Origin: Bacteroidota bacterium
GTDB taxonomy: Bacteria; Bacteroidota; Bacteroidia; AKYH767-A; 2013-40CM-41-45
Assembly (NCBI GenBank): GCA_026391975.1
Contig: JAPLDB010000111.1
Coordinates: 1 to 46,822 of the forward strand
Direction: 5' to 3'
DNA length: 46,822 bases
Made by a program: the position numbers and the translations under genes. Each line of letters starts with the position of its first letter. The stretch's first letter is position 1. Shown one piece after another: positions 1 to 46,822 of the stretch. The notes below the pieces were generated by a model. The model did not search any database and was not told the DNA's origin. It saw only the letters and a program-made list of their open reading frames with translations.

Positions 1-48
1 TTCGTCGTTGTCGAATTTCTATCTTATTTTTACCCATAATTAAGTTGA

Positions 49-543
49 TTTTTTGTCAACTTTTTTCAGGCACTTACAGATTCAATCAATCTTGGGAATA
101 TTCAGATTTGTAATGATGCCACATCTTCGAACAGCTTCATAATAAATGGTCAGGCATATAATAATGTTAGAGTAAACATTTTCAACACTACCTCGAACGG
201 CGCTAATTATATTATTGCGTCAAACACAACTGAAGCGAGTGTTTGGGGAATCTCAAATATTGGCGAGTCCTCAATTCACACATATTTTACAGGAAATCAG
301 TCGATTGCCATTGATCTAAATGAGAATTTTGATTCAACATTTACAATTACTGTAGCGGATGACTTTTATTGTCCATCGCATGCTGCATCAGATCACTTTT
401 ATATAAATGTAACTGAATACGGAAATGTTGGAGACACAATAAGGGGATCTTTTAATGGCAAAATGATAAATTGGAGTGATACTTCAAAAACATTACTTGT
501 AACTGATGGAAAATTTGCATTTCTCAGAGGAGCGGATCAATAA
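49..543 (+). CDS. Hypothetical protein, C-terminal fragment (5' end missing or frameshifted)
   Basis: An open frame ends at the TAA at 541-543 and runs back to an in-frame stop at 46-48. It has no start codon near its beginning; the only ATG lies close to the end. The translation looks like real secreted-protein sequence, rich in Asn, Thr and Ser, and ends with the motif TDGKFAFLRG, which resembles the ends of Bacteroidota beta-sandwich lipoproteins of unknown function. The missing N-terminus could lie in another frame upstream (a frameshift), or the gene could be a remnant. The first 48 bases carry two in-frame stops, so this is not simply a gene cut by the window edge. I assign no function. 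Confidence 0.4.
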   Translation, partial: FFVNFFQALTDSINLGNIQICNDATSSNSFIINGQAYNNVRVNIFNTTSNGANYIIASNTTEASVWGISNIGESSIHTYFTGNQSIAIDLNENFDSTFTITVADDFYCPSHAASDHFYINVTEYGNVGDTIRGSFNGKMINWSDTSKTLLVTDGKFAFLRGADQ

Positions 544-623
544 AATTTCAATTTGCGGTAATTGATAAACACATCGCACATCCCAATTTTATTCTCCACT
601 TTTGCGCTCAGAAATAACTGAGT

Positions 624-1874
624 ATGACTTTAGCAGAAATAATAACCATCGGAGATGAGCTCCTCATCGGACAGGTAATAGACACAAACAGCGCCTGGAT
701 CGGCCAGCAGCTGAATGAAATAGGGATTAAGGTTCACCAGATCACTTCTGTAAGTGACAATGAGCAACACATCCTCAGTGCATTAAAGGAAGCGCAGCAG
801 CGGGCTGATGTTATTCTTATTACAGGAGGACTTGGACCTACCAAAGACGATATTACCAAGTACACGTTATGCAAATTCTTCAAATCAAATTTGCGGTTTG
901 ACGAAAGCGCATTTTTGCAGGTGGAAAAATTATTCAAAGCCCGCGGGCGTCAGGTTACTGATGTAAACCGCAAACAGGCAGAAGTTCCTGAAAAGTGTGA
1001 GGTGATACCCAACACACAAGGCACTGCACCCGGCATGTGGTTCGAGGAGAAGAGAAGAATATTTGTTTCCATGCCCGGCGTACCTTATGAAATGAAAAGT
1101 ATGATGCAGCAGGAAGTGCTTCCTCGATTGCAAAAGCTTTTCACCAAAGGAGTGATCATTCACAAGACCACCTGGTTCCAGGGCATTGGAGAATCATTTC
1201 TCTCTGACATGATCGAGCAATGGGAACTCGCTTTGCCGGCACACCTGAAGCTTGCCTATCTCCCCTCTTCGGGAATCCTCAGGTTGCGACTTACTGCTAC
1301 AGGAACTTCAGAAACTGAACTGATCAGTCACATGGATGAAGAACTGAAAAAACTTCATGCAATTGCCGGAGAATATATTTTCGGAGCAGGTGATGATACG
1401 CTTGAAAAAGTAACAGCCAGATTGCTCACTGAGCAAAAAGCTACCATCAGCACAGCAGAAAGTTGCACCGGTGGATACATTGCACACCGCATTACTACAG
1501 TTCCCGGAAGCTCCAATTACTACATGGGATCTGTAGTTGCCTATGACAATTCTATCAAGGAAAATTTCCTTGGGGTTCCATCCTCCATGATTGAAAAATA
1601 TGGTGCAGTAAGTGAAGAGGTCGTCGTTGAAATGGCCAAAAGTGTAAAGGAAAAATTCAAGACAGATTATTCCATTGCCTGTTCAGGCATTGCCGGACCG
1701 GCAGGAGGTACAGAAGAAAAACCTGTAGGTACAGTTCACCTTGCCATTGCACACCCGGGAGGGATCTTTACAAAAAAACTCATGCTTGGTACAGACCGCG
1801 AACGCATCATCAGGGAAACAGCTTATAATGCTTTCAATAACCTGCGGAAGATCTTAACCGGAAAAATCAAATGA
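624..1874 (+). CDS. cinA: CinA family protein (NMN amidohydrolase / pyrophosphatase)
   Basis: The 416-residue product has the full two-domain CinA architecture. Residues 1-170 form the MoaB/MogA-like domain, with GGLGPTKDD at 68-76 and the MPGVPYEM segment near 150. Residues about 258-410 form the CinA C-terminal nicotinamide-nucleotide amidohydrolase domain, with AESCTGG near 278-284 and SGIAGPAGGTEEKPVGTV near 354-371. The family hydrolyses ADP-ribose-type pyrophosphates and deamidates NMN in cytoplasmic pyridine-nucleotide recycling; competence-related names are historical. The stop overlaps the start of the RidA gene (ATGA at 1871-1874), so the two are probably translationally coupled. 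A 5-bp inverted repeat (607-611 with 618-622) sits immediately before the ATG and might affect initiation. Confidence 0.95.
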   Translation: MTLAEIITIGDELLIGQVIDTNSAWIGQQLNEIGIKVHQITSVSDNEQHILSALKEAQQRADVILITGGLGPTKDDITKYTLCKFFKSNLRFDESAFLQVEKLFKARGRQVTDVNRKQAEVPEKCEVIPNTQGTAPGMWFEEKRRIFVSMPGVPYEMKSMMQQEVLPRLQKLFTKGVIIHKTTWFQGIGESFLSDMIEQWELALPAHLKLAYLPSSGILRLRLTATGTSETELISHMDEELKKLHAIAGEYIFGAGDDTLEKVTARLLTEQKATISTAESCTGGYIAHRITTVPGSSNYYMGSVVAYDNSIKENFLGVPSSMIEKYGAVSEEVVVEMAKSVKEKFKTDYSIACSGIAGPAGGTEEKPVGTVHLAIAHPGGIFTKKLMLGTDRERIIRETAYNAFNNLRKILTGKIK

Positions 1875-2260
1875 TAGAAAGGATCAATATTTCCTCGTCC
1901 TCACCATGGGAGGATATCGTAGGGTACTCACGGGCAGTCCGTGTAGGAAACATTGTGGTAGTTGCCGGTACAACTGCAAGCGAAGGGGAATCCATCATCG
2001 GGATGGGAAACCTTTACGAGCAAACGAAATTCGTCTTTCAAAAAATTGAGAAGGCCCTCCGGGATGCCGGGGCCGCTATGAATGATGTTGTTCGCACGCG
2101 CATGTTTGTAACCGACATTTCAAAATGGGAAGAAGCAGGCAAGGCCCATGCTGAATTTTTCAAAGACATTAAACCGGTGGCAACAATGGTTGAAGTATCA
2201 AGGCTCATTCACCCTGATCTGCTTATCGAAATTGAAGTGACTGCTGTCCTGAAAAATTGA
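1871..2260 (+). CDS. RidA/YjgF/UK114 family protein
   Basis: This 129-residue protein belongs to the Rid family, whose archetype hydrolyses reactive enamine/imine intermediates released by PLP enzymes in the cytoplasm. The signature VEVSRL...DLLIEIEVTAV is at 107-126. It includes Arg111, the position of the catalytic Arg105 of E. coli RidA, and the conserved EIE that follows. The central stretch VVVAGTTAS is also typical. The gene overlaps cinA by 4 bp, so the two probably share a transcript. The family has several subgroups (RidA, Rid1-3), and I cannot say from sequence alone whether this member is a true imine deaminase. Confidence 0.93.
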   Translation: MIERINISSSSPWEDIVGYSRAVRVGNIVVVAGTTASEGESIIGMGNLYEQTKFVFQKIEKALRDAGAAMNDVVRTRMFVTDISKWEEAGKAHAEFFKDIKPVATMVEVSRLIHPDLLIEIEVTAVLKN

Positions 2261-2294
2261 GTGGAATGTCAATGAAAATTCAAGAATAGAATGA

Positions 2295-2441
2295 GAATAT
2301 TCGGCGTTGCTAAAATTTGGAATTCGGAAAAGTCGGTTTCACGCAATCCCGATAGTCCTGCCAGAATGACCCGGTTGGGCATGTTTTCGGGACGCCAAGA
2401 GCGCAAAGGGAAAAATGAAATTTTAGCACCACCGAATATCC
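2295..2441. repeat. Intergenic inverted-repeat element with 24-bp imperfect arms
   Basis: The arms at 2295-2318 and 2418-2441 are imperfect inverted repeats (about 20 of 24 positions), each containing CTAAAATTT and ATATTCGG or their complements. They enclose about 100 bp with no reading frame. This interior holds CCCGATAG and CGGGACG half-palindromes and a GCGCAAAGG string that recurs near 42.4 kb. It fills most of the gap between ridA and the DUF983 gene. It may be a small non-autonomous repeat or a structured RNA. Confidence 0.55.
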
Positions 2442-2456
2442 AGAATTAATGAGGCT

Positions 2457-2849
2457 ATGAAACTTAAAGAAAAGCTATTTTCCGTACTAAATAACAAGTG
2501 TCCAAAATGCCATAAAGGACCTGTATTTGAGGTAAACAACCCATATAATTTAAAGCGTTTTGACAAGATGCATAAATCCTGTCCCTGCTGTGGTGAAACT
2601 TATCATAAAGAGCCAGGGTTTTATTACGGAGCCATGATCGTTAGTTACATGCTTAATGGGGCATTATTCATTTTTACCTTTCTGGGCATTTACGTTCCAA
2701 TGGAGATTGATGCCATCTCATATATCGTTACCATGGGGTTGCTTATCGTAATCCTTGCACCACTTACCTTCCGGCTTTCAAGATTGGTTTGGCTTAACGT
2801 ATTTGTGGGTTTTGATCCAGCTGCAAAATGCTTCAATCCGGAGCTTTAA
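2457..2849 (+). CDS. DUF983 family membrane protein
   Basis: This 130-residue protein has an N-terminal zinc-ribbon-like segment with CPKC at 15-18 and CPCC at 42-45, followed by the conserved EPGFYYGAM stretch. Two hydrophobic segments follow, at about 57-80 and 86-105. This is the standard layout of DUF983, a small inner-membrane family of unknown function that is common in Bacteroidota and Alphaproteobacteria. The ATG at 2457 puts the first Cys pair at the usual distance from the start. It lies just upstream of rpmB but is separated from it by a good promoter, so the two need not be co-transcribed. Confidence 0.88.
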   Translation: MKLKEKLFSVLNNKCPKCHKGPVFEVNNPYNLKRFDKMHKSCPCCGETYHKEPGFYYGAMIVSYMLNGALFIFTFLGIYVPMEIDAISYIVTMGLLIVILAPLTFRLSRLVWLNVFVGFDPAAKCFNPEL

Positions 2850-2874
2850 TCCACCAATTTTTTTTATCCTGATA

Positions 2875-2905
2875 TTTTGTCAATCAATAAAATATTCTAT
2901 TTTTG
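2875..2905 (+). promoter_or_regulatory. Bacteroidota-type promoter upstream of rpmB
   Basis: TTTTG at 2875-2879 is followed after 18 bp by TATTTTTG at 2898-2905. This matches the Bacteroidota sigma-ABfr consensus (-33 TTTG, -7 TAnnTTTG). Transcription would start near 2911, about 27 bp before the rpmB ATG. Confidence 0.75.
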
Positions 2906-2937
2906 CAGCCCTTTTAAAACGAATAATAGTACGACCA

Positions 2938-3171
2938 ATGGCAAGAATATGTGATTTAACCGGAAAACGCGCGATGGTAGGCAATAATGTCTCCTTCTCA
3001 AATAAGAAGACCAAGCGCAGATTTAACCCAAATCTTCAAACTAAGCGGTTTTGGGTACCTGAAATGAAGGACTGGATTACCTTAAAAGTATCCACTTCTG
3101 CTCTTCGCACTATTAGCCGTCATGGCATCAGTGCAGTCATTGACAAAGCCATTAAAAAAGGAAAAGTTTAA
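2938..3171 (+). CDS. rpmB: 50S ribosomal protein L28
   Basis: The 77-residue product is a complete L28, a basic protein of the large ribosomal subunit. It opens with MARICDLTGKR, continues with the NVSFSNKKTKRRFNPNLQ stretch and ends with the Lys-rich KAIKKGKV. The frame stays open for 61 codons upstream, but L28 proteins start with M-x-(R/K)-x-C-x-L-T-G-K, and the promoter at 2875-2905 lies inside that extension, so the ATG at 2938 is the start. In many Bacteroidota rpmB is followed by rpmG. Here a terminator follows directly, and no L33 gene is seen in the window. Confidence 0.97.
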   Translation: MARICDLTGKRAMVGNNVSFSNKKTKRRFNPNLQTKRFWVPEMKDWITLKVSTSALRTISRHGISAVIDKAIKKGKV

Positions 3172-3191
3172 CACACCACTTGAAAAACGAT

Positions 3192-3226
3192 AAAACCGTC
3201 CCGGGGTAACCGAGGCGGTTTTTTTT
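3192..3226 (+). terminator. Rho-independent terminator after rpmB
   Basis: AAAACCG at 3192-3198 pairs with CGGTTTT at 3216-3222. The stem is partly extended inward through a GC-rich loop and is followed by an uninterrupted run of T to 3226. It starts about 20 bp after the rpmB stop. Confidence 0.85.
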
Positions 3227-3295
3227 ATGTCCACGAATGACAGCTGTATAGCATAAGGCTTGGCCGAAGATGGTAACCAAAAACAAAAAAAAATT

Positions 3296-3351
3296 GCCAC
3301 AGATTCACAGATTTTAAATACTCAATGAAAACCTATCTGGGAATCTGTGGC
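3296..3351. repeat. Inverted repeat headed TTGCCAC
   Basis: GCCACAGATTC at 3296-3306 is a perfect 11-bp inverted match to GAATCTGTGGC at 3341-3351. It lies in the gene-free stretch 3227-3480 between rpmB and the cas6-like gene. TTGCCAC heads also occur at 9729, 19355 and 44834. Nothing else is recognisable in this gap. Confidence 0.6.
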
Positions 3352-3480
3352 GATTTACTTTCATTTATTCCACCTATCCTAAGGCCGGATTAGGAATTCC
3401 TGCGATTAAGATTGTAATTCTAAACACAAGCATTGAAATAAAAATCCTTTAAGACTTGATAGGAGTGTCTGCTGAGTGCA

Positions 3481-4248
3481 TTACGGAACCAGTGGCTCAC
3501 TTGCCGGTGGCGCCTCAGGAACGACATCCAGCATACCAAAACCCTGATAAGTATAAAGTCCCATGCCTGACTGCCAGATAAACTTTTGCACCTCAGGGTG
3601 GGCATGCAATGAAAATGGCAGGAGATATCCGTAAATAGTGTGGTTGCTATTGTTCTTATAAATACGGGCAAATTTTTTCTGCGAGTCGATCACCCTTTGG
3701 ATGTATCCCGGATCAGGGGTAATTTCAAACTCTGCATATTCGTTCAGCTGCGACTCAGTATACCCTGCCTTTTCCATTCGGTCAAGGATGGAGTTGAAGA
3801 GAAAATCAGAAAACTCCTGTGATGATGGTTCCAGCGGCGGCGGCGGCGTTTGCATATTGTCAAACGGCTCGTCAGGAATGAGCGGAGAAATGCATACATA
3901 TTTCATCACCGTTTGAAATTCCGGTTCGCTGATTACCTGGTAAGACTTAGGAACGAGGGTTAGCTTGGCAAAACTGACAAGTCTGCGGTCGAATATCTTT
4001 TTCACCAATGCCATCACAAATTCCTCTTCCGGCGCTGATATCACCAATGAAACCTTAGAAGAAAGAAAGCGGATCTGTCCGTTCAGCACTTTAGAAGTAC
4101 CCTTGAGGGACGAGAATGTATATTGGGTAGATTTGATTGGCAATTCTTCAATCACCTCATCCATAAATGCTGAAATAATTTTTTGGTGATGCAAAGGAAC
4201 CATGCCATTGCTGCCATGGACTTTCAAAAAAGAAATTTTAAGACGCAT
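3481..4248 (-). CDS. cas6: CRISPR-associated endoribonuclease Cas6-like protein (isolated)
   Basis: The 255-residue protein reads as a Cas6 family RAMP endoribonuclease, which cuts pre-crRNA within repeats. The N-terminal MRLKISFLKV strand and PLHHQ helix start (His20, His21) match the region that carries the general-base His in many Cas6 proteins. YTFSSLKG at 43-50, the EPEF...YVCISPLIP segment near 108-125, and the C-terminal glycine-rich loop GMGLYTYQGFGML (228-240) are the family landmarks. A proline-rich insert (TPPPPLEP, 134-141) and a Pro/Ala-rich tail after the G-loop are unusual. No other cas gene and no CRISPR array occur in the window, so it is isolated. The assignment comes from motif recognition, not a profile search. 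Confidence 0.8.
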   Translation of the reverse strand: MRLKISFLKVHGSNGMVPLHHQKIISAFMDEVIEELPIKSTQYTFSSLKGTSKVLNGQIRFLSSKVSLVISAPEEEFVMALVKKIFDRRLVSFAKLTLVPKSYQVISEPEFQTVMKYVCISPLIPDEPFDNMQTPPPPLEPSSQEFSDFLFNSILDRMEKAGYTESQLNEYAEFEITPDPGYIQRVIDSQKKFARIYKNNSNHTIYGYLLPFSLHAHPEVQKFIWQSGMGLYTYQGFGMLDVVPEAPPASEPLVP

Positions 4249-4589
4249 AAATAAAGTTTACTGTTTAAAAAACGGTTTGAGAATAAGTACTGATCTGATG
4301 AAATAAATCTTTTGTGCCTGTTAAAAAATGCTCAGTTCCCGGGGCCGGAGTTGTTTCCTCAATACCGTGATTGAAAAGACCGGCCACACAGAAATCAAGG
4401 CAAGTATAAAGGATTTTCCGTTACGCTGTTTGGATGGAGGAAAAAATTATTTTTAACCCTGCAAATAGTGGGGGAATAACCAATACTTTCGGAGTTACTA
4501 ATTACCAATTGATACGAATTTACCAATTACGGATGTACAGATAACAGAATCATTGAATCGGCATTGGGATTTACAATTAAAAACAACTT
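4249..4589. other. Gene-free divergent intergenic region
   Basis: These 341 bp separate the divergent cas6-like and PKD-protein genes and must carry both promoters. I see AT-rich sequence and short TTACCAATT/AATTACC echoes near 4498-4530, but no consensus promoter pair, hairpin or small gene I can support. Confidence 0.5.
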
Positions 4590-6350
4590 ATGAGAAAAGC
4601 GATTTTATTTTTTTTGACAGGCCTCCTGCTCCACTCTACTAACAATGCCTTAGCGCAGTGCACCATTGATTCTTCCCAGACGGCTGCCGGGGTTTATCCG
4701 AATGTACTTCCTGATGGAACGGCCGGACAACCTTATACTCAGGATATCACTTTTGTTATGCTACTCGACACGCTGGGATTGCCGATCACGAATTACCACA
4801 TTACAACAGTAACAGGCTTACCCATCGGACTTAACTGGCAGTGCAACAATTTTGCAAATGGTTGTAATTATGATCCGACGGTTAACCTTTATGGTTGCGC
4901 AAACATCAGTGGGACGCCTTTAATACCCGGTACCTATGTTGCACATGTGACTGTGATAGCCACCATTTCTGTGGTTGGCGATCAGACAGTTGATTACCCG
5001 ATTCCATTAAATATACTTCCAGCTCAGTCCAGCAATAATGGTTTTTCAATGACCAACAGTTCAGGATGTGATCCACTTACAGTTTCCTTCACAAACAATG
5101 ATCCCGGACAACTTTCCTATCAATGGGATTTCGGTGATGGCATTCAAAGTAACCTTGAAAACCCTGCTCCACATACCTACACTGTCCCCGGTGATTATAT
5201 TGTTACGCAAACGGTAATTCCCAATATCACCCCTGACTACTACCTTACCAGTGTTACAGTGAACAGTATTCCGGATAATTACGGAGGACCCATTGACGAT
5301 CCCGACATGTATCTACTCATAGACAATGCAGGTGGTACAACGGTTTACGATTCTCGTCCGGCGCAGAATGGCTTGTTCCCGCCACAAACATGGGGCATTC
5401 CCAACATTCTCCTTGCGAATGAAAACTATACGATCCATGTATGGGATGAGGACGGTGGATTATTTGGGGCAGATGATGACCTTGGCGTAATCAGTTTTGC
5501 CGGCAATGGAACCAGCGGCAATGCAACAGCAACTGTTGGCGGTGCAAACGGAACATTGAATCTCGATTATGTTATTTTTCAGACTCCGGTAAATCCAATC
5601 ATTACAACTGATACTATCCATGTTTATCCTTCGCAGGCAATGCCTGTACTGACAGTAACAGGCAATACATCTTTCTGTGAAGGAGATTCACTTGTGCTTA
5701 CTTCCAGTGAGCCAACAGGTAATCAATGGTTTGTTGACAGCACTATACTGACCGGCGATACAAATCAAACATACGTTGTTACACAAAGTGGATTGTATTA
5801 TCTGACAGTGACAAATAGTTTTGGATGTTCTGCAACAGCATACATGACAGATACTGTTCATGTATATGGCAATCCACCACATCCTACCATTCTGATCGCA
5901 GGAGATACGCTGAAATGCCTTCTGGCAGGTTACAATTATCAATGGCTATTGAATGATACAGCCATCGCAGGAGAAACAAATGCATTTACGGTTCCACTGG
6001 TTACAGGAAACTATTCAGTTGTTATTTCTACAACGCAAGGCTGCAGCGATACTTCGCAGGTGCTGTATTTTACTTTCACAGGATTGGGCAGCGCACAAAA
6101 TACTTCGCAGGAAATATTAATTTATCCCAATCCGGTAAACAGAACATTACATATTGAATGCGAACTAGCAGGAATTGCAAACCTAAGATTGAGTGATGTT
6201 ACCGGAAAAATCGTTTTTGAAAAGGAACTGATTTCGACGTCGCAGCACTTGCATGAGACGATTGATGTATCAGGTCTTGAGAAAGGAATTTATTTTCTGG
6301 AACTGAATGCAAGCGGAAAGAAGGTGCTCAGGAAGATTGCGGTGAATTGA
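4590..6350 (+). CDS. Secreted PKD/Ig-domain protein with T9SS type A sorting domain
   Basis: The 586-residue protein has a signal peptide ending near ALAQ (residue 23). A putative-Ig-type segment follows, then a PKD domain with the classical WDFGDG motif. Next comes a segment of about 90 residues with acidic DDPDMYLLID and WDEDGGLFGADDD motifs that resembles a calcium-binding C2-type beta-sandwich. An Ig-like domain (CEGDSLVL...GCSA) is followed by a C-terminal type A sorting domain that starts at IYPNPV and ends KKVLRKIAVN. It should be exported by Sec and then by T9SS to the cell surface or medium. Unlike the proteins at 13-40 kb it lacks the shared ICPGTC PKD variant, so it is not part of that family. 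Its ligand or function is unknown. Confidence 0.85.
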   Translation: MRKAILFFLTGLLLHSTNNALAQCTIDSSQTAAGVYPNVLPDGTAGQPYTQDITFVMLLDTLGLPITNYHITTVTGLPIGLNWQCNNFANGCNYDPTVNLYGCANISGTPLIPGTYVAHVTVIATISVVGDQTVDYPIPLNILPAQSSNNGFSMTNSSGCDPLTVSFTNNDPGQLSYQWDFGDGIQSNLENPAPHTYTVPGDYIVTQTVIPNITPDYYLTSVTVNSIPDNYGGPIDDPDMYLLIDNAGGTTVYDSRPAQNGLFPPQTWGIPNILLANENYTIHVWDEDGGLFGADDDLGVISFAGNGTSGNATATVGGANGTLNLDYVIFQTPVNPIITTDTIHVYPSQAMPVLTVTGNTSFCEGDSLVLTSSEPTGNQWFVDSTILTGDTNQTYVVTQSGLYYLTVTNSFGCSATAYMTDTVHVYGNPPHPTILIAGDTLKCLLAGYNYQWLLNDTAIAGETNAFTVPLVTGNYSVVISTTQGCSDTSQVLYFTFTGLGSAQNTSQEILIYPNPVNRTLHIECELAGIANLRLSDVTGKIVFEKELISTSQHLHETIDVSGLEKGIYFLELNASGKKVLRKIAVN

Positions 6351-6383
6351 ATTAGCTGAAAATTACGCACACAATTTCTCCAC

Positions 6384-6487
6384 TCACCCCTCCCGATACA
6401 TCGGGACCTAAAGGGAGTTTAACAGTTGCTATTTAATTCCGGAACATTTCACCCCTCCCGATACGTCGGGACCTAAAGGGTGTTTAA
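6384..6487. repeat. Two direct 39-bp repeats, each with a TCCCGA..TCGGGA palindrome
   Basis: Copies at 6384-6422 and 6449-6487 differ at two positions. Each contains TCCCGATA(C)(A/G)TCGGGA followed by CCTAAAGGG. They lie between the convergent PKD-protein and dnaB genes and could act as a bidirectional terminator, but neither has a clean T tract. Confidence 0.7.
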
Positions 6488-6535
6488 GGCAGTACTAATA
6501 ATTTTGCTTAAGATGTAAAGTAAATTCCGCAAGTT

Positions 6536-8092
6536 TTAGAAAGGAACATCTTCCCCTTCGTCCTTCATGTCGTTCATGCGGGAGCCGACGATGATGCGGT
6601 TGCTTCCATAATCTGTTACGGAGCCGCTTGGAACTGCTTCGGAAGGAATTTCAGAATAATCTGAATCGGCAAATTTAGCGAGGTGGTTGATGAACTTGAG
6701 TTTCACCGTATCAAGCTTACCATTTCTGTGTTTGGCAATGATAAGTTCTGCGACTCCTTTTGTGGAGTTGTTTTCCTCATCAACTTCAAGACCATAATAC
6801 TCCGGACGGTAAATGAAAAGTACCATGTCGGCATCCTGCTCAATGGCACCGGACTCACGAAGGTCGCTCAGCTGCGGGCGCTTGGAAGAACCTGTGCGGG
6901 TTTCAACCTGACGACTTAACTGGGACAATGCAATAACGGGAATGCTCAACTCCTTCGCAATCGCCTTCAATGAACGGGAAATTGTACTGATCTCCTGTTC
7001 ACGGTTTCCATTCTTATGATCTACATCGGCGCGCATCAATTGAAGGTAATCAACAACGACGCACTGGATATCATGCATCTGTTTCAGTCTTCTGCACTTG
7101 GACCTGAAATCGAAAATAGAAAGTGAAGGCGTATCGTCAATGTAGATAGGTGCGTCAGAAAGCTTGCCTGTCATGGCCACCAGCTGCTGCCATTCTGAAT
7201 CGTTCAGTCTTCCTTTTTTCAGGTTTTCAGAGTCGATTCCGGTTTCTGAGGAGATCAAACGCTGCACGAGCTGCACGCTGGACATTTCCAGTGAGAATAC
7301 AGCAATTGGTTTTTGAAACTGTACAGCAGTATTCCTTGCCAGCGACATTACAAATGCCGTTTTACCCATACCCGGGCGGGCGGCGATAATGATCAGGTCA
7401 CTTTTCTGCCATCCTCCTGTAATGCGGTCAAGTTCGGTAAAGCCTGTTGGAACGCCACTGATTCCATCACCATGTTTACGGGCTGATTCAATAGCCTTGT
7501 AAGCTTCGCTGATCATGGAACTCATTTCACGGAAGTTCCGTTTGATATTTCCCTGGGCGATGTCGTAAAGATTTTTTTCTGCCTTGTCAAGCAAGCTGAA
7601 AACGTCAGAAGTATCTTCGTAAGAATCCTTGATCGTTTCAGAAGAGATACGGATCAGTTCACGCTGAATATGTTTCTGTAATATTATGCGAGAGTGGAAT
7701 TCAATATTTGCAGCTGAAGCAACACGGTTGGTAAGCTGCGTGATGTAAAATGGACCGCCAACGATATCCAGTTCTGCGGAATGCTTGAGTTCGTTGGTAA
7801 CAGTAAGGATATCAATCGGTTCACTCTTCTCAAACAATCTTCTGATAGCAGCAAAAATACGCTGATGCGAATCCTTGTAGAAAGATTCCGGGTGCAGGAT
7901 ATCAATGACAGAGGTAAGTGCATCACGTTCAAGCATCAAAGCACCAAGCACAGCTTCTTCAAGATCAACAGCCTGTGGAGGAAGTTTACCGAATTGCTGC
8001 TGAATGACCTGGTGTGCCGGCGACTTGCTCGTAATCCTCCGTTTTGCCGAGAGGATATCGTTTGCCTGACTATTGTCTGCTGTCTCAACCAT
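6536..8092 (-). CDS. dnaB: Replicative DNA helicase DnaB
   Basis: The 518-residue protein is a full-length DnaB, the hexameric 5'-3' helicase that unwinds the fork and works with DnaG primase. The N-terminal domain spans about 38-150, beginning PPQAVDLEEAVLGALM. The RecA-like C-terminal domain has Walker A ARPGMGKT at 238-245, the VVVDYLQLM Walker B segment and the SQLSRQVETR arginine-finger region. A DEGEDVPF acidic tail closes it, as is usual in Bacteroidota. It appears monocistronic and converges with the upstream PKD-protein gene. No intein or phage neighbours are seen, so this is the chromosomal housekeeping copy. Confidence 0.97.
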   Translation of the reverse strand: MVETADNSQANDILSAKRRITSKSPAHQVIQQQFGKLPPQAVDLEEAVLGALMLERDALTSVIDILHPESFYKDSHQRIFAAIRRLFEKSEPIDILTVTNELKHSAELDIVGGPFYITQLTNRVASAANIEFHSRIILQKHIQRELIRISSETIKDSYEDTSDVFSLLDKAEKNLYDIAQGNIKRNFREMSSMISEAYKAIESARKHGDGISGVPTGFTELDRITGGWQKSDLIIIAARPGMGKTAFVMSLARNTAVQFQKPIAVFSLEMSSVQLVQRLISSETGIDSENLKKGRLNDSEWQQLVAMTGKLSDAPIYIDDTPSLSIFDFRSKCRRLKQMHDIQCVVVDYLQLMRADVDHKNGNREQEISTISRSLKAIAKELSIPVIALSQLSRQVETRTGSSKRPQLSDLRESGAIEQDADMVLFIYRPEYYGLEVDEENNSTKGVAELIIAKHRNGKLDTVKLKFINHLAKFADSDYSEIPSEAVPSGSVTDYGSNRIIVGSRMNDMKDEGEDVPF

Positions 8093-8229
8093 GATGTAAA
8101 TTTACCGAATATGTCAGCGAAAAATACCCTGACAAAAGAAATTACGTGTTTATGATTTTTCCTAAAAAGGGAGACGAAAGTATTAAAAAGGGGGGTGCAA
8201 ATATTGAATGTTGAAAACTAAATCCTGGT

Positions 8230-8355
8230 GTGCGAATAACGAAAGCTTACGAATTCTCAAATATGCGAATTTCCGAATTTAAAATCCGAAGCAACTTTCA
8301 TCAATGAGGTCTTCCATTCGCTTTTCGTAAATTCGTATCGTTTCGTTATTCATAC
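8230..8355. repeat. Long imperfect inverted repeat between dnaB and the lipoprotein gene
   Basis: The segment at 8230-8256 is an imperfect inverted match to about 8330-8355 (roughly 22 of 27 positions, including TTTCGTTATTC). The intervening DNA is full of TTCG/CGAA words. It fills most of the 281-bp divergent gap between dnaB and the gene at 8374, and could form a large hairpin. Confidence 0.5.
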
Positions 8356-8373
8356 AGCGTTATTCGTACATCA

Positions 8374-9648
8374 ATGAGATTTTATCTTCCAATATTGCTA
8401 ATGCTTTTCATCTCATGCAAGAAGAAAGAAAATGCCGAGCCGAAGATTACGATTACAAGTCCGGAATCAGGTAAGGTTTATATTCCCGGAGATACAATCC
8501 GGGTAGAGGCAGACATCAGCGACGATGGTGTTCTGGAATCTGTCACCCTGAAATTGCTGAATGCTGCATATACTCCGGTTGATCACCAGGAATCATTTTC
8601 CATCAATTCTTCTTCATACCACCTATCGTATGAATATGTGATTGAGAATATTTACCTCGAAACAGGAAATTATTTCATCACCCTTTCCACCTCTGATGCA
8701 GACAATGACGAAAATGAATTCCGCAGTATCTTTATACAAGGTATTCCCAAAACAAGAAAAGCGATATATGTGCTTACACAAACTGATACTTCGCACATTG
8801 AAGTAAACAAACTGGATTCAGCAAATCAACTGGTTCTTCAGTTTGATGTTTCGGGGGATTATTCGGGATCAGCGATCAGCTCAAGGTTCAAAGAATTAAA
8901 TGTTGCGGGAAAAATTACCGGTGCTATAAACAAGTTTGATCTAATCAGTAATTCTCTGTTATTCTATGAACCGGCATACAATGCAATGATTCCTTCCTTT
9001 CAGAATTTATTTTTTACAAACGAACTCACCTTTGTTAGTTATTATGACGGCAGGATCAAAGCATTTGATAAAAATGGTCAAGTACAATTCAATTCAGCGC
9101 AACCGGTGTATTACCGTCCCGGAGCGCTTTGTGTAAATGACAAATATGTTTTTGCTGAAGCTTATTATGCCGGTCCGGGAGAGAACAGACTGGTTGTGCT
9201 CAATTATCCATCCGGGATTGTAAAACAGGAATACAATGCAGGGCTTGATATTGCTTCGATGATAAGTAAAGAAGACAATGAATTAATCATTTTCGGCAAT
9301 AAAAACGGCGACGGAAAAATTTATCAGTATCATGTCCTTTCCAATGGCACCAATGATTTTCATACACTGTTCAGCAATACTATATATTCTGTTGTTGCGA
9401 TCGACAATGACCGGTATGCCATAGCAACTGCCAATGGTTTATATAGTTATCAGGAGTCAAGCAATAATTTAATTCCCGTTGATCTGAGCGAACCTGCTTA
9501 TTCACTGGAATATGATGAAGTGAATGGGATTTTATTTGTGAATGCCGGAAGGAAAATAAAGGAGTATGCGTTTCCTGATGCTGTAGTCCTGAATACAGTA
9601 ATAAGTGGAGATTCTTTACTGGACATCAGAATTCAATACAATAAATAA
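8374..9648 (+). CDS. Lipoprotein with Ig-like N-terminus and predicted beta-propeller
   Basis: The 424-residue product begins with a short lipoprotein signal, LMLFISC, with the lipidated Cys at residue 15 followed by KKK. Residues about 24-125 look like an Ig/cadherin-type domain (TSPESGKVYIPGDTIRVEADISDDG). From about 130 to the end come repeated short blocks of the type FDKNGQVQF, YPSGIVKQEY and VVAIDNDRYAIATANGLYSY, which suggest a PQQ/YVTN-like propeller. It should sit in the outer or inner membrane facing the periplasm or surface. No enzymatic motif is visible and the function is unknown. It has no T9SS sorting domain, so the lipid anchor is the likely attachment. Confidence 0.8.
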   Translation: MRFYLPILLMLFISCKKKENAEPKITITSPESGKVYIPGDTIRVEADISDDGVLESVTLKLLNAAYTPVDHQESFSINSSSYHLSYEYVIENIYLETGNYFITLSTSDADNDENEFRSIFIQGIPKTRKAIYVLTQTDTSHIEVNKLDSANQLVLQFDVSGDYSGSAISSRFKELNVAGKITGAINKFDLISNSLLFYEPAYNAMIPSFQNLFFTNELTFVSYYDGRIKAFDKNGQVQFNSAQPVYYRPGALCVNDKYVFAEAYYAGPGENRLVVLNYPSGIVKQEYNAGLDIASMISKEDNELIIFGNKNGDGKIYQYHVLSNGTNDFHTLFSNTIYSVVAIDNDRYAIATANGLYSYQESSNNLIPVDLSEPAYSLEYDEVNGILFVNAGRKIKEYAFPDAVVLNTVISGDSLLDIRIQYNK

Positions 9649-9700
9649 CTTAAGCTACCAGCTTTTTGCCCGGCTTTAAAACACGGTTTTCTAATGAAAT

Positions 9701-9867
9701 GACCTCGCCTCATGCGAGATGAGGTATCTTGCCACTAATTCCACGAATTATCACAAATCGAAACTTGTAATGCAGTAATGTTTCGTGTTAATTAGTGAAA
9801 TTCGTGGCTAATATTTTATTTCAACTCCGCCTCGCCTGAGGCGAGACGAGGAATTCTTTAGATTAAA
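9701..9867. repeat. Composite intergenic element, copy 1
   Basis: The element opens with GACCTCGCCTC...GAGGTATCTTGCCAC. Its large inverted repeat pairs 9731-9759 with 9780-9808 (23 of 29 positions). It closes with a palindromic CTCGCCTGAGGCGAG at 9831-9845 followed by AGGAATTCTTTAGATTAAA. The same opening and the same closing word recur at 19301-19503. It accounts for about half of the 348-bp gap before the propeller gene at 9997. Confidence 0.65.
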
Positions 9868-9996
9868 ATAGTTAAACTATATTCCAATGATTCCATTTGT
9901 AATTCTTTAACAAATTCTTAAGTAATATTTTAACATTTTCTTTTTTCGCTACATCTTTAGCGCCTCAATAAAAAGTATCACCACAATCAAACGATC

Positions 9997-12900
9997 ATGA
10001 AAAAAATTGCACTCTCTATTTTCTCAGTTATCTTACTATTATCAACCGCTGCATTTTCACAAAAAAAGAAAACTGCAGAGCCGGATAAAAACGATCTGTT
10101 AAAAACGGAAACTTTCGGAGGAATGAATTTCCGTTGCATCGGTACTGCGAAAACCTCAGGACGCGTAGTTGATTTTGCCGTTAACCCGGATAATCACAAT
10201 GAATATTTTGTGGCAGCTGCTGCTGGCGGTGTCTGGAAAACTTCCAATAGCGGTATTACTTACAATCCGGTCTTTGAAAACGAGGGCTCCTACTCTATCG
10301 GTTGTGTGGAGATCGATCCTACCAATACAAATGTTGTATGGGTGGGCTCAGGCGAAAATAACAACCAGCGGAGTGTATCGTATGGTGATGGCGTTTACAA
10401 ATCGGAAGATGGCGGGAAGTCATGGAAAAACATGGGTTTGAAAAACTCGGAACATACCGGCATGATCGCCATTGATCCCAAAAATTCAAATACTGTTTAT
10501 GTGGCGGCCTACGGTCCGTTGTGGAATCCGGGTGGTGACCGTGGCATTTACAAGACCACTGACGGCGGAAAAACATGGAAACAGATATTGTACGTGAGCG
10601 AAAACACGGGCTTTAATGAGATCCATATTGATCCCCGAAACAGCAATGTGTTGTATGCAACTTCACACCAGCGCAGAAGGCAGGTTTACACATATATTAG
10701 TGGAGGACCTGAATCCAACATTTTCAAAAGTACTGACGGTGGCACTACATGGGATACACTGAAAGCAGGATTGCCAGACGTTGACAAGGGAAGAATTGGC
10801 CTTGCGATTTCTCCTGTAAATCCTGATTACATCTATGCCATCATAGAAGCAGCAGATAAAAAAGGAGGCGTTTTCAGATCTACCAATCGTGGGGCAAGCT
10901 GGGACAAGATGAGTGACAATGTTACTGCCGGAAATTATTACCAGGAAATTTTCTGCGATCCAAAAGATGTTGACAAAGTTTTTTATGTGGACTTCTGGGT
11001 GATGGTATCTAAAGATGGCGGAAGGTCTTTTGCAAAGATCGGAGAGAAATACAAGCACGTTGACAACCATGCGCTGTGGATTGACGATACAAATACACAA
11101 CATCTGCTTGTGGGATGTGATGGCGGTGTTTATGAAACTTATGATTTCGGTGAGAACTGGGAATTCAAAGACAACCTGCCTGTTTCACAGTTTTATAAAG
11201 TAGCAGTTGACAATGCGGCTCCTTTTTATAATGTATATGGTGGCACACAGGACAATAATAGTTTAGGGGTTCCATCAAGAACGACGAGTGCCAACGGTAT
11301 CACCAATGCAGATTGGTTTTTCACTATCGGAGGAGACGGATACGAAACACAAGTTGATCCTGAAAATCCTGACATAATTTACCCGCAGTCACAATACGGA
11401 GGCCTGAACCGTTTTGATAAAAAGAGCGGAGAAATTGTTGACATCAGACCGGTGGAAGGAGAAAATGAGCCTGCATTGCGATGGAACTGGGATGCGCCTT
11501 TGCTTATTTCAAGCCATAAGCATACAAGGTTGTACGCAGGTGCAAATAAATTATTCCGCACTGATGACATGGGAAATTCATGGACAGCAATCAGTGGAGA
11601 CTTGTCGAGGCAGATTGACAGAAACAAACTGCCTGTGATGGGAAAAGTATGGAGCATGGATGCCGTTGCAAAAAACCAATCAACAGATTTCTACGGACAG
11701 CTTGTGACTATTGCTGAGAGTTATTTTGATGAGAACAATCTCATGGTTGGTACTGATGACGGTTTGATCCATGTGACAAAAGACGGTGGAAAATCATGGA
11801 CAAAGATCGATAACATTGCAGGTGTACCCGAACGCACCTATGTAAACCAGATCATTGCCTCGCACCACGATAAAAATGTTTTTTACGTCACATTCAATCA
11901 TCATCGTTATGGAAATTTCAAACCATACATTTACAAAAGTACTGATGGCGGGATGACATGGGCACCGATTCAAAATAATCTTCCTGAACGCGGCAATGTT
12001 TACACAATTGCAGAAGATCATATAAATAAAGATTTGCTTTTTGCAGGAACAGAGTTCGGAGTATATTTCACAATCGATGGCGGTCAGAAATGGATCCAGC
12101 TTAAAAGCGGATTACCGACAATTGCCGTTCGCGACCTTGCAATTCAGACTAGGGAAAGTGATCTTGTATTGGCAACATTTGGCCGTGGTTATTATATACT
12201 TGATGATTATTCACCCCTTAGAAATCTGAAGAAAGATGATCTGAATAAGGAAGCATTCATCTCCCCAATTAAAGACGCATGGATGTTTATCGAATCAACT
12301 ACAGCTACCGGCGGTTTGGGTAAAGGATTTCAGGGTGAAAGTTTTTTCTCTTTACCAAATCCTAAAGTAGGTTCCGTATTCACCTACTATCTCAAGGATA
12401 ACATCAAAACGTTGAAGGAGAAAAGGCAGGAAATGGAAAAAGAAAAAATTAAAAAAGGAGAACCTGTGGATTATCCTACAGCAGATGCCATGCGACTGGA
12501 AGATAAGTATCCTGATCCTTATCTGATATTTACAATTACCGATGATGCAGGAACTGTTGTCAGAAAATTGAAAGCACCGGCTAAAAATGGACTGAGCAGA
12601 ATTGTCTGGGACATGCGCTATGCAGGACCGGGGCCTGTAAATTTCAATACACCGGATCCTACCAATCCATATGATGGTGTGGAGAATGGTTACCTCGCCA
12701 TGCCGGGGAATTACAAAGTTTCATTGAGCAAATTTGAAGACGGAAAAATTTCAGAGCTTGTTCCTGCACAACCGTTTACGATCAAGTCACTGAATGCTGC
12801 AACGCTTGCTGCAACAGATAAAAAAGCACTGGACGCTTTCTGTAAAAAAGTAAGTGAACTGCGTCGTGCTACTGGTGCAGCGGACAGCTACAAAGGAGAA

Positions 12901-13293
12901 CTGCAAAACAAGGTCAAATATATCAAGCCGGCTATAATTGATGCACCAGCTTCATTGACCGGACTTGCTGAACAGGTCAGAGAGATTGAAAAACGGATCA
13001 CAGCAGTTGACATCCTGATGAATGGTGATGGCAGTCTTGCGAAACGCGAATTCGAAACCCCGCCTTCCATCAATGGCCGCATTGGCACCATTGAATTTAC
13101 ATTGTGGAATGCGACTGCAGCTCCAACAGGAATTGCAACACAGTCATATGCTGTTGCATCAAAACAATTTACAGGAGTGCTCGCAGAGCTCGCTTCTATC
13201 GACGGAGAAATTAAAAAAGTGGAAGCTGTTCTTGAAAAGAACAACGCGCCATATACTCCGGGGCGGTTACCTGAATGGAAAGAGGGTAAATAG
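9997..13293 (+). CDS. Secreted Asp-box (sortilin/VPS10-like) beta-propeller protein
   Basis: The 1098-residue protein has a signal peptide ending near AAFSQ (residue 22). Numerous Asp-box hairpins with the pattern S/T-x-D-G-G-x-x-W follow, such as KSEDGGKSW, KTTDGGKTW, KSTDGGTTW, TKDGGKSW and KSTDGGMTW. They are spread over the first 720 residues and indicate one or two large propellers of the sortilin/BNR type. The C-terminal third contains a charged linker (KEKRQEMEKEKIKKGEP) and a beta-rich region. Such proteins are often annotated as glycosyl hydrolases in Bacteroidota, but no sialidase catalytic set is visible and I would not assign an activity. It has no YPNP-type T9SS domain and so differs from its secreted neighbours. 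Confidence 0.85.
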   Translation: MKKIALSIFSVILLLSTAAFSQKKKTAEPDKNDLLKTETFGGMNFRCIGTAKTSGRVVDFAVNPDNHNEYFVAAAAGGVWKTSNSGITYNPVFENEGSYSIGCVEIDPTNTNVVWVGSGENNNQRSVSYGDGVYKSEDGGKSWKNMGLKNSEHTGMIAIDPKNSNTVYVAAYGPLWNPGGDRGIYKTTDGGKTWKQILYVSENTGFNEIHIDPRNSNVLYATSHQRRRQVYTYISGGPESNIFKSTDGGTTWDTLKAGLPDVDKGRIGLAISPVNPDYIYAIIEAADKKGGVFRSTNRGASWDKMSDNVTAGNYYQEIFCDPKDVDKVFYVDFWVMVSKDGGRSFAKIGEKYKHVDNHALWIDDTNTQHLLVGCDGGVYETYDFGENWEFKDNLPVSQFYKVAVDNAAPFYNVYGGTQDNNSLGVPSRTTSANGITNADWFFTIGGDGYETQVDPENPDIIYPQSQYGGLNRFDKKSGEIVDIRPVEGENEPALRWNWDAPLLISSHKHTRLYAGANKLFRTDDMGNSWTAISGDLSRQIDRNKLPVMGKVWSMDAVAKNQSTDFYGQLVTIAESYFDENNLMVGTDDGLIHVTKDGGKSWTKIDNIAGVPERTYVNQIIASHHDKNVFYVTFNHHRYGNFKPYIYKSTDGGMTWAPIQNNLPERGNVYTIAEDHINKDLLFAGTEFGVYFTIDGGQKWIQLKSGLPTIAVRDLAIQTRESDLVLATFGRGYYILDDYSPLRNLKKDDLNKEAFISPIKDAWMFIESTTATGGLGKGFQGESFFSLPNPKVGSVFTYYLKDNIKTLKEKRQEMEKEKIKKGEPVDYPTADAMRLEDKYPDPYLIFTITDDAGTVVRKLKAPAKNGLSRIVWDMRYAGPGPVNFNTPDPTNPYDGVENGYLAMPGNYKVSLSKFEDGKISELVPAQPFTIKSLNAATLAATDKKALDAFCKKVSELRRATGAADSYKGELQNKVKYIKPAIIDAPASLTGLAEQVREIEKRITAVDILMNGDGSLAKREFETPPSINGRIGTIEFTLWNATAAPTGIATQSYAVASKQFTGVLAELASIDGEIKKVEAVLEKNNAPYTPGRLPEWKEGK

Positions 13294-13336
13294 ATCTACA
13301 TGAAAGGCAGTATGCAATATTGAATTGGAAATTAAA

Positions 13337-15415
13337 TTACTCCTTCACAAAACTTGCACGAAAGGTTTGACTGTCATTGGTGATTTCAATCCAGTATAAT
13401 CCGGGCGGAAGAAACCGACAGTCTATTACAGGCAATTTGAAATCAACAGTCTGGTAAACCTTTTCAGCAAGCAGATTGTAAATAGCAATGTCAATTGCTT
13501 TTCCATCTTCTAAATTTAAAATTTCCAATTCATCATTTACAGGATTAGGAAAAAGCCTCACTCCCTGACCCCCTCTCAAATAAATGGGAGAAACAGATGC
13601 AATCACATTGAAGATTACCGCTTCCACTTCACAACCGTTTGCGTCAGTTGCTACAACATTGTAATCACCGCTTGAAGGAGCAACATAATAATAATCGGTA
13701 GCTCCCGTTATACTATTGCCATTGAAATACCATTGGTAACTCACTGCACCCGCGTTAGCAAAAAGGGTATCGCCACTCTGCGTTATTCCCTGTGGTGGCG
13801 GATAAGGATAAACGATGATGTAATTATTCAGGGTAAGCGTATCACTGCCGGATGCATTGGCAGCAATCAGACTAACGCTGTAACTTCCCGGGGTGTTGTA
13901 ACAAATGCCTGTTGGATAGACATCGGTACTTACAGAAGGTGTTGCTCCTGCAAATGTCCATTGATAAGTATTTGCATTAACAGAAAGATTTGTAAAATCT
14001 GTACATGTGCCCGGGCATACATGGTGTGGAGCAGTGAATGATGCTGTAGGTACGGATACACATGAGGAGATGCATCCGGGATCAACTTCAAATTTCCAAA
14101 GATCATTGTACATGCTTCCGAAGTTGGCATCGCTGCCGCCGAAAACATAGAGATGTCCATTGTTATCGCTCCAGGCAACTGCGCCGTTTCGTCCTCCCGG
14201 TTTGTTCATTGGATCACTCACGCCTATTGTTCCCCACCTGCCTGCAAGATTGGGAAGGCTGTCCCCACTTTGCCATGTCCATTCATTTGACGAAACACAA
14301 TACATCCAGAGATCATTCAGGTCTGCAATTGAAAAGATCCCCGGCTTGTAGGTCCCGCCAAACATCCAGAAATTTCCGTTTGCATCTTTCCACGTTGCGC
14401 GGTTTTCAAAACGGTGTGGGGGAACATTTGTGGCAGCGCTTATACAACGAGTACCATAATCACCATTCGTATTGCCGAATTTACTTCCATGCATCCAGGT
14501 CCAGTTATTTGTAACGGGATTGTATCTCCACAGATCATTTAGGTACCATGTTCCACCCGTAGCATCAAAGCCCTGTCCACCGAAAAACCAAAGATTGCCG
14601 GTATTGTCTTTCCAGTGTGCATAACACCACCTTCCGCTCGGTGTGTTAAGAGAATCTTCTACACCTATTGTTCCCCAGTTTCCCAATTGAGAAACTGTAT
14701 CACCTTTCATCCACGTCCACGTATTTGATGAAATATTGTATCTCCAAAGATCATTGAAGAGCGGACCGAATTCTCCACCAAAAAGCCAAAGGTCTCCGTT
14801 GTTGTCAGTCCATGCACTGGCGCATTCTGATCTTGCGCGCGGAATATTGGTAAGTGCAGGAACGCCGCGTGTACCATAGCTGCCGGCATTGTTACCGGTA
14901 CCCGGTCCCTTCATCCAGGTCCATTGATTTGAAGCGATGTTGTATTTCCAGAGGTCGCAGTAACTGCTGTCGCACCAGCCTCCGAACATCCATAGGTCAC
15001 CGCTTAGATCAATCCATGAAGCAGCACCATAACCTAAACCGGGAGGATGATTCGTTGGTGATGCAACACCCTGAATTCCGAAGTTACCATGGTCATTGAC
15101 CGTATTGGTTCCAGTCATCCATGTCCACTCATTTGTAAGAGGATCATACCTCCATAGGTCATTGTGAACCTGTATGCCGGCGTTGTCATCAAGTCCGCCA
15201 TACATCCAGAAATTTCCGTTGAGATCTGTCCACTCGCATGGTTCATATAAATGCGGTGGATCATTGTTGACGCTTGGAACGCCTTGAGTTCCAAAATTAC
15301 CTGTACCGGTAAAGGTGCTATCGCCATGCAACCACACCCATTGTCCGGGCTGAGCGCATGCGGAATTAATGAAAAATAAAAACGGAAGAAAACCGGCAGC
15401 AATTTTTATTTTCAT
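13337..15415 (-). CDS. T9SS protein: six Kelch-type repeats + PKD-like + Ig-like + sorting domain
   Basis: The 692-residue protein has a signal peptide ending SACAQ (residue 22). Six repeats of about 65-70 residues each contain a W(T/V)W(M/L)xG block, G-x-x-G-x-x-G-V and DLW(R/K)Y, forming a Kelch/galactose-oxidase-type propeller to about 445. A PKD-like domain (456-535) carries CPGTC and ICYNTPG. After the YPYPPPQGI linker comes an Ig-like domain (543-605, SYQWYFNG...GCEVEA), then a type A sorting domain from LFPNPV at 621 to the end. It is probably on the cell surface. It lies 23 bp downstream of its paralogue, so the two are probably co-transcribed. No catalytic residues of galactose oxidase are evident. 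Confidence 0.88.
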   Translation of the reverse strand: MKIKIAAGFLPFLFFINSACAQPGQWVWLHGDSTFTGTGNFGTQGVPSVNNDPPHLYEPCEWTDLNGNFWMYGGLDDNAGIQVHNDLWRYDPLTNEWTWMTGTNTVNDHGNFGIQGVASPTNHPPGLGYGAASWIDLSGDLWMFGGWCDSSYCDLWKYNIASNQWTWMKGPGTGNNAGSYGTRGVPALTNIPRARSECASAWTDNNGDLWLFGGEFGPLFNDLWRYNISSNTWTWMKGDTVSQLGNWGTIGVEDSLNTPSGRWCYAHWKDNTGNLWFFGGQGFDATGGTWYLNDLWRYNPVTNNWTWMHGSKFGNTNGDYGTRCISAATNVPPHRFENRATWKDANGNFWMFGGTYKPGIFSIADLNDLWMYCVSSNEWTWQSGDSLPNLAGRWGTIGVSDPMNKPGGRNGAVAWSDNNGHLYVFGGSDANFGSMYNDLWKFEVDPGCISSCVSVPTASFTAPHHVCPGTCTDFTNLSVNANTYQWTFAGATPSVSTDVYPTGICYNTPGSYSVSLIAANASGSDTLTLNNYIIVYPYPPPQGITQSGDTLFANAGAVSYQWYFNGNSITGATDYYYVAPSSGDYNVVATDANGCEVEAVIFNVIASVSPIYLRGGQGVRLFPNPVNDELEILNLEDGKAIDIAIYNLLAEKVYQTVDFKLPVIDCRFLPPGLYWIEITNDSQTFRASFVKE

Positions 15416-15438
15416 ATTGAATGAATATTATTTTCAGT

Positions 15439-17508
15439 TTAATGAAAATCAGACTTAACAAACTTTGCATGATACGTTTTAGAACCTGAACAGAGTTCAA
15501 CCCAATACATCCCCTCTGCTAACAAGCTGCAATCAAGAGTACGAAGTCTGCTTTCAGCAATTGAAAAAACAACTTCGCCGAGTGGATTGAGAATAAATAT
15601 GTCGACTGCTAAACCATCTTCTATATTCTTGATTTCCAATTTATCATTTACAGGATTCGGAAAAAGCAGCACCCCCTGCCACTCTCCCAAAGAGAGTGGG
15701 GAAACAGTAGCGATCACGTCAAATATTGCCGCTTCTACTTCGCAATTGTTGGCGTCAGTGGCCACAACATTGTAATCTCCACTTTGCAATGCCACATAAA
15801 AATAATTTGTTGCTCCCGGAATTATATTTCCTCCGAAATACCACTGGTAACTCACTGCTCCAGTATTAGCAAAAAGGGTGTCGCCGCTTTGTGCAATACC
15901 TTGCGGAGCAGGATAAGGATATACGGTAATAAAATTGTTCAGCGTAAGCGTATCACTGCCATTTGCATTTGTGGCAATGAGAGAAACAGAATAAGTACCG
16001 GGTGTATTATAACAAATGTTTTGTGGATCAACATCTGTGCTTGTTGATGGTGTTGCTCCGGCAAATGACCACAGGTATGAAGTGGCATTGATTGAAATAT
16101 TATTGAAGTCTGTACACGTACCAGGGCAAATGTGATTGGGTGCGCTGAAGAGGGCTACAGGCAAGGTATTGCAGAGGGCGCATGAAGGATCAATATTGTA
16201 TTTCCAGATATCCTGAAAAGGCGTGTTGTAGTTATTCGTACTTCCTCCGTATGAATAAAGATGGCCGCTGTTATCAGACCATAAAAGATTTCCGCTGCGT
16301 CCGTTTGGTTTATTCGTTGGTGAGGTCACTCCCATTGTTCCCCAATTACCTGTTGGATTGTATGTTGTATCCCCGTCCATCCATGTCCATTGATTTGTTG
16401 CCGGACAATACATCCAGAGATCATTCCACACCTGCGGTATTGTACCGCCTCCCTTACCACCAGCGAACATCCAGAAATTTCCATTGGCATCTGTGCATGC
16501 TCCACGGCTTTCGAACCGTGGTTCAGGAACGTTTGTTGGAGCGGGCTGGCATTGTATTCCGTAGTTACCAGTTGAGTTAGAAACATTGCTGCCATGCATC
16601 CATGTCCAGTTGTTGGTCAGCGGGTTGTAGCGCCACATGTCATTAAAGAAAGTACTACTCAGGTAGTCGCCACCACTGAAAAGCCAGAGATTTCCTGCAC
16701 CATCTTTCCATCTGCTGTAAATCTGTCTTGCCCCAGGAGTATTGGCCGGATCTTCAATTCCCAGTGAGCCATATATACCCGCCTGCAATGGTAGCTGCGA
16801 GCCCTTCATCCAGGTCCATTCATCTGTGGCAATATGATATCTCCAGAGGTCGTTCAGGTTACCACCATTCGTGTATCCTCCAAATAGCCAGAGATCACCT
16901 GCATTGTCCGTCCATGCTCCTGCGGTTTCCTGTCTTGCACCGGGTGTATTCAACACACTGGGTACACCCAGTGTTCCATAGATACCTGCCTGGTAGGAAA
17001 CATTTGCACCATGCATCCATGTCCATTCATTTGTACCTACGTCATACTTCCAAAGGCAATTCATGTCTCCAGAACTATAACCACCAAGCAGCCAGAAATT
17101 ACCATTGAGGTCTGTCCATGATGCCGTTCCATAACCCAGACAGGGAGGTCTGTTCGTGGATGAAGGAACCCCAATCGTTCCGAAGACACCGGGATCACCG
17201 GGTGAATTATTTCCCTTCATCCATGTCCATTCATTGATTGCAGGATCGTACTTCCACAGATCATTGTGTGTACCACCGCCAACACCGCCATAGAGCCAGA
17301 AGTTTCCGTTGAGGTCTTTGAATTCGCAGGTCTCATACATTGCAGGAGGAACATTTGAAGGAGAAGACACGCCCTGCACTCCGAAATTTCCAAAGGCATT
17401 TGAGAAGTTGCTTCCATGCATCCATGTCCACTCGCCGGGTTGTGAGAATGCAGAGTTATAACTGCACAATACACAAATTATAAAATGAAAGGGAAGTGAT
17501 TTTTTCAT
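15439..17508 (-). CDS. T9SS protein: six Kelch-type repeats + PKD-like + Ig-like + sorting domain (paralogue)
   Basis: This 689-residue paralogue of the next gene has the same order: signal peptide (to AFSQ, residue 23), six WTWM(H/K/D)G repeats, the CPGTC PKD-like domain, the YPYPAPQGI linker, the Ig-like domain, and an LFPNPV sorting domain over the last 70 residues. At DNA level the shared module has clearly drifted from its neighbour, mostly at third codon positions, so the duplication is not recent and protein sequence has been maintained. It is the promoter-proximal gene of the pair. The DNA upstream (17509-17644) holds short simple repeats. Confidence 0.88.
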   Translation of the reverse strand: MKKSLPFHFIICVLCSYNSAFSQPGEWTWMHGSNFSNAFGNFGVQGVSSPSNVPPAMYETCEFKDLNGNFWLYGGVGGGTHNDLWKYDPAINEWTWMKGNNSPGDPGVFGTIGVPSSTNRPPCLGYGTASWTDLNGNFWLLGGYSSGDMNCLWKYDVGTNEWTWMHGANVSYQAGIYGTLGVPSVLNTPGARQETAGAWTDNAGDLWLFGGYTNGGNLNDLWRYHIATDEWTWMKGSQLPLQAGIYGSLGIEDPANTPGARQIYSRWKDGAGNLWLFSGGDYLSSTFFNDMWRYNPLTNNWTWMHGSNVSNSTGNYGIQCQPAPTNVPEPRFESRGACTDANGNFWMFAGGKGGGTIPQVWNDLWMYCPATNQWTWMDGDTTYNPTGNWGTMGVTSPTNKPNGRSGNLLWSDNSGHLYSYGGSTNNYNTPFQDIWKYNIDPSCALCNTLPVALFSAPNHICPGTCTDFNNISINATSYLWSFAGATPSTSTDVDPQNICYNTPGTYSVSLIATNANGSDTLTLNNFITVYPYPAPQGIAQSGDTLFANTGAVSYQWYFGGNIIPGATNYFYVALQSGDYNVVATDANNCEVEAAIFDVIATVSPLSLGEWQGVLLFPNPVNDKLEIKNIEDGLAVDIFILNPLGEVVFSIAESRLRTLDCSLLAEGMYWVELCSGSKTYHAKFVKSDFH

Positions 17509-17536
17509 GGGGCGGATGATTGTAGTTAAAAGTCAA

Positions 17537-17607
17537 AAGTTAGAAGTTAGAAGTTAGAAGACTAGGGAACAGTAGGCAGTAGGCAGAAGGCAGTAGGCAG
17601 GAGACAG
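17537..17607. repeat. Short simple repeats upstream of the Kelch gene pair
   Basis: Three AAGTTAG heptamers (17537-17557) are followed by several iterations of CAGTAGGCAG/AAGGCAG (17570-17607). These can vary in length by slippage. They sit 29-99 bp upstream of the start at 17508, where the promoter of the Kelch pair would be expected. Confidence 0.7.
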
Positions 17608-17644
17608 TATATAAGAAACAGCAGAGAATTATTTCAACAAACTA

Positions 17645-18145
17645 TCAGTATTTGATTTTATCTGTTTTATTTTTCCATTCTACAAAAGCAAGATGGGCTT
17701 CATCGCGGAGCAATTGTTTCATGCCAATTTTTCGCTGCGCTATTGGAAGATCAATTTCATCATAGATAAACTGGTCATCAAATTCAATGTCTGCGGCATC
17801 TTTTTTTGTATTGCCAAAAAGAACTTCATCAGGCCGGGCCCAGTAAATCGCTGCAAGGCACATGGGACAAGGTTCACAGCTTGTGTAAATTGTGCATCCA
17901 GTAAGCTGAAAATCATTTAATGTTTTACATGCCTCCCGAATTGCCACTACTTCTGCATGTGCAGTTGGATCATTGGTTTGCAATACCCTGTTTACTCCAC
18001 GGGCAATAATTTTTCCATCTTTCACCACTATAGCACCGAATGGTCCGCCGGCATTGGAACGCATGGTCTCAAAAGAAAGCCTGATCGCTTCGCGCATGAA
18101 CTCCTCATCGGAAGTTATTGTTTGGGCTTTTGAATTTTGCGACAT
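17645..18145 (-). CDS. guaD: Guanine deaminase-like nucleoside deaminase
   Basis: The 166-residue cytidine-deaminase-fold enzyme carries the zinc site HAE at 63-65 (Glu65 as proton shuttle) and PCPMC with Cys93 and Cys96. It has the features that set Bacillus-type guanine deaminase apart from TadA: NDPTAHAEVVAIR, YWARPDEVLF, the long FDDQFIYDEIDLP segment and a C-terminal KIKY tail resembling the B. subtilis enzyme. It would convert guanine to xanthine in purine salvage and catabolism. The gene lies 30 bp downstream of accA on the same strand and may share its transcript. TadA or another base specificity is less likely but not excluded. Confidence 0.85.
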   Translation of the reverse strand: MSQNSKAQTITSDEEFMREAIRLSFETMRSNAGGPFGAIVVKDGKIIARGVNRVLQTNDPTAHAEVVAIREACKTLNDFQLTGCTIYTSCEPCPMCLAAIYWARPDEVLFGNTKKDAADIEFDDQFIYDEIDLPIAQRKIGMKQLLRDEAHLAFVEWKNKTDKIKY

Positions 18146-18175
18146 CGTAGAAAAATAATTTGAGAACCTGAAATT

Positions 18176-19153
18176 CTAATCCACTGCCGGCACACTATCT
18201 ATTTCTGCATAGGCACCCATAGCACAGAATTTTTCGATCCGTTGCCGGACCAATTCATCTGTATCCAGAGCAAAAAGCTGCGAAAGGTATTTTTGGATCT
18301 CCTCTTTGACAGTCTTGTACATTTCTTCGGGCTCTGTCTGCGCACCGCCGATTGGTTCTTTTATAATTCCGTCAATGAGCTTATTCGCAAGCATGTCATC
18401 AGCGGTAAGTTTTAAAACTTCCGCAGCTCTTTCTTTATAATCCCAGCTTCTCCAAAGAATTGAAGAACAAGATTCGGGTGAGATCACAGAGTACCAAGTA
18501 TTCTCCAGCATAAGAACACGGTCGCCGATACCAATACCGAGTGCTCCGCCTGATGCGCCTTCGCCAATAATAATACAGATCACAGGTACGCGTAACTTTG
18601 CCATTTCAAAAAGGTTTCGGGCAATTGCTTCACCCTGTCCGCGCTCTTCCGCTTCAAGTCCCGGATAAGCGCCGGGAGTGTCAATGAGCGTGACAACAGG
18701 TTTGCCGAATTTCTCAGCCATCTTCATGAGTCGCAACGCCTTTCTATACCCTTCCGGATTTGCCATGCCGAAATTTCTGTACTGTCGTTGCTTTGTGGTA
18801 TTTCCTTTCTGCTGACCGATAAACATCACAGTTTTCCCATCAACAGAGCCAAAGCCTCCGACAATTGCCTTGTCATCTTTTACAGTTCTGTCACCGAACA
18901 TCTCAAGAAAGGTTCCGTCGGTAATTGAGTGAATATAACTTAGTGTATACGGACGATCGGGGTGGCGGCTCAATTGAACACGCTGCCATGGGGTGAGTTT
19001 GCTGTAAATATCCTTCCTTGTATCCTGAACCTTCTGATGCAGTTCTCTGATGGTAGCAGAAATATCAATCTTACTCTTCTCCGCAATTTGCTTTGCCTTT
19101 TCAATCTGTTCAAGAAGCTCAGCAATGGGTTTTTCAAAATCGAGAAATGTCAT
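18176..19153 (-). CDS. accA: Acetyl-CoA carboxylase carboxyltransferase subunit alpha
   Basis: The 325-residue protein is a complete AccA. With AccD it transfers the carboxyl group from carboxybiotin to acetyl-CoA, making malonyl-CoA for fatty acid synthesis. The N-terminal helix [17 protein letters not shown], the [12 protein letters not shown] segment, [20 protein letters not shown] and the oxyanion-hole glycines in [12 protein letters not shown] are all present. Length fits the family. The start at 19153 gives the usual N-terminus. Upstream DNA (19154-19547) contains the second composite repeat element. Confidence 0.97.
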
Positions 19154-19300
19154 AAATCGTTATTTGTGTGTGCAATATAAGGTTAGAATAGAGAATATCG
19201 AAATTCGAAATTATCAAAAAACAATATTTGTCTGAGCGCCAAAAATATGAATGCGCTCTTTTGCTTTATTTGCCATGATTTCTTTCGAAATTCAATAATG

Positions 19301-19503
19301 AATGACCCCGCCTCGCCAAAGGCGAGACGATGTATCTAAATACAAAAAAACAAATTGCCACAGTCCCGATAACCCCGCCTGAATGACGCCCATCCGACCG
19401 ATTCATCCGGGTGGGCAGTCGGGCAGGTATCGGGACTGTGGCAAAAATTAGTTCATTCACCCCGCCTGGTCTCGCCTTAGGCAAGGAATTCTTTAGATTA
19501 AAT
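19301..19503. repeat. Composite intergenic element, copy 2
   Basis: It opens with GACCCCGCCTCGCC...GATGTATCT. TTGCCACAGTCCCGATA at 19355-19371 is a perfect 17-bp inverted match to 19428-19444, with further partial pairing inside (CGCCCATCCG with CGGGTGGGCA). It closes with CTCGCCTTAGGCAAGGAATTCTTTAGATTAAA, the same terminal word as copy 1 at 9849-9867. It occupies half of the 394-bp gap between the divergent accA and ispE genes. Apart from it I see no feature there. Confidence 0.68.
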
Positions 19504-19547
19504 ATTCGAAATTATTTATTTCTGTAGCTTCGTGGGCCCTGCAGACC

Positions 19548-20384
19548 ATGATCACTTTCCCCAACGCAAAAATTAATCTCGGTTTAAATATTGTTGAGAA
19601 GCGCGATGACGGCTATCACAATATTGAAACTGTATTTTATCCTGTTGGATGGAAAGACATCCTGGAAATTATTCCCGCTGTAAGGAAGTTAAACCGTAAA
19701 AGGGATGTACTGTTTCACTCAAGCGGAATTCGAATCACAGGAGGGGTAAAAAAAAATACATGCATAAAAGCTTACGAACTTCTGAAAGAGAAATACACCT
19801 TGCCTCCGATTGAGATGTATCTGCACAAGGTCATTCCTGCAGGAGCCGGGTTGGGCGGAGGTTCTGCAGATGCTGCATTCACGCTGATGACTTTGAATAA
19901 GCTATTCAGTCTGCAAATTCCTGAAAGCGAAATGGAAAAACTTGCTTCGCTCATCGGAGCTGATTGCGCTTTCTTCATCCGCAACAAACCTGTTTATGCA
20001 CATGGCATTGGTGATGTATTTGAAGAAATTGGAGTTGATTTATCAGGCTATTCCATTGTAATTGTCAAGCCCGATGTATCAGTGAGTACTTCAACGGCCT
20101 ACAAAAATGTAATTCCGAAGAAACCGGAAATCGGGATCAGGGAAGTTATTCAGCAACCGGTAAGCGAATGGAGTAAATTTTTGGTCAATGATTTTGAATC
20201 AACCGTTTTTAAAAAGTTTCCGGCAATAAAACATATTAAGGAGCAGTTGTATGATGCAGGTGCTTTGTACGCATCGATGAGCGGGAGCGGAAGTGCGGTG
20301 TTTGGGATATTCGATGAACAACCGAACCTCTCCGGGAAATTTGGAGGATATCATGTCTGGCAGCAACAACAGCCGGAACGCTGA
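19548..20384 (+). CDS. ispE: 4-diphosphocytidyl-2-C-methyl-D-erythritol kinase
   Basis: The 278-residue GHMP kinase catalyses the ATP-dependent step of the MEP isoprenoid pathway. The N-terminal PNAKINLGLNI carries Lys8, and the phosphate-binding loop PAGAGLGGGSADAAF spans 98-111. IGADCAFF carries Asp139, which with Lys8 matches the catalytic Lys/Asp pair of E. coli IspE. The C-terminal MSGSGSAVFG loop is also intact. Its length is normal. No other MEP gene is nearby; the neighbours are accA and a dehydrogenase on the opposite strand. Confidence 0.96.
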   Translation: MITFPNAKINLGLNIVEKRDDGYHNIETVFYPVGWKDILEIIPAVRKLNRKRDVLFHSSGIRITGGVKKNTCIKAYELLKEKYTLPPIEMYLHKVIPAGAGLGGGSADAAFTLMTLNKLFSLQIPESEMEKLASLIGADCAFFIRNKPVYAHGIGDVFEEIGVDLSGYSIVIVKPDVSVSTSTAYKNVIPKKPEIGIREVIQQPVSEWSKFLVNDFESTVFKKFPAIKHIKEQLYDAGALYASMSGSGSAVFGIFDEQPNLSGKFGGYHVWQQQQPER

Positions 20385-20473
20385 TAAATATGATGGTTAT
20401 GATATTACGGAACATATTTTATATCATAACTATCATGACAACCAGCTTTCTATTTTTTTCAGCTGAGCTCAAC

Positions 20474-21691
20474 CTAAAAAGCAACGTAATCACGAAGGTA
20501 TTCAAACCGCTCTGAGAGTTTCCCATTCTTTACAATTGATGCACGGTCGATCAATCCGTCCTTGTCTTCTCCGAACAAAGAAGGAAGTACTCTTTCAAAC
20601 AAATGTTTGCCGAAGCCATCGCTTGCATCACGGGGTAATTCGCAGGGAAGATTATCTACGGCCATTACGGTAATCGCATTTTTATCGAAAGCACCAACTA
20701 CTTTTTCAGTCATCGGATCGTATCCATAAAATTTATCTTCAATTGTAGATGCCTGAACTGTTGATGGAATGCTTCCATTGAGGTCGCAGGTCACGTCGGC
20801 GATCACGCCCATTCTGAAATCGGGATCGCGCATTCTTTTTTTCGTGAATAAGACATCAGCCCGCGGATCCCAATAAGTACAATGGATCAACATATCACAA
20901 ATTGAAGCGAAGGAACCTGTGTCGCTAAAGGTGCAGCGGTAGTTTTGCGGGTGATGATGGAAATCGTATGCGCTGAATGGGGAATTATCTTTCGCAACAT
21001 AATAATCTTCAGAATGCAACTGCACATACACCGCTTCACGAAAAGAATAATTCAGAAATTCATAAGGTGTTACCTTTCTGATATTCATGGCACCCATTGT
21101 TTCACAGGCGCCGTTTGCAACACGTCCTCCGCCGGTGACAACGATTTTTACATTGGGAAGGTGGGCATTGTCAAGGAATGAAAATATTTCTTTCTTATCA
21201 TGCGCCTGATTCGCCGGCTTCAAGTCGAAAAGATTGTATTTTTTTCCATACGCCATCAGGCCATTGTATGCACCTACAATGCCGGCATAACGACCAAAAC
21301 CGATGACACGGTTCCCCTGTGGATCTACCAGGCATTCATAATCAACAAGGGTGATATTTTTCCTTATTATAGTTTGCAGCAATTCTCTGTTATGAGGCTG
21401 CTTCTTGATGGTATGAGAAAAGAACATGTATTTTTTTCCTTCCATCAGGAGTTGTTTGGGCACTTCTTTAATACCAATCAGAATATCGCAATCATTAATG
21501 TCTTCCTGAACAGGAATACCGGCCTTTTCATATTCTTCATTTTTAAACGCCCGCCAGTCACTTGGCTGGAAGACCAACTGCACATTCGGGTAATCCTTCC
21601 GGATATCACTGCATTGTTCGGGCGTAAAGGCTACACGCTTGTCGTGAGGAACCTTTTCTTCTCTTATTATTCCAACTTTTAACTTTGTCAT
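20474..21691 (-). CDS. NAD(P)-dependent dehydrogenase, alanine dehydrogenase / lysine-forming saccharopine dehydrogenase family
   Basis: The 405-residue protein has the AlaDH/PNT N-terminal fold, with REEKVPHDKRVAFTPEQC at about 10-27. A Rossmann-type domain follows, with VVTGGGRVANGACETM near 184-199. The segments VDYECLVDPQGNRVIGFGRYAGIVGA and VDNLPCELPRDASDGFG are characteristic of LYS1-like saccharopine dehydrogenases (L-lysine forming). The exact substrate cannot be settled from sequence. Many Bacteroidota carry this protein as an unassigned oxidoreductase. It converges with ispE, and the gap upstream holds the 137-bp tandem duplication. It would act in the cytoplasm in amino acid metabolism. 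Confidence 0.83.
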   Translation of the reverse strand: MTKLKVGIIREEKVPHDKRVAFTPEQCSDIRKDYPNVQLVFQPSDWRAFKNEEYEKAGIPVQEDINDCDILIGIKEVPKQLLMEGKKYMFFSHTIKKQPHNRELLQTIIRKNITLVDYECLVDPQGNRVIGFGRYAGIVGAYNGLMAYGKKYNLFDLKPANQAHDKKEIFSFLDNAHLPNVKIVVTGGGRVANGACETMGAMNIRKVTPYEFLNYSFREAVYVQLHSEDYYVAKDNSPFSAYDFHHHPQNYRCTFSDTGSFASICDMLIHCTYWDPRADVLFTKKRMRDPDFRMGVIADVTCDLNGSIPSTVQASTIEDKFYGYDPMTEKVVGAFDKNAITVMAVDNLPCELPRDASDGFGKHLFERVLPSLFGEDKDGLIDRASIVKNGKLSERFEYLRDYVAF

Positions 21692-21779
21692 AGGTAATTT
21701 CGGGGGGCTAAAGTACGAAGCAAAAGAGGTTAACTGTTATCTGTTAGCCGTTATTTGTAACAGCCAGTGTCACGCAGAG

Positions 21780-22187
21780 GTGCAAAGACCGCAAAGGCGG
21801 AAAACCTCAAATTTCAGAGAATATTTGCGACTCGAAATAGAATGTATTTTCTACTTTATTATTCCAAATGTGGAAAGTAAGATGCAAAAGATGTTATTGG
21901 GTGTTCATCAGGCGTTATTAGTAGCAGCCAGTGTCACGCAAACCGTGCCTTCAGAGAATATTTGCGACTCGAAATAGAATGTATTTTCTACTTTATTATT
22001 CCAAATGTGGAAAGTAAGATGCAAAAGATGTTATTGGGTGTTCATCAGGCGTTATTAGTAGCAGCCAGTGTCACGCAAACCGTGCCTGCGCGTAGCCGCT
22101 TCGGCGAAGGCAAGGGGTGCAAAGATCGCAAAGGCGGAAAACCTCAAATTTCAGAGAATATTTGTGACACGAAATAGAATGTATTTT
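21780..22187. repeat. Perfect 137-bp tandem duplication with a third partial copy
   Basis: The unit 21814-21950 is repeated without a mismatch at 21951-22087. A third partial copy, with two substitutions, covers 22151-22187. The flanking GCAAAG(A)NCGCAAAGGCGG...CCTCAAAT block also occurs twice, at about 21780-21813 and 22117-22150, so the ancestral unit was longer. A GC-rich palindromic insert (GCGCGTAGCCGCTTCGGCGAAGG) lies at about 22088-22112. The repeats fill the 524-bp gap between the dehydrogenase and DUF2027-Smr genes. Short open frames in them are not gene-like. Confidence 0.95.
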
Positions 22188-22215
22188 TTCAGGAATCGGT
22201 TAAATGCAACAGCAA

Positions 22216-23274
22216 TCAGGAAAAAATAACTTCTGTTGCTCCGTGGCCAAACTTCTGATATGGCGCTTCTCCAAATTGAATATCGGCATATTTTTTCAAT
22301 TCCTCCCTGATCGCTGATTTCAGGATGCCCTCCCCTACGCCGTGAATAAAAATGATCTTGTAGTAATGATTGATGATGGCCTGATCCATTTCATACTGGA
22401 ATTTTTTCAGCTGGTAAGAAATGATCTGAGAATTTGACATGTCGCTATGGTCTTTCATCAGTTCTTCAATGTGAAGGTCAACCACTTTTTCCTTATTGAG
22501 GATAACAAACTTCTCAGACTTTTTCTTCCCTTTTGATTCAACGGGTTCCCTGCGTTTGGCAATTTCTTCTTTTTGCGATTCATACCTGTCGATCAGTTTT
22601 TGCATATCCACATCCGCTTCACGGCCGGTCACATGCAACGGCATTAGCAAGGTCTTCTGGTCACGGTGCTTGATCACATCCCAGTTTTCGCCTTCCACAA
22701 AATCAGAAGAAGAGAACTTGAGTGACTTTTCTGCAGCCGGCCTTGGCTTGAAGATCCCTTCATTAAAGAAGAGGAACTGAAAAACAAAACCCTCAAAGCG
22801 ATGTAATTCATCCTGTGAAAAAACGCCGATCACAACTTCACTCTTAGGGTTTAGGACGCCTGCTGTTACGCCAATTCGAACATCTTCATCCTTTCTAGCA
22901 ACGGTAAATGAAACTGCACTGCTGCAGTTATTGACGAGTTTCAACTCAATGTCGCTACTCAACGGCGAATCGCTGTCCTGCAAAATAATTGCCGCATAAA
23001 TAGTTTCGTCTGCATCCAGAGAAGAAACAATAGACAACGGCCTTGCGGGAACTCGTGTATCTTTGGTATCTTTCCTATCCTCTTCAGCCGGTTTAGAAGA
23101 ATAGATCCGATCTTCCATCTGGAATTCTATCCGAACCAGGTATTTCGCCGGAGCTGTGTGTGTAAATCCGAATTCATCGGTAACCTCTACCCTGTCATTG
23201 TTCAACAGTTTGGATACGACTCCTTCGATGGCTTCGTTCAGGAACCTGACTTTTTCTCCGGGTAAGAATTTCAT
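22216..23274 (-). CDS. DUF2027 / Smr-domain protein
   Basis: From the ATG at 23274 the product has 352 residues and opens MKFLPGEKVRFLNEAIEGVV, which matches the normal DUF2027 N-terminus. A start 15 codons further upstream exists but would overlap the preceding gene. The N-terminal half contains an SH3-like barrel and beta-sandwich. After a Lys-rich linker (KGKKKSEKF), the last 85 residues form an Smr domain with VVDLHIEEL and the HGVGEGIL loop. Smr domains are DNA- or RNA-cutting nucleases, as in MutS2; the role of this Bacteroidota architecture is unknown. The start is only 4 bp after the stop of DUF2279, so it is the last gene of that operon. Confidence 0.88.
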   Translation of the reverse strand: MKFLPGEKVRFLNEAIEGVVSKLLNNDRVEVTDEFGFTHTAPAKYLVRIEFQMEDRIYSSKPAEEDRKDTKDTRVPARPLSIVSSLDADETIYAAIILQDSDSPLSSDIELKLVNNCSSAVSFTVARKDEDVRIGVTAGVLNPKSEVVIGVFSQDELHRFEGFVFQFLFFNEGIFKPRPAAEKSLKFSSSDFVEGENWDVIKHRDQKTLLMPLHVTGREADVDMQKLIDRYESQKEEIAKRREPVESKGKKKSEKFVILNKEKVVDLHIEELMKDHSDMSNSQIISYQLKKFQYEMDQAIINHYYKIIFIHGVGEGILKSAIREELKKYADIQFGEAPYQKFGHGATEVIFS

Positions 23275-23278
23275 GTTG

Positions 23279-24238
23279 TCAAAAGTACAAAGCCCTGAAC
23301 TTTGTTGCACGTCCTTCATTAAATTCTATTGCAGGGGAAGGAAGGTGAATAATATTGATGATCTTGAAAAATCCACCAAGGAATTTAGACTTGGTTTTAA
23401 TCCTGGCAAGGTCAAAGTCAATGGCAAGGTAATATTGCCTGTAACGGTCAAAAGCGGGAATTGGTTTGCCGTCTACAGACGTTGGGTTGGTATAACCGCC
23501 GGTCATTCCTTCGGCGCCATAACCCAGACCAAGGCTCAACCATTTTGGGAATCTGCTGGTTTTGGGCATGAATGAATACGGATTGAGACTCAACCAGCAC
23601 GTTAGTCCGTTGTAGTCTTTTAATATCCCTTCGATCACATTGGATCCAAGTACATTGGGCCGATACTGAGCATATTTTGTCTCATGAAAGGAATACTTAA
23701 GTGTAATGCGTTGTTCATCCCAGAGCAGCTGTTGAGAAAGAATGGTACCTGCCCCAAGCGTATTCGCAATAACATCTCCCGGAGAAAATCCCCATTCGGA
23801 AGAAAATCCATCAAAGACTTCCACTGTTGTCTGGAAAAGATAAGAGATACCAGTTCCATAAAGTGCGGCCTTTTTTTTACTCATTCCAGACCAGAAATAC
23901 AATTGCATGATCGGCTTACTTACACTGTACGCATCCCACATGTGGGCGAACTTATCCATCTGTTGCCACTCCCCATTGTCGTTAAAAAAATGAAATGAAG
24001 ATTGCGGATAGCCGGTGTACCATTGAGTATAAAGCCCAAACATGCTGGCAGGATAAACTACAGCTACAGCATAATTGATAAAACGGATCCTGTTTTTATC
24101 GGGGCGCGGTGAAACCTCAAACAGCTTTACTGAATCCGAGCGAAGAGAAAAACCCTTCTTCTCTAAAGGAATAGTACCTGCGTATGAACAAAATGAAACA
24201 CTCCGGAAGAAAATAAAAAAAATAAAAAGTTTCCGCAT
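23279..24238 (-). CDS. DUF2279 family exported protein
   Basis: The 319-residue protein has an N-terminal hydrophobic signal (KLFIFFIFFRSVSFCSYAG). The DUF2279 core follows: NDNGEWQQMDKFAHMWDAYSVSK, a glycine-rich helix region, and EVFDGFSSEWGFSPGDVIANTLGAG. Conserved Asp and His residues (KFAHMWDAY, FDGFSSEWGFSPGD) suggest a buried functional site, but the family is uncharacterised. It should lie in the periplasm or cell envelope. It begins 3 bp after the stop of the T9SS gene at 24242 and is followed closely by DUF2027-Smr, so all three are probably on one transcript. Confidence 0.85.
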   Translation of the reverse strand: MRKLFIFFIFFRSVSFCSYAGTIPLEKKGFSLRSDSVKLFEVSPRPDKNRIRFINYAVAVVYPASMFGLYTQWYTGYPQSSFHFFNDNGEWQQMDKFAHMWDAYSVSKPIMQLYFWSGMSKKKAALYGTGISYLFQTTVEVFDGFSSEWGFSPGDVIANTLGAGTILSQQLLWDEQRITLKYSFHETKYAQYRPNVLGSNVIEGILKDYNGLTCWLSLNPYSFMPKTSRFPKWLSLGLGYGAEGMTGGYTNPTSVDGKPIPAFDRYRQYYLAIDFDLARIKTKSKFLGGFFKIINIIHLPSPAIEFNEGRATKFRALYF

Positions 24239-24241
24239 GCC

Positions 24242-26089
24242 CTACTTCTTCATCATCCCCTTCCTGAAAATTTTTATACCAGCTTTTAACTCGATCCAAT
24301 ACAATCCTTTTGCAAAAGATTGAATATCCAGTTTAATTTCCCGGTTGTTGTCTTTTGCTTCGCTGTTTACAGATAGTACTTTCTTTCCAAGTGTATTGTA
24401 AACAGAAACTTCAATGTCAGAGCCCAACATGGATTTAGAAAGGGAGACTGTGCAATTTTCTGTAACGGGATTTGGAAAAAATGAGAATGGCTGACCTTCG
24501 TCACCATCCTTAATAGCAGCGATCACGTCAAAAATCGCAGCTTCCACTTCACATCCATTGGCATCAGTGGCGACCACATTGTAATCACCACTCCCCGTTG
24601 CAACGTAATAATAATCCGTAGCACCGGGGATCTGAATACCGCCCTGGTACCACTGATAGCTGACAGCTCCTGTATTTGCAATCAGCGTATCGCCGCTTTG
24701 AGAAATTCCCTGTGGAGCAGGATATGGATAAACAGTAATAAAATTATTCAGCGTCAGCGTATCACTGCCTCCTGCATTACTTGCAATCAGTGATACAGAA
24801 TATGTTCCAGGCGAGTTATAGCAAATGTTTGTTGGATCTTCATCAGTGCTCGTTGAGGGATTGGCTCCACCAAAAGTCCAGAGGTAGTTGGTTGCATTTA
24901 CAGAAAGGTTATTGAAACTTGTGCATGTTCCGGGGCATATGTGGTTGGGCGCATTGAAAATGGCAACCGGCTGGAGGTTGCACCAGATATTGCCATAGTG
25001 ACCAGGCAGTCCCCAACAAGTATTCACCGCACCAAGGGCAAGTCCTGAATCCACAAAATTACAGGCAACGCCAAGTGTATTCGGGTCGTTTATTACTCCG
25101 AGGTAATTGAAGGTATACCTGCCAACATAAATTTTATTGTCAGGACCCAGCTGCAGTGCACCAAGGTTACTTCCTGAACCAATTCCAATGAGTGTTTGTG
25201 AAGCAATAATTGCCGCAGGAGTTCCCAGCGTAAGGTCAAACTGAAAAATTTCTCCTGTACCATTTACTCCACCATACAAGCGGCTGCCATCGGGAGAAAA
25301 CTCCACTCCATAACAACCAATGGCAGTTGATGCTGAAGATGGAAGTGTGATTGTATTAGAAAGAACACCTGTACTACTATTAAAATCTGAAAGGTCAAAA
25401 AAGTTTCCGCCGGTATTGGCATAGGCGATTTTATTTCCGCAGGGAGAAGGTTTGATGTATCCGATTGCATCATAGACATCAGTAGCGCCAATAAAATTTC
25501 CGGTTGTAGAAATAACCGGCGCCTGTATTCCGGAAGCATTCACAAGAAAAGAATAGTAATCTGACGTTCCGAATTTATGCGTCACGATCCAGTAGTCAGT
25601 ACCATTGGCATGAGGCACGACTGTATTTCCTTCGACTACGGAATCCATTAAAAAAACATTCAGCGCAGTAACATCACCCAATCCACCCTGAAGACTCATA
25701 TCAACAATGGAATAATGGAATCCGGTATTCTGGCCGGAATTAGGAGTAGATACAATATAGTATTGTCCGGGCGAACCAACGACAGGAAGAATGTTTGCAG
25801 ATTGGGTGGATGATGATCCGCCGAGGAGGTTGAAATTACCATTGGGCATTGGAGTATGATTTCTATTCCAAACTGTAACACCATCAGTATAGAACTGCAA
25901 TACGCCATTTGCATCAGAAATGCTTGCAGAACCTTCATAGGTTGCAATGGCCCCATTGGTGAGGACTACAGGCGCACCTCCGTTAAAATCAAGACCTGCT
26001 CCGAATCCGAAGTACCAGGTATTGAATTCATTTTGAGCGTTTGCGGAAAATGCGGTCAGTAAAAAAAACAGGATTAATTTATTTTTCAT
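24242..26089 (-). CDS. T9SS protein: WYFG-type propeller + PKD-like + Ig-like + sorting domain
   Basis: The 615-residue protein has a signal peptide ending SANAQ (residue 19). An N-terminal propeller begins NTWYFGFGAGLDFNGGAPV and contains repeated blade words such as EFSPDGSRLYGG and QLGPDNKIYVGRY, up to about 370. The family module follows: a PKD-like domain with CPGTC and ICYNSPG, the YPYPAPQGI linker, an Ig-like domain ending GCEVEAAIFDVIA, and a sorting domain from FFPNPV to the end. It is likely surface-exposed. Gaps to neighbours are 16 bp upstream and 3 bp downstream, so it sits inside the long operon. No enzymatic motif is visible. Confidence 0.88.
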   Translation of the reverse strand: MKNKLILFFLLTAFSANAQNEFNTWYFGFGAGLDFNGGAPVVLTNGAIATYEGSASISDANGVLQFYTDGVTVWNRNHTPMPNGNFNLLGGSSSTQSANILPVVGSPGQYYIVSTPNSGQNTGFHYSIVDMSLQGGLGDVTALNVFLMDSVVEGNTVVPHANGTDYWIVTHKFGTSDYYSFLVNASGIQAPVISTTGNFIGATDVYDAIGYIKPSPCGNKIAYANTGGNFFDLSDFNSSTGVLSNTITLPSSASTAIGCYGVEFSPDGSRLYGGVNGTGEIFQFDLTLGTPAAIIASQTLIGIGSGSNLGALQLGPDNKIYVGRYTFNYLGVINDPNTLGVACNFVDSGLALGAVNTCWGLPGHYGNIWCNLQPVAIFNAPNHICPGTCTSFNNLSVNATNYLWTFGGANPSTSTDEDPTNICYNSPGTYSVSLIASNAGGSDTLTLNNFITVYPYPAPQGISQSGDTLIANTGAVSYQWYQGGIQIPGATDYYYVATGSGDYNVVATDANGCEVEAAIFDVIAAIKDGDEGQPFSFFPNPVTENCTVSLSKSMLGSDIEVSVYNTLGKKVLSVNSEAKDNNREIKLDIQSFAKGLYWIELKAGIKIFRKGMMKK

Positions 26090-26105
26090 GATATATAACT
26101 AAAAA

Positions 26106-28160
26106 TTAATTTTTGACGAATTTAGAACGATAAATTTTTTCTGCAGAATTTATTTCAAGCCAGTACATTCCGGATGAAAGAAGTCGGCAGTCTACATTCA
26201 ATAGTTTACTGTTTGCTGAATGATAAACTTGCTCACCAAGTGTATTGCAGATTGTGATATTAATTTTACTACCAAATGGAATATCTAAATTTTGAATAGT
26301 TAGTTCATCCCTAACAGGATTTGGAAATATTGCAAATTGCCCATTGCCTGATGCATACTGAATTCCTGCTACTACGTCAAAGATCGCTGCTTCCACTTCA
26401 CAACCGTTGGGGTCGGTGGCAACGACATTGAAATCACCACTCTCTGTTGCAACATAGAAATAATTTGTTGCTCCATTCACAGCAATTCCATTGTGATACC
26501 ATTGGTAACTTATCGCACCTGCATTTGCAAAAAGCGTATCACCACTTTGCGCAATTCCTTGTGGCGCCGGATATGGATAAACTGTAATATAATTATTCAA
26601 AGTGAGCGTATCACTCGTAACGGAGCTCGTAGCAATTAGTGACACAGCATAAGTTCCCGGTGTATTGTAGCAGATGTTTGTTGGATTTGCATCGATACTT
26701 GTTGAAGGTGTCGCTCCGGCAAATGACCACAGGTAAGACGTAGCGAATTGTGAAAGATTTGTAAACCCGGTACAGGTTCCCGGACAAATATGATTTGGTG
26801 CAGTGAAGAGTGCAACCGGGATCAGCGAACAACCGCCACAGGCCGGATCGGGAACATAGCGCCAGAGGTCATTCCTGTATGCATTAGTATTTGGAGTTTG
26901 CCCGAAGCCCATCCAGATATTTCCATTATTATCCTGCCAGGCATAAGATCCCATTCTTGCAGGAGGAACATTGGTGGGTGAACTCACTCCGATGCTTCCG
27001 TAATTTCCGGGATCATTGATACCTGTACTTCCGCTCACCCATGTCCAGTTATTTGTTACTGGATTGAATTTCCACAGATCATTCTTAGCAGGATACGATC
27101 CTGTAGCCGTTACTCCTCCGAAAGTCCAGAGGTATCCGCAGGAATCCATCCAGCAACTCCTGTTTTCATTGTGCGACGGCGGACTGTTTAGACTGTCCTC
27201 AATGCACTTTGTTCCGTAAACTCCCGCATCATCGGTAACATTCGGGCCCTTCATCCAGGTCCATTCATTAGATGCAATCGAATACTTCCACATATCGCTA
27301 TAAGATCCGCTTGTATAATAAACACCGCCAAACAACCACAGGTTTCCGTTCTTGTCGGCCCAGCGCGAATAAGTATTTCTTGCTCCGGGAGTATTTGCAG
27401 GATCAGGAATTCCCATCGTGCCGTAAAAAGGTACATTGGAAGCAAGCGGATCGCCTTTCATCCATGTCCACATGTTGGTTGCAATATTGTAACGCCACAG
27501 ATCATCAGTCTGACCATTTCCATATCCGCCAAAAGTCCAGAGGTCTCCATTATTATCGACCCATGAACAGGTAGACTCATGTCGTGCAGATGGCTCATTG
27601 GTTGCGCTGGGAACACCCATGACGCCGGGACTACCGGGAGATCCCGGAGAATTTGCTCCTCTCATCCATGTCCATTCATTGGTAGTTGTATTGAACATCC
27701 AGAGGTTATTCATGTCGGCTGTATTCTGGTCACAGCCCGCAAACATCCAGAGGTTATTGTTGCTATCACACCAAGATGATGGTGCCCATCCTCTGCCGCC
27801 GGGATTGTTAGAAGGAGAAGGAACACCCTGCGTACCATATACTGGTGAATAATTAATGGTTCCGGGTCCATGCACCCACACCCATTCATTTATCACAGGA
27901 TCGTATTTCCATACATCAGCATAAAAATTTCCTGCGGTAAACTGTCCGCCAAACAACCAGAAACTTCCATTATGATCAGTCCATTCACAACCTTCATACA
28001 TTGCAGAAGGTTTATTCGTGGGACTTGAAACACCCTGAGTACCGAAATTCGCCGGCTGATTGGGCGCAGCATCACCGCGCATCCAAGTCCACTCACCCAA
28101 TTGGGCGAAGCAGGTTGAAAATATTAAACATGATAAGCTAATCAGGTATATTTTCTTCAT
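26106..28160 (-). CDS. T9SS protein: six Kelch-type repeats + PKD-like + Ig-like + sorting domain
   Basis: The 684-residue protein has a signal peptide ending TCFAQ (residue 20) and six W(T/V)W(M/V)xG Kelch-type repeats, like the pair at 13-17 kb. It therefore shares its N-terminal half with genes 9 kb away rather than with either neighbour in this operon. The PKD-like domain begins IPVALFTAPNHICPGTC, and the Ig-like domain and IFPNPV sorting domain follow in the usual order. The gene at 31656 has the same VALFTAPNHIC junction sequence, which suggests modules of this type have recombined. It lies 28 bp downstream of the gene at 28189. Confidence 0.88.
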   Translation of the reverse strand: MKKIYLISLSCLIFSTCFAQLGEWTWMRGDAAPNQPANFGTQGVSSPTNKPSAMYEGCEWTDHNGSFWLFGGQFTAGNFYADVWKYDPVINEWVWVHGPGTINYSPVYGTQGVPSPSNNPGGRGWAPSSWCDSNNNLWMFAGCDQNTADMNNLWMFNTTTNEWTWMRGANSPGSPGSPGVMGVPSATNEPSARHESTCSWVDNNGDLWTFGGYGNGQTDDLWRYNIATNMWTWMKGDPLASNVPFYGTMGIPDPANTPGARNTYSRWADKNGNLWLFGGVYYTSGSYSDMWKYSIASNEWTWMKGPNVTDDAGVYGTKCIEDSLNSPPSHNENRSCWMDSCGYLWTFGGVTATGSYPAKNDLWKFNPVTNNWTWVSGSTGINDPGNYGSIGVSSPTNVPPARMGSYAWQDNNGNIWMGFGQTPNTNAYRNDLWRYVPDPACGGCSLIPVALFTAPNHICPGTCTGFTNLSQFATSYLWSFAGATPSTSIDANPTNICYNTPGTYAVSLIATSSVTSDTLTLNNYITVYPYPAPQGIAQSGDTLFANAGAISYQWYHNGIAVNGATNYFYVATESGDFNVVATDPNGCEVEAAIFDVVAGIQYASGNGQFAIFPNPVRDELTIQNLDIPFGSKINITICNTLGEQVYHSANSKLLNVDCRLLSSGMYWLEINSAEKIYRSKFVKN

Positions 28161-28188
28161 AAAAGTACTCTTGGTTGTTATAACTATT

Positions 28189-29817
28189 TTATTGTTTCAC
28201 AATTTTCTTCCTGAAAGTTTTTCCTTCCGCAACTATTTCAAGAAAATAAATCCCTTTGGAAAGTTGCTGAACATTAATCTGTAGTTGTCTGGATTCTGCC
28301 AGCTGCAACGAACCGGATAATTTAATTTCGCCAAGCAAATTGCGGATCGAAATTCCAATTACCTCCCGACTATTGGCTGCAAGGTTTTGAATTGTCAAAT
28401 TATCTGTGACCGGATTTGGGAAGACAACAATTCCATTTGATTCGGAGAGAGGAGTGCCAATCTCTGCCACCACATCAAAAATTGCCGCTTCAACCTGGCA
28501 GCCGTTTACATCTACTGCAACAACATTGAAGTTACCGCTGCCTGTTGCTACATAATAATAGTCGGTTGCTCCTGTAATTAATATTCCGTCGTGAAACCAT
28601 TGGTAACTTACTGCACCCTGGTTGGCAAAAAGCGTATCTCCGTTTTGCGAAATTCCCTGCGGTGCGGGGTAAGGCAATACGGTGATATAGCCGGGAATGT
28701 TGATGGTATCATTTCCATTTGCATTGGTTGCTATCAGCGTGACATCGTAACTGCCGGGTGAATTGTAGCAAATGCTTGGAGGATTTTCATCATTGCTGAC
28801 AGCCGGAGTCCCACCTGGAAAAAACCACTGATAAGTGACAGCATTTGCAGATTGATTCAAAAAACTAGCACATGAACCCGGACAGAGCAGACTTTCATCA
28901 GTAAACAAACCTGCTGCAGGCAATGCAGCAAGTGAGTCACAAAAATGTGTTTTGAGGTACATGTCTTCAAGGGCGAAATCAAATCCGAGATAAGTACCGC
29001 CGATCTGGCTGAGCGTAATTGTAATAGAAGTTGTATTTGAAAGCGTACTGAAAATATAATTGAAAGGAGTCCATACATATACCGGCGGAACATTACTATT
29101 CGCGGCAGGAAGAAGTCCTGTTGTTCCGGAAAACAGAACTGTGCCACCCTGATCGGTCACAGTAGTAAGCAATTCAGGCATAACAAAAGAATGATTCACG
29201 TCTAGGTTTGTCATCAGAAAAGAGAATGTATAAGCTGACGAGGGAAAAACGTTGGTGGGACTTTCACTCCAGACGATGGTTCCGGTAAACTGGCTGCCAT
29301 CACTCATAAAAAAAGGAGTGGTATCAGGTGAAATGCCTGCCCAGTTCGTATTGTGATAGTACGCATTGGTATCAACGCTATATTGATTCGGTGCAAGGGT
29401 ACCGCTGGGTATATATGTCAGCTGCGAAGTAAATTGAGTATTGTAATTATTAAAATCACCATTTGCTAACAGGTTTACAACTGAAGAAGGATAAACCGTT
29501 ATATATCCGGCCAGATAAAGTGTATTGCTTCCTGAAGCATTCGACACAGTGAGCGAAACAAAATAGACGCCTGAAGTAAAATAACAAATGTTAGAAGGAT
29601 TTTGCTGCGTTGATGTAGATACAGATGCGCCCTGAAAACTCCATGACCAGGACGTGGGACTGTTTGTTGAGAGATCAGTGAAGCTGATGCATTGTGCTTC
29701 GCAAATGGAAGTTTTGCTAGCAATAAAATTTGCAATAGGAATTGCCGATGAACAATCAGCGCGATTGAAGCACAAGTTCAAAACAAAAATAAGAAGTAGA
29801 GGGAATTTCAAATTCAT
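28189..29817 (-). CDS. T9SS protein: two PKD-like domains around a jelly-roll-like region
   Basis: The 542-residue protein has a signal peptide ending near ADCSS (residue 24). An N-terminal PKD-like domain (about 28-112, FIASKTSICEAQC...ICYFTSG) follows. A segment at about 115-295 opens LLANGDFNNYN and reads like a carbohydrate-binding-type jelly roll. The second PKD-like domain has CPGSC and ICYNSPG, and the linker here reads LPYPAPQGI. An Ig-like domain ending GCQVEAAIFDVVA and a VFPNPV sorting domain complete it. It is the only family member whose N-terminal half is not a propeller. It sits 5 bp after the gene at 29823. Sugar binding is a guess from shape only. Confidence 0.85.
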   Translation of the reverse strand: MNLKFPLLLIFVLNLCFNRADCSSAIPIANFIASKTSICEAQCISFTDLSTNSPTSWSWSFQGASVSTSTQQNPSNICYFTSGVYFVSLTVSNASGSNTLYLAGYITVYPSSVVNLLANGDFNNYNTQFTSQLTYIPSGTLAPNQYSVDTNAYYHNTNWAGISPDTTPFFMSDGSQFTGTIVWSESPTNVFPSSAYTFSFLMTNLDVNHSFVMPELLTTVTDQGGTVLFSGTTGLLPAANSNVPPVYVWTPFNYIFSTLSNTTSITITLSQIGGTYLGFDFALEDMYLKTHFCDSLAALPAAGLFTDESLLCPGSCASFLNQSANAVTYQWFFPGGTPAVSNDENPPSICYNSPGSYDVTLIATNANGNDTINIPGYITVLPYPAPQGISQNGDTLFANQGAVSYQWFHDGILITGATDYYYVATGSGNFNVVAVDVNGCQVEAAIFDVVAEIGTPLSESNGIVVFPNPVTDNLTIQNLAANSREVIGISIRNLLGEIKLSGSLQLAESRQLQINVQQLSKGIYFLEIVAEGKTFRKKIVKQ

Positions 29818-29822
29818 AAAAA

Positions 29823-31643
29823 CTACTTCTTAATAAATTTAATTCTTACTGACTTATTGCCGCCATTTAATTCCAGCCAATACATTCCGGAAGAAAGAAG
29901 ATGGCAATCAACATCCATATAGCTATTGCGAGATATTCTAAAGTCATCCATTGAAAAAACCTTTTCATTGAGAATATTATAGATGGAAATATCTTTAGTC
30001 TCCCCATTAAGAAAATTCAAATTTTGAATTGACAACTTATCAATAACCGGATTCGGAAAAATTGTAAAACCGACATCTGAGGTTGGATTTTGAACTGCAG
30101 CTACTACATCAAATATCACAGCCTCCACTTCACATCCATTTGCATCGGTGGCAACCACATTGTAATTGCCTCCTGAATCAGCAATATAAAAATAATTTGT
30201 CGCACCGGGAACAAGCAAGCCGTCATGGTACCATTGGTAACTTACTGCACCCTGGTTTGCAAAAAGGGTATCACCATTCTGAGAAATTCCCTGCGGCGCC
30301 GGATAAGGATAAACTGTAATGTAATTGTGCAGCAACAATGTATCGCTTCCGTTTGCATTAGATGCTATGAGTTGCACATCATACTGACCCGGTGAATTGT
30401 AACAAATATTAGACGGATCAACGTCGGTACTCGTAGATGGATTGGCTCCCGGAAAACTCCATAGAAATGCATTTGCATTTACTGAAAGGTTTGTAAAATT
30501 AGTACAGGTACCCGGGCAAATGTGATTAGGAGAAGAGAAGATCGCATTCGGCAAAAGGTTACTTGCAAACAAGCTTGCAACATTTCCCGGAAGACCGATC
30601 TGGCATACGTTAACGCCAAGGGATACTGCATTGTCAACAAAATTACATCCCGTACCAAGAACATTTGGATCATTGATGACAGCAAGAAAACCCGACTGAT
30701 AAAGGGTGACATATATTTTAAGGTCGGGACCCAGTTGCATTCCTGCAGGCAATACCCCTCCGGTAGTTCCGATGATGGTCGCAGAAGCAATGATGGCAGC
30801 CGGCGTGCCGGCATTCATGTCATACTGCGTAATATTGAACCAGGAATTTTCTCCGGTATTATAGAGCTTACTGCCATCCGGTGAAAACTCAACTCCATAG
30901 GACTGTGTTACATTCAAGGTAGGGATGGCAAATCCATTGGAAGCAATTCCTGTTGCAGGATCAAAATCGCAAAGAGATACTGTTTCAACAGCATTAAAAA
31001 GTCCGATGGCAATTTTTGTGCCTGTCGGAGATACCTTCATCTGTCCGACAATTCCCCCGTCGGCCAGGCCGGTATTTGAATGAACTGGTACGACAGCTAT
31101 TCCGGCTGACGTAAGCAAAAAAGCATTGAAGCCATCAGTGCCCGATTCATGCATGATGATCCAAACATCATTTCCATTGGAATGCTTCACTGCACAAAGT
31201 TTTTCTGCACCTGTCATCATGAAAACATTCTTGGCTGGGGTAACATCACCAAGTCCGCCATTCAGTGTCATGTCAACCACGGAATAGTTCAACGTTGTGA
31301 AAGTGGTAAACACATAATAAATATTGGTGTTGCCCGGTTGCTGAACGATCATCGCTGACTGTGTTGAAGAATAGTCACCGGTAAGGCCTGTTCCATTTGA
31401 CATCACCTGGTGGTTCTTGTTCCAAACCGTAAGGCCATCAGAATAAAACAGAAGATCACCGTTAGAATCACAAATGGAAGAACAGCCCTCATAAGTATAA
31501 ACCATACCCCCGTTGATCGAAACAGGAGAGCCGCTGTTAAAATCAAGCCCGCAGCCATTACCAAAATACCAGATATTGGTTTCATTGGATGCGCCTGCAA
31601 TGAGTGTGCAAAAAATAAAAAGCCAGGTAAAAATTGTTTTCAT
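29823..31643 (-). CDS. T9SS protein: WYFG-type propeller + PKD-like + Ig-like + sorting domain
   Basis: This 606-residue member has a signal peptide ending IAGAS (about residue 19) and a propeller opening NIWYFGNGCGLDFNSGSPVS. Blade motifs such as EFSPDGSKLYN and QLGPDLKIYVTLY are present. The PKD-like domain has CPGTC and ICYNSPG, followed by the YPYPAPQGI linker, an Ig-like domain ending GCEVEAVIFDVVA, and a sorting domain from IFPNPV. The gene is 12 bp downstream of the shortened member at 31656, which preserves the same opening motif but has lost the propeller. Its function is unknown beyond probable surface display. Confidence 0.88.
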   Translation of the reverse strand: MKTIFTWLFIFCTLIAGASNETNIWYFGNGCGLDFNSGSPVSINGGMVYTYEGCSSICDSNGDLLFYSDGLTVWNKNHQVMSNGTGLTGDYSSTQSAMIVQQPGNTNIYYVFTTFTTLNYSVVDMTLNGGLGDVTPAKNVFMMTGAEKLCAVKHSNGNDVWIIMHESGTDGFNAFLLTSAGIAVVPVHSNTGLADGGIVGQMKVSPTGTKIAIGLFNAVETVSLCDFDPATGIASNGFAIPTLNVTQSYGVEFSPDGSKLYNTGENSWFNITQYDMNAGTPAAIIASATIIGTTGGVLPAGMQLGPDLKIYVTLYQSGFLAVINDPNVLGTGCNFVDNAVSLGVNVCQIGLPGNVASLFASNLLPNAIFSSPNHICPGTCTNFTNLSVNANAFLWSFPGANPSTSTDVDPSNICYNSPGQYDVQLIASNANGSDTLLLHNYITVYPYPAPQGISQNGDTLFANQGAVSYQWYHDGLLVPGATNYFYIADSGGNYNVVATDANGCEVEAVIFDVVAAVQNPTSDVGFTIFPNPVIDKLSIQNLNFLNGETKDISIYNILNEKVFSMDDFRISRNSYMDVDCHLLSSGMYWLELNGGNKSVRIKFIKK

Positions 31644-31655
31644 AATAAGAAGTAT

Positions 31656-32522
31656 TTATTGTTTAATGAATTTCAGATATGATTTTTTGTCAGCTGATTT
31701 AATTTCAAGCCAGTACATTCCTGAAGAAATAAGTCGACAGTCGACAGTCAACAGCCCGCCCGTACTACTATTTAGCCGGGCGTCACCAGAATAATCACAT
31801 GAATAAACCGGCTCTCCAAGAACATTGAAAATAGAAATATCAATCGCCTTGCCAGCAGAAATATCTAAATTTTGAATTACAAAGAAATCATCCGCCGGAT
31901 TTGGGTAGATAAAAATAAATTGATCATTTAAGTAATCCTGTGATAGTCCTGCCACAACATCAAAGATCACGGCTTCCACTTCACAACCATTTGCATCAGT
32001 TGCAACAATATTGTAGTTGCCACCTTCAGAAGCAACATAAGAATAATCTGTCGCACCGGGAACAAGTATGCCATCATGATACCATTGATAACTCACAGCT
32101 CCTGCATTTGAAAAAAGTGTGTCTCCACTTTGTGTAATCCCCTGAGGAGCGGGATACGGATAAACAGTGACAAAATTAGGAAGGAACAAAGTGTCAATTC
32201 CACTGGCATTGGAAGCGATGAGCATTACGTCATACTGTCCGGGAGAATTGTAACAGATGTTAATTGGATTCAAATCAACAGAAGTTGAAGGATTGGCTCC
32301 AGGAAAACTCCATAGGAAGGAAGTTGCATTGACTGATGCGTTATTAAAACTGGTGCATGTGCCGGGACATATGTGATTTGGCGCAGTGAACAATGCAACA
32401 GGTGATCCGGAATTAAAATCCAGACCTGCAAGGTTCCCGAAGCACCACTGATTGTTTTCACCTTGTGCAATACAAAGTGAAGTGATTAAGATTGAAATTG
32501 AAAGCAGTAAAATTCTTTTCAT
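31656..32522 (-). CDS. Internally deleted T9SS family member (propeller lost)
   Basis: The product is only 288 residues. After a signal peptide ending LCIAQ (20) it reads ENNQWCFGNLAGLDFNSG, the first strand of a WYFG-type propeller. At residues 41-44 (PVAL) it passes directly into FTAPNHICPGTC, the start of the PKD-like domain. The Ig-like domain and IYPNPA sorting domain follow intact. Paralogues have more than 300 residues between these two points, and both joined regions contain PV(A) in siblings. An in-frame deletion at short shared sequence (CCTGTTGCA, around 32391-32402) is therefore the simplest reading. The reading frame is clean, so a small secreted protein is probably still made. 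Confidence 0.85.
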   Translation of the reverse strand: MKRILLLSISILITSLCIAQGENNQWCFGNLAGLDFNSGSPVALFTAPNHICPGTCTSFNNASVNATSFLWSFPGANPSTSVDLNPINICYNSPGQYDVMLIASNASGIDTLFLPNFVTVYPYPAPQGITQSGDTLFSNAGAVSYQWYHDGILVPGATDYSYVASEGGNYNIVATDANGCEVEAVIFDVVAGLSQDYLNDQFIFIYPNPADDFFVIQNLDISAGKAIDISIFNVLGEPVYSCDYSGDARLNSSTGGLLTVDCRLISSGMYWLEIKSADKKSYLKFIKQ

Positions 32523-32531
32523 TCAAATTGT

Positions 32532-34163
32532 CTATTTTATTAGAAATTTTTTTGTGATCGTTTTTGATCCTGTGGAAATATTCAGCCAGTATAATCCGGG
32601 AGCAAACTTTGAAACATCAATCATATGCTGTTTTCTATTTTCATCAGCGCCTAGCATTTCAGTAAATACCAATTCACCCTTGGATGAAAATAATTTAATA
32701 GTTGCAGGAATATTTAAAAATAATTCAGATTGAATTTCCAAATTATCAATTACCGGATTTGGGTAAAGCCTTACCCCGGCTCCATCTCCCATGAATAAAT
32801 TAGAAACAGCAGCCGTAATGTCAAATATCGCTGCCTCCACTTCGCAGCCATTTACGTCGGTAGCCACTACATTGTAATCTCCGCCTTCTGTTGCGACATA
32901 AAAATAATCTGTTGCACCCGGGATCGCTAAACCTGTATGATACCACTGATAGCTTATCGCGCCCTGATTTGCAATCAAAGTATCACCGCTTTGCTGAATG
33001 CCTTGCGGCGCAGGGAAAGGATATACAGTAATGTAATTATTCAGCGTAAGTGTATCGCTACCTCCAGCATTGGTTGCTATCAGAGAGACAGCATATGTTC
33101 CGGGAGTATTGTAGCAGATGTTCGTCGGATTCACATCAATGCTCGTTGAAGGATTGGCTCCCGGAAAACTCCAGAGAAAAGAAGAACCATTCACTGAAAG
33201 GTTTGTAAAGTTTGTGCACGTTCCCGGACAAATGTGATTGTCTGCAGTGAAAGCTGCGACCAATCCTGCACATGAACTGTCTGGAGTATATTCCCATAAA
33301 TCAGAAACACTTGTAGAACCACCCAACTGGCCGAAACCATAATAACCTTTTCCATTTACAACAAAAGCTGCTCCGTCATCGCGGCCAACTGTAGGAATAC
33401 TTGCCTTTTGCAACCAGGTATTTTGTAACGGATCATATTGCCAGAGGTCATTGTAATATGGCCCCTCTCCACCGGTGCACAGATATCCCCTATCACAAAT
33501 CGCAAAACCGGATGCATCAGACCTCGGACCACCGGGGAAAGTTGCTTTCTGCGTCCATGCATCAACAAGAGGATCGTACTCCCACATTTCATCAGTCGAA
33601 CAACAGCTTGTTGTCCAGTATCCTTTTCCCAGCAATGCGAATGCTACCTGGTGCGTCATTACATTCAAACAGTTTGCCTTCTGCGTCCAGATCTGTGTGG
33701 TCTGATCCCACTCCCACAAATCCTGCATGAAGGGCGACTGACCTCCGCCGAGATAAACCTTATTCCCGATCACGAATGCTGCAGCAAACGATCTTCCCGG
33801 GCCGGGAAAATTCGGCAACTGTGTCCACGCATTGGCAGTTGTATCGTACTCCCAAAAGTCATTCAGCGGAACTTCTCCCGTTGTTGCATATCCTTTATCA
33901 TTAATTGAAAACCCAACTCCTGCGCGTCTCACTCCTCCACCAACGTCGGCTTTCTGTGTCCATAAATTTGCAGCAACATCGAATTCCCAAAAGTCGAATG
34001 CTCCTGAGCCACAACCTACATATCCCTTGTTTCCAATAGAGAATGTAATCGGCAACTCTTTGCCTGCTGCAACACATGTTGCCATCTGTGTCCAATAATC
34101 AGCACGGACAATAAAAATGCCCGCTAAAAAAACCATTAGAAGCGCAAGTAGATTTTTTTTCAT
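32532..34163 (-). CDS. T9SS protein: canonical Kelch propeller + PKD-like + Ig-like + sorting domain
   Basis: The 543-residue protein has a signal peptide ending FIVRA (21). Six Kelch repeats of about 47-50 residues follow, each with NKGY and (F/L/M)W(E/Q)(Y/F/W)D...WTQ. They are shorter than, and distinct from, the WTWM repeats of the other Kelch members, so this is a third propeller type in the cluster. The C-terminal half is the common module: CPGTC PKD-like, YPFPAPQGI linker, Ig-like ending GCEVEAAIFDITA, and an LYPNPV sorting domain. It lies 21 bp after the gene at 34185 and 9 bp before the shortened member. Confidence 0.88.
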   Translation of the reverse strand: MKKNLLALLMVFLAGIFIVRADYWTQMATCVAAGKELPITFSIGNKGYVGCGSGAFDFWEFDVAANLWTQKADVGGGVRRAGVGFSINDKGYATTGEVPLNDFWEYDTTANAWTQLPNFPGPGRSFAAAFVIGNKVYLGGGQSPFMQDLWEWDQTTQIWTQKANCLNVMTHQVAFALLGKGYWTTSCCSTDEMWEYDPLVDAWTQKATFPGGPRSDASGFAICDRGYLCTGGEGPYYNDLWQYDPLQNTWLQKASIPTVGRDDGAAFVVNGKGYYGFGQLGGSTSVSDLWEYTPDSSCAGLVAAFTADNHICPGTCTNFTNLSVNGSSFLWSFPGANPSTSIDVNPTNICYNTPGTYAVSLIATNAGGSDTLTLNNYITVYPFPAPQGIQQSGDTLIANQGAISYQWYHTGLAIPGATDYFYVATEGGDYNVVATDVNGCEVEAAIFDITAAVSNLFMGDGAGVRLYPNPVIDNLEIQSELFLNIPATIKLFSSKGELVFTEMLGADENRKQHMIDVSKFAPGLYWLNISTGSKTITKKFLIK

Positions 34164-34184
34164 CGGCGATCTATAAATAATTAA

Positions 34185-36062
34185 TTACCTGGAGGATGAC
34201 TTTATGAATTTAGTCCGGAATATTTTTTCATCTGCTCTGATTTCAATTCGGTATAATCCTGATGAAAGCAGCCGACAGTCGACGATCAATGGTTCTCTGT
34301 CTAAGGCAAGGCCATCAATTCTTTGCTCCATTATTATTTCGCCAATCATATTGTAAATAACAATTGAGCTTATTGACTCCCGATAATTATCAGGATGTCT
34401 GTTGACTATGGTCAACAAGTCTTCTACAGGATTTGGGTACAGATCAATTCCCTCTCCCCCTAAAAGGGCCACGGTAATACCAGCAGTCACATTGAAAATA
34501 ACAGCCTCCACTTCACAACCATTTTCATCTGTACAAACTACATTGTAATCACCGCTTGCCATTGCTACATAATAAAAGTTAGTAGCACCGACAATCTGTA
34601 AGCCATTGTAATACCACTGATAACCGATCGAACCCTGATTTGCAAAAAGTGTATCTCCGCTTTGTGAAATTCCCTGAGGAGCAGGAAAAGGATACACAGT
34701 GATGTAATTAGGCAAAAACAGTGTATCACTTCCGTTTGCATTTGAAGCAATAAGTGTCACGCTATACTGACCGGGTGAATTGTAACAGATCTGTACAGGA
34801 TTCACGTCTGTACTTACGCCCGGATTTGCGCCCGGAAATGTCCAGAGGTAAGATGTAGCATTCAAAGAAAGGTTGTTAAAGTTGGTACATGTTCCCGGAC
34901 AAATGTGATTCGGTGCAGAAAAAACCGCAACAGGAACAAAATCAAAATGGGGGATCTGGTTTGGCAAACCAAAAGTGCTTTGTCCTGCTCCCAGATTTAC
35001 AGCTGTGTCGATGTAATTGCATGCAGGACCGGAAGCATTCGGATTGTCGATCACACCAATGTAAGGAGTGAGGTACCTGGCACAATAGATTTTTCCGTCG
35101 GGTCCGAGCTGTAACGGTCCCAGGTAAACGTTGGAAGTATTTCCAACCAATTGCCCTGATGCGATGATGGCAGCAGCAGATCCGGCAAGCAGATCAAACT
35201 GATAAACACCGGGTGAACCTCCCACGCCTGACTGCGCAACATAAAACTTACTGTTGTCGGGAGAAAATTCAACTCCGTAAGGATAGATATAGGTGGTGGA
35301 AAAATTGATCGGGTTGGAAACAGCGCCTGTTGAATTGTCGAAGTCCAGCAGTTCCAGGCCATTGGTCTCCCCTACTGCCAGTCCTATCTTCGATGCGTCG
35401 GGAGTAAATTTCAGGTAACCATGATAACCTGTATGGATCATTCCGACATTGCTTATTACAGGTACAGGATTTACACCTGTTGCTGAAAGCTGATATGCAT
35501 AAAAAGCATCCGTGTTGTATTCGTGCGCAACGATCCAGTAATCTGATCCGTTGCTATGGTGTGTTGCGCAAACTTTTTCACCTATGGGACTGTGAAGAAG
35601 TGTATTGAGTGTTACCACTTCACCAAATCCCCCTTGCAAGGACATGTCTACCACAGAGTAATTCAATCCGGCAGTACTACCCTGGTCAGGTGTGGTGAAA
35701 ATATAATACATCGTGCTGCTACCAGGCATAGGAACAATGATGGCTGATTCCGATGATGAATTGCCTCCAAACAAACCGGATCCATTCACCATGGTGCTGT
35801 GAACTTTGTTAAAGACCGTAACTCCATCTGTATAAAAAAGCAGATTACCGGAAGTATCTGCAATGGATGCGCAGCCTTCAGTGGTGTTCAATGCACCGTT
35901 GTTTAATGCAACCGGACCACCACTGTTGAAATCAATACCGGCACCGTTACCGAAATACCAAATGTTGTTCTCTTTTTGTGCAAATGCAGGAAAAATTGAC
36001 ATCAAACAAACAGCGCAAAATCCTGCAAGAACAACATAGAAAAAGTGTGAAAGTTGTTTCAT
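34185..36062 (-). CDS. T9SS protein: WYFG-type propeller + PKD-like + Ig-like + sorting domain (first gene of operon)
   Basis: This 625-residue protein has a signal peptide ending PAFAQ (29) and a propeller opening NIWYFGNGAGIDFNSGGPVAL, with EFSPDNSKFYV and QLGPDGKIYCARY blade words. It then has the standard PKD-like domain (CPGTC, ICYNSPG), a YPFPAPQGI linker, an Ig-like domain ending GCEVEAVIFNVTA, and an LYPNPV sorting domain. The sorting domain is unusually close to that of the divergent M43 protease (shared ISSIVIYNMIGE). A well-formed promoter at 36085-36115 lies just upstream, making it the lead gene of the minus-strand operon. Confidence 0.88.
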   Translation of the reverse strand: MKQLSHFFYVVLAGFCAVCLMSIFPAFAQKENNIWYFGNGAGIDFNSGGPVALNNGALNTTEGCASIADTSGNLLFYTDGVTVFNKVHSTMVNGSGLFGGNSSSESAIIVPMPGSSTMYYIFTTPDQGSTAGLNYSVVDMSLQGGFGEVVTLNTLLHSPIGEKVCATHHSNGSDYWIVAHEYNTDAFYAYQLSATGVNPVPVISNVGMIHTGYHGYLKFTPDASKIGLAVGETNGLELLDFDNSTGAVSNPINFSTTYIYPYGVEFSPDNSKFYVAQSGVGGSPGVYQFDLLAGSAAAIIASGQLVGNTSNVYLGPLQLGPDGKIYCARYLTPYIGVIDNPNASGPACNYIDTAVNLGAGQSTFGLPNQIPHFDFVPVAVFSAPNHICPGTCTNFNNLSLNATSYLWTFPGANPGVSTDVNPVQICYNSPGQYSVTLIASNANGSDTLFLPNYITVYPFPAPQGISQSGDTLFANQGSIGYQWYYNGLQIVGATNFYYVAMASGDYNVVCTDENGCEVEAVIFNVTAGITVALLGGEGIDLYPNPVEDLLTIVNRHPDNYRESISSIVIYNMIGEIIMEQRIDGLALDREPLIVDCRLLSSGLYRIEIRADEKIFRTKFIKSSSR

Positions 36063-36084
36063 AATCGCATGTATAATGGGTTTT

Positions 36085-36115
36085 CAAAGCTAATGAAGTA
36101 TTTGAGTTTCCAAAA
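36085..36115 (-). promoter_or_regulatory. Promoter of the minus-strand T9SS operon
   Basis: Read on the minus strand, TTTTG (36115-36111) is followed after 18 bp by TAGCTTTG (36092-36085), an exact TAnnTTTG. It lies about 20-50 bp upstream of the start at 36062. Confidence 0.75.
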
Positions 36116-36161
36116 GGGTATTTTGGCGAATGAAACCTCAGGAAGGCCGAAAAAAATCATA

Positions 36162-36192
36162 TTTTGACGGTTGGGATTATCACCTATATTTG
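36162..36192 (+). promoter_or_regulatory. Promoter of the M43 protease / T9SS operon
   Basis: TTTTG at 36162-36166 is followed after 18 bp by TATATTTG at 36185-36192, matching the Bacteroidota consensus with the same spacer as the divergent promoter. The distance from the -7 box favours the ATG at 36215 over the one at 36209. Confidence 0.75.
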
Positions 36193-36208
36193 AAAAAAGA
36201 TTTTCCTG

Positions 36209-38371
36209 TTGCAAATGAATCCCCTGAAATTAATTCAAATCAAAAAACATTTATGGATTTTTTGTTTGATGCTGTTTTGCCTTCCAAATCTAAGCTACCG
36301 TTCGCTCGGTCAGTCTGTTTGCGGTTTTGATGATGCCGGTGCGAAGAAAAATTATCCACATTTTCCTGTAACAGGATTGTCACCCATAAACAACGAAGGA
36401 AACCGGACACTGTCTGTTGTAACTATACCTGTTGTAGTACATGTTATCTGGCATGATCCGTCGGAAAATCTCTCCGATGCACAGATCTTCTCACAACTCG
36501 ATGTCCTCAACGAAGATTTCAGAAAACACAATGCAGATACAGGTGTAGTAAGACCGCTTTTTGCTCCGCTGGCAGGCGATGCGCAGATCGAATTTTGTCT
36601 GGCGCAACGCGACCCGCAGGGAAATGCTACCAATGGAATTACAAGAACCTATTCAACTGTTCCCGACTGGGGTTGCGACGACAGCATGAAGTATTCAGCC
36701 AATGGCGGCGCTGACGGCTGGCCGGGAGCAGACTATCTCAACATCTGGGTGTGCAAACTGAATTGCGCAAACGGATATGCTTATTACCCCGGAACTCCCG
36801 ATCCGATAGATGGCGTTGTGATACATTATTATGTTTTTGGCCGCACAGGAAATGTTGCCTTTGGATACCATGGAAGAACTTGCGACCATGAAGTAGGGCA
36901 CTACTTCGGTTTGTATCATACATTTGATTATACCGGATTATGCGAAGGCAGCGACACAAGCAATTGCAGCACGGAAGGCGATTATGTTTGCGACACACCC
37001 GCTGACATTTCACCCGATTTCGGTTGTCCACCGTTTGTAAATGATTGCGCTGATACACCCGTCGACAATCCTGACCAGACAGAAAATTACATGGACTATG
37101 GGGACGATGATTGTCGTGTCATGTTCTCCCTTGGGCAGATCGAACGGATGCGCGGATATGTTTTCACCGACAGAATTTCATTGCTGACCTCCCTTGGCTG
37201 CGTGCCGCCAACAGGAAATTATTTTGATGCAGGCTTGCTTGGACTCGAAGAGCCTGCCGATGAAATCTGCTCCGGAAACACAGTTCCCATTATCAGAATA
37301 TCTAATACAAGCAATGCAACATTGACTTCCATTAATATTGATTACGAATTGGATGTCAGCGGTTTATCAACATTCACATGGACAGGGAATATTGCGTCAG
37401 GAACCTCGGATACGATTGTATTACCTGCGCTTATAATGACGCCCGGAAGTCACATTCTTCATGTAACATTGAGCAACCCGAACGGACAAACAGATCAGAA
37501 CCCCTCCAATAACTCAGGTGATTTTCCGATCGAAGTGATCAGCACAGGCGTTGCCATTCCTTTTGCAGAAGGCTTTGAAGCAAGTGGTTTCCCATATCAG
37601 CACTGGGCGGTTTCAGATCCCGATAACAACTATGGCTGGGAACAAACATTCCTTGCAGGATCACAGGGAAGCAATGCATCCATGCGCACCAGGAATTTTT
37701 ATAACCAGAACAGGAATACCCTTGACGGTTTGATCACACCCAAATATGACCTTACCGGTTACCCTGCAGCTGCGATCACTTTCGACGTTTCTTATAGCGA
37801 CCCAAACAGCACCTACTATTCTGATACTTTGCGCCTGCTCTATTCCCTTGATTGTGGATTAACATGGAATGTATTCTGGCAGGACGGCGGTTTGTCACTT
37901 TCCACTGCGCCCTACCCTGCTGTGTTTTCTGAATTTGTTCCTGACAGCACACAATGGGTCAATCACTTCGTTTCCCTGAATCAATTTTTAGGCGCACCGC
38001 TACTCTCTCTAAAATTTGAAAGTAAGAATGGATGGGGCAATGATCTGTATGTTGACAATGTCAATGTTTCAATTCCGACGTCGATAGGACAAATTGAAAG
38101 TGAAAAAATAGTTCTGTATCCAAATCCGGTAGTAGAAAAGTTGACAATACACAATAGGCATGGCGAGAGCATTCGGGAAGCAATAAGTTCGATTGTGATT
38201 TATAATATGATTGGAGAGTTGATACTTGATAGAAAGATCCAATACGCTAATAAGGACAATGGATTGTTAACTGTTGACTGTCGCATGCTACCATCAGGAA
38301 TATACCTAGTTGAAATAAACTCCGGTGATAAAATAATCAGGACTAAATTTGTAAAGGCTGAACGCAATTAG
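36209..38371 (+). CDS. Secreted M43 (pappalysin-type) metalloprotease with T9SS sorting domain
   Basis: The 720-residue protein has a hydrophobic signal at about 13-35. Its metzincin catalytic domain carries HEVGHYFGLYH at 227-237 (zinc ligands His227, His231, His237; catalytic Glu228) and the Met-turn NYMDYGDD at 293-300. Many cysteines around 246-302 are typical of the M43 cytophagalysin group. A CARDB-like segment with an NPSNNSGDFP motif follows, then a MAM/choice-of-anchor-like beta-sandwich (about 450-625), and a sorting domain from LYPNPV. It lacks the PKD/Ig module but shares sorting-domain wording with the gene at 34185. The second ATG, at 36215, is an equally good start. The next gene begins 10 bp after its stop. 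Confidence 0.92.
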   Translation: MQMNPLKLIQIKKHLWIFCLMLFCLPNLSYRSLGQSVCGFDDAGAKKNYPHFPVTGLSPINNEGNRTLSVVTIPVVVHVIWHDPSENLSDAQIFSQLDVLNEDFRKHNADTGVVRPLFAPLAGDAQIEFCLAQRDPQGNATNGITRTYSTVPDWGCDDSMKYSANGGADGWPGADYLNIWVCKLNCANGYAYYPGTPDPIDGVVIHYYVFGRTGNVAFGYHGRTCDHEVGHYFGLYHTFDYTGLCEGSDTSNCSTEGDYVCDTPADISPDFGCPPFVNDCADTPVDNPDQTENYMDYGDDDCRVMFSLGQIERMRGYVFTDRISLLTSLGCVPPTGNYFDAGLLGLEEPADEICSGNTVPIIRISNTSNATLTSINIDYELDVSGLSTFTWTGNIASGTSDTIVLPALIMTPGSHILHVTLSNPNGQTDQNPSNNSGDFPIEVISTGVAIPFAEGFEASGFPYQHWAVSDPDNNYGWEQTFLAGSQGSNASMRTRNFYNQNRNTLDGLITPKYDLTGYPAAAITFDVSYSDPNSTYYSDTLRLLYSLDCGLTWNVFWQDGGLSLSTAPYPAVFSEFVPDSTQWVNHFVSLNQFLGAPLLSLKFESKNGWGNDLYVDNVNVSIPTSIGQIESEKIVLYPNPVVEKLTIHNRHGESIREAISSIVIYNMIGELILDRKIQYANKDNGLLTVDCRMLPSGIYLVEINSGDKIIRTKFVKAERN

Positions 38372-38381
38372 ATTTAAACCA

Positions 38382-40277
38382 ATGATGAAAACCACTCTTC
38401 TGCTTTTTTCAATTGCATTATTCTCTTTTCAACTTTCATTCGGTCAGAAGGAAAACAACATCTGGTACTTTGGTAAATTCGCCGGACTGGATTTCAATGG
38501 CGGCGCTCCTGTGCCGCTTACAAACAGCGCTATGAATACATGGGAAGGATGCGCCTCCGTTGCAGATTGGAATACCGGGAACCTTTTATTTTATACAAAT
38601 GGTGAAACTATCTGGAACAGAAATCATGCAATAATGTCGAACGGAACAGGTTTGTGGGGACAATACTCTTCCTGTCAATCTTCACTTATAGTTCCAAAAC
38701 CTGGAAATGCAGACTTGTATTATGTTTTCACAACTGACGGCGGCACAGGCGGTTTTCCAAACGGTGGCGTAATGGGTTATTCAGTAGTTGACATGACCCT
38801 CGCTGCAGGAATGGGCGCAGTAACTATTAAAAACGTTGCACTTTTTGATACAACCGCTGAGCAACTCACAGCAACACTGAGCTCCGATGGCTGCAAAGTA
38901 TGGGTGCTTGCACACCGCTGGAACAGTGATGAATTTTATGCTTACCTCGTTTCTGATACAGGAATCAGTGCTCCGGTAATTTCAGCCGCGGGAAGCATTC
39001 ACAGTTGCGCTTACTACGGACAGATGAAGGTTGCATCCGACGGAACAAAGCTAGCCCTGCCTTTGCCGTGCGATGCTTCAGGAAATGGTTTTGTTGAGCT
39101 CTTTGATTTTGACAATGCCACTGGAATCGTCAGCGGAGCCGTATCTCTTCCTCAGGAACACATGGTTTATGGTCTGGAATTTTCCCCAAGCAGCCAATTT
39201 CTTTATACTGTCGATCACAATAATTCAGGCGCCATTATTTATAAGCAGGTATCACAATACGATGTCACACTGGGAAACGCAGTAGCCATCAATGCATCAA
39301 GGGTAATTGTAGGCGCCGTATGGAATGCAACCACATTTTTCAATGGCGCAGCACAACTGGCTCCTGATGGAAAAATTTATGTAGTCCCCACAGACAATGA
39401 TTCGATCTGTATCATCCATTCACCCGACAGCGCAGGACTGGCCTGTAATTTTGTAGTACCCGGACTTTATCTTTCGCGTCAGAATGACCACGGGCTTCCA
39501 AACAGGGTTGTGAAAGCAAATTTTCCTTGTGCAGCGCCGACGGCATTGTTTAATGGCGTCAACCATATTTGCCCCGGTACATGCACAGACTTTACAAATC
39601 TTTCAATCGGCGCTACTTCATACCAGTGGATCTTCAGCGGAGCCAATCCATCTACAAGTTCAGACATTGATCCCACAGGCATCTGTTATTCAACGCCGGG
39701 AACATATCCTGTTACGCTGATCGCTACCAACGTGATTGGAAATGACACGCTTACTTTGAATAACTACATCACTGTATATCCTTATCCTGCACCGCAAGGC
39801 ATTTCACAAAGCGGAGATACCCTTTTCGCACTACCGGGAGCTGTATCTTACCAGTGGTACTTCAATGGTGATACAATTTCAGGCGCCACTGATTATTTTT
39901 ATGTTGCTTTACAGGGAGGAGACTACAATGTTGTGGCCACTGACGTGAATGGATGCGAGGTGGAGGCAGCAGTGTTTGATGTTGTAGCAGGGTTTGAGAC
40001 ATCTGTCATTGGTCATCAGTCATTGGTCATTTTTCCAAATCCTGTTACAGATATGTTGACAATAGGCACCGAAGCTTCCGGGGCATATGCAATTAAAAGA
40101 ATTATTATTTACAATTTGATTGGTGAGTTGGTGTTAACCCAAAGCTATAACGTCGGAGAAATCAAATACGGACAGTATAGTGTCGATTGCAGGTTTCTTT
40201 CCCCCGGAATGTATTTCATCTGCATTACGGAATCTGATAATAAAATACATACGTTCAAATTCTCCATTCAACGATAA
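38382..40277 (+). CDS. T9SS protein: WYFG-type propeller + PKD-like + Ig-like + sorting domain
   Basis: This 631-residue member is on the plus strand with the M43 protease. It has a signal peptide ending LSFGQ (22) and a propeller opening NIWYFGKFAGLDFNGGAPVPL, with EFSPSSQFLYT and QLAPDGKIYVV blade words. The common module follows: a PKD-like domain with HICPGTCTDF and ICYSTPG, the YPYPAPQGI linker, an Ig-like domain ending GCEVEAAVFDVVA, and an IFPNPV sorting domain. A few residues before the sorting domain the sequence HQSLVI is preceded by a near-copy of itself (TSVIGHQSLVIF). It is probably co-transcribed with the protease from 36162-36192. Confidence 0.88.
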   Translation: MMKTTLLLFSIALFSFQLSFGQKENNIWYFGKFAGLDFNGGAPVPLTNSAMNTWEGCASVADWNTGNLLFYTNGETIWNRNHAIMSNGTGLWGQYSSCQSSLIVPKPGNADLYYVFTTDGGTGGFPNGGVMGYSVVDMTLAAGMGAVTIKNVALFDTTAEQLTATLSSDGCKVWVLAHRWNSDEFYAYLVSDTGISAPVISAAGSIHSCAYYGQMKVASDGTKLALPLPCDASGNGFVELFDFDNATGIVSGAVSLPQEHMVYGLEFSPSSQFLYTVDHNNSGAIIYKQVSQYDVTLGNAVAINASRVIVGAVWNATTFFNGAAQLAPDGKIYVVPTDNDSICIIHSPDSAGLACNFVVPGLYLSRQNDHGLPNRVVKANFPCAAPTALFNGVNHICPGTCTDFTNLSIGATSYQWIFSGANPSTSSDIDPTGICYSTPGTYPVTLIATNVIGNDTLTLNNYITVYPYPAPQGISQSGDTLFALPGAVSYQWYFNGDTISGATDYFYVALQGGDYNVVATDVNGCEVEAAVFDVVAGFETSVIGHQSLVIFPNPVTDMLTIGTEASGAYAIKRIIIYNLIGELVLTQSYNVGEIKYGQYSVDCRFLSPGMYFICITESDNKIHTFKFSIQR

Positions 40278-40384
40278 GAATTGAGTTTCTTTTTTCTGTA
40301 ATTATGCAGGATTGCGTTTAATAATTAAAAACAAAACCGCTGACACCTCGTTACTTCACACTGCGATTAAGGAATGCACTGCTC

Positions 40385-41431
40385 TTGTCGGCAGGTGTGG
40401 TGTTCATTGTCTTTTTTATTTTCAGCTTTATGCCTGCAGACCCATCCAGGGAAATGCTTGGACAAAGAACCGACAGCCTTTCAAAAAGCATCATCAACCA
40501 TGACTTTGCGCTTGACCAGCCGCCATCAGTCCGGTTCCTGATATACCTAAACGACCTTCTTCCGCTATCCGTTTACAACAGAAAAGTAAAAGACAGTCCT
40601 ATCTACCTTGATCCCGCAAAATATAAAAAGGCGTTCAAGATGTTTTACTTCGGTGCCGACAAGGCAATCGTTTTCAAATCGCCATATCTCCGGAGGTCTT
40701 ACCAAAACAAAGATGACGTTTTTCTGATGCTGAAATCAAGATTCACAGAATCGGCTATCCTTGTTGTAGCAGCCATTTGCATTGCAGTAATCCTTGGCGT
40801 ATTGTTGGGAATAATATCAGCGATCAAAAAGAAGTCCTGGATCAGAAAGGCAATTATGTCATTTGCAAACATTGTAATTTCATTGCCCGTTTTTTTTCTG
40901 GCGATCGTTGTCGCGTGGGTCTTCGGATTTCTGTTGCATCGTTATACGGGGCTGAATATGACAGGAGGCTTGTACTCCATCGATCCTTTTGCAGGTGAAT
41001 ACATCAACTGGAAAAATCTCATTTTGCCGGCAATTGTTCTATCTATCAGACCCATGGCACTCATCATTCATCAAACGCAATACCTTTACAAGACAGTGAT
41101 GAATCAGCATTATATCATGACTGCAAAAGCCAAGGGGATCAGACGGGCAATGATCATCCTCAACCATGCATGGCTAAATACTACTGCTCCACTCCTTGTT
41201 CTTTCGCATCGCTGGCTTGGCTCTATGCTTGCGGCCACTTTGTTCGTTGAATTTATCTTTGGCTGGAACGGCATCGGCAAGCTGACAGTCAAAGCAATTG
41301 ACCATGCGGACATGCCCGTGCTGATGGGAGCGGTAGTGTTTATTTCTGTTATATACATCCTGCTGCGGATGACAGCAGGGTTAATTTACAGCACGGTAGA
41401 TCCCCGTGTTGATCTACAGACAAAAATATGA
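40385..41431 (+). CDS. ABC transporter permease, DppB/OppB family (N-terminus uncertain)
   Basis: The protein is a binding-protein-dependent transport permease of the peptide/nickel type. It has a first membrane helix, the PADPSREMLGQR loop, and several more helices. The family's EAA-like segment is at MTAKAKGIRRAMIILNHAWLNT, and the family tail is FIFGWNGIGKLTVKAIDHADMPVLMGA. The only in-frame start is the TTG at 40385, which falls inside the first membrane helix. The frame is open back to 40325 and encodes a plausible helix start (RNALLL) but has no ATG, GTG or TTG there. A frameshift or a non-standard start is likely. It overlaps tpiA by 4 bp. No partner permease, ATPase or binding protein is present. 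Confidence 0.85.
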   Translation: MSAGVVFIVFFIFSFMPADPSREMLGQRTDSLSKSIINHDFALDQPPSVRFLIYLNDLLPLSVYNRKVKDSPIYLDPAKYKKAFKMFYFGADKAIVFKSPYLRRSYQNKDDVFLMLKSRFTESAILVVAAICIAVILGVLLGIISAIKKKSWIRKAIMSFANIVISLPVFFLAIVVAWVFGFLLHRYTGLNMTGGLYSIDPFAGEYINWKNLILPAIVLSIRPMALIIHQTQYLYKTVMNQHYIMTAKAKGIRRAMIILNHAWLNTTAPLLVLSHRWLGSMLAATLFVEFIFGWNGIGKLTVKAIDHADMPVLMGAVVFISVIYILLRMTAGLIYSTVDPRVDLQTKI

Positions 41432-42192
41432 GAACAAAAATAATTGCAGGTAACTGGAAAATGAATCTTGATTATGCCCAGGCCATGTCTTTGGTCGACG
41501 GTATCATTCAGATGACCGATGACAACATGCGGACACGGATCGTGCTTGCTCCACCATTCCCCTATCTCGCACAGATAGAAATGCGAAGCAAGCTGCGCAC
41601 GAATATTTTTATCGCTGCGCAAAATTGTTCTGATAAAAACAGTGGGGCCTTCACCGGCGAAGTTTCTGCTTCCATGCTGCGAAGCATCGGCGTTGAATCA
41701 GTCATCATCGGGCATTCAGAACGCAGAATAATTTTCGGAGAAAGCGATGAAGTCATAGCCGAAAAAACAAAACGCGCAATTGAAAATGAACTTCAACCGA
41801 TTTTTTGTTGCGGCGAATCTCTTGAAGAACGCAAATCAGAAAAGCATTTTGATGTGGTTAGGTCACAGTTGTCGAAAGGACTCTTTCATCTCTCCAATGA
41901 AAAGATCAGCGATGCCATCATTGCCTATGAGCCTGTATGGGCTATTGGTACCGGCGTTACAGCTACTGCAGTACAAGCGCAGGAAATGCATCTCTTCGTC
42001 AGGAATCTGGTATCTGCACAATACGGATCAGTGATTTCTCAAAATATCAGAATACTGTATGGCGGTAGCGTCAATGCAAAAAACGCTGCTGAACTTTTTG
42101 GTTGTCCTGATGTGGATGGTGCATTAGTCGGCGGCGCATCATTGAAGCCTGATGAGTTTGCCGAAATTATTAAGGCCATGGAAAAAATCTGA
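41428..42192 (+). CDS. tpiA: Triosephosphate isomerase
   Basis: The 254-residue protein is a complete TIM barrel. It interconverts dihydroxyacetone phosphate and glyceraldehyde 3-phosphate in glycolysis and gluconeogenesis. Catalytic residues are present: Lys11 in AGNWKMN, His96 in IIGHSERR and Glu168 in AYEPVWAIGTG. The C-terminal phosphate-binding loops ILYGGSVN and DGALVGGASL are intact. The start ATG overlaps the stop of the permease gene (ATGA), implying translational coupling. Nothing unusual is seen in the protein. Confidence 0.97.
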   Translation: MRTKIIAGNWKMNLDYAQAMSLVDGIIQMTDDNMRTRIVLAPPFPYLAQIEMRSKLRTNIFIAAQNCSDKNSGAFTGEVSASMLRSIGVESVIIGHSERRIIFGESDEVIAEKTKRAIENELQPIFCCGESLEERKSEKHFDVVRSQLSKGLFHLSNEKISDAIIAYEPVWAIGTGVTATAVQAQEMHLFVRNLVSAQYGSVISQNIRILYGGSVNAKNAAELFGCPDVDGALVGGASLKPDEFAEIIKAMEKI

Positions 42193-42234
42193 AGTATTTG
42201 ACCTTGCAGCAAGCGGGAAAAATTCCAGCCACTA

Positions 42235-42532
42235 TCCCGATCTATCGGGAGCACATATTATCACTAAGTGAGGTAGTGTCTCAGTTTCAATTTTGTTTTT
42301 CTTGGCGTCCCGAAGCGTCGGGATCTGCGGGCTGTTTCTCTAGCGTCCCGACCCATCGGGATTTGCGGTAAAATGGCTGCTTATTACAATAACCGCAAAG
42401 GCCGTCCCGAAGCGTCGGGATCTAATTCACCGCAAAGGGCGCAGAGAAGTCCAAACTGAGACATTACGCTAAATGACAAATGCTTGTAATATTGATTTGT
42501 GTGAATTTGAGATCCCGATAGCTATCGGGATC
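42235..42532. repeat. Cluster of TCCCGA..TCGGGA palindromes
   Basis: The convergent gap 42193-42584 contains five hairpin-forming palindromes: 42235-42250, 42308-42323, 42346-42361, 42405-42420 and 42511-42532. The last is a perfect 22-bp palindrome, GATCCCGATAGCTATCGGGATC. AACCGCAAAGGCCG and CACCGCAAAGGGCGCAGAG strings lie between them. No reading frame is supported. They may stop transcription from both sides, but they also match a dispersed repeat family elsewhere in the window. Confidence 0.8.
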
Positions 42533-42584
42533 GTGGCTTAACTTTTAATTCCCGCCTCAGCAAGGCAACGTTGAATTCATCCGT

Positions 42585-43103
42585 CTATCCCAGATACCTC
42601 TCCCTGATCACCTTCAGGTGGTGTTGCTGGTGAACATAAATCATAAATATATTCGCTCTGACAGATATTTCAGCGCCATTGGCAATGCCTTTCAAATCGA
42701 GCATTTCCGGACTGAAATTTTCAATTAGTGAAATAGTGGCATCCCGAACAGTTGAAAGCTCAGCAGCAATATTTTTCAGCGTGCGTGAATTGTAATTGGA
42801 TGCCGGCGTATAAGTATTCTCATCAAAACCAGCCAGCGGAGTCATGTCTTTACGGGCAATGCGCAATGCGCGGTAACTCAGGATGCGCTCAGTGTCACAT
42901 ACATGGCCAACTACTTCTTTCAATAACCACTTTCCCGGTGCATACGCAGCAGATGCCTTGTCTTCCGGAACTGAAGAAAGAAAATCTTCAGTCTCCTTTT
43001 TTTGTTTGCGAATCAGATCAAGCAAATCATCCCCTTCTTTTACATACTTCAGATAACCCTGATAGTAAACTGATAATTCTCCGGCTTTGGGTATTGCGAT
43101 CAT
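42585..43103 (-). CDS. DinB family protein
   Basis: The 172-residue helical-bundle protein matches the DinB/YfiT-like superfamily, probable metal-dependent transferases. The first conserved His is in KEVVGHVCDTERILSYRALRI, and the second metal pair is in IYVHQQHHLKVIRERYL near the C-terminus. A Trp-Leu pair (KWLLKE) precedes the first His. Some relatives use bacillithiol or mycothiol as the thiol cofactor, but nothing here identifies the substrate. It lies 23 bp downstream of the S41 protease on the same strand and may be co-transcribed with it. Confidence 0.88.
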   Translation of the reverse strand: MIAIPKAGELSVYYQGYLKYVKEGDDLLDLIRKQKKETEDFLSSVPEDKASAAYAPGKWLLKEVVGHVCDTERILSYRALRIARKDMTPLAGFDENTYTPASNYNSRTLKNIAAELSTVRDATISLIENFSPEMLDLKGIANGAEISVRANIFMIYVHQQHHLKVIRERYLG

Positions 43104-43126
43104 ATCTGAAAAAATTTTGGGAGGAT

Positions 43127-44719
43127 TTATTTTCCTGCGATCTTTAGTTTTTCAAATGTGTTGTCATTCAAAGCATCCACCGCTTTTTTCAATGCCTTGT
43201 TCCTTGCATTGTAAATCTCAACAGCCCCTTCCGTACTCCACAGGTTTTGAGCGATCACTGCTTTGATGTTGAGTTTGATCAGGTCATAAGACAGTTTCAA
43301 TCCCGCACTGTCACTTTTCACTTTCAATTTCTCGGCATTGGCAAGAAAATCATTCATGAATTTTTCTGAAACAGAAAATTTAGAATTGAAATCCGCAAGC
43401 GTTGGATAACTGCTTTTCAGATCGGCCCTGTTGTTGTCGACCCATGTTAGCACAAAATCACTGAAGGCGTTTTGACGGCGGAGATCAGTAAAGAAGGCGC
43501 TGAACTCAGTTGTATCCAAAGGAACGAATACGTCAGGCATGATTCCACCGCCGCCGCGTACCAGTCTTTTGTTATTGGTAAAATATTTTGTGGAGTCGCT
43601 GAAATGAATGCTGTCAGGATTCGTCAGCTCCCCGTTCTTGATCCTGTTTGCAAAGTCCATTTCGTATTCTTCCTCATCACCCAGCTCGTAAGGCTTCTGT
43701 ATGCAACGACCGGAAGGCGTGTAATAATGTGCAACAGTCAGTCTGATTGCAGAACCATCAGGCAAAGGAATCGGTTTTTGTACCAGCCCCTTTCCAAATG
43801 AACGCCTGCCAATGATCAGTCCGCGGTCCCAGTCCTGAATTGCCCCGGAAACAATTTCACTCGCCGAAGCAGAACTTTCATCGATAAGGATTGCCAGTTT
43901 GCCCTTCTCCCATCCGCCAGTAGATGTCGAATTGAAATCTTCGCTCATCGTAGTACGACCACGCGTAAAAACTATTTTCTTACCGTCAGATAAAAATTCA
44001 TCGCTCAGCTTCACCGCACTGTTAAGGTATCCGCCGCCATTGGCTTGCAGATCAAGTACCAGCGACTCCATCCCCTGCTCTTTCAACTTAGCAAGTGCAG
44101 ATTTAAACTCATCAACGGTGCTTTCAGCAAAACGGCTGATTTTGATATAGCCGACCTTAGGAGTAACCATGTAAGTTGCATCCACGCTGTACAATGGGAT
44201 CTGATCGCGTGTAATTGTATAATCGATCAGGTCAGCATTTCCCCTGCGCAAAATACCGACGGTAACTTTTGTGCCTTTGTCACCGCGAAGCAGTTTCAGT
44301 ACATCATTGTTCGTGATCTTTATGCCTGCCTTCACCACACCATCAACTTTCACAATGCGGTCGCCCTGGCGTAATCCAAGCTTTTCACTCGGACCGCCGG
44401 CAATCGTCTGCGTAATCATGATGGTATCATTCAGAATATTAAACTGAATACCGACACCTTCAAACTTACCTACCAGCGGCTCATTCATCTCGCGCATTTC
44501 CTCAACGGGAATATATACAGAGTGTGGATCAAGATCCTTCACCATGGCGCGGATGGCATCATCCGTAATTTTCTTTTCATTGATCGTATCCACATAAGCA
44601 TACTTGATAGCCTGCAAGGCATAATCAATTTTACCCGGCTGCGCATACGGTTGTGAAAAAGACATGGAAGAACAAAAAAGAAGCAATGCAGCTCCGGAAG
44701 ATTTAAAATGATTTATCAT
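43127..44719 (-). CDS. S41 family C-terminal processing protease (CtpA-like)
   Basis: The 530-residue protease has a signal peptide (to about FSQ, residue 23) and an N-terminal helical part with DLDPHSVYIP. A PDZ domain (about 80-170) follows, with GVGIQF and GGPSEKLGLRQGDRIVKVDG. The S41 catalytic core has Ser283 in ESSASASE and Lys310 in RSFGKGLVQ. It should act in the periplasm on C-termini of exported proteins. A TAATTTTG box, read on the minus strand at 44746-44739, fits the -7 consensus 20 bp upstream of the start, but no -33 box is found. DinB follows in the same direction. Confidence 0.94.
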   Translation of the reverse strand: MINHFKSSGAALLLFCSSMSFSQPYAQPGKIDYALQAIKYAYVDTINEKKITDDAIRAMVKDLDPHSVYIPVEEMREMNEPLVGKFEGVGIQFNILNDTIMITQTIAGGPSEKLGLRQGDRIVKVDGVVKAGIKITNNDVLKLLRGDKGTKVTVGILRRGNADLIDYTITRDQIPLYSVDATYMVTPKVGYIKISRFAESTVDEFKSALAKLKEQGMESLVLDLQANGGGYLNSAVKLSDEFLSDGKKIVFTRGRTTMSEDFNSTSTGGWEKGKLAILIDESSASASEIVSGAIQDWDRGLIIGRRSFGKGLVQKPIPLPDGSAIRLTVAHYYTPSGRCIQKPYELGDEEEYEMDFANRIKNGELTNPDSIHFSDSTKYFTNNKRLVRGGGGIMPDVFVPLDTTEFSAFFTDLRRQNAFSDFVLTWVDNNRADLKSSYPTLADFNSKFSVSEKFMNDFLANAEKLKVKSDSAGLKLSYDLIKLNIKAVIAQNLWSTEGAVEIYNARNKALKKAVDALNDNTFEKLKIAGK

Positions 44720-44890
44720 ATTTATTTTTTTGCAGGCCCAAAATTACACAAAAGAAAAGAGAGGAATCATGAATTAAGAAGTCGTTAACAGTAAATTATC
44801 AGCCTCAGCCAATGATTTCTAAAGAAACCGAAATTGCCACAGTACTTGATCGAAGTTTCAGGCCGGATGCCAGCCACCAAAGCCAAAAGT

Positions 44891-45133
44891 GGGAGATTAC
44901 TCCTGTCAAATGCAGGTAGCATGCTGCAATCTCCCAATTGTAAACGATACAGTTTGTCATTCCGAACGCTCCCGATAGCTATCGGGAGAGGAATCTTTTT
45001 GAAGATCCCTCACTCGCCCGAAGCGAGTTCGGGATGACAGCCAGGAGGGTTAATAATGGGAGATGACTCCTGTCTAATTCAATAAGCATGCTGCAATCTC
45101 CCAATTGTAAACGATTCAGTTTGTCATTTCGAA
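44891..45133. repeat. Two 76-bp direct repeats separated by a large hairpin
   Basis: Copies at 44891-44966 and 45058-45133 match at about 68 of 76 positions. Each contains a GGGAGAT...ATCTCCC inverted pair around AGCATGCTGCA. Between them, TGTCATTCCGAAC at 44955-44967 pairs with GTTCGGGATGACA at 45027-45039 and GAGGAATCTT pairs with AAGATCCCTC. A perfect 20-bp palindrome lies at 44969-44988. They lie in the gene-free stretch 44720-45734, where I find no coding or RNA gene. Confidence 0.85.
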
Positions 45134-45376
45134 TAATGCGATGAATCTCCGCATGTCAACCAGGAATCTGACAATCATGAAAAATCGAGACAAGTTCATT
45201 GGCAATTTTCTGTGCCATCCAAAAATTAGTAAAGTATGAAGCCAAGCTCCACGTTTTCTTTCAACTTTAGTCCCGCTGTCCGCTGCAAGTCCTCCCCTTT
45301 CAGGGTCCGGGCTTTTCGCTTCCATCGGGGCTAATTTAGAATGCGCACGTTTTCAATCATCATTTTTGAAACAGCC

Positions 45377-45500
45377 AACAGGTCGCTCCTATGGAGCTCA
45401 TGTCTACTCATTATCGTTCGTTCTACAAACAGGTCGCTCCTATGGAGCTCATGCCTAGTCAAAATCGTTCGTTCTACTACAGGCCGCTCCTACGGAGCTA
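45377..45500. repeat. Two 51-bp tandem repeats plus a third partial copy
   Basis: Copies start at 45377 and 45428, with a partial copy at about 45478-45500. Each begins ACAGGTCGCTCCTATGGAGCT, or a near match, and ends ATCGTTCGTTCTAC. The core GCTCC(TA)(T/C)GGAGC is a short palindrome. With so few units and no spacer-like variation this is not a CRISPR array. Confidence 0.85.
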
Positions 45501-45573
45501 TTGAAGACAAACCGTTTACATGTAACTCAATTATTATGATATCACGGAATACCCGAAGTGACAGCCATCCTCC

Positions 45574-45606
45574 GGACAAATCCGGAATTGAATTCCGGAT
45601 TTGTCC
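45574..45606. repeat. Perfect 33-bp palindrome upstream of the recombinase
   Basis: GGACAAATCCGGAATT at 45574-45589 is exactly complementary, in inverted order, to 45591-45606 around one central G. It sits about 200 bp before the recombinase start. It has no T tract on either side, so a simple terminator is unlikely. It could be a recombinase site, a cruciform or a repeat unit. Confidence 0.85.
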
Positions 45607-45809
45607 AACTTAATTCTATCTCTCGCATCCTTATCTATAAAATCAATACTGAGATTTAAGGATAAACAAAATGTAATTGCGTCTGCAAATAAAAACCAAA
45701 ATAACATCCTGCTTTTTTTGGTTTTGGATTCAAAATGATAGCAGTTACTTTCCACCGTCTTTCCGTCAAATTAATTTCAACTGAACTGCACAATTCAAAA
45801 TCCTGTACT

Positions 45810-46691
45810 ATGAAAAATGAAAAACAACAAGCCAAAAACTTCAAGCCGCTTTGCGAATACCAACAAAATGCTTTGCAGGCATATTTAAACTTGCTCCGTT
45901 TGAAAAACTACAGTGGGAATACGGAAAAGACATATAAAAACTGGTTTATTTATTTCATGAAGCATTTTCCCGGGCGAAAACCGAGCGGGATCTTAAAAAA
46001 AGAAATCATGGATTTCCTGGTAGCATTCAGGAATAGTAAGAAATGGAGCGCCACGACACAGAACCAGTTGATTAACGCAGTAAAGTTTTTTTACGAACAA
46101 CTATTAAACAGACCGAAGGAATACTATGATCTGCCACGTGCTCAAAAACCGGAGATGCTGCCAACTGTATTTTCGGAGTCAGAGGTACTTGCAATAATAA
46201 ATGCCACAGACAATCTAAAGCACAAAACCATATTATGTTTGGCCTATGCAGGTGGGTTGCGGATCAGCGAAATTGTGGATCTAAAGATTGTTGATATTGA
46301 TTCCAAAAGGATGGTGATCAACCTTCGTCAGGCAAAGGGAAAAAAAGACAGGATAGTGATGTTAAGTGAGAAACTGCTTGAGATGTTCAGGGTTTATTAC
46401 AATGAGTACAAGCCAAAGGAATGGCTGTTTGAAGGGCAAACAGGCGGGCAATACAGTACACGAAGCATTGCAATCATGATGCAGGAATGCAAGAAGAAAG
46501 CGAAGGTTTTCAAGAAGGGGGGAATTCATGCCATGCGGCACAGTTTTGCAACACATCTACTTGAAGGAGGAACTGACCTTCTAAGCATCAAAGAATTATT
46601 AGGTCATACAAGCCTTCGAACAACAATGGGTTACACCCATGTAAGCAAGAAAATGATCGGCAAAATTCAAAGTCCGTTTGATAAATTGTAG
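45810..46691 (+). CDS. Tyrosine-type site-specific recombinase/integrase
   Basis: From the ATG at 45810 the protein has 293 residues. A further 25 codons upstream are open but do not resemble the family. Residues about 20-100 form the SAM-like DNA-binding domain (YQQNALQAYLNLLRLKNYS). The catalytic domain has Arg151 in GGLRISE, Lys178 in KGKKDR, His240 and Arg243 in HAMRHSFATHLLEGG, His266 in LLGHTS and the nucleophile Tyr275 in MGYTHVS. All six positions are present, so it should be active. It lacks the extra patch of integron integrases. It could be a XerC/D-like, transposon or integrated-element recombinase. The window ends 131 bp later, so its partners are unseen. Confidence 0.92.
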   Translation: MKNEKQQAKNFKPLCEYQQNALQAYLNLLRLKNYSGNTEKTYKNWFIYFMKHFPGRKPSGILKKEIMDFLVAFRNSKKWSATTQNQLINAVKFFYEQLLNRPKEYYDLPRAQKPEMLPTVFSESEVLAIINATDNLKHKTILCLAYAGGLRISEIVDLKIVDIDSKRMVINLRQAKGKKDRIVMLSEKLLEMFRVYYNEYKPKEWLFEGQTGGQYSTRSIAIMMQECKKKAKVFKKGGIHAMRHSFATHLLEGGTDLLSIKELLGHTSLRTTMGYTHVSKKMIGKIQSPFDKL

Positions 46692-46822
46692 TTGCTAAAT
46701 ACTTTTTATATCTTTCCGAATATTTTAACACATCAGGAACTATTGAGAAGGTTTTGATGATAAACTTTCTTATACTTAAATGTTATCGGCAATTTTTGGC
46801 GACACAGCGACTTCAAACTGAC
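46692..46822. other. Gene-free end of window
   Basis: No gene is seen after the recombinase. The tail is AT-rich and ends with a more GC-rich stretch, TTATCGGCAATTTTTGGCGA near 46783-46802, that I cannot identify. Confidence 0.5.

Follow-up and report, generated by a model that had tools for sequence, protein, structure and literature searches.

The window, by which we mean the whole stretch of 46,822 nucleotides analysed here, carries on its minus strand, adjoining rpmB, an open reading frame (4248-3481) that a preliminary description had assigned to the Cas6 family. The GC content of this gene (0.445) is close to that of the window (0.429) and therefore bears no mark of foreign origin. We refer below to its product and the orthologous proteins of related genomes as core proteins, 48 of which make up alignment A2. 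The gene and the parts of its product that enter into the analysis are the following.

3481-4248, minus strand: single-copy, CRISPR-independent core Cas6-like gene, encoding 255 aa plus stop
4183-4191, minus strand: HHQ, residues 20-22, at the start of helix alpha1 (alignment A2, AF2 model)
4114-4182, minus strand: residues 23-45, short alpha1-to-beta2 stretch without the LHExG segment that bears the catalytic His in CRISPR Cas6 enzymes (residue alignments)
4093-4113, minus strand: SSLKGTS, residues 46-52, conserved basic hairpin in which S46 and K49 are invariant in A2
3826-3849, minus strand: TPPPPLEP, residues 134-141, a variable loop peculiar to the window species (alignments)
3658-3678, minus strand: KKFARIY, residues 191-197, with K191, R195 and Y197 invariant in A2
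3529-3567, minus strand: Cas6 glycine-rich loop GMGLYTYQGFGML, residues 228-240 (sequence, alignment A2)
3484-3519, minus strand: Pro-rich C-terminal tail, residues 244-255, unconserved and of low model confidence

By Pfam, NCBIfam, PADLOC and fold, the product of this reading frame belongs to the Cas6 protein family, and the profile searches bear out the initial assignment with matches far beyond chance. Pfam Cas_Cas6_C (PF01881) matches the 255-aa protein with E = 1e-15 at 59.1 bits against a cut-off of 23, TIGR01877 of NCBIfam scores 65.6 bits (above its cut-off of 58.65), and the PADLOC profile Cas6b matches at 4.9e-29. An AF2 model of the window protein (pLDDT 94.1, pTM 0.88) submitted to Foldseek returned 3UFC, 3QJJ, 5YI6, 3I4H and 3PKM as top matches, with E values to Cas6 structures of 1e-16 to 1e-11. 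The best PDB match by fold is 3UFC (3.1e-16, TM about 0.8, 20% identity over the alignment), and the profile search agrees, placing the same structure first at 3.4e-18. Model, Foldseek and sequence together give a two-ferredoxin Cas6 fold with the glycine-rich loop GMGLYTYQGFGM, so that the G-loop read earlier from the letters is indeed present, at residues 228-240.

H21 is invariant in 48/48 members of A2, and H20 and Q22 are present in at least 90%; the other invariant positions include P18, S46, K49, S147, D148, D179, Y182, K191, R195, Y197, the loop glycines and D241, among others, a set that appears suited to holding RNA. The Pro-rich insert and tail, which had been singled out as unusual, are present where described (residues 134-141 and 244-255), but the family is hypervariable in both places, and we rejected the insert, a variable loop, as a functional feature.

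Within the window's order, which we take to be AKYH767 of GTDB, a homologue was found in 40 of 41 relatives (41/42 with the window genome), one per genome, at 40-75% identity and spread over five family-level groups; the only member without a match, G021, is 58% complete. When 395 genomes were sampled evenly over the class, strong matches were confined to this order, to family f19, which we take to be Cyclobacteriaceae, and to genus g61 of family f43. The gene is present in 128 of 148 f19 genomes and in all three f43 genomes. Named records with a homologue include Bacteroidetes bacterium OLB10, UBA6661 and 2013_40CM_41_45 in the order, and MAGs called Flammeovirgaceae and Cyclobacteriaceae among f19-like records; the cultured Bernardetia sp. 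Wsw4-3y2 carries, in surroundings unrelated to CRISPR, a homologue of the f19 form (51%) that is annotated as Cas6. No copy was found in the viral contigs and phages searched, and the plasmid collection gave one match, on a 602-kb non-mobilizable Bernardetia replicon, leaving a phage or plasmid origin unsupported. Purifying selection on the gene is strong, with dN/dS of 0.006-0.11 in close pairs with measurable dS, the three highest values coming from saturated pairs.

A tree of 64 Cas6 proteins unites the core proteins in one clade (support 100/98) with subgroups for the order (100/99), f19 (100/97) and f43 (100/100), and places CRISPR-linked Cas6 proteins from the same genomes outside it. 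Among the latter are the type I Cas6 proteins of Cyclobacteriaceae-like genomes (L126-L133), which belong to the same Pfam and NCBIfam family and can co-occur with the core gene but, unlike it, stand beside Cas3, Cas5, Cas7, Cas8, Cas1 and arrays and keep LHExG. The group nearest to the core clade (99/92) consists of short CRISPR Cas6 proteins of about 220 aa (L126, L131, L179, L180, L182), which lack the LHExG segment as the core proteins do but are CRISPR-linked and retain a His in helix 1 (HKWLG). Because long branches are involved, this kinship, and with it the point of recruitment, is unsure.

Several other Cas6 genes occur in the genomes compared. The type I-like loci at L182:7257-8726 and in L126 and L131 have two Cas6 genes at a short distance from each other, one classical and one of the short HKWLG form. 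A second Cas6-like gene in L134 (G459 C25) has a degenerate LHExG, and no cas genes are evident around it. In family f52, divergent 235-aa Cas6-like proteins (L176:7877-8584 and L177:973-1683) lack both LHExG and cas neighbours and sit on a long branch outside the core clade; ychF is found some 4 kb from the gene in L177. A further family of the class has in L181 (G715 C1:1650000-1666000) a classical Cas6 that carries LHEEG and is the sole cas gene within 16 kb; it is lone like the core gene but different and catalytic-looking.

We compared the core proteins with the CRISPR endoribonuclease PfuCas6 (3I4H, 3PKM), whose triad is Y31/H46/K52 (PMC3652601). The two have in common the two-ferredoxin fold, the P-x-x-HQ start of helix 1 and the GxGxxxxxGFGM loop; in residue alignments, however, H46 falls in a segment deleted from the order and f19 proteins, and Y31 and K52 align to positions that are unconserved in core proteins. 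The segment is without His in 62 of 71 core proteins, the other nine having one at scattered places, and the f43 proteins keep its length but not the His-bearing LHExG, whereas LH is kept there by 16 of 17 CRISPR-linked and other classical Cas6 proteins. Neither the triad nor an equivalent active-site His is thus found in the core proteins. On these alignments, the canonical Cas6 catalytic residues are lost while fold and G-loop are retained. The closest known proteins by profile and fold are the non-catalytic Pyrococcus Cas6 proteins (PfuCas6nc, 3UFC, so described in PMC3652601; PH0350, 3QJJ/3QJP), which likewise keep the glycine-rich loop, and the core protein has the combination that marks Cas6nc, a Cas6 fold without catalytic residues. 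The Pyrococcus proteins are archaeal, whereas the Bacteroidia protein is the product of a core gene that spans the order, ancestrally adjoins ychF and is found in lineages mostly without class 1 CRISPR.

Loss of the triad is no proof against cleavage, since the Sulfolobus enzyme SsoCas6, which like the core protein has no active-site His, cleaves by means of Lys/Arg residues (PMC3652601). One might therefore suppose that the core protein has rebuilt its active site and works as an endoribonuclease on a specific cellular, non-CRISPR RNA, such as a tRNA, an rRNA or an mRNA leader, and the invariant polar and basic residues H21, K49, K191, R195 and Y197, the strong purifying selection and the crenarchaeal precedent would all fit such an enzyme. 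We consider it unlikely, though worth keeping in mind: all three triad positions are lost or unconserved, and both fold and profile searches rank the non-catalytic PfuCas6nc first. SsoCas6 itself is a dimeric crenarchaeal CRISPR enzyme, and crenarchaeal Cas6 structures match the core model only weakly in the fold search. H21 does not prove a new active site, because PfuCas6 has a His at the same place (NHQ); we dropped the argument that it is a new catalytic His. Cleavage by the core protein is uncertain.

The surroundings of the gene point to an old chromosomal locus. ychF lies directly upstream on the same strand in 25/25 f19 loci tested, in L072 and L073 and in 3/3 f43 loci, with a gap of about 100-235 bp. 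In the order, the arrangement is shared by 7 of 39 loci (gap 39-216 bp), among them L032, the nearest relative of the window; L071 and the remaining order loci show no ychF in the available sequence, some of these loci being incomplete. Since ychF adjoins the gene in two further lineages as well as in these seven order loci, we take this to be the ancestral chromosomal locus. Common descent appears the best explanation for linkage in three lineages, transfer of the pair being still conceivable. Other neighbours in relatives are ordinary chromosomal genes. The rpmB neighbourhood, whose conservation was to be checked, recurs in 0/42 related loci, the ancestral neighbour being ychF, and linkage to dnaB or cinA was likewise seen in none of the 42.

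A Bacteroidetes-type -7 motif occurs upstream of the gene in 19/40 and 17/31 loci, versus about 5 in shuffles; it was not seen upstream of the gene in the window itself. Reading the upstream stretches by eye, without covariation, we recognised no shared hairpin or conserved RNA element near the gene, and Rfam found in the window only Flavo-1, 41 kb away. That element is a small RNA (RF01705, 48.5 bits) at 45265-45336 on the minus strand.

Directly adjoining ychF in several lineages, the core gene might act by protein contact with YchF or the ribosome, as a partner or regulator whose RNA-binding surface is secondary. This seems to us improbable: in the window lineage and over much of the order the gene no longer adjoins ychF, the RNA-binding loop keeps its glycines without exception, and the enrichment of a promoter-like site just upstream means that ychF and the gene need not be one unit. 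Near-universal presence, single copy number, a tree that follows the taxa, synteny and purifying selection together describe a vertically inherited core gene.

The gene also stands apart from CRISPR. Arrays were sought by pattern, as three ATTGAAAY handles at array spacing, and the class 1 search covered Cas1, Cas5, RAMPs and such handle-type arrays. The window genome (G000; 3.6 Mb) has one Cas6 only, and no Cas1, Cas5, RAMP or ATTGAAAY-handle array was found in it, so by these markers the genome has neither class 1 effector genes nor an array. The pattern gave 0 matches in this genome versus 32-180 in each of five control genomes; four single matches elsewhere in the order were isolated and, against the control values, were rejected as arrays. 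No CRISPR array was present among the direct repeats of the window, as the preliminary description had stated in reporting the gene's isolation from CRISPR, which now extends genome-wide to the lack of Cas1 and of a second Cas6. At 21710-22187 of the window, a 137-nt unit stands in two identical tandem copies, accompanied by partial ones.

Cas1 is present in 9 of 42 order genomes, in loci that look type II by ORF reading, on which this naming rests: Cas1 of about 300 aa with Cas2 and, where the flank reaches, Cas9 (e.g., L184). Type II CRISPR does not use Cas6. The exception is G022, with an RT-Cas1-like ORF of about 880 aa and RAMP genes (L074, L185, L186), the only order genome in which class 1 CRISPR genes were seen. 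Among f19 genomes, Cas1 occurs in 60 of 148, and it is not associated with the core gene (55/128 carriers versus 5/20 non-carriers, Fisher p = 0.15). Some of these genomes hold a second, classical Cas6 in loci reading as type I, and several of those have large arrays of up to about 160 repeats; the two proteins thus coexist in the same genomes, each in its own place.

These observations leave little room for the suggestion that the gene serves a distant or unassembled array. Cas6 is able to act in trans, a draft that is 98% complete in 239 contigs could hide a locus, and Cas1 is not rare in f19. We nevertheless consider such a role very improbable, given that the whole-genome check yielded none of the class 1 markers sought, that the gene is in 41 of 42 order genomes as against Cas5 in 0/42 and RAMPs in 1/42 (G022), that the order's CRISPR loci are mostly of a type that makes no use of Cas6, and that f19 genomes with type I loci own a separate Cas6. 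The idea of a decaying remnant of a lost CRISPR-Cas system, which a lone cas gene without cas neighbours and with lost catalytic residues might suggest, can be set aside almost entirely in view of order-wide single-copy conservation, near-universal presence over five family-level groups, intact ORFs, dN/dS far under 1 and enrichment of the promoter-like -7 motif upstream in relatives.

INDEPENDENCE from CRISPR, the Cas6 fold, core status and the loss of the canonical active site come directly from the tools used. The reading that we prefer, with a probability of about 0.7, is that a Cas6-family protein became, early in the class Bacteroidia, a CRISPR-independent, vertically inherited housekeeping gene whose product would bind RNA. 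Of the three options raised at the outset, the reuse of a RAMP ribonuclease for another RNA fits best, in its reuse part; the ribonuclease part is made doubtful by the missing canonical catalytic residues. After this early recruitment as a housekeeping gene, the protein would bind one or a few cellular RNAs in a sequence- or structure-specific manner, gripping them with the two-ferredoxin cleft and the glycine-rich loop, in the manner of the non-catalytic Pyrococcus Cas6 proteins closest to it, and would protect, chaperone or regulate what it binds. In view of the linkage to ychF, an RNA connected with translation or the ribosome is a reasonable first guess for the target, and slow cleavage by the alternative basic residues H20/H21, K49, K191 and R195 is possible. 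We would give somewhat better than even odds to the fuller proposal of an ancient Bacteroidia RNA-processing or RNA-regulating factor derived from Cas6, conserved and perhaps essential, with a part in RNA metabolism or translation beside YchF and a defined cellular RNA target.

In the open-access literature, no paper was found that describes a core Cas6 independent of CRISPR or connects Cas6 with YchF; subscription journals lay outside the search, and novelty is provisional. One survey of isolated cas loci sets a minimum of three cas genes per locus and never mentions Cas6 (PMC5294841), and the available sections of a review of CRISPR exaptation describe no CRISPR-free core Cas6 case (PMC8730458). 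The core protein is within the Cas6 family yet lacks two hallmarks of a CRISPR endoribonuclease, the active site and the CRISPR setting. Most core proteins tested pass the TIGR01877 cut-off, for which the NCBI rule name is 'CRISPR-associated endoribonuclease Cas6'; a false CRISPR gene label is therefore likely in many genomes that have no CRISPR system using Cas6, and such labels distort CRISPR surveys. Known reuse of CRISPR parts mostly concerns whole or reduced systems. In this case one Cas protein by itself seems to have joined the ordinary core genes of an order and a second large family, its RNA-gripping part retained and its canonical cutting residues gone. Cultured relatives such as Bernardetia allow a direct search for the target RNA, so that the question can already be put to the test.
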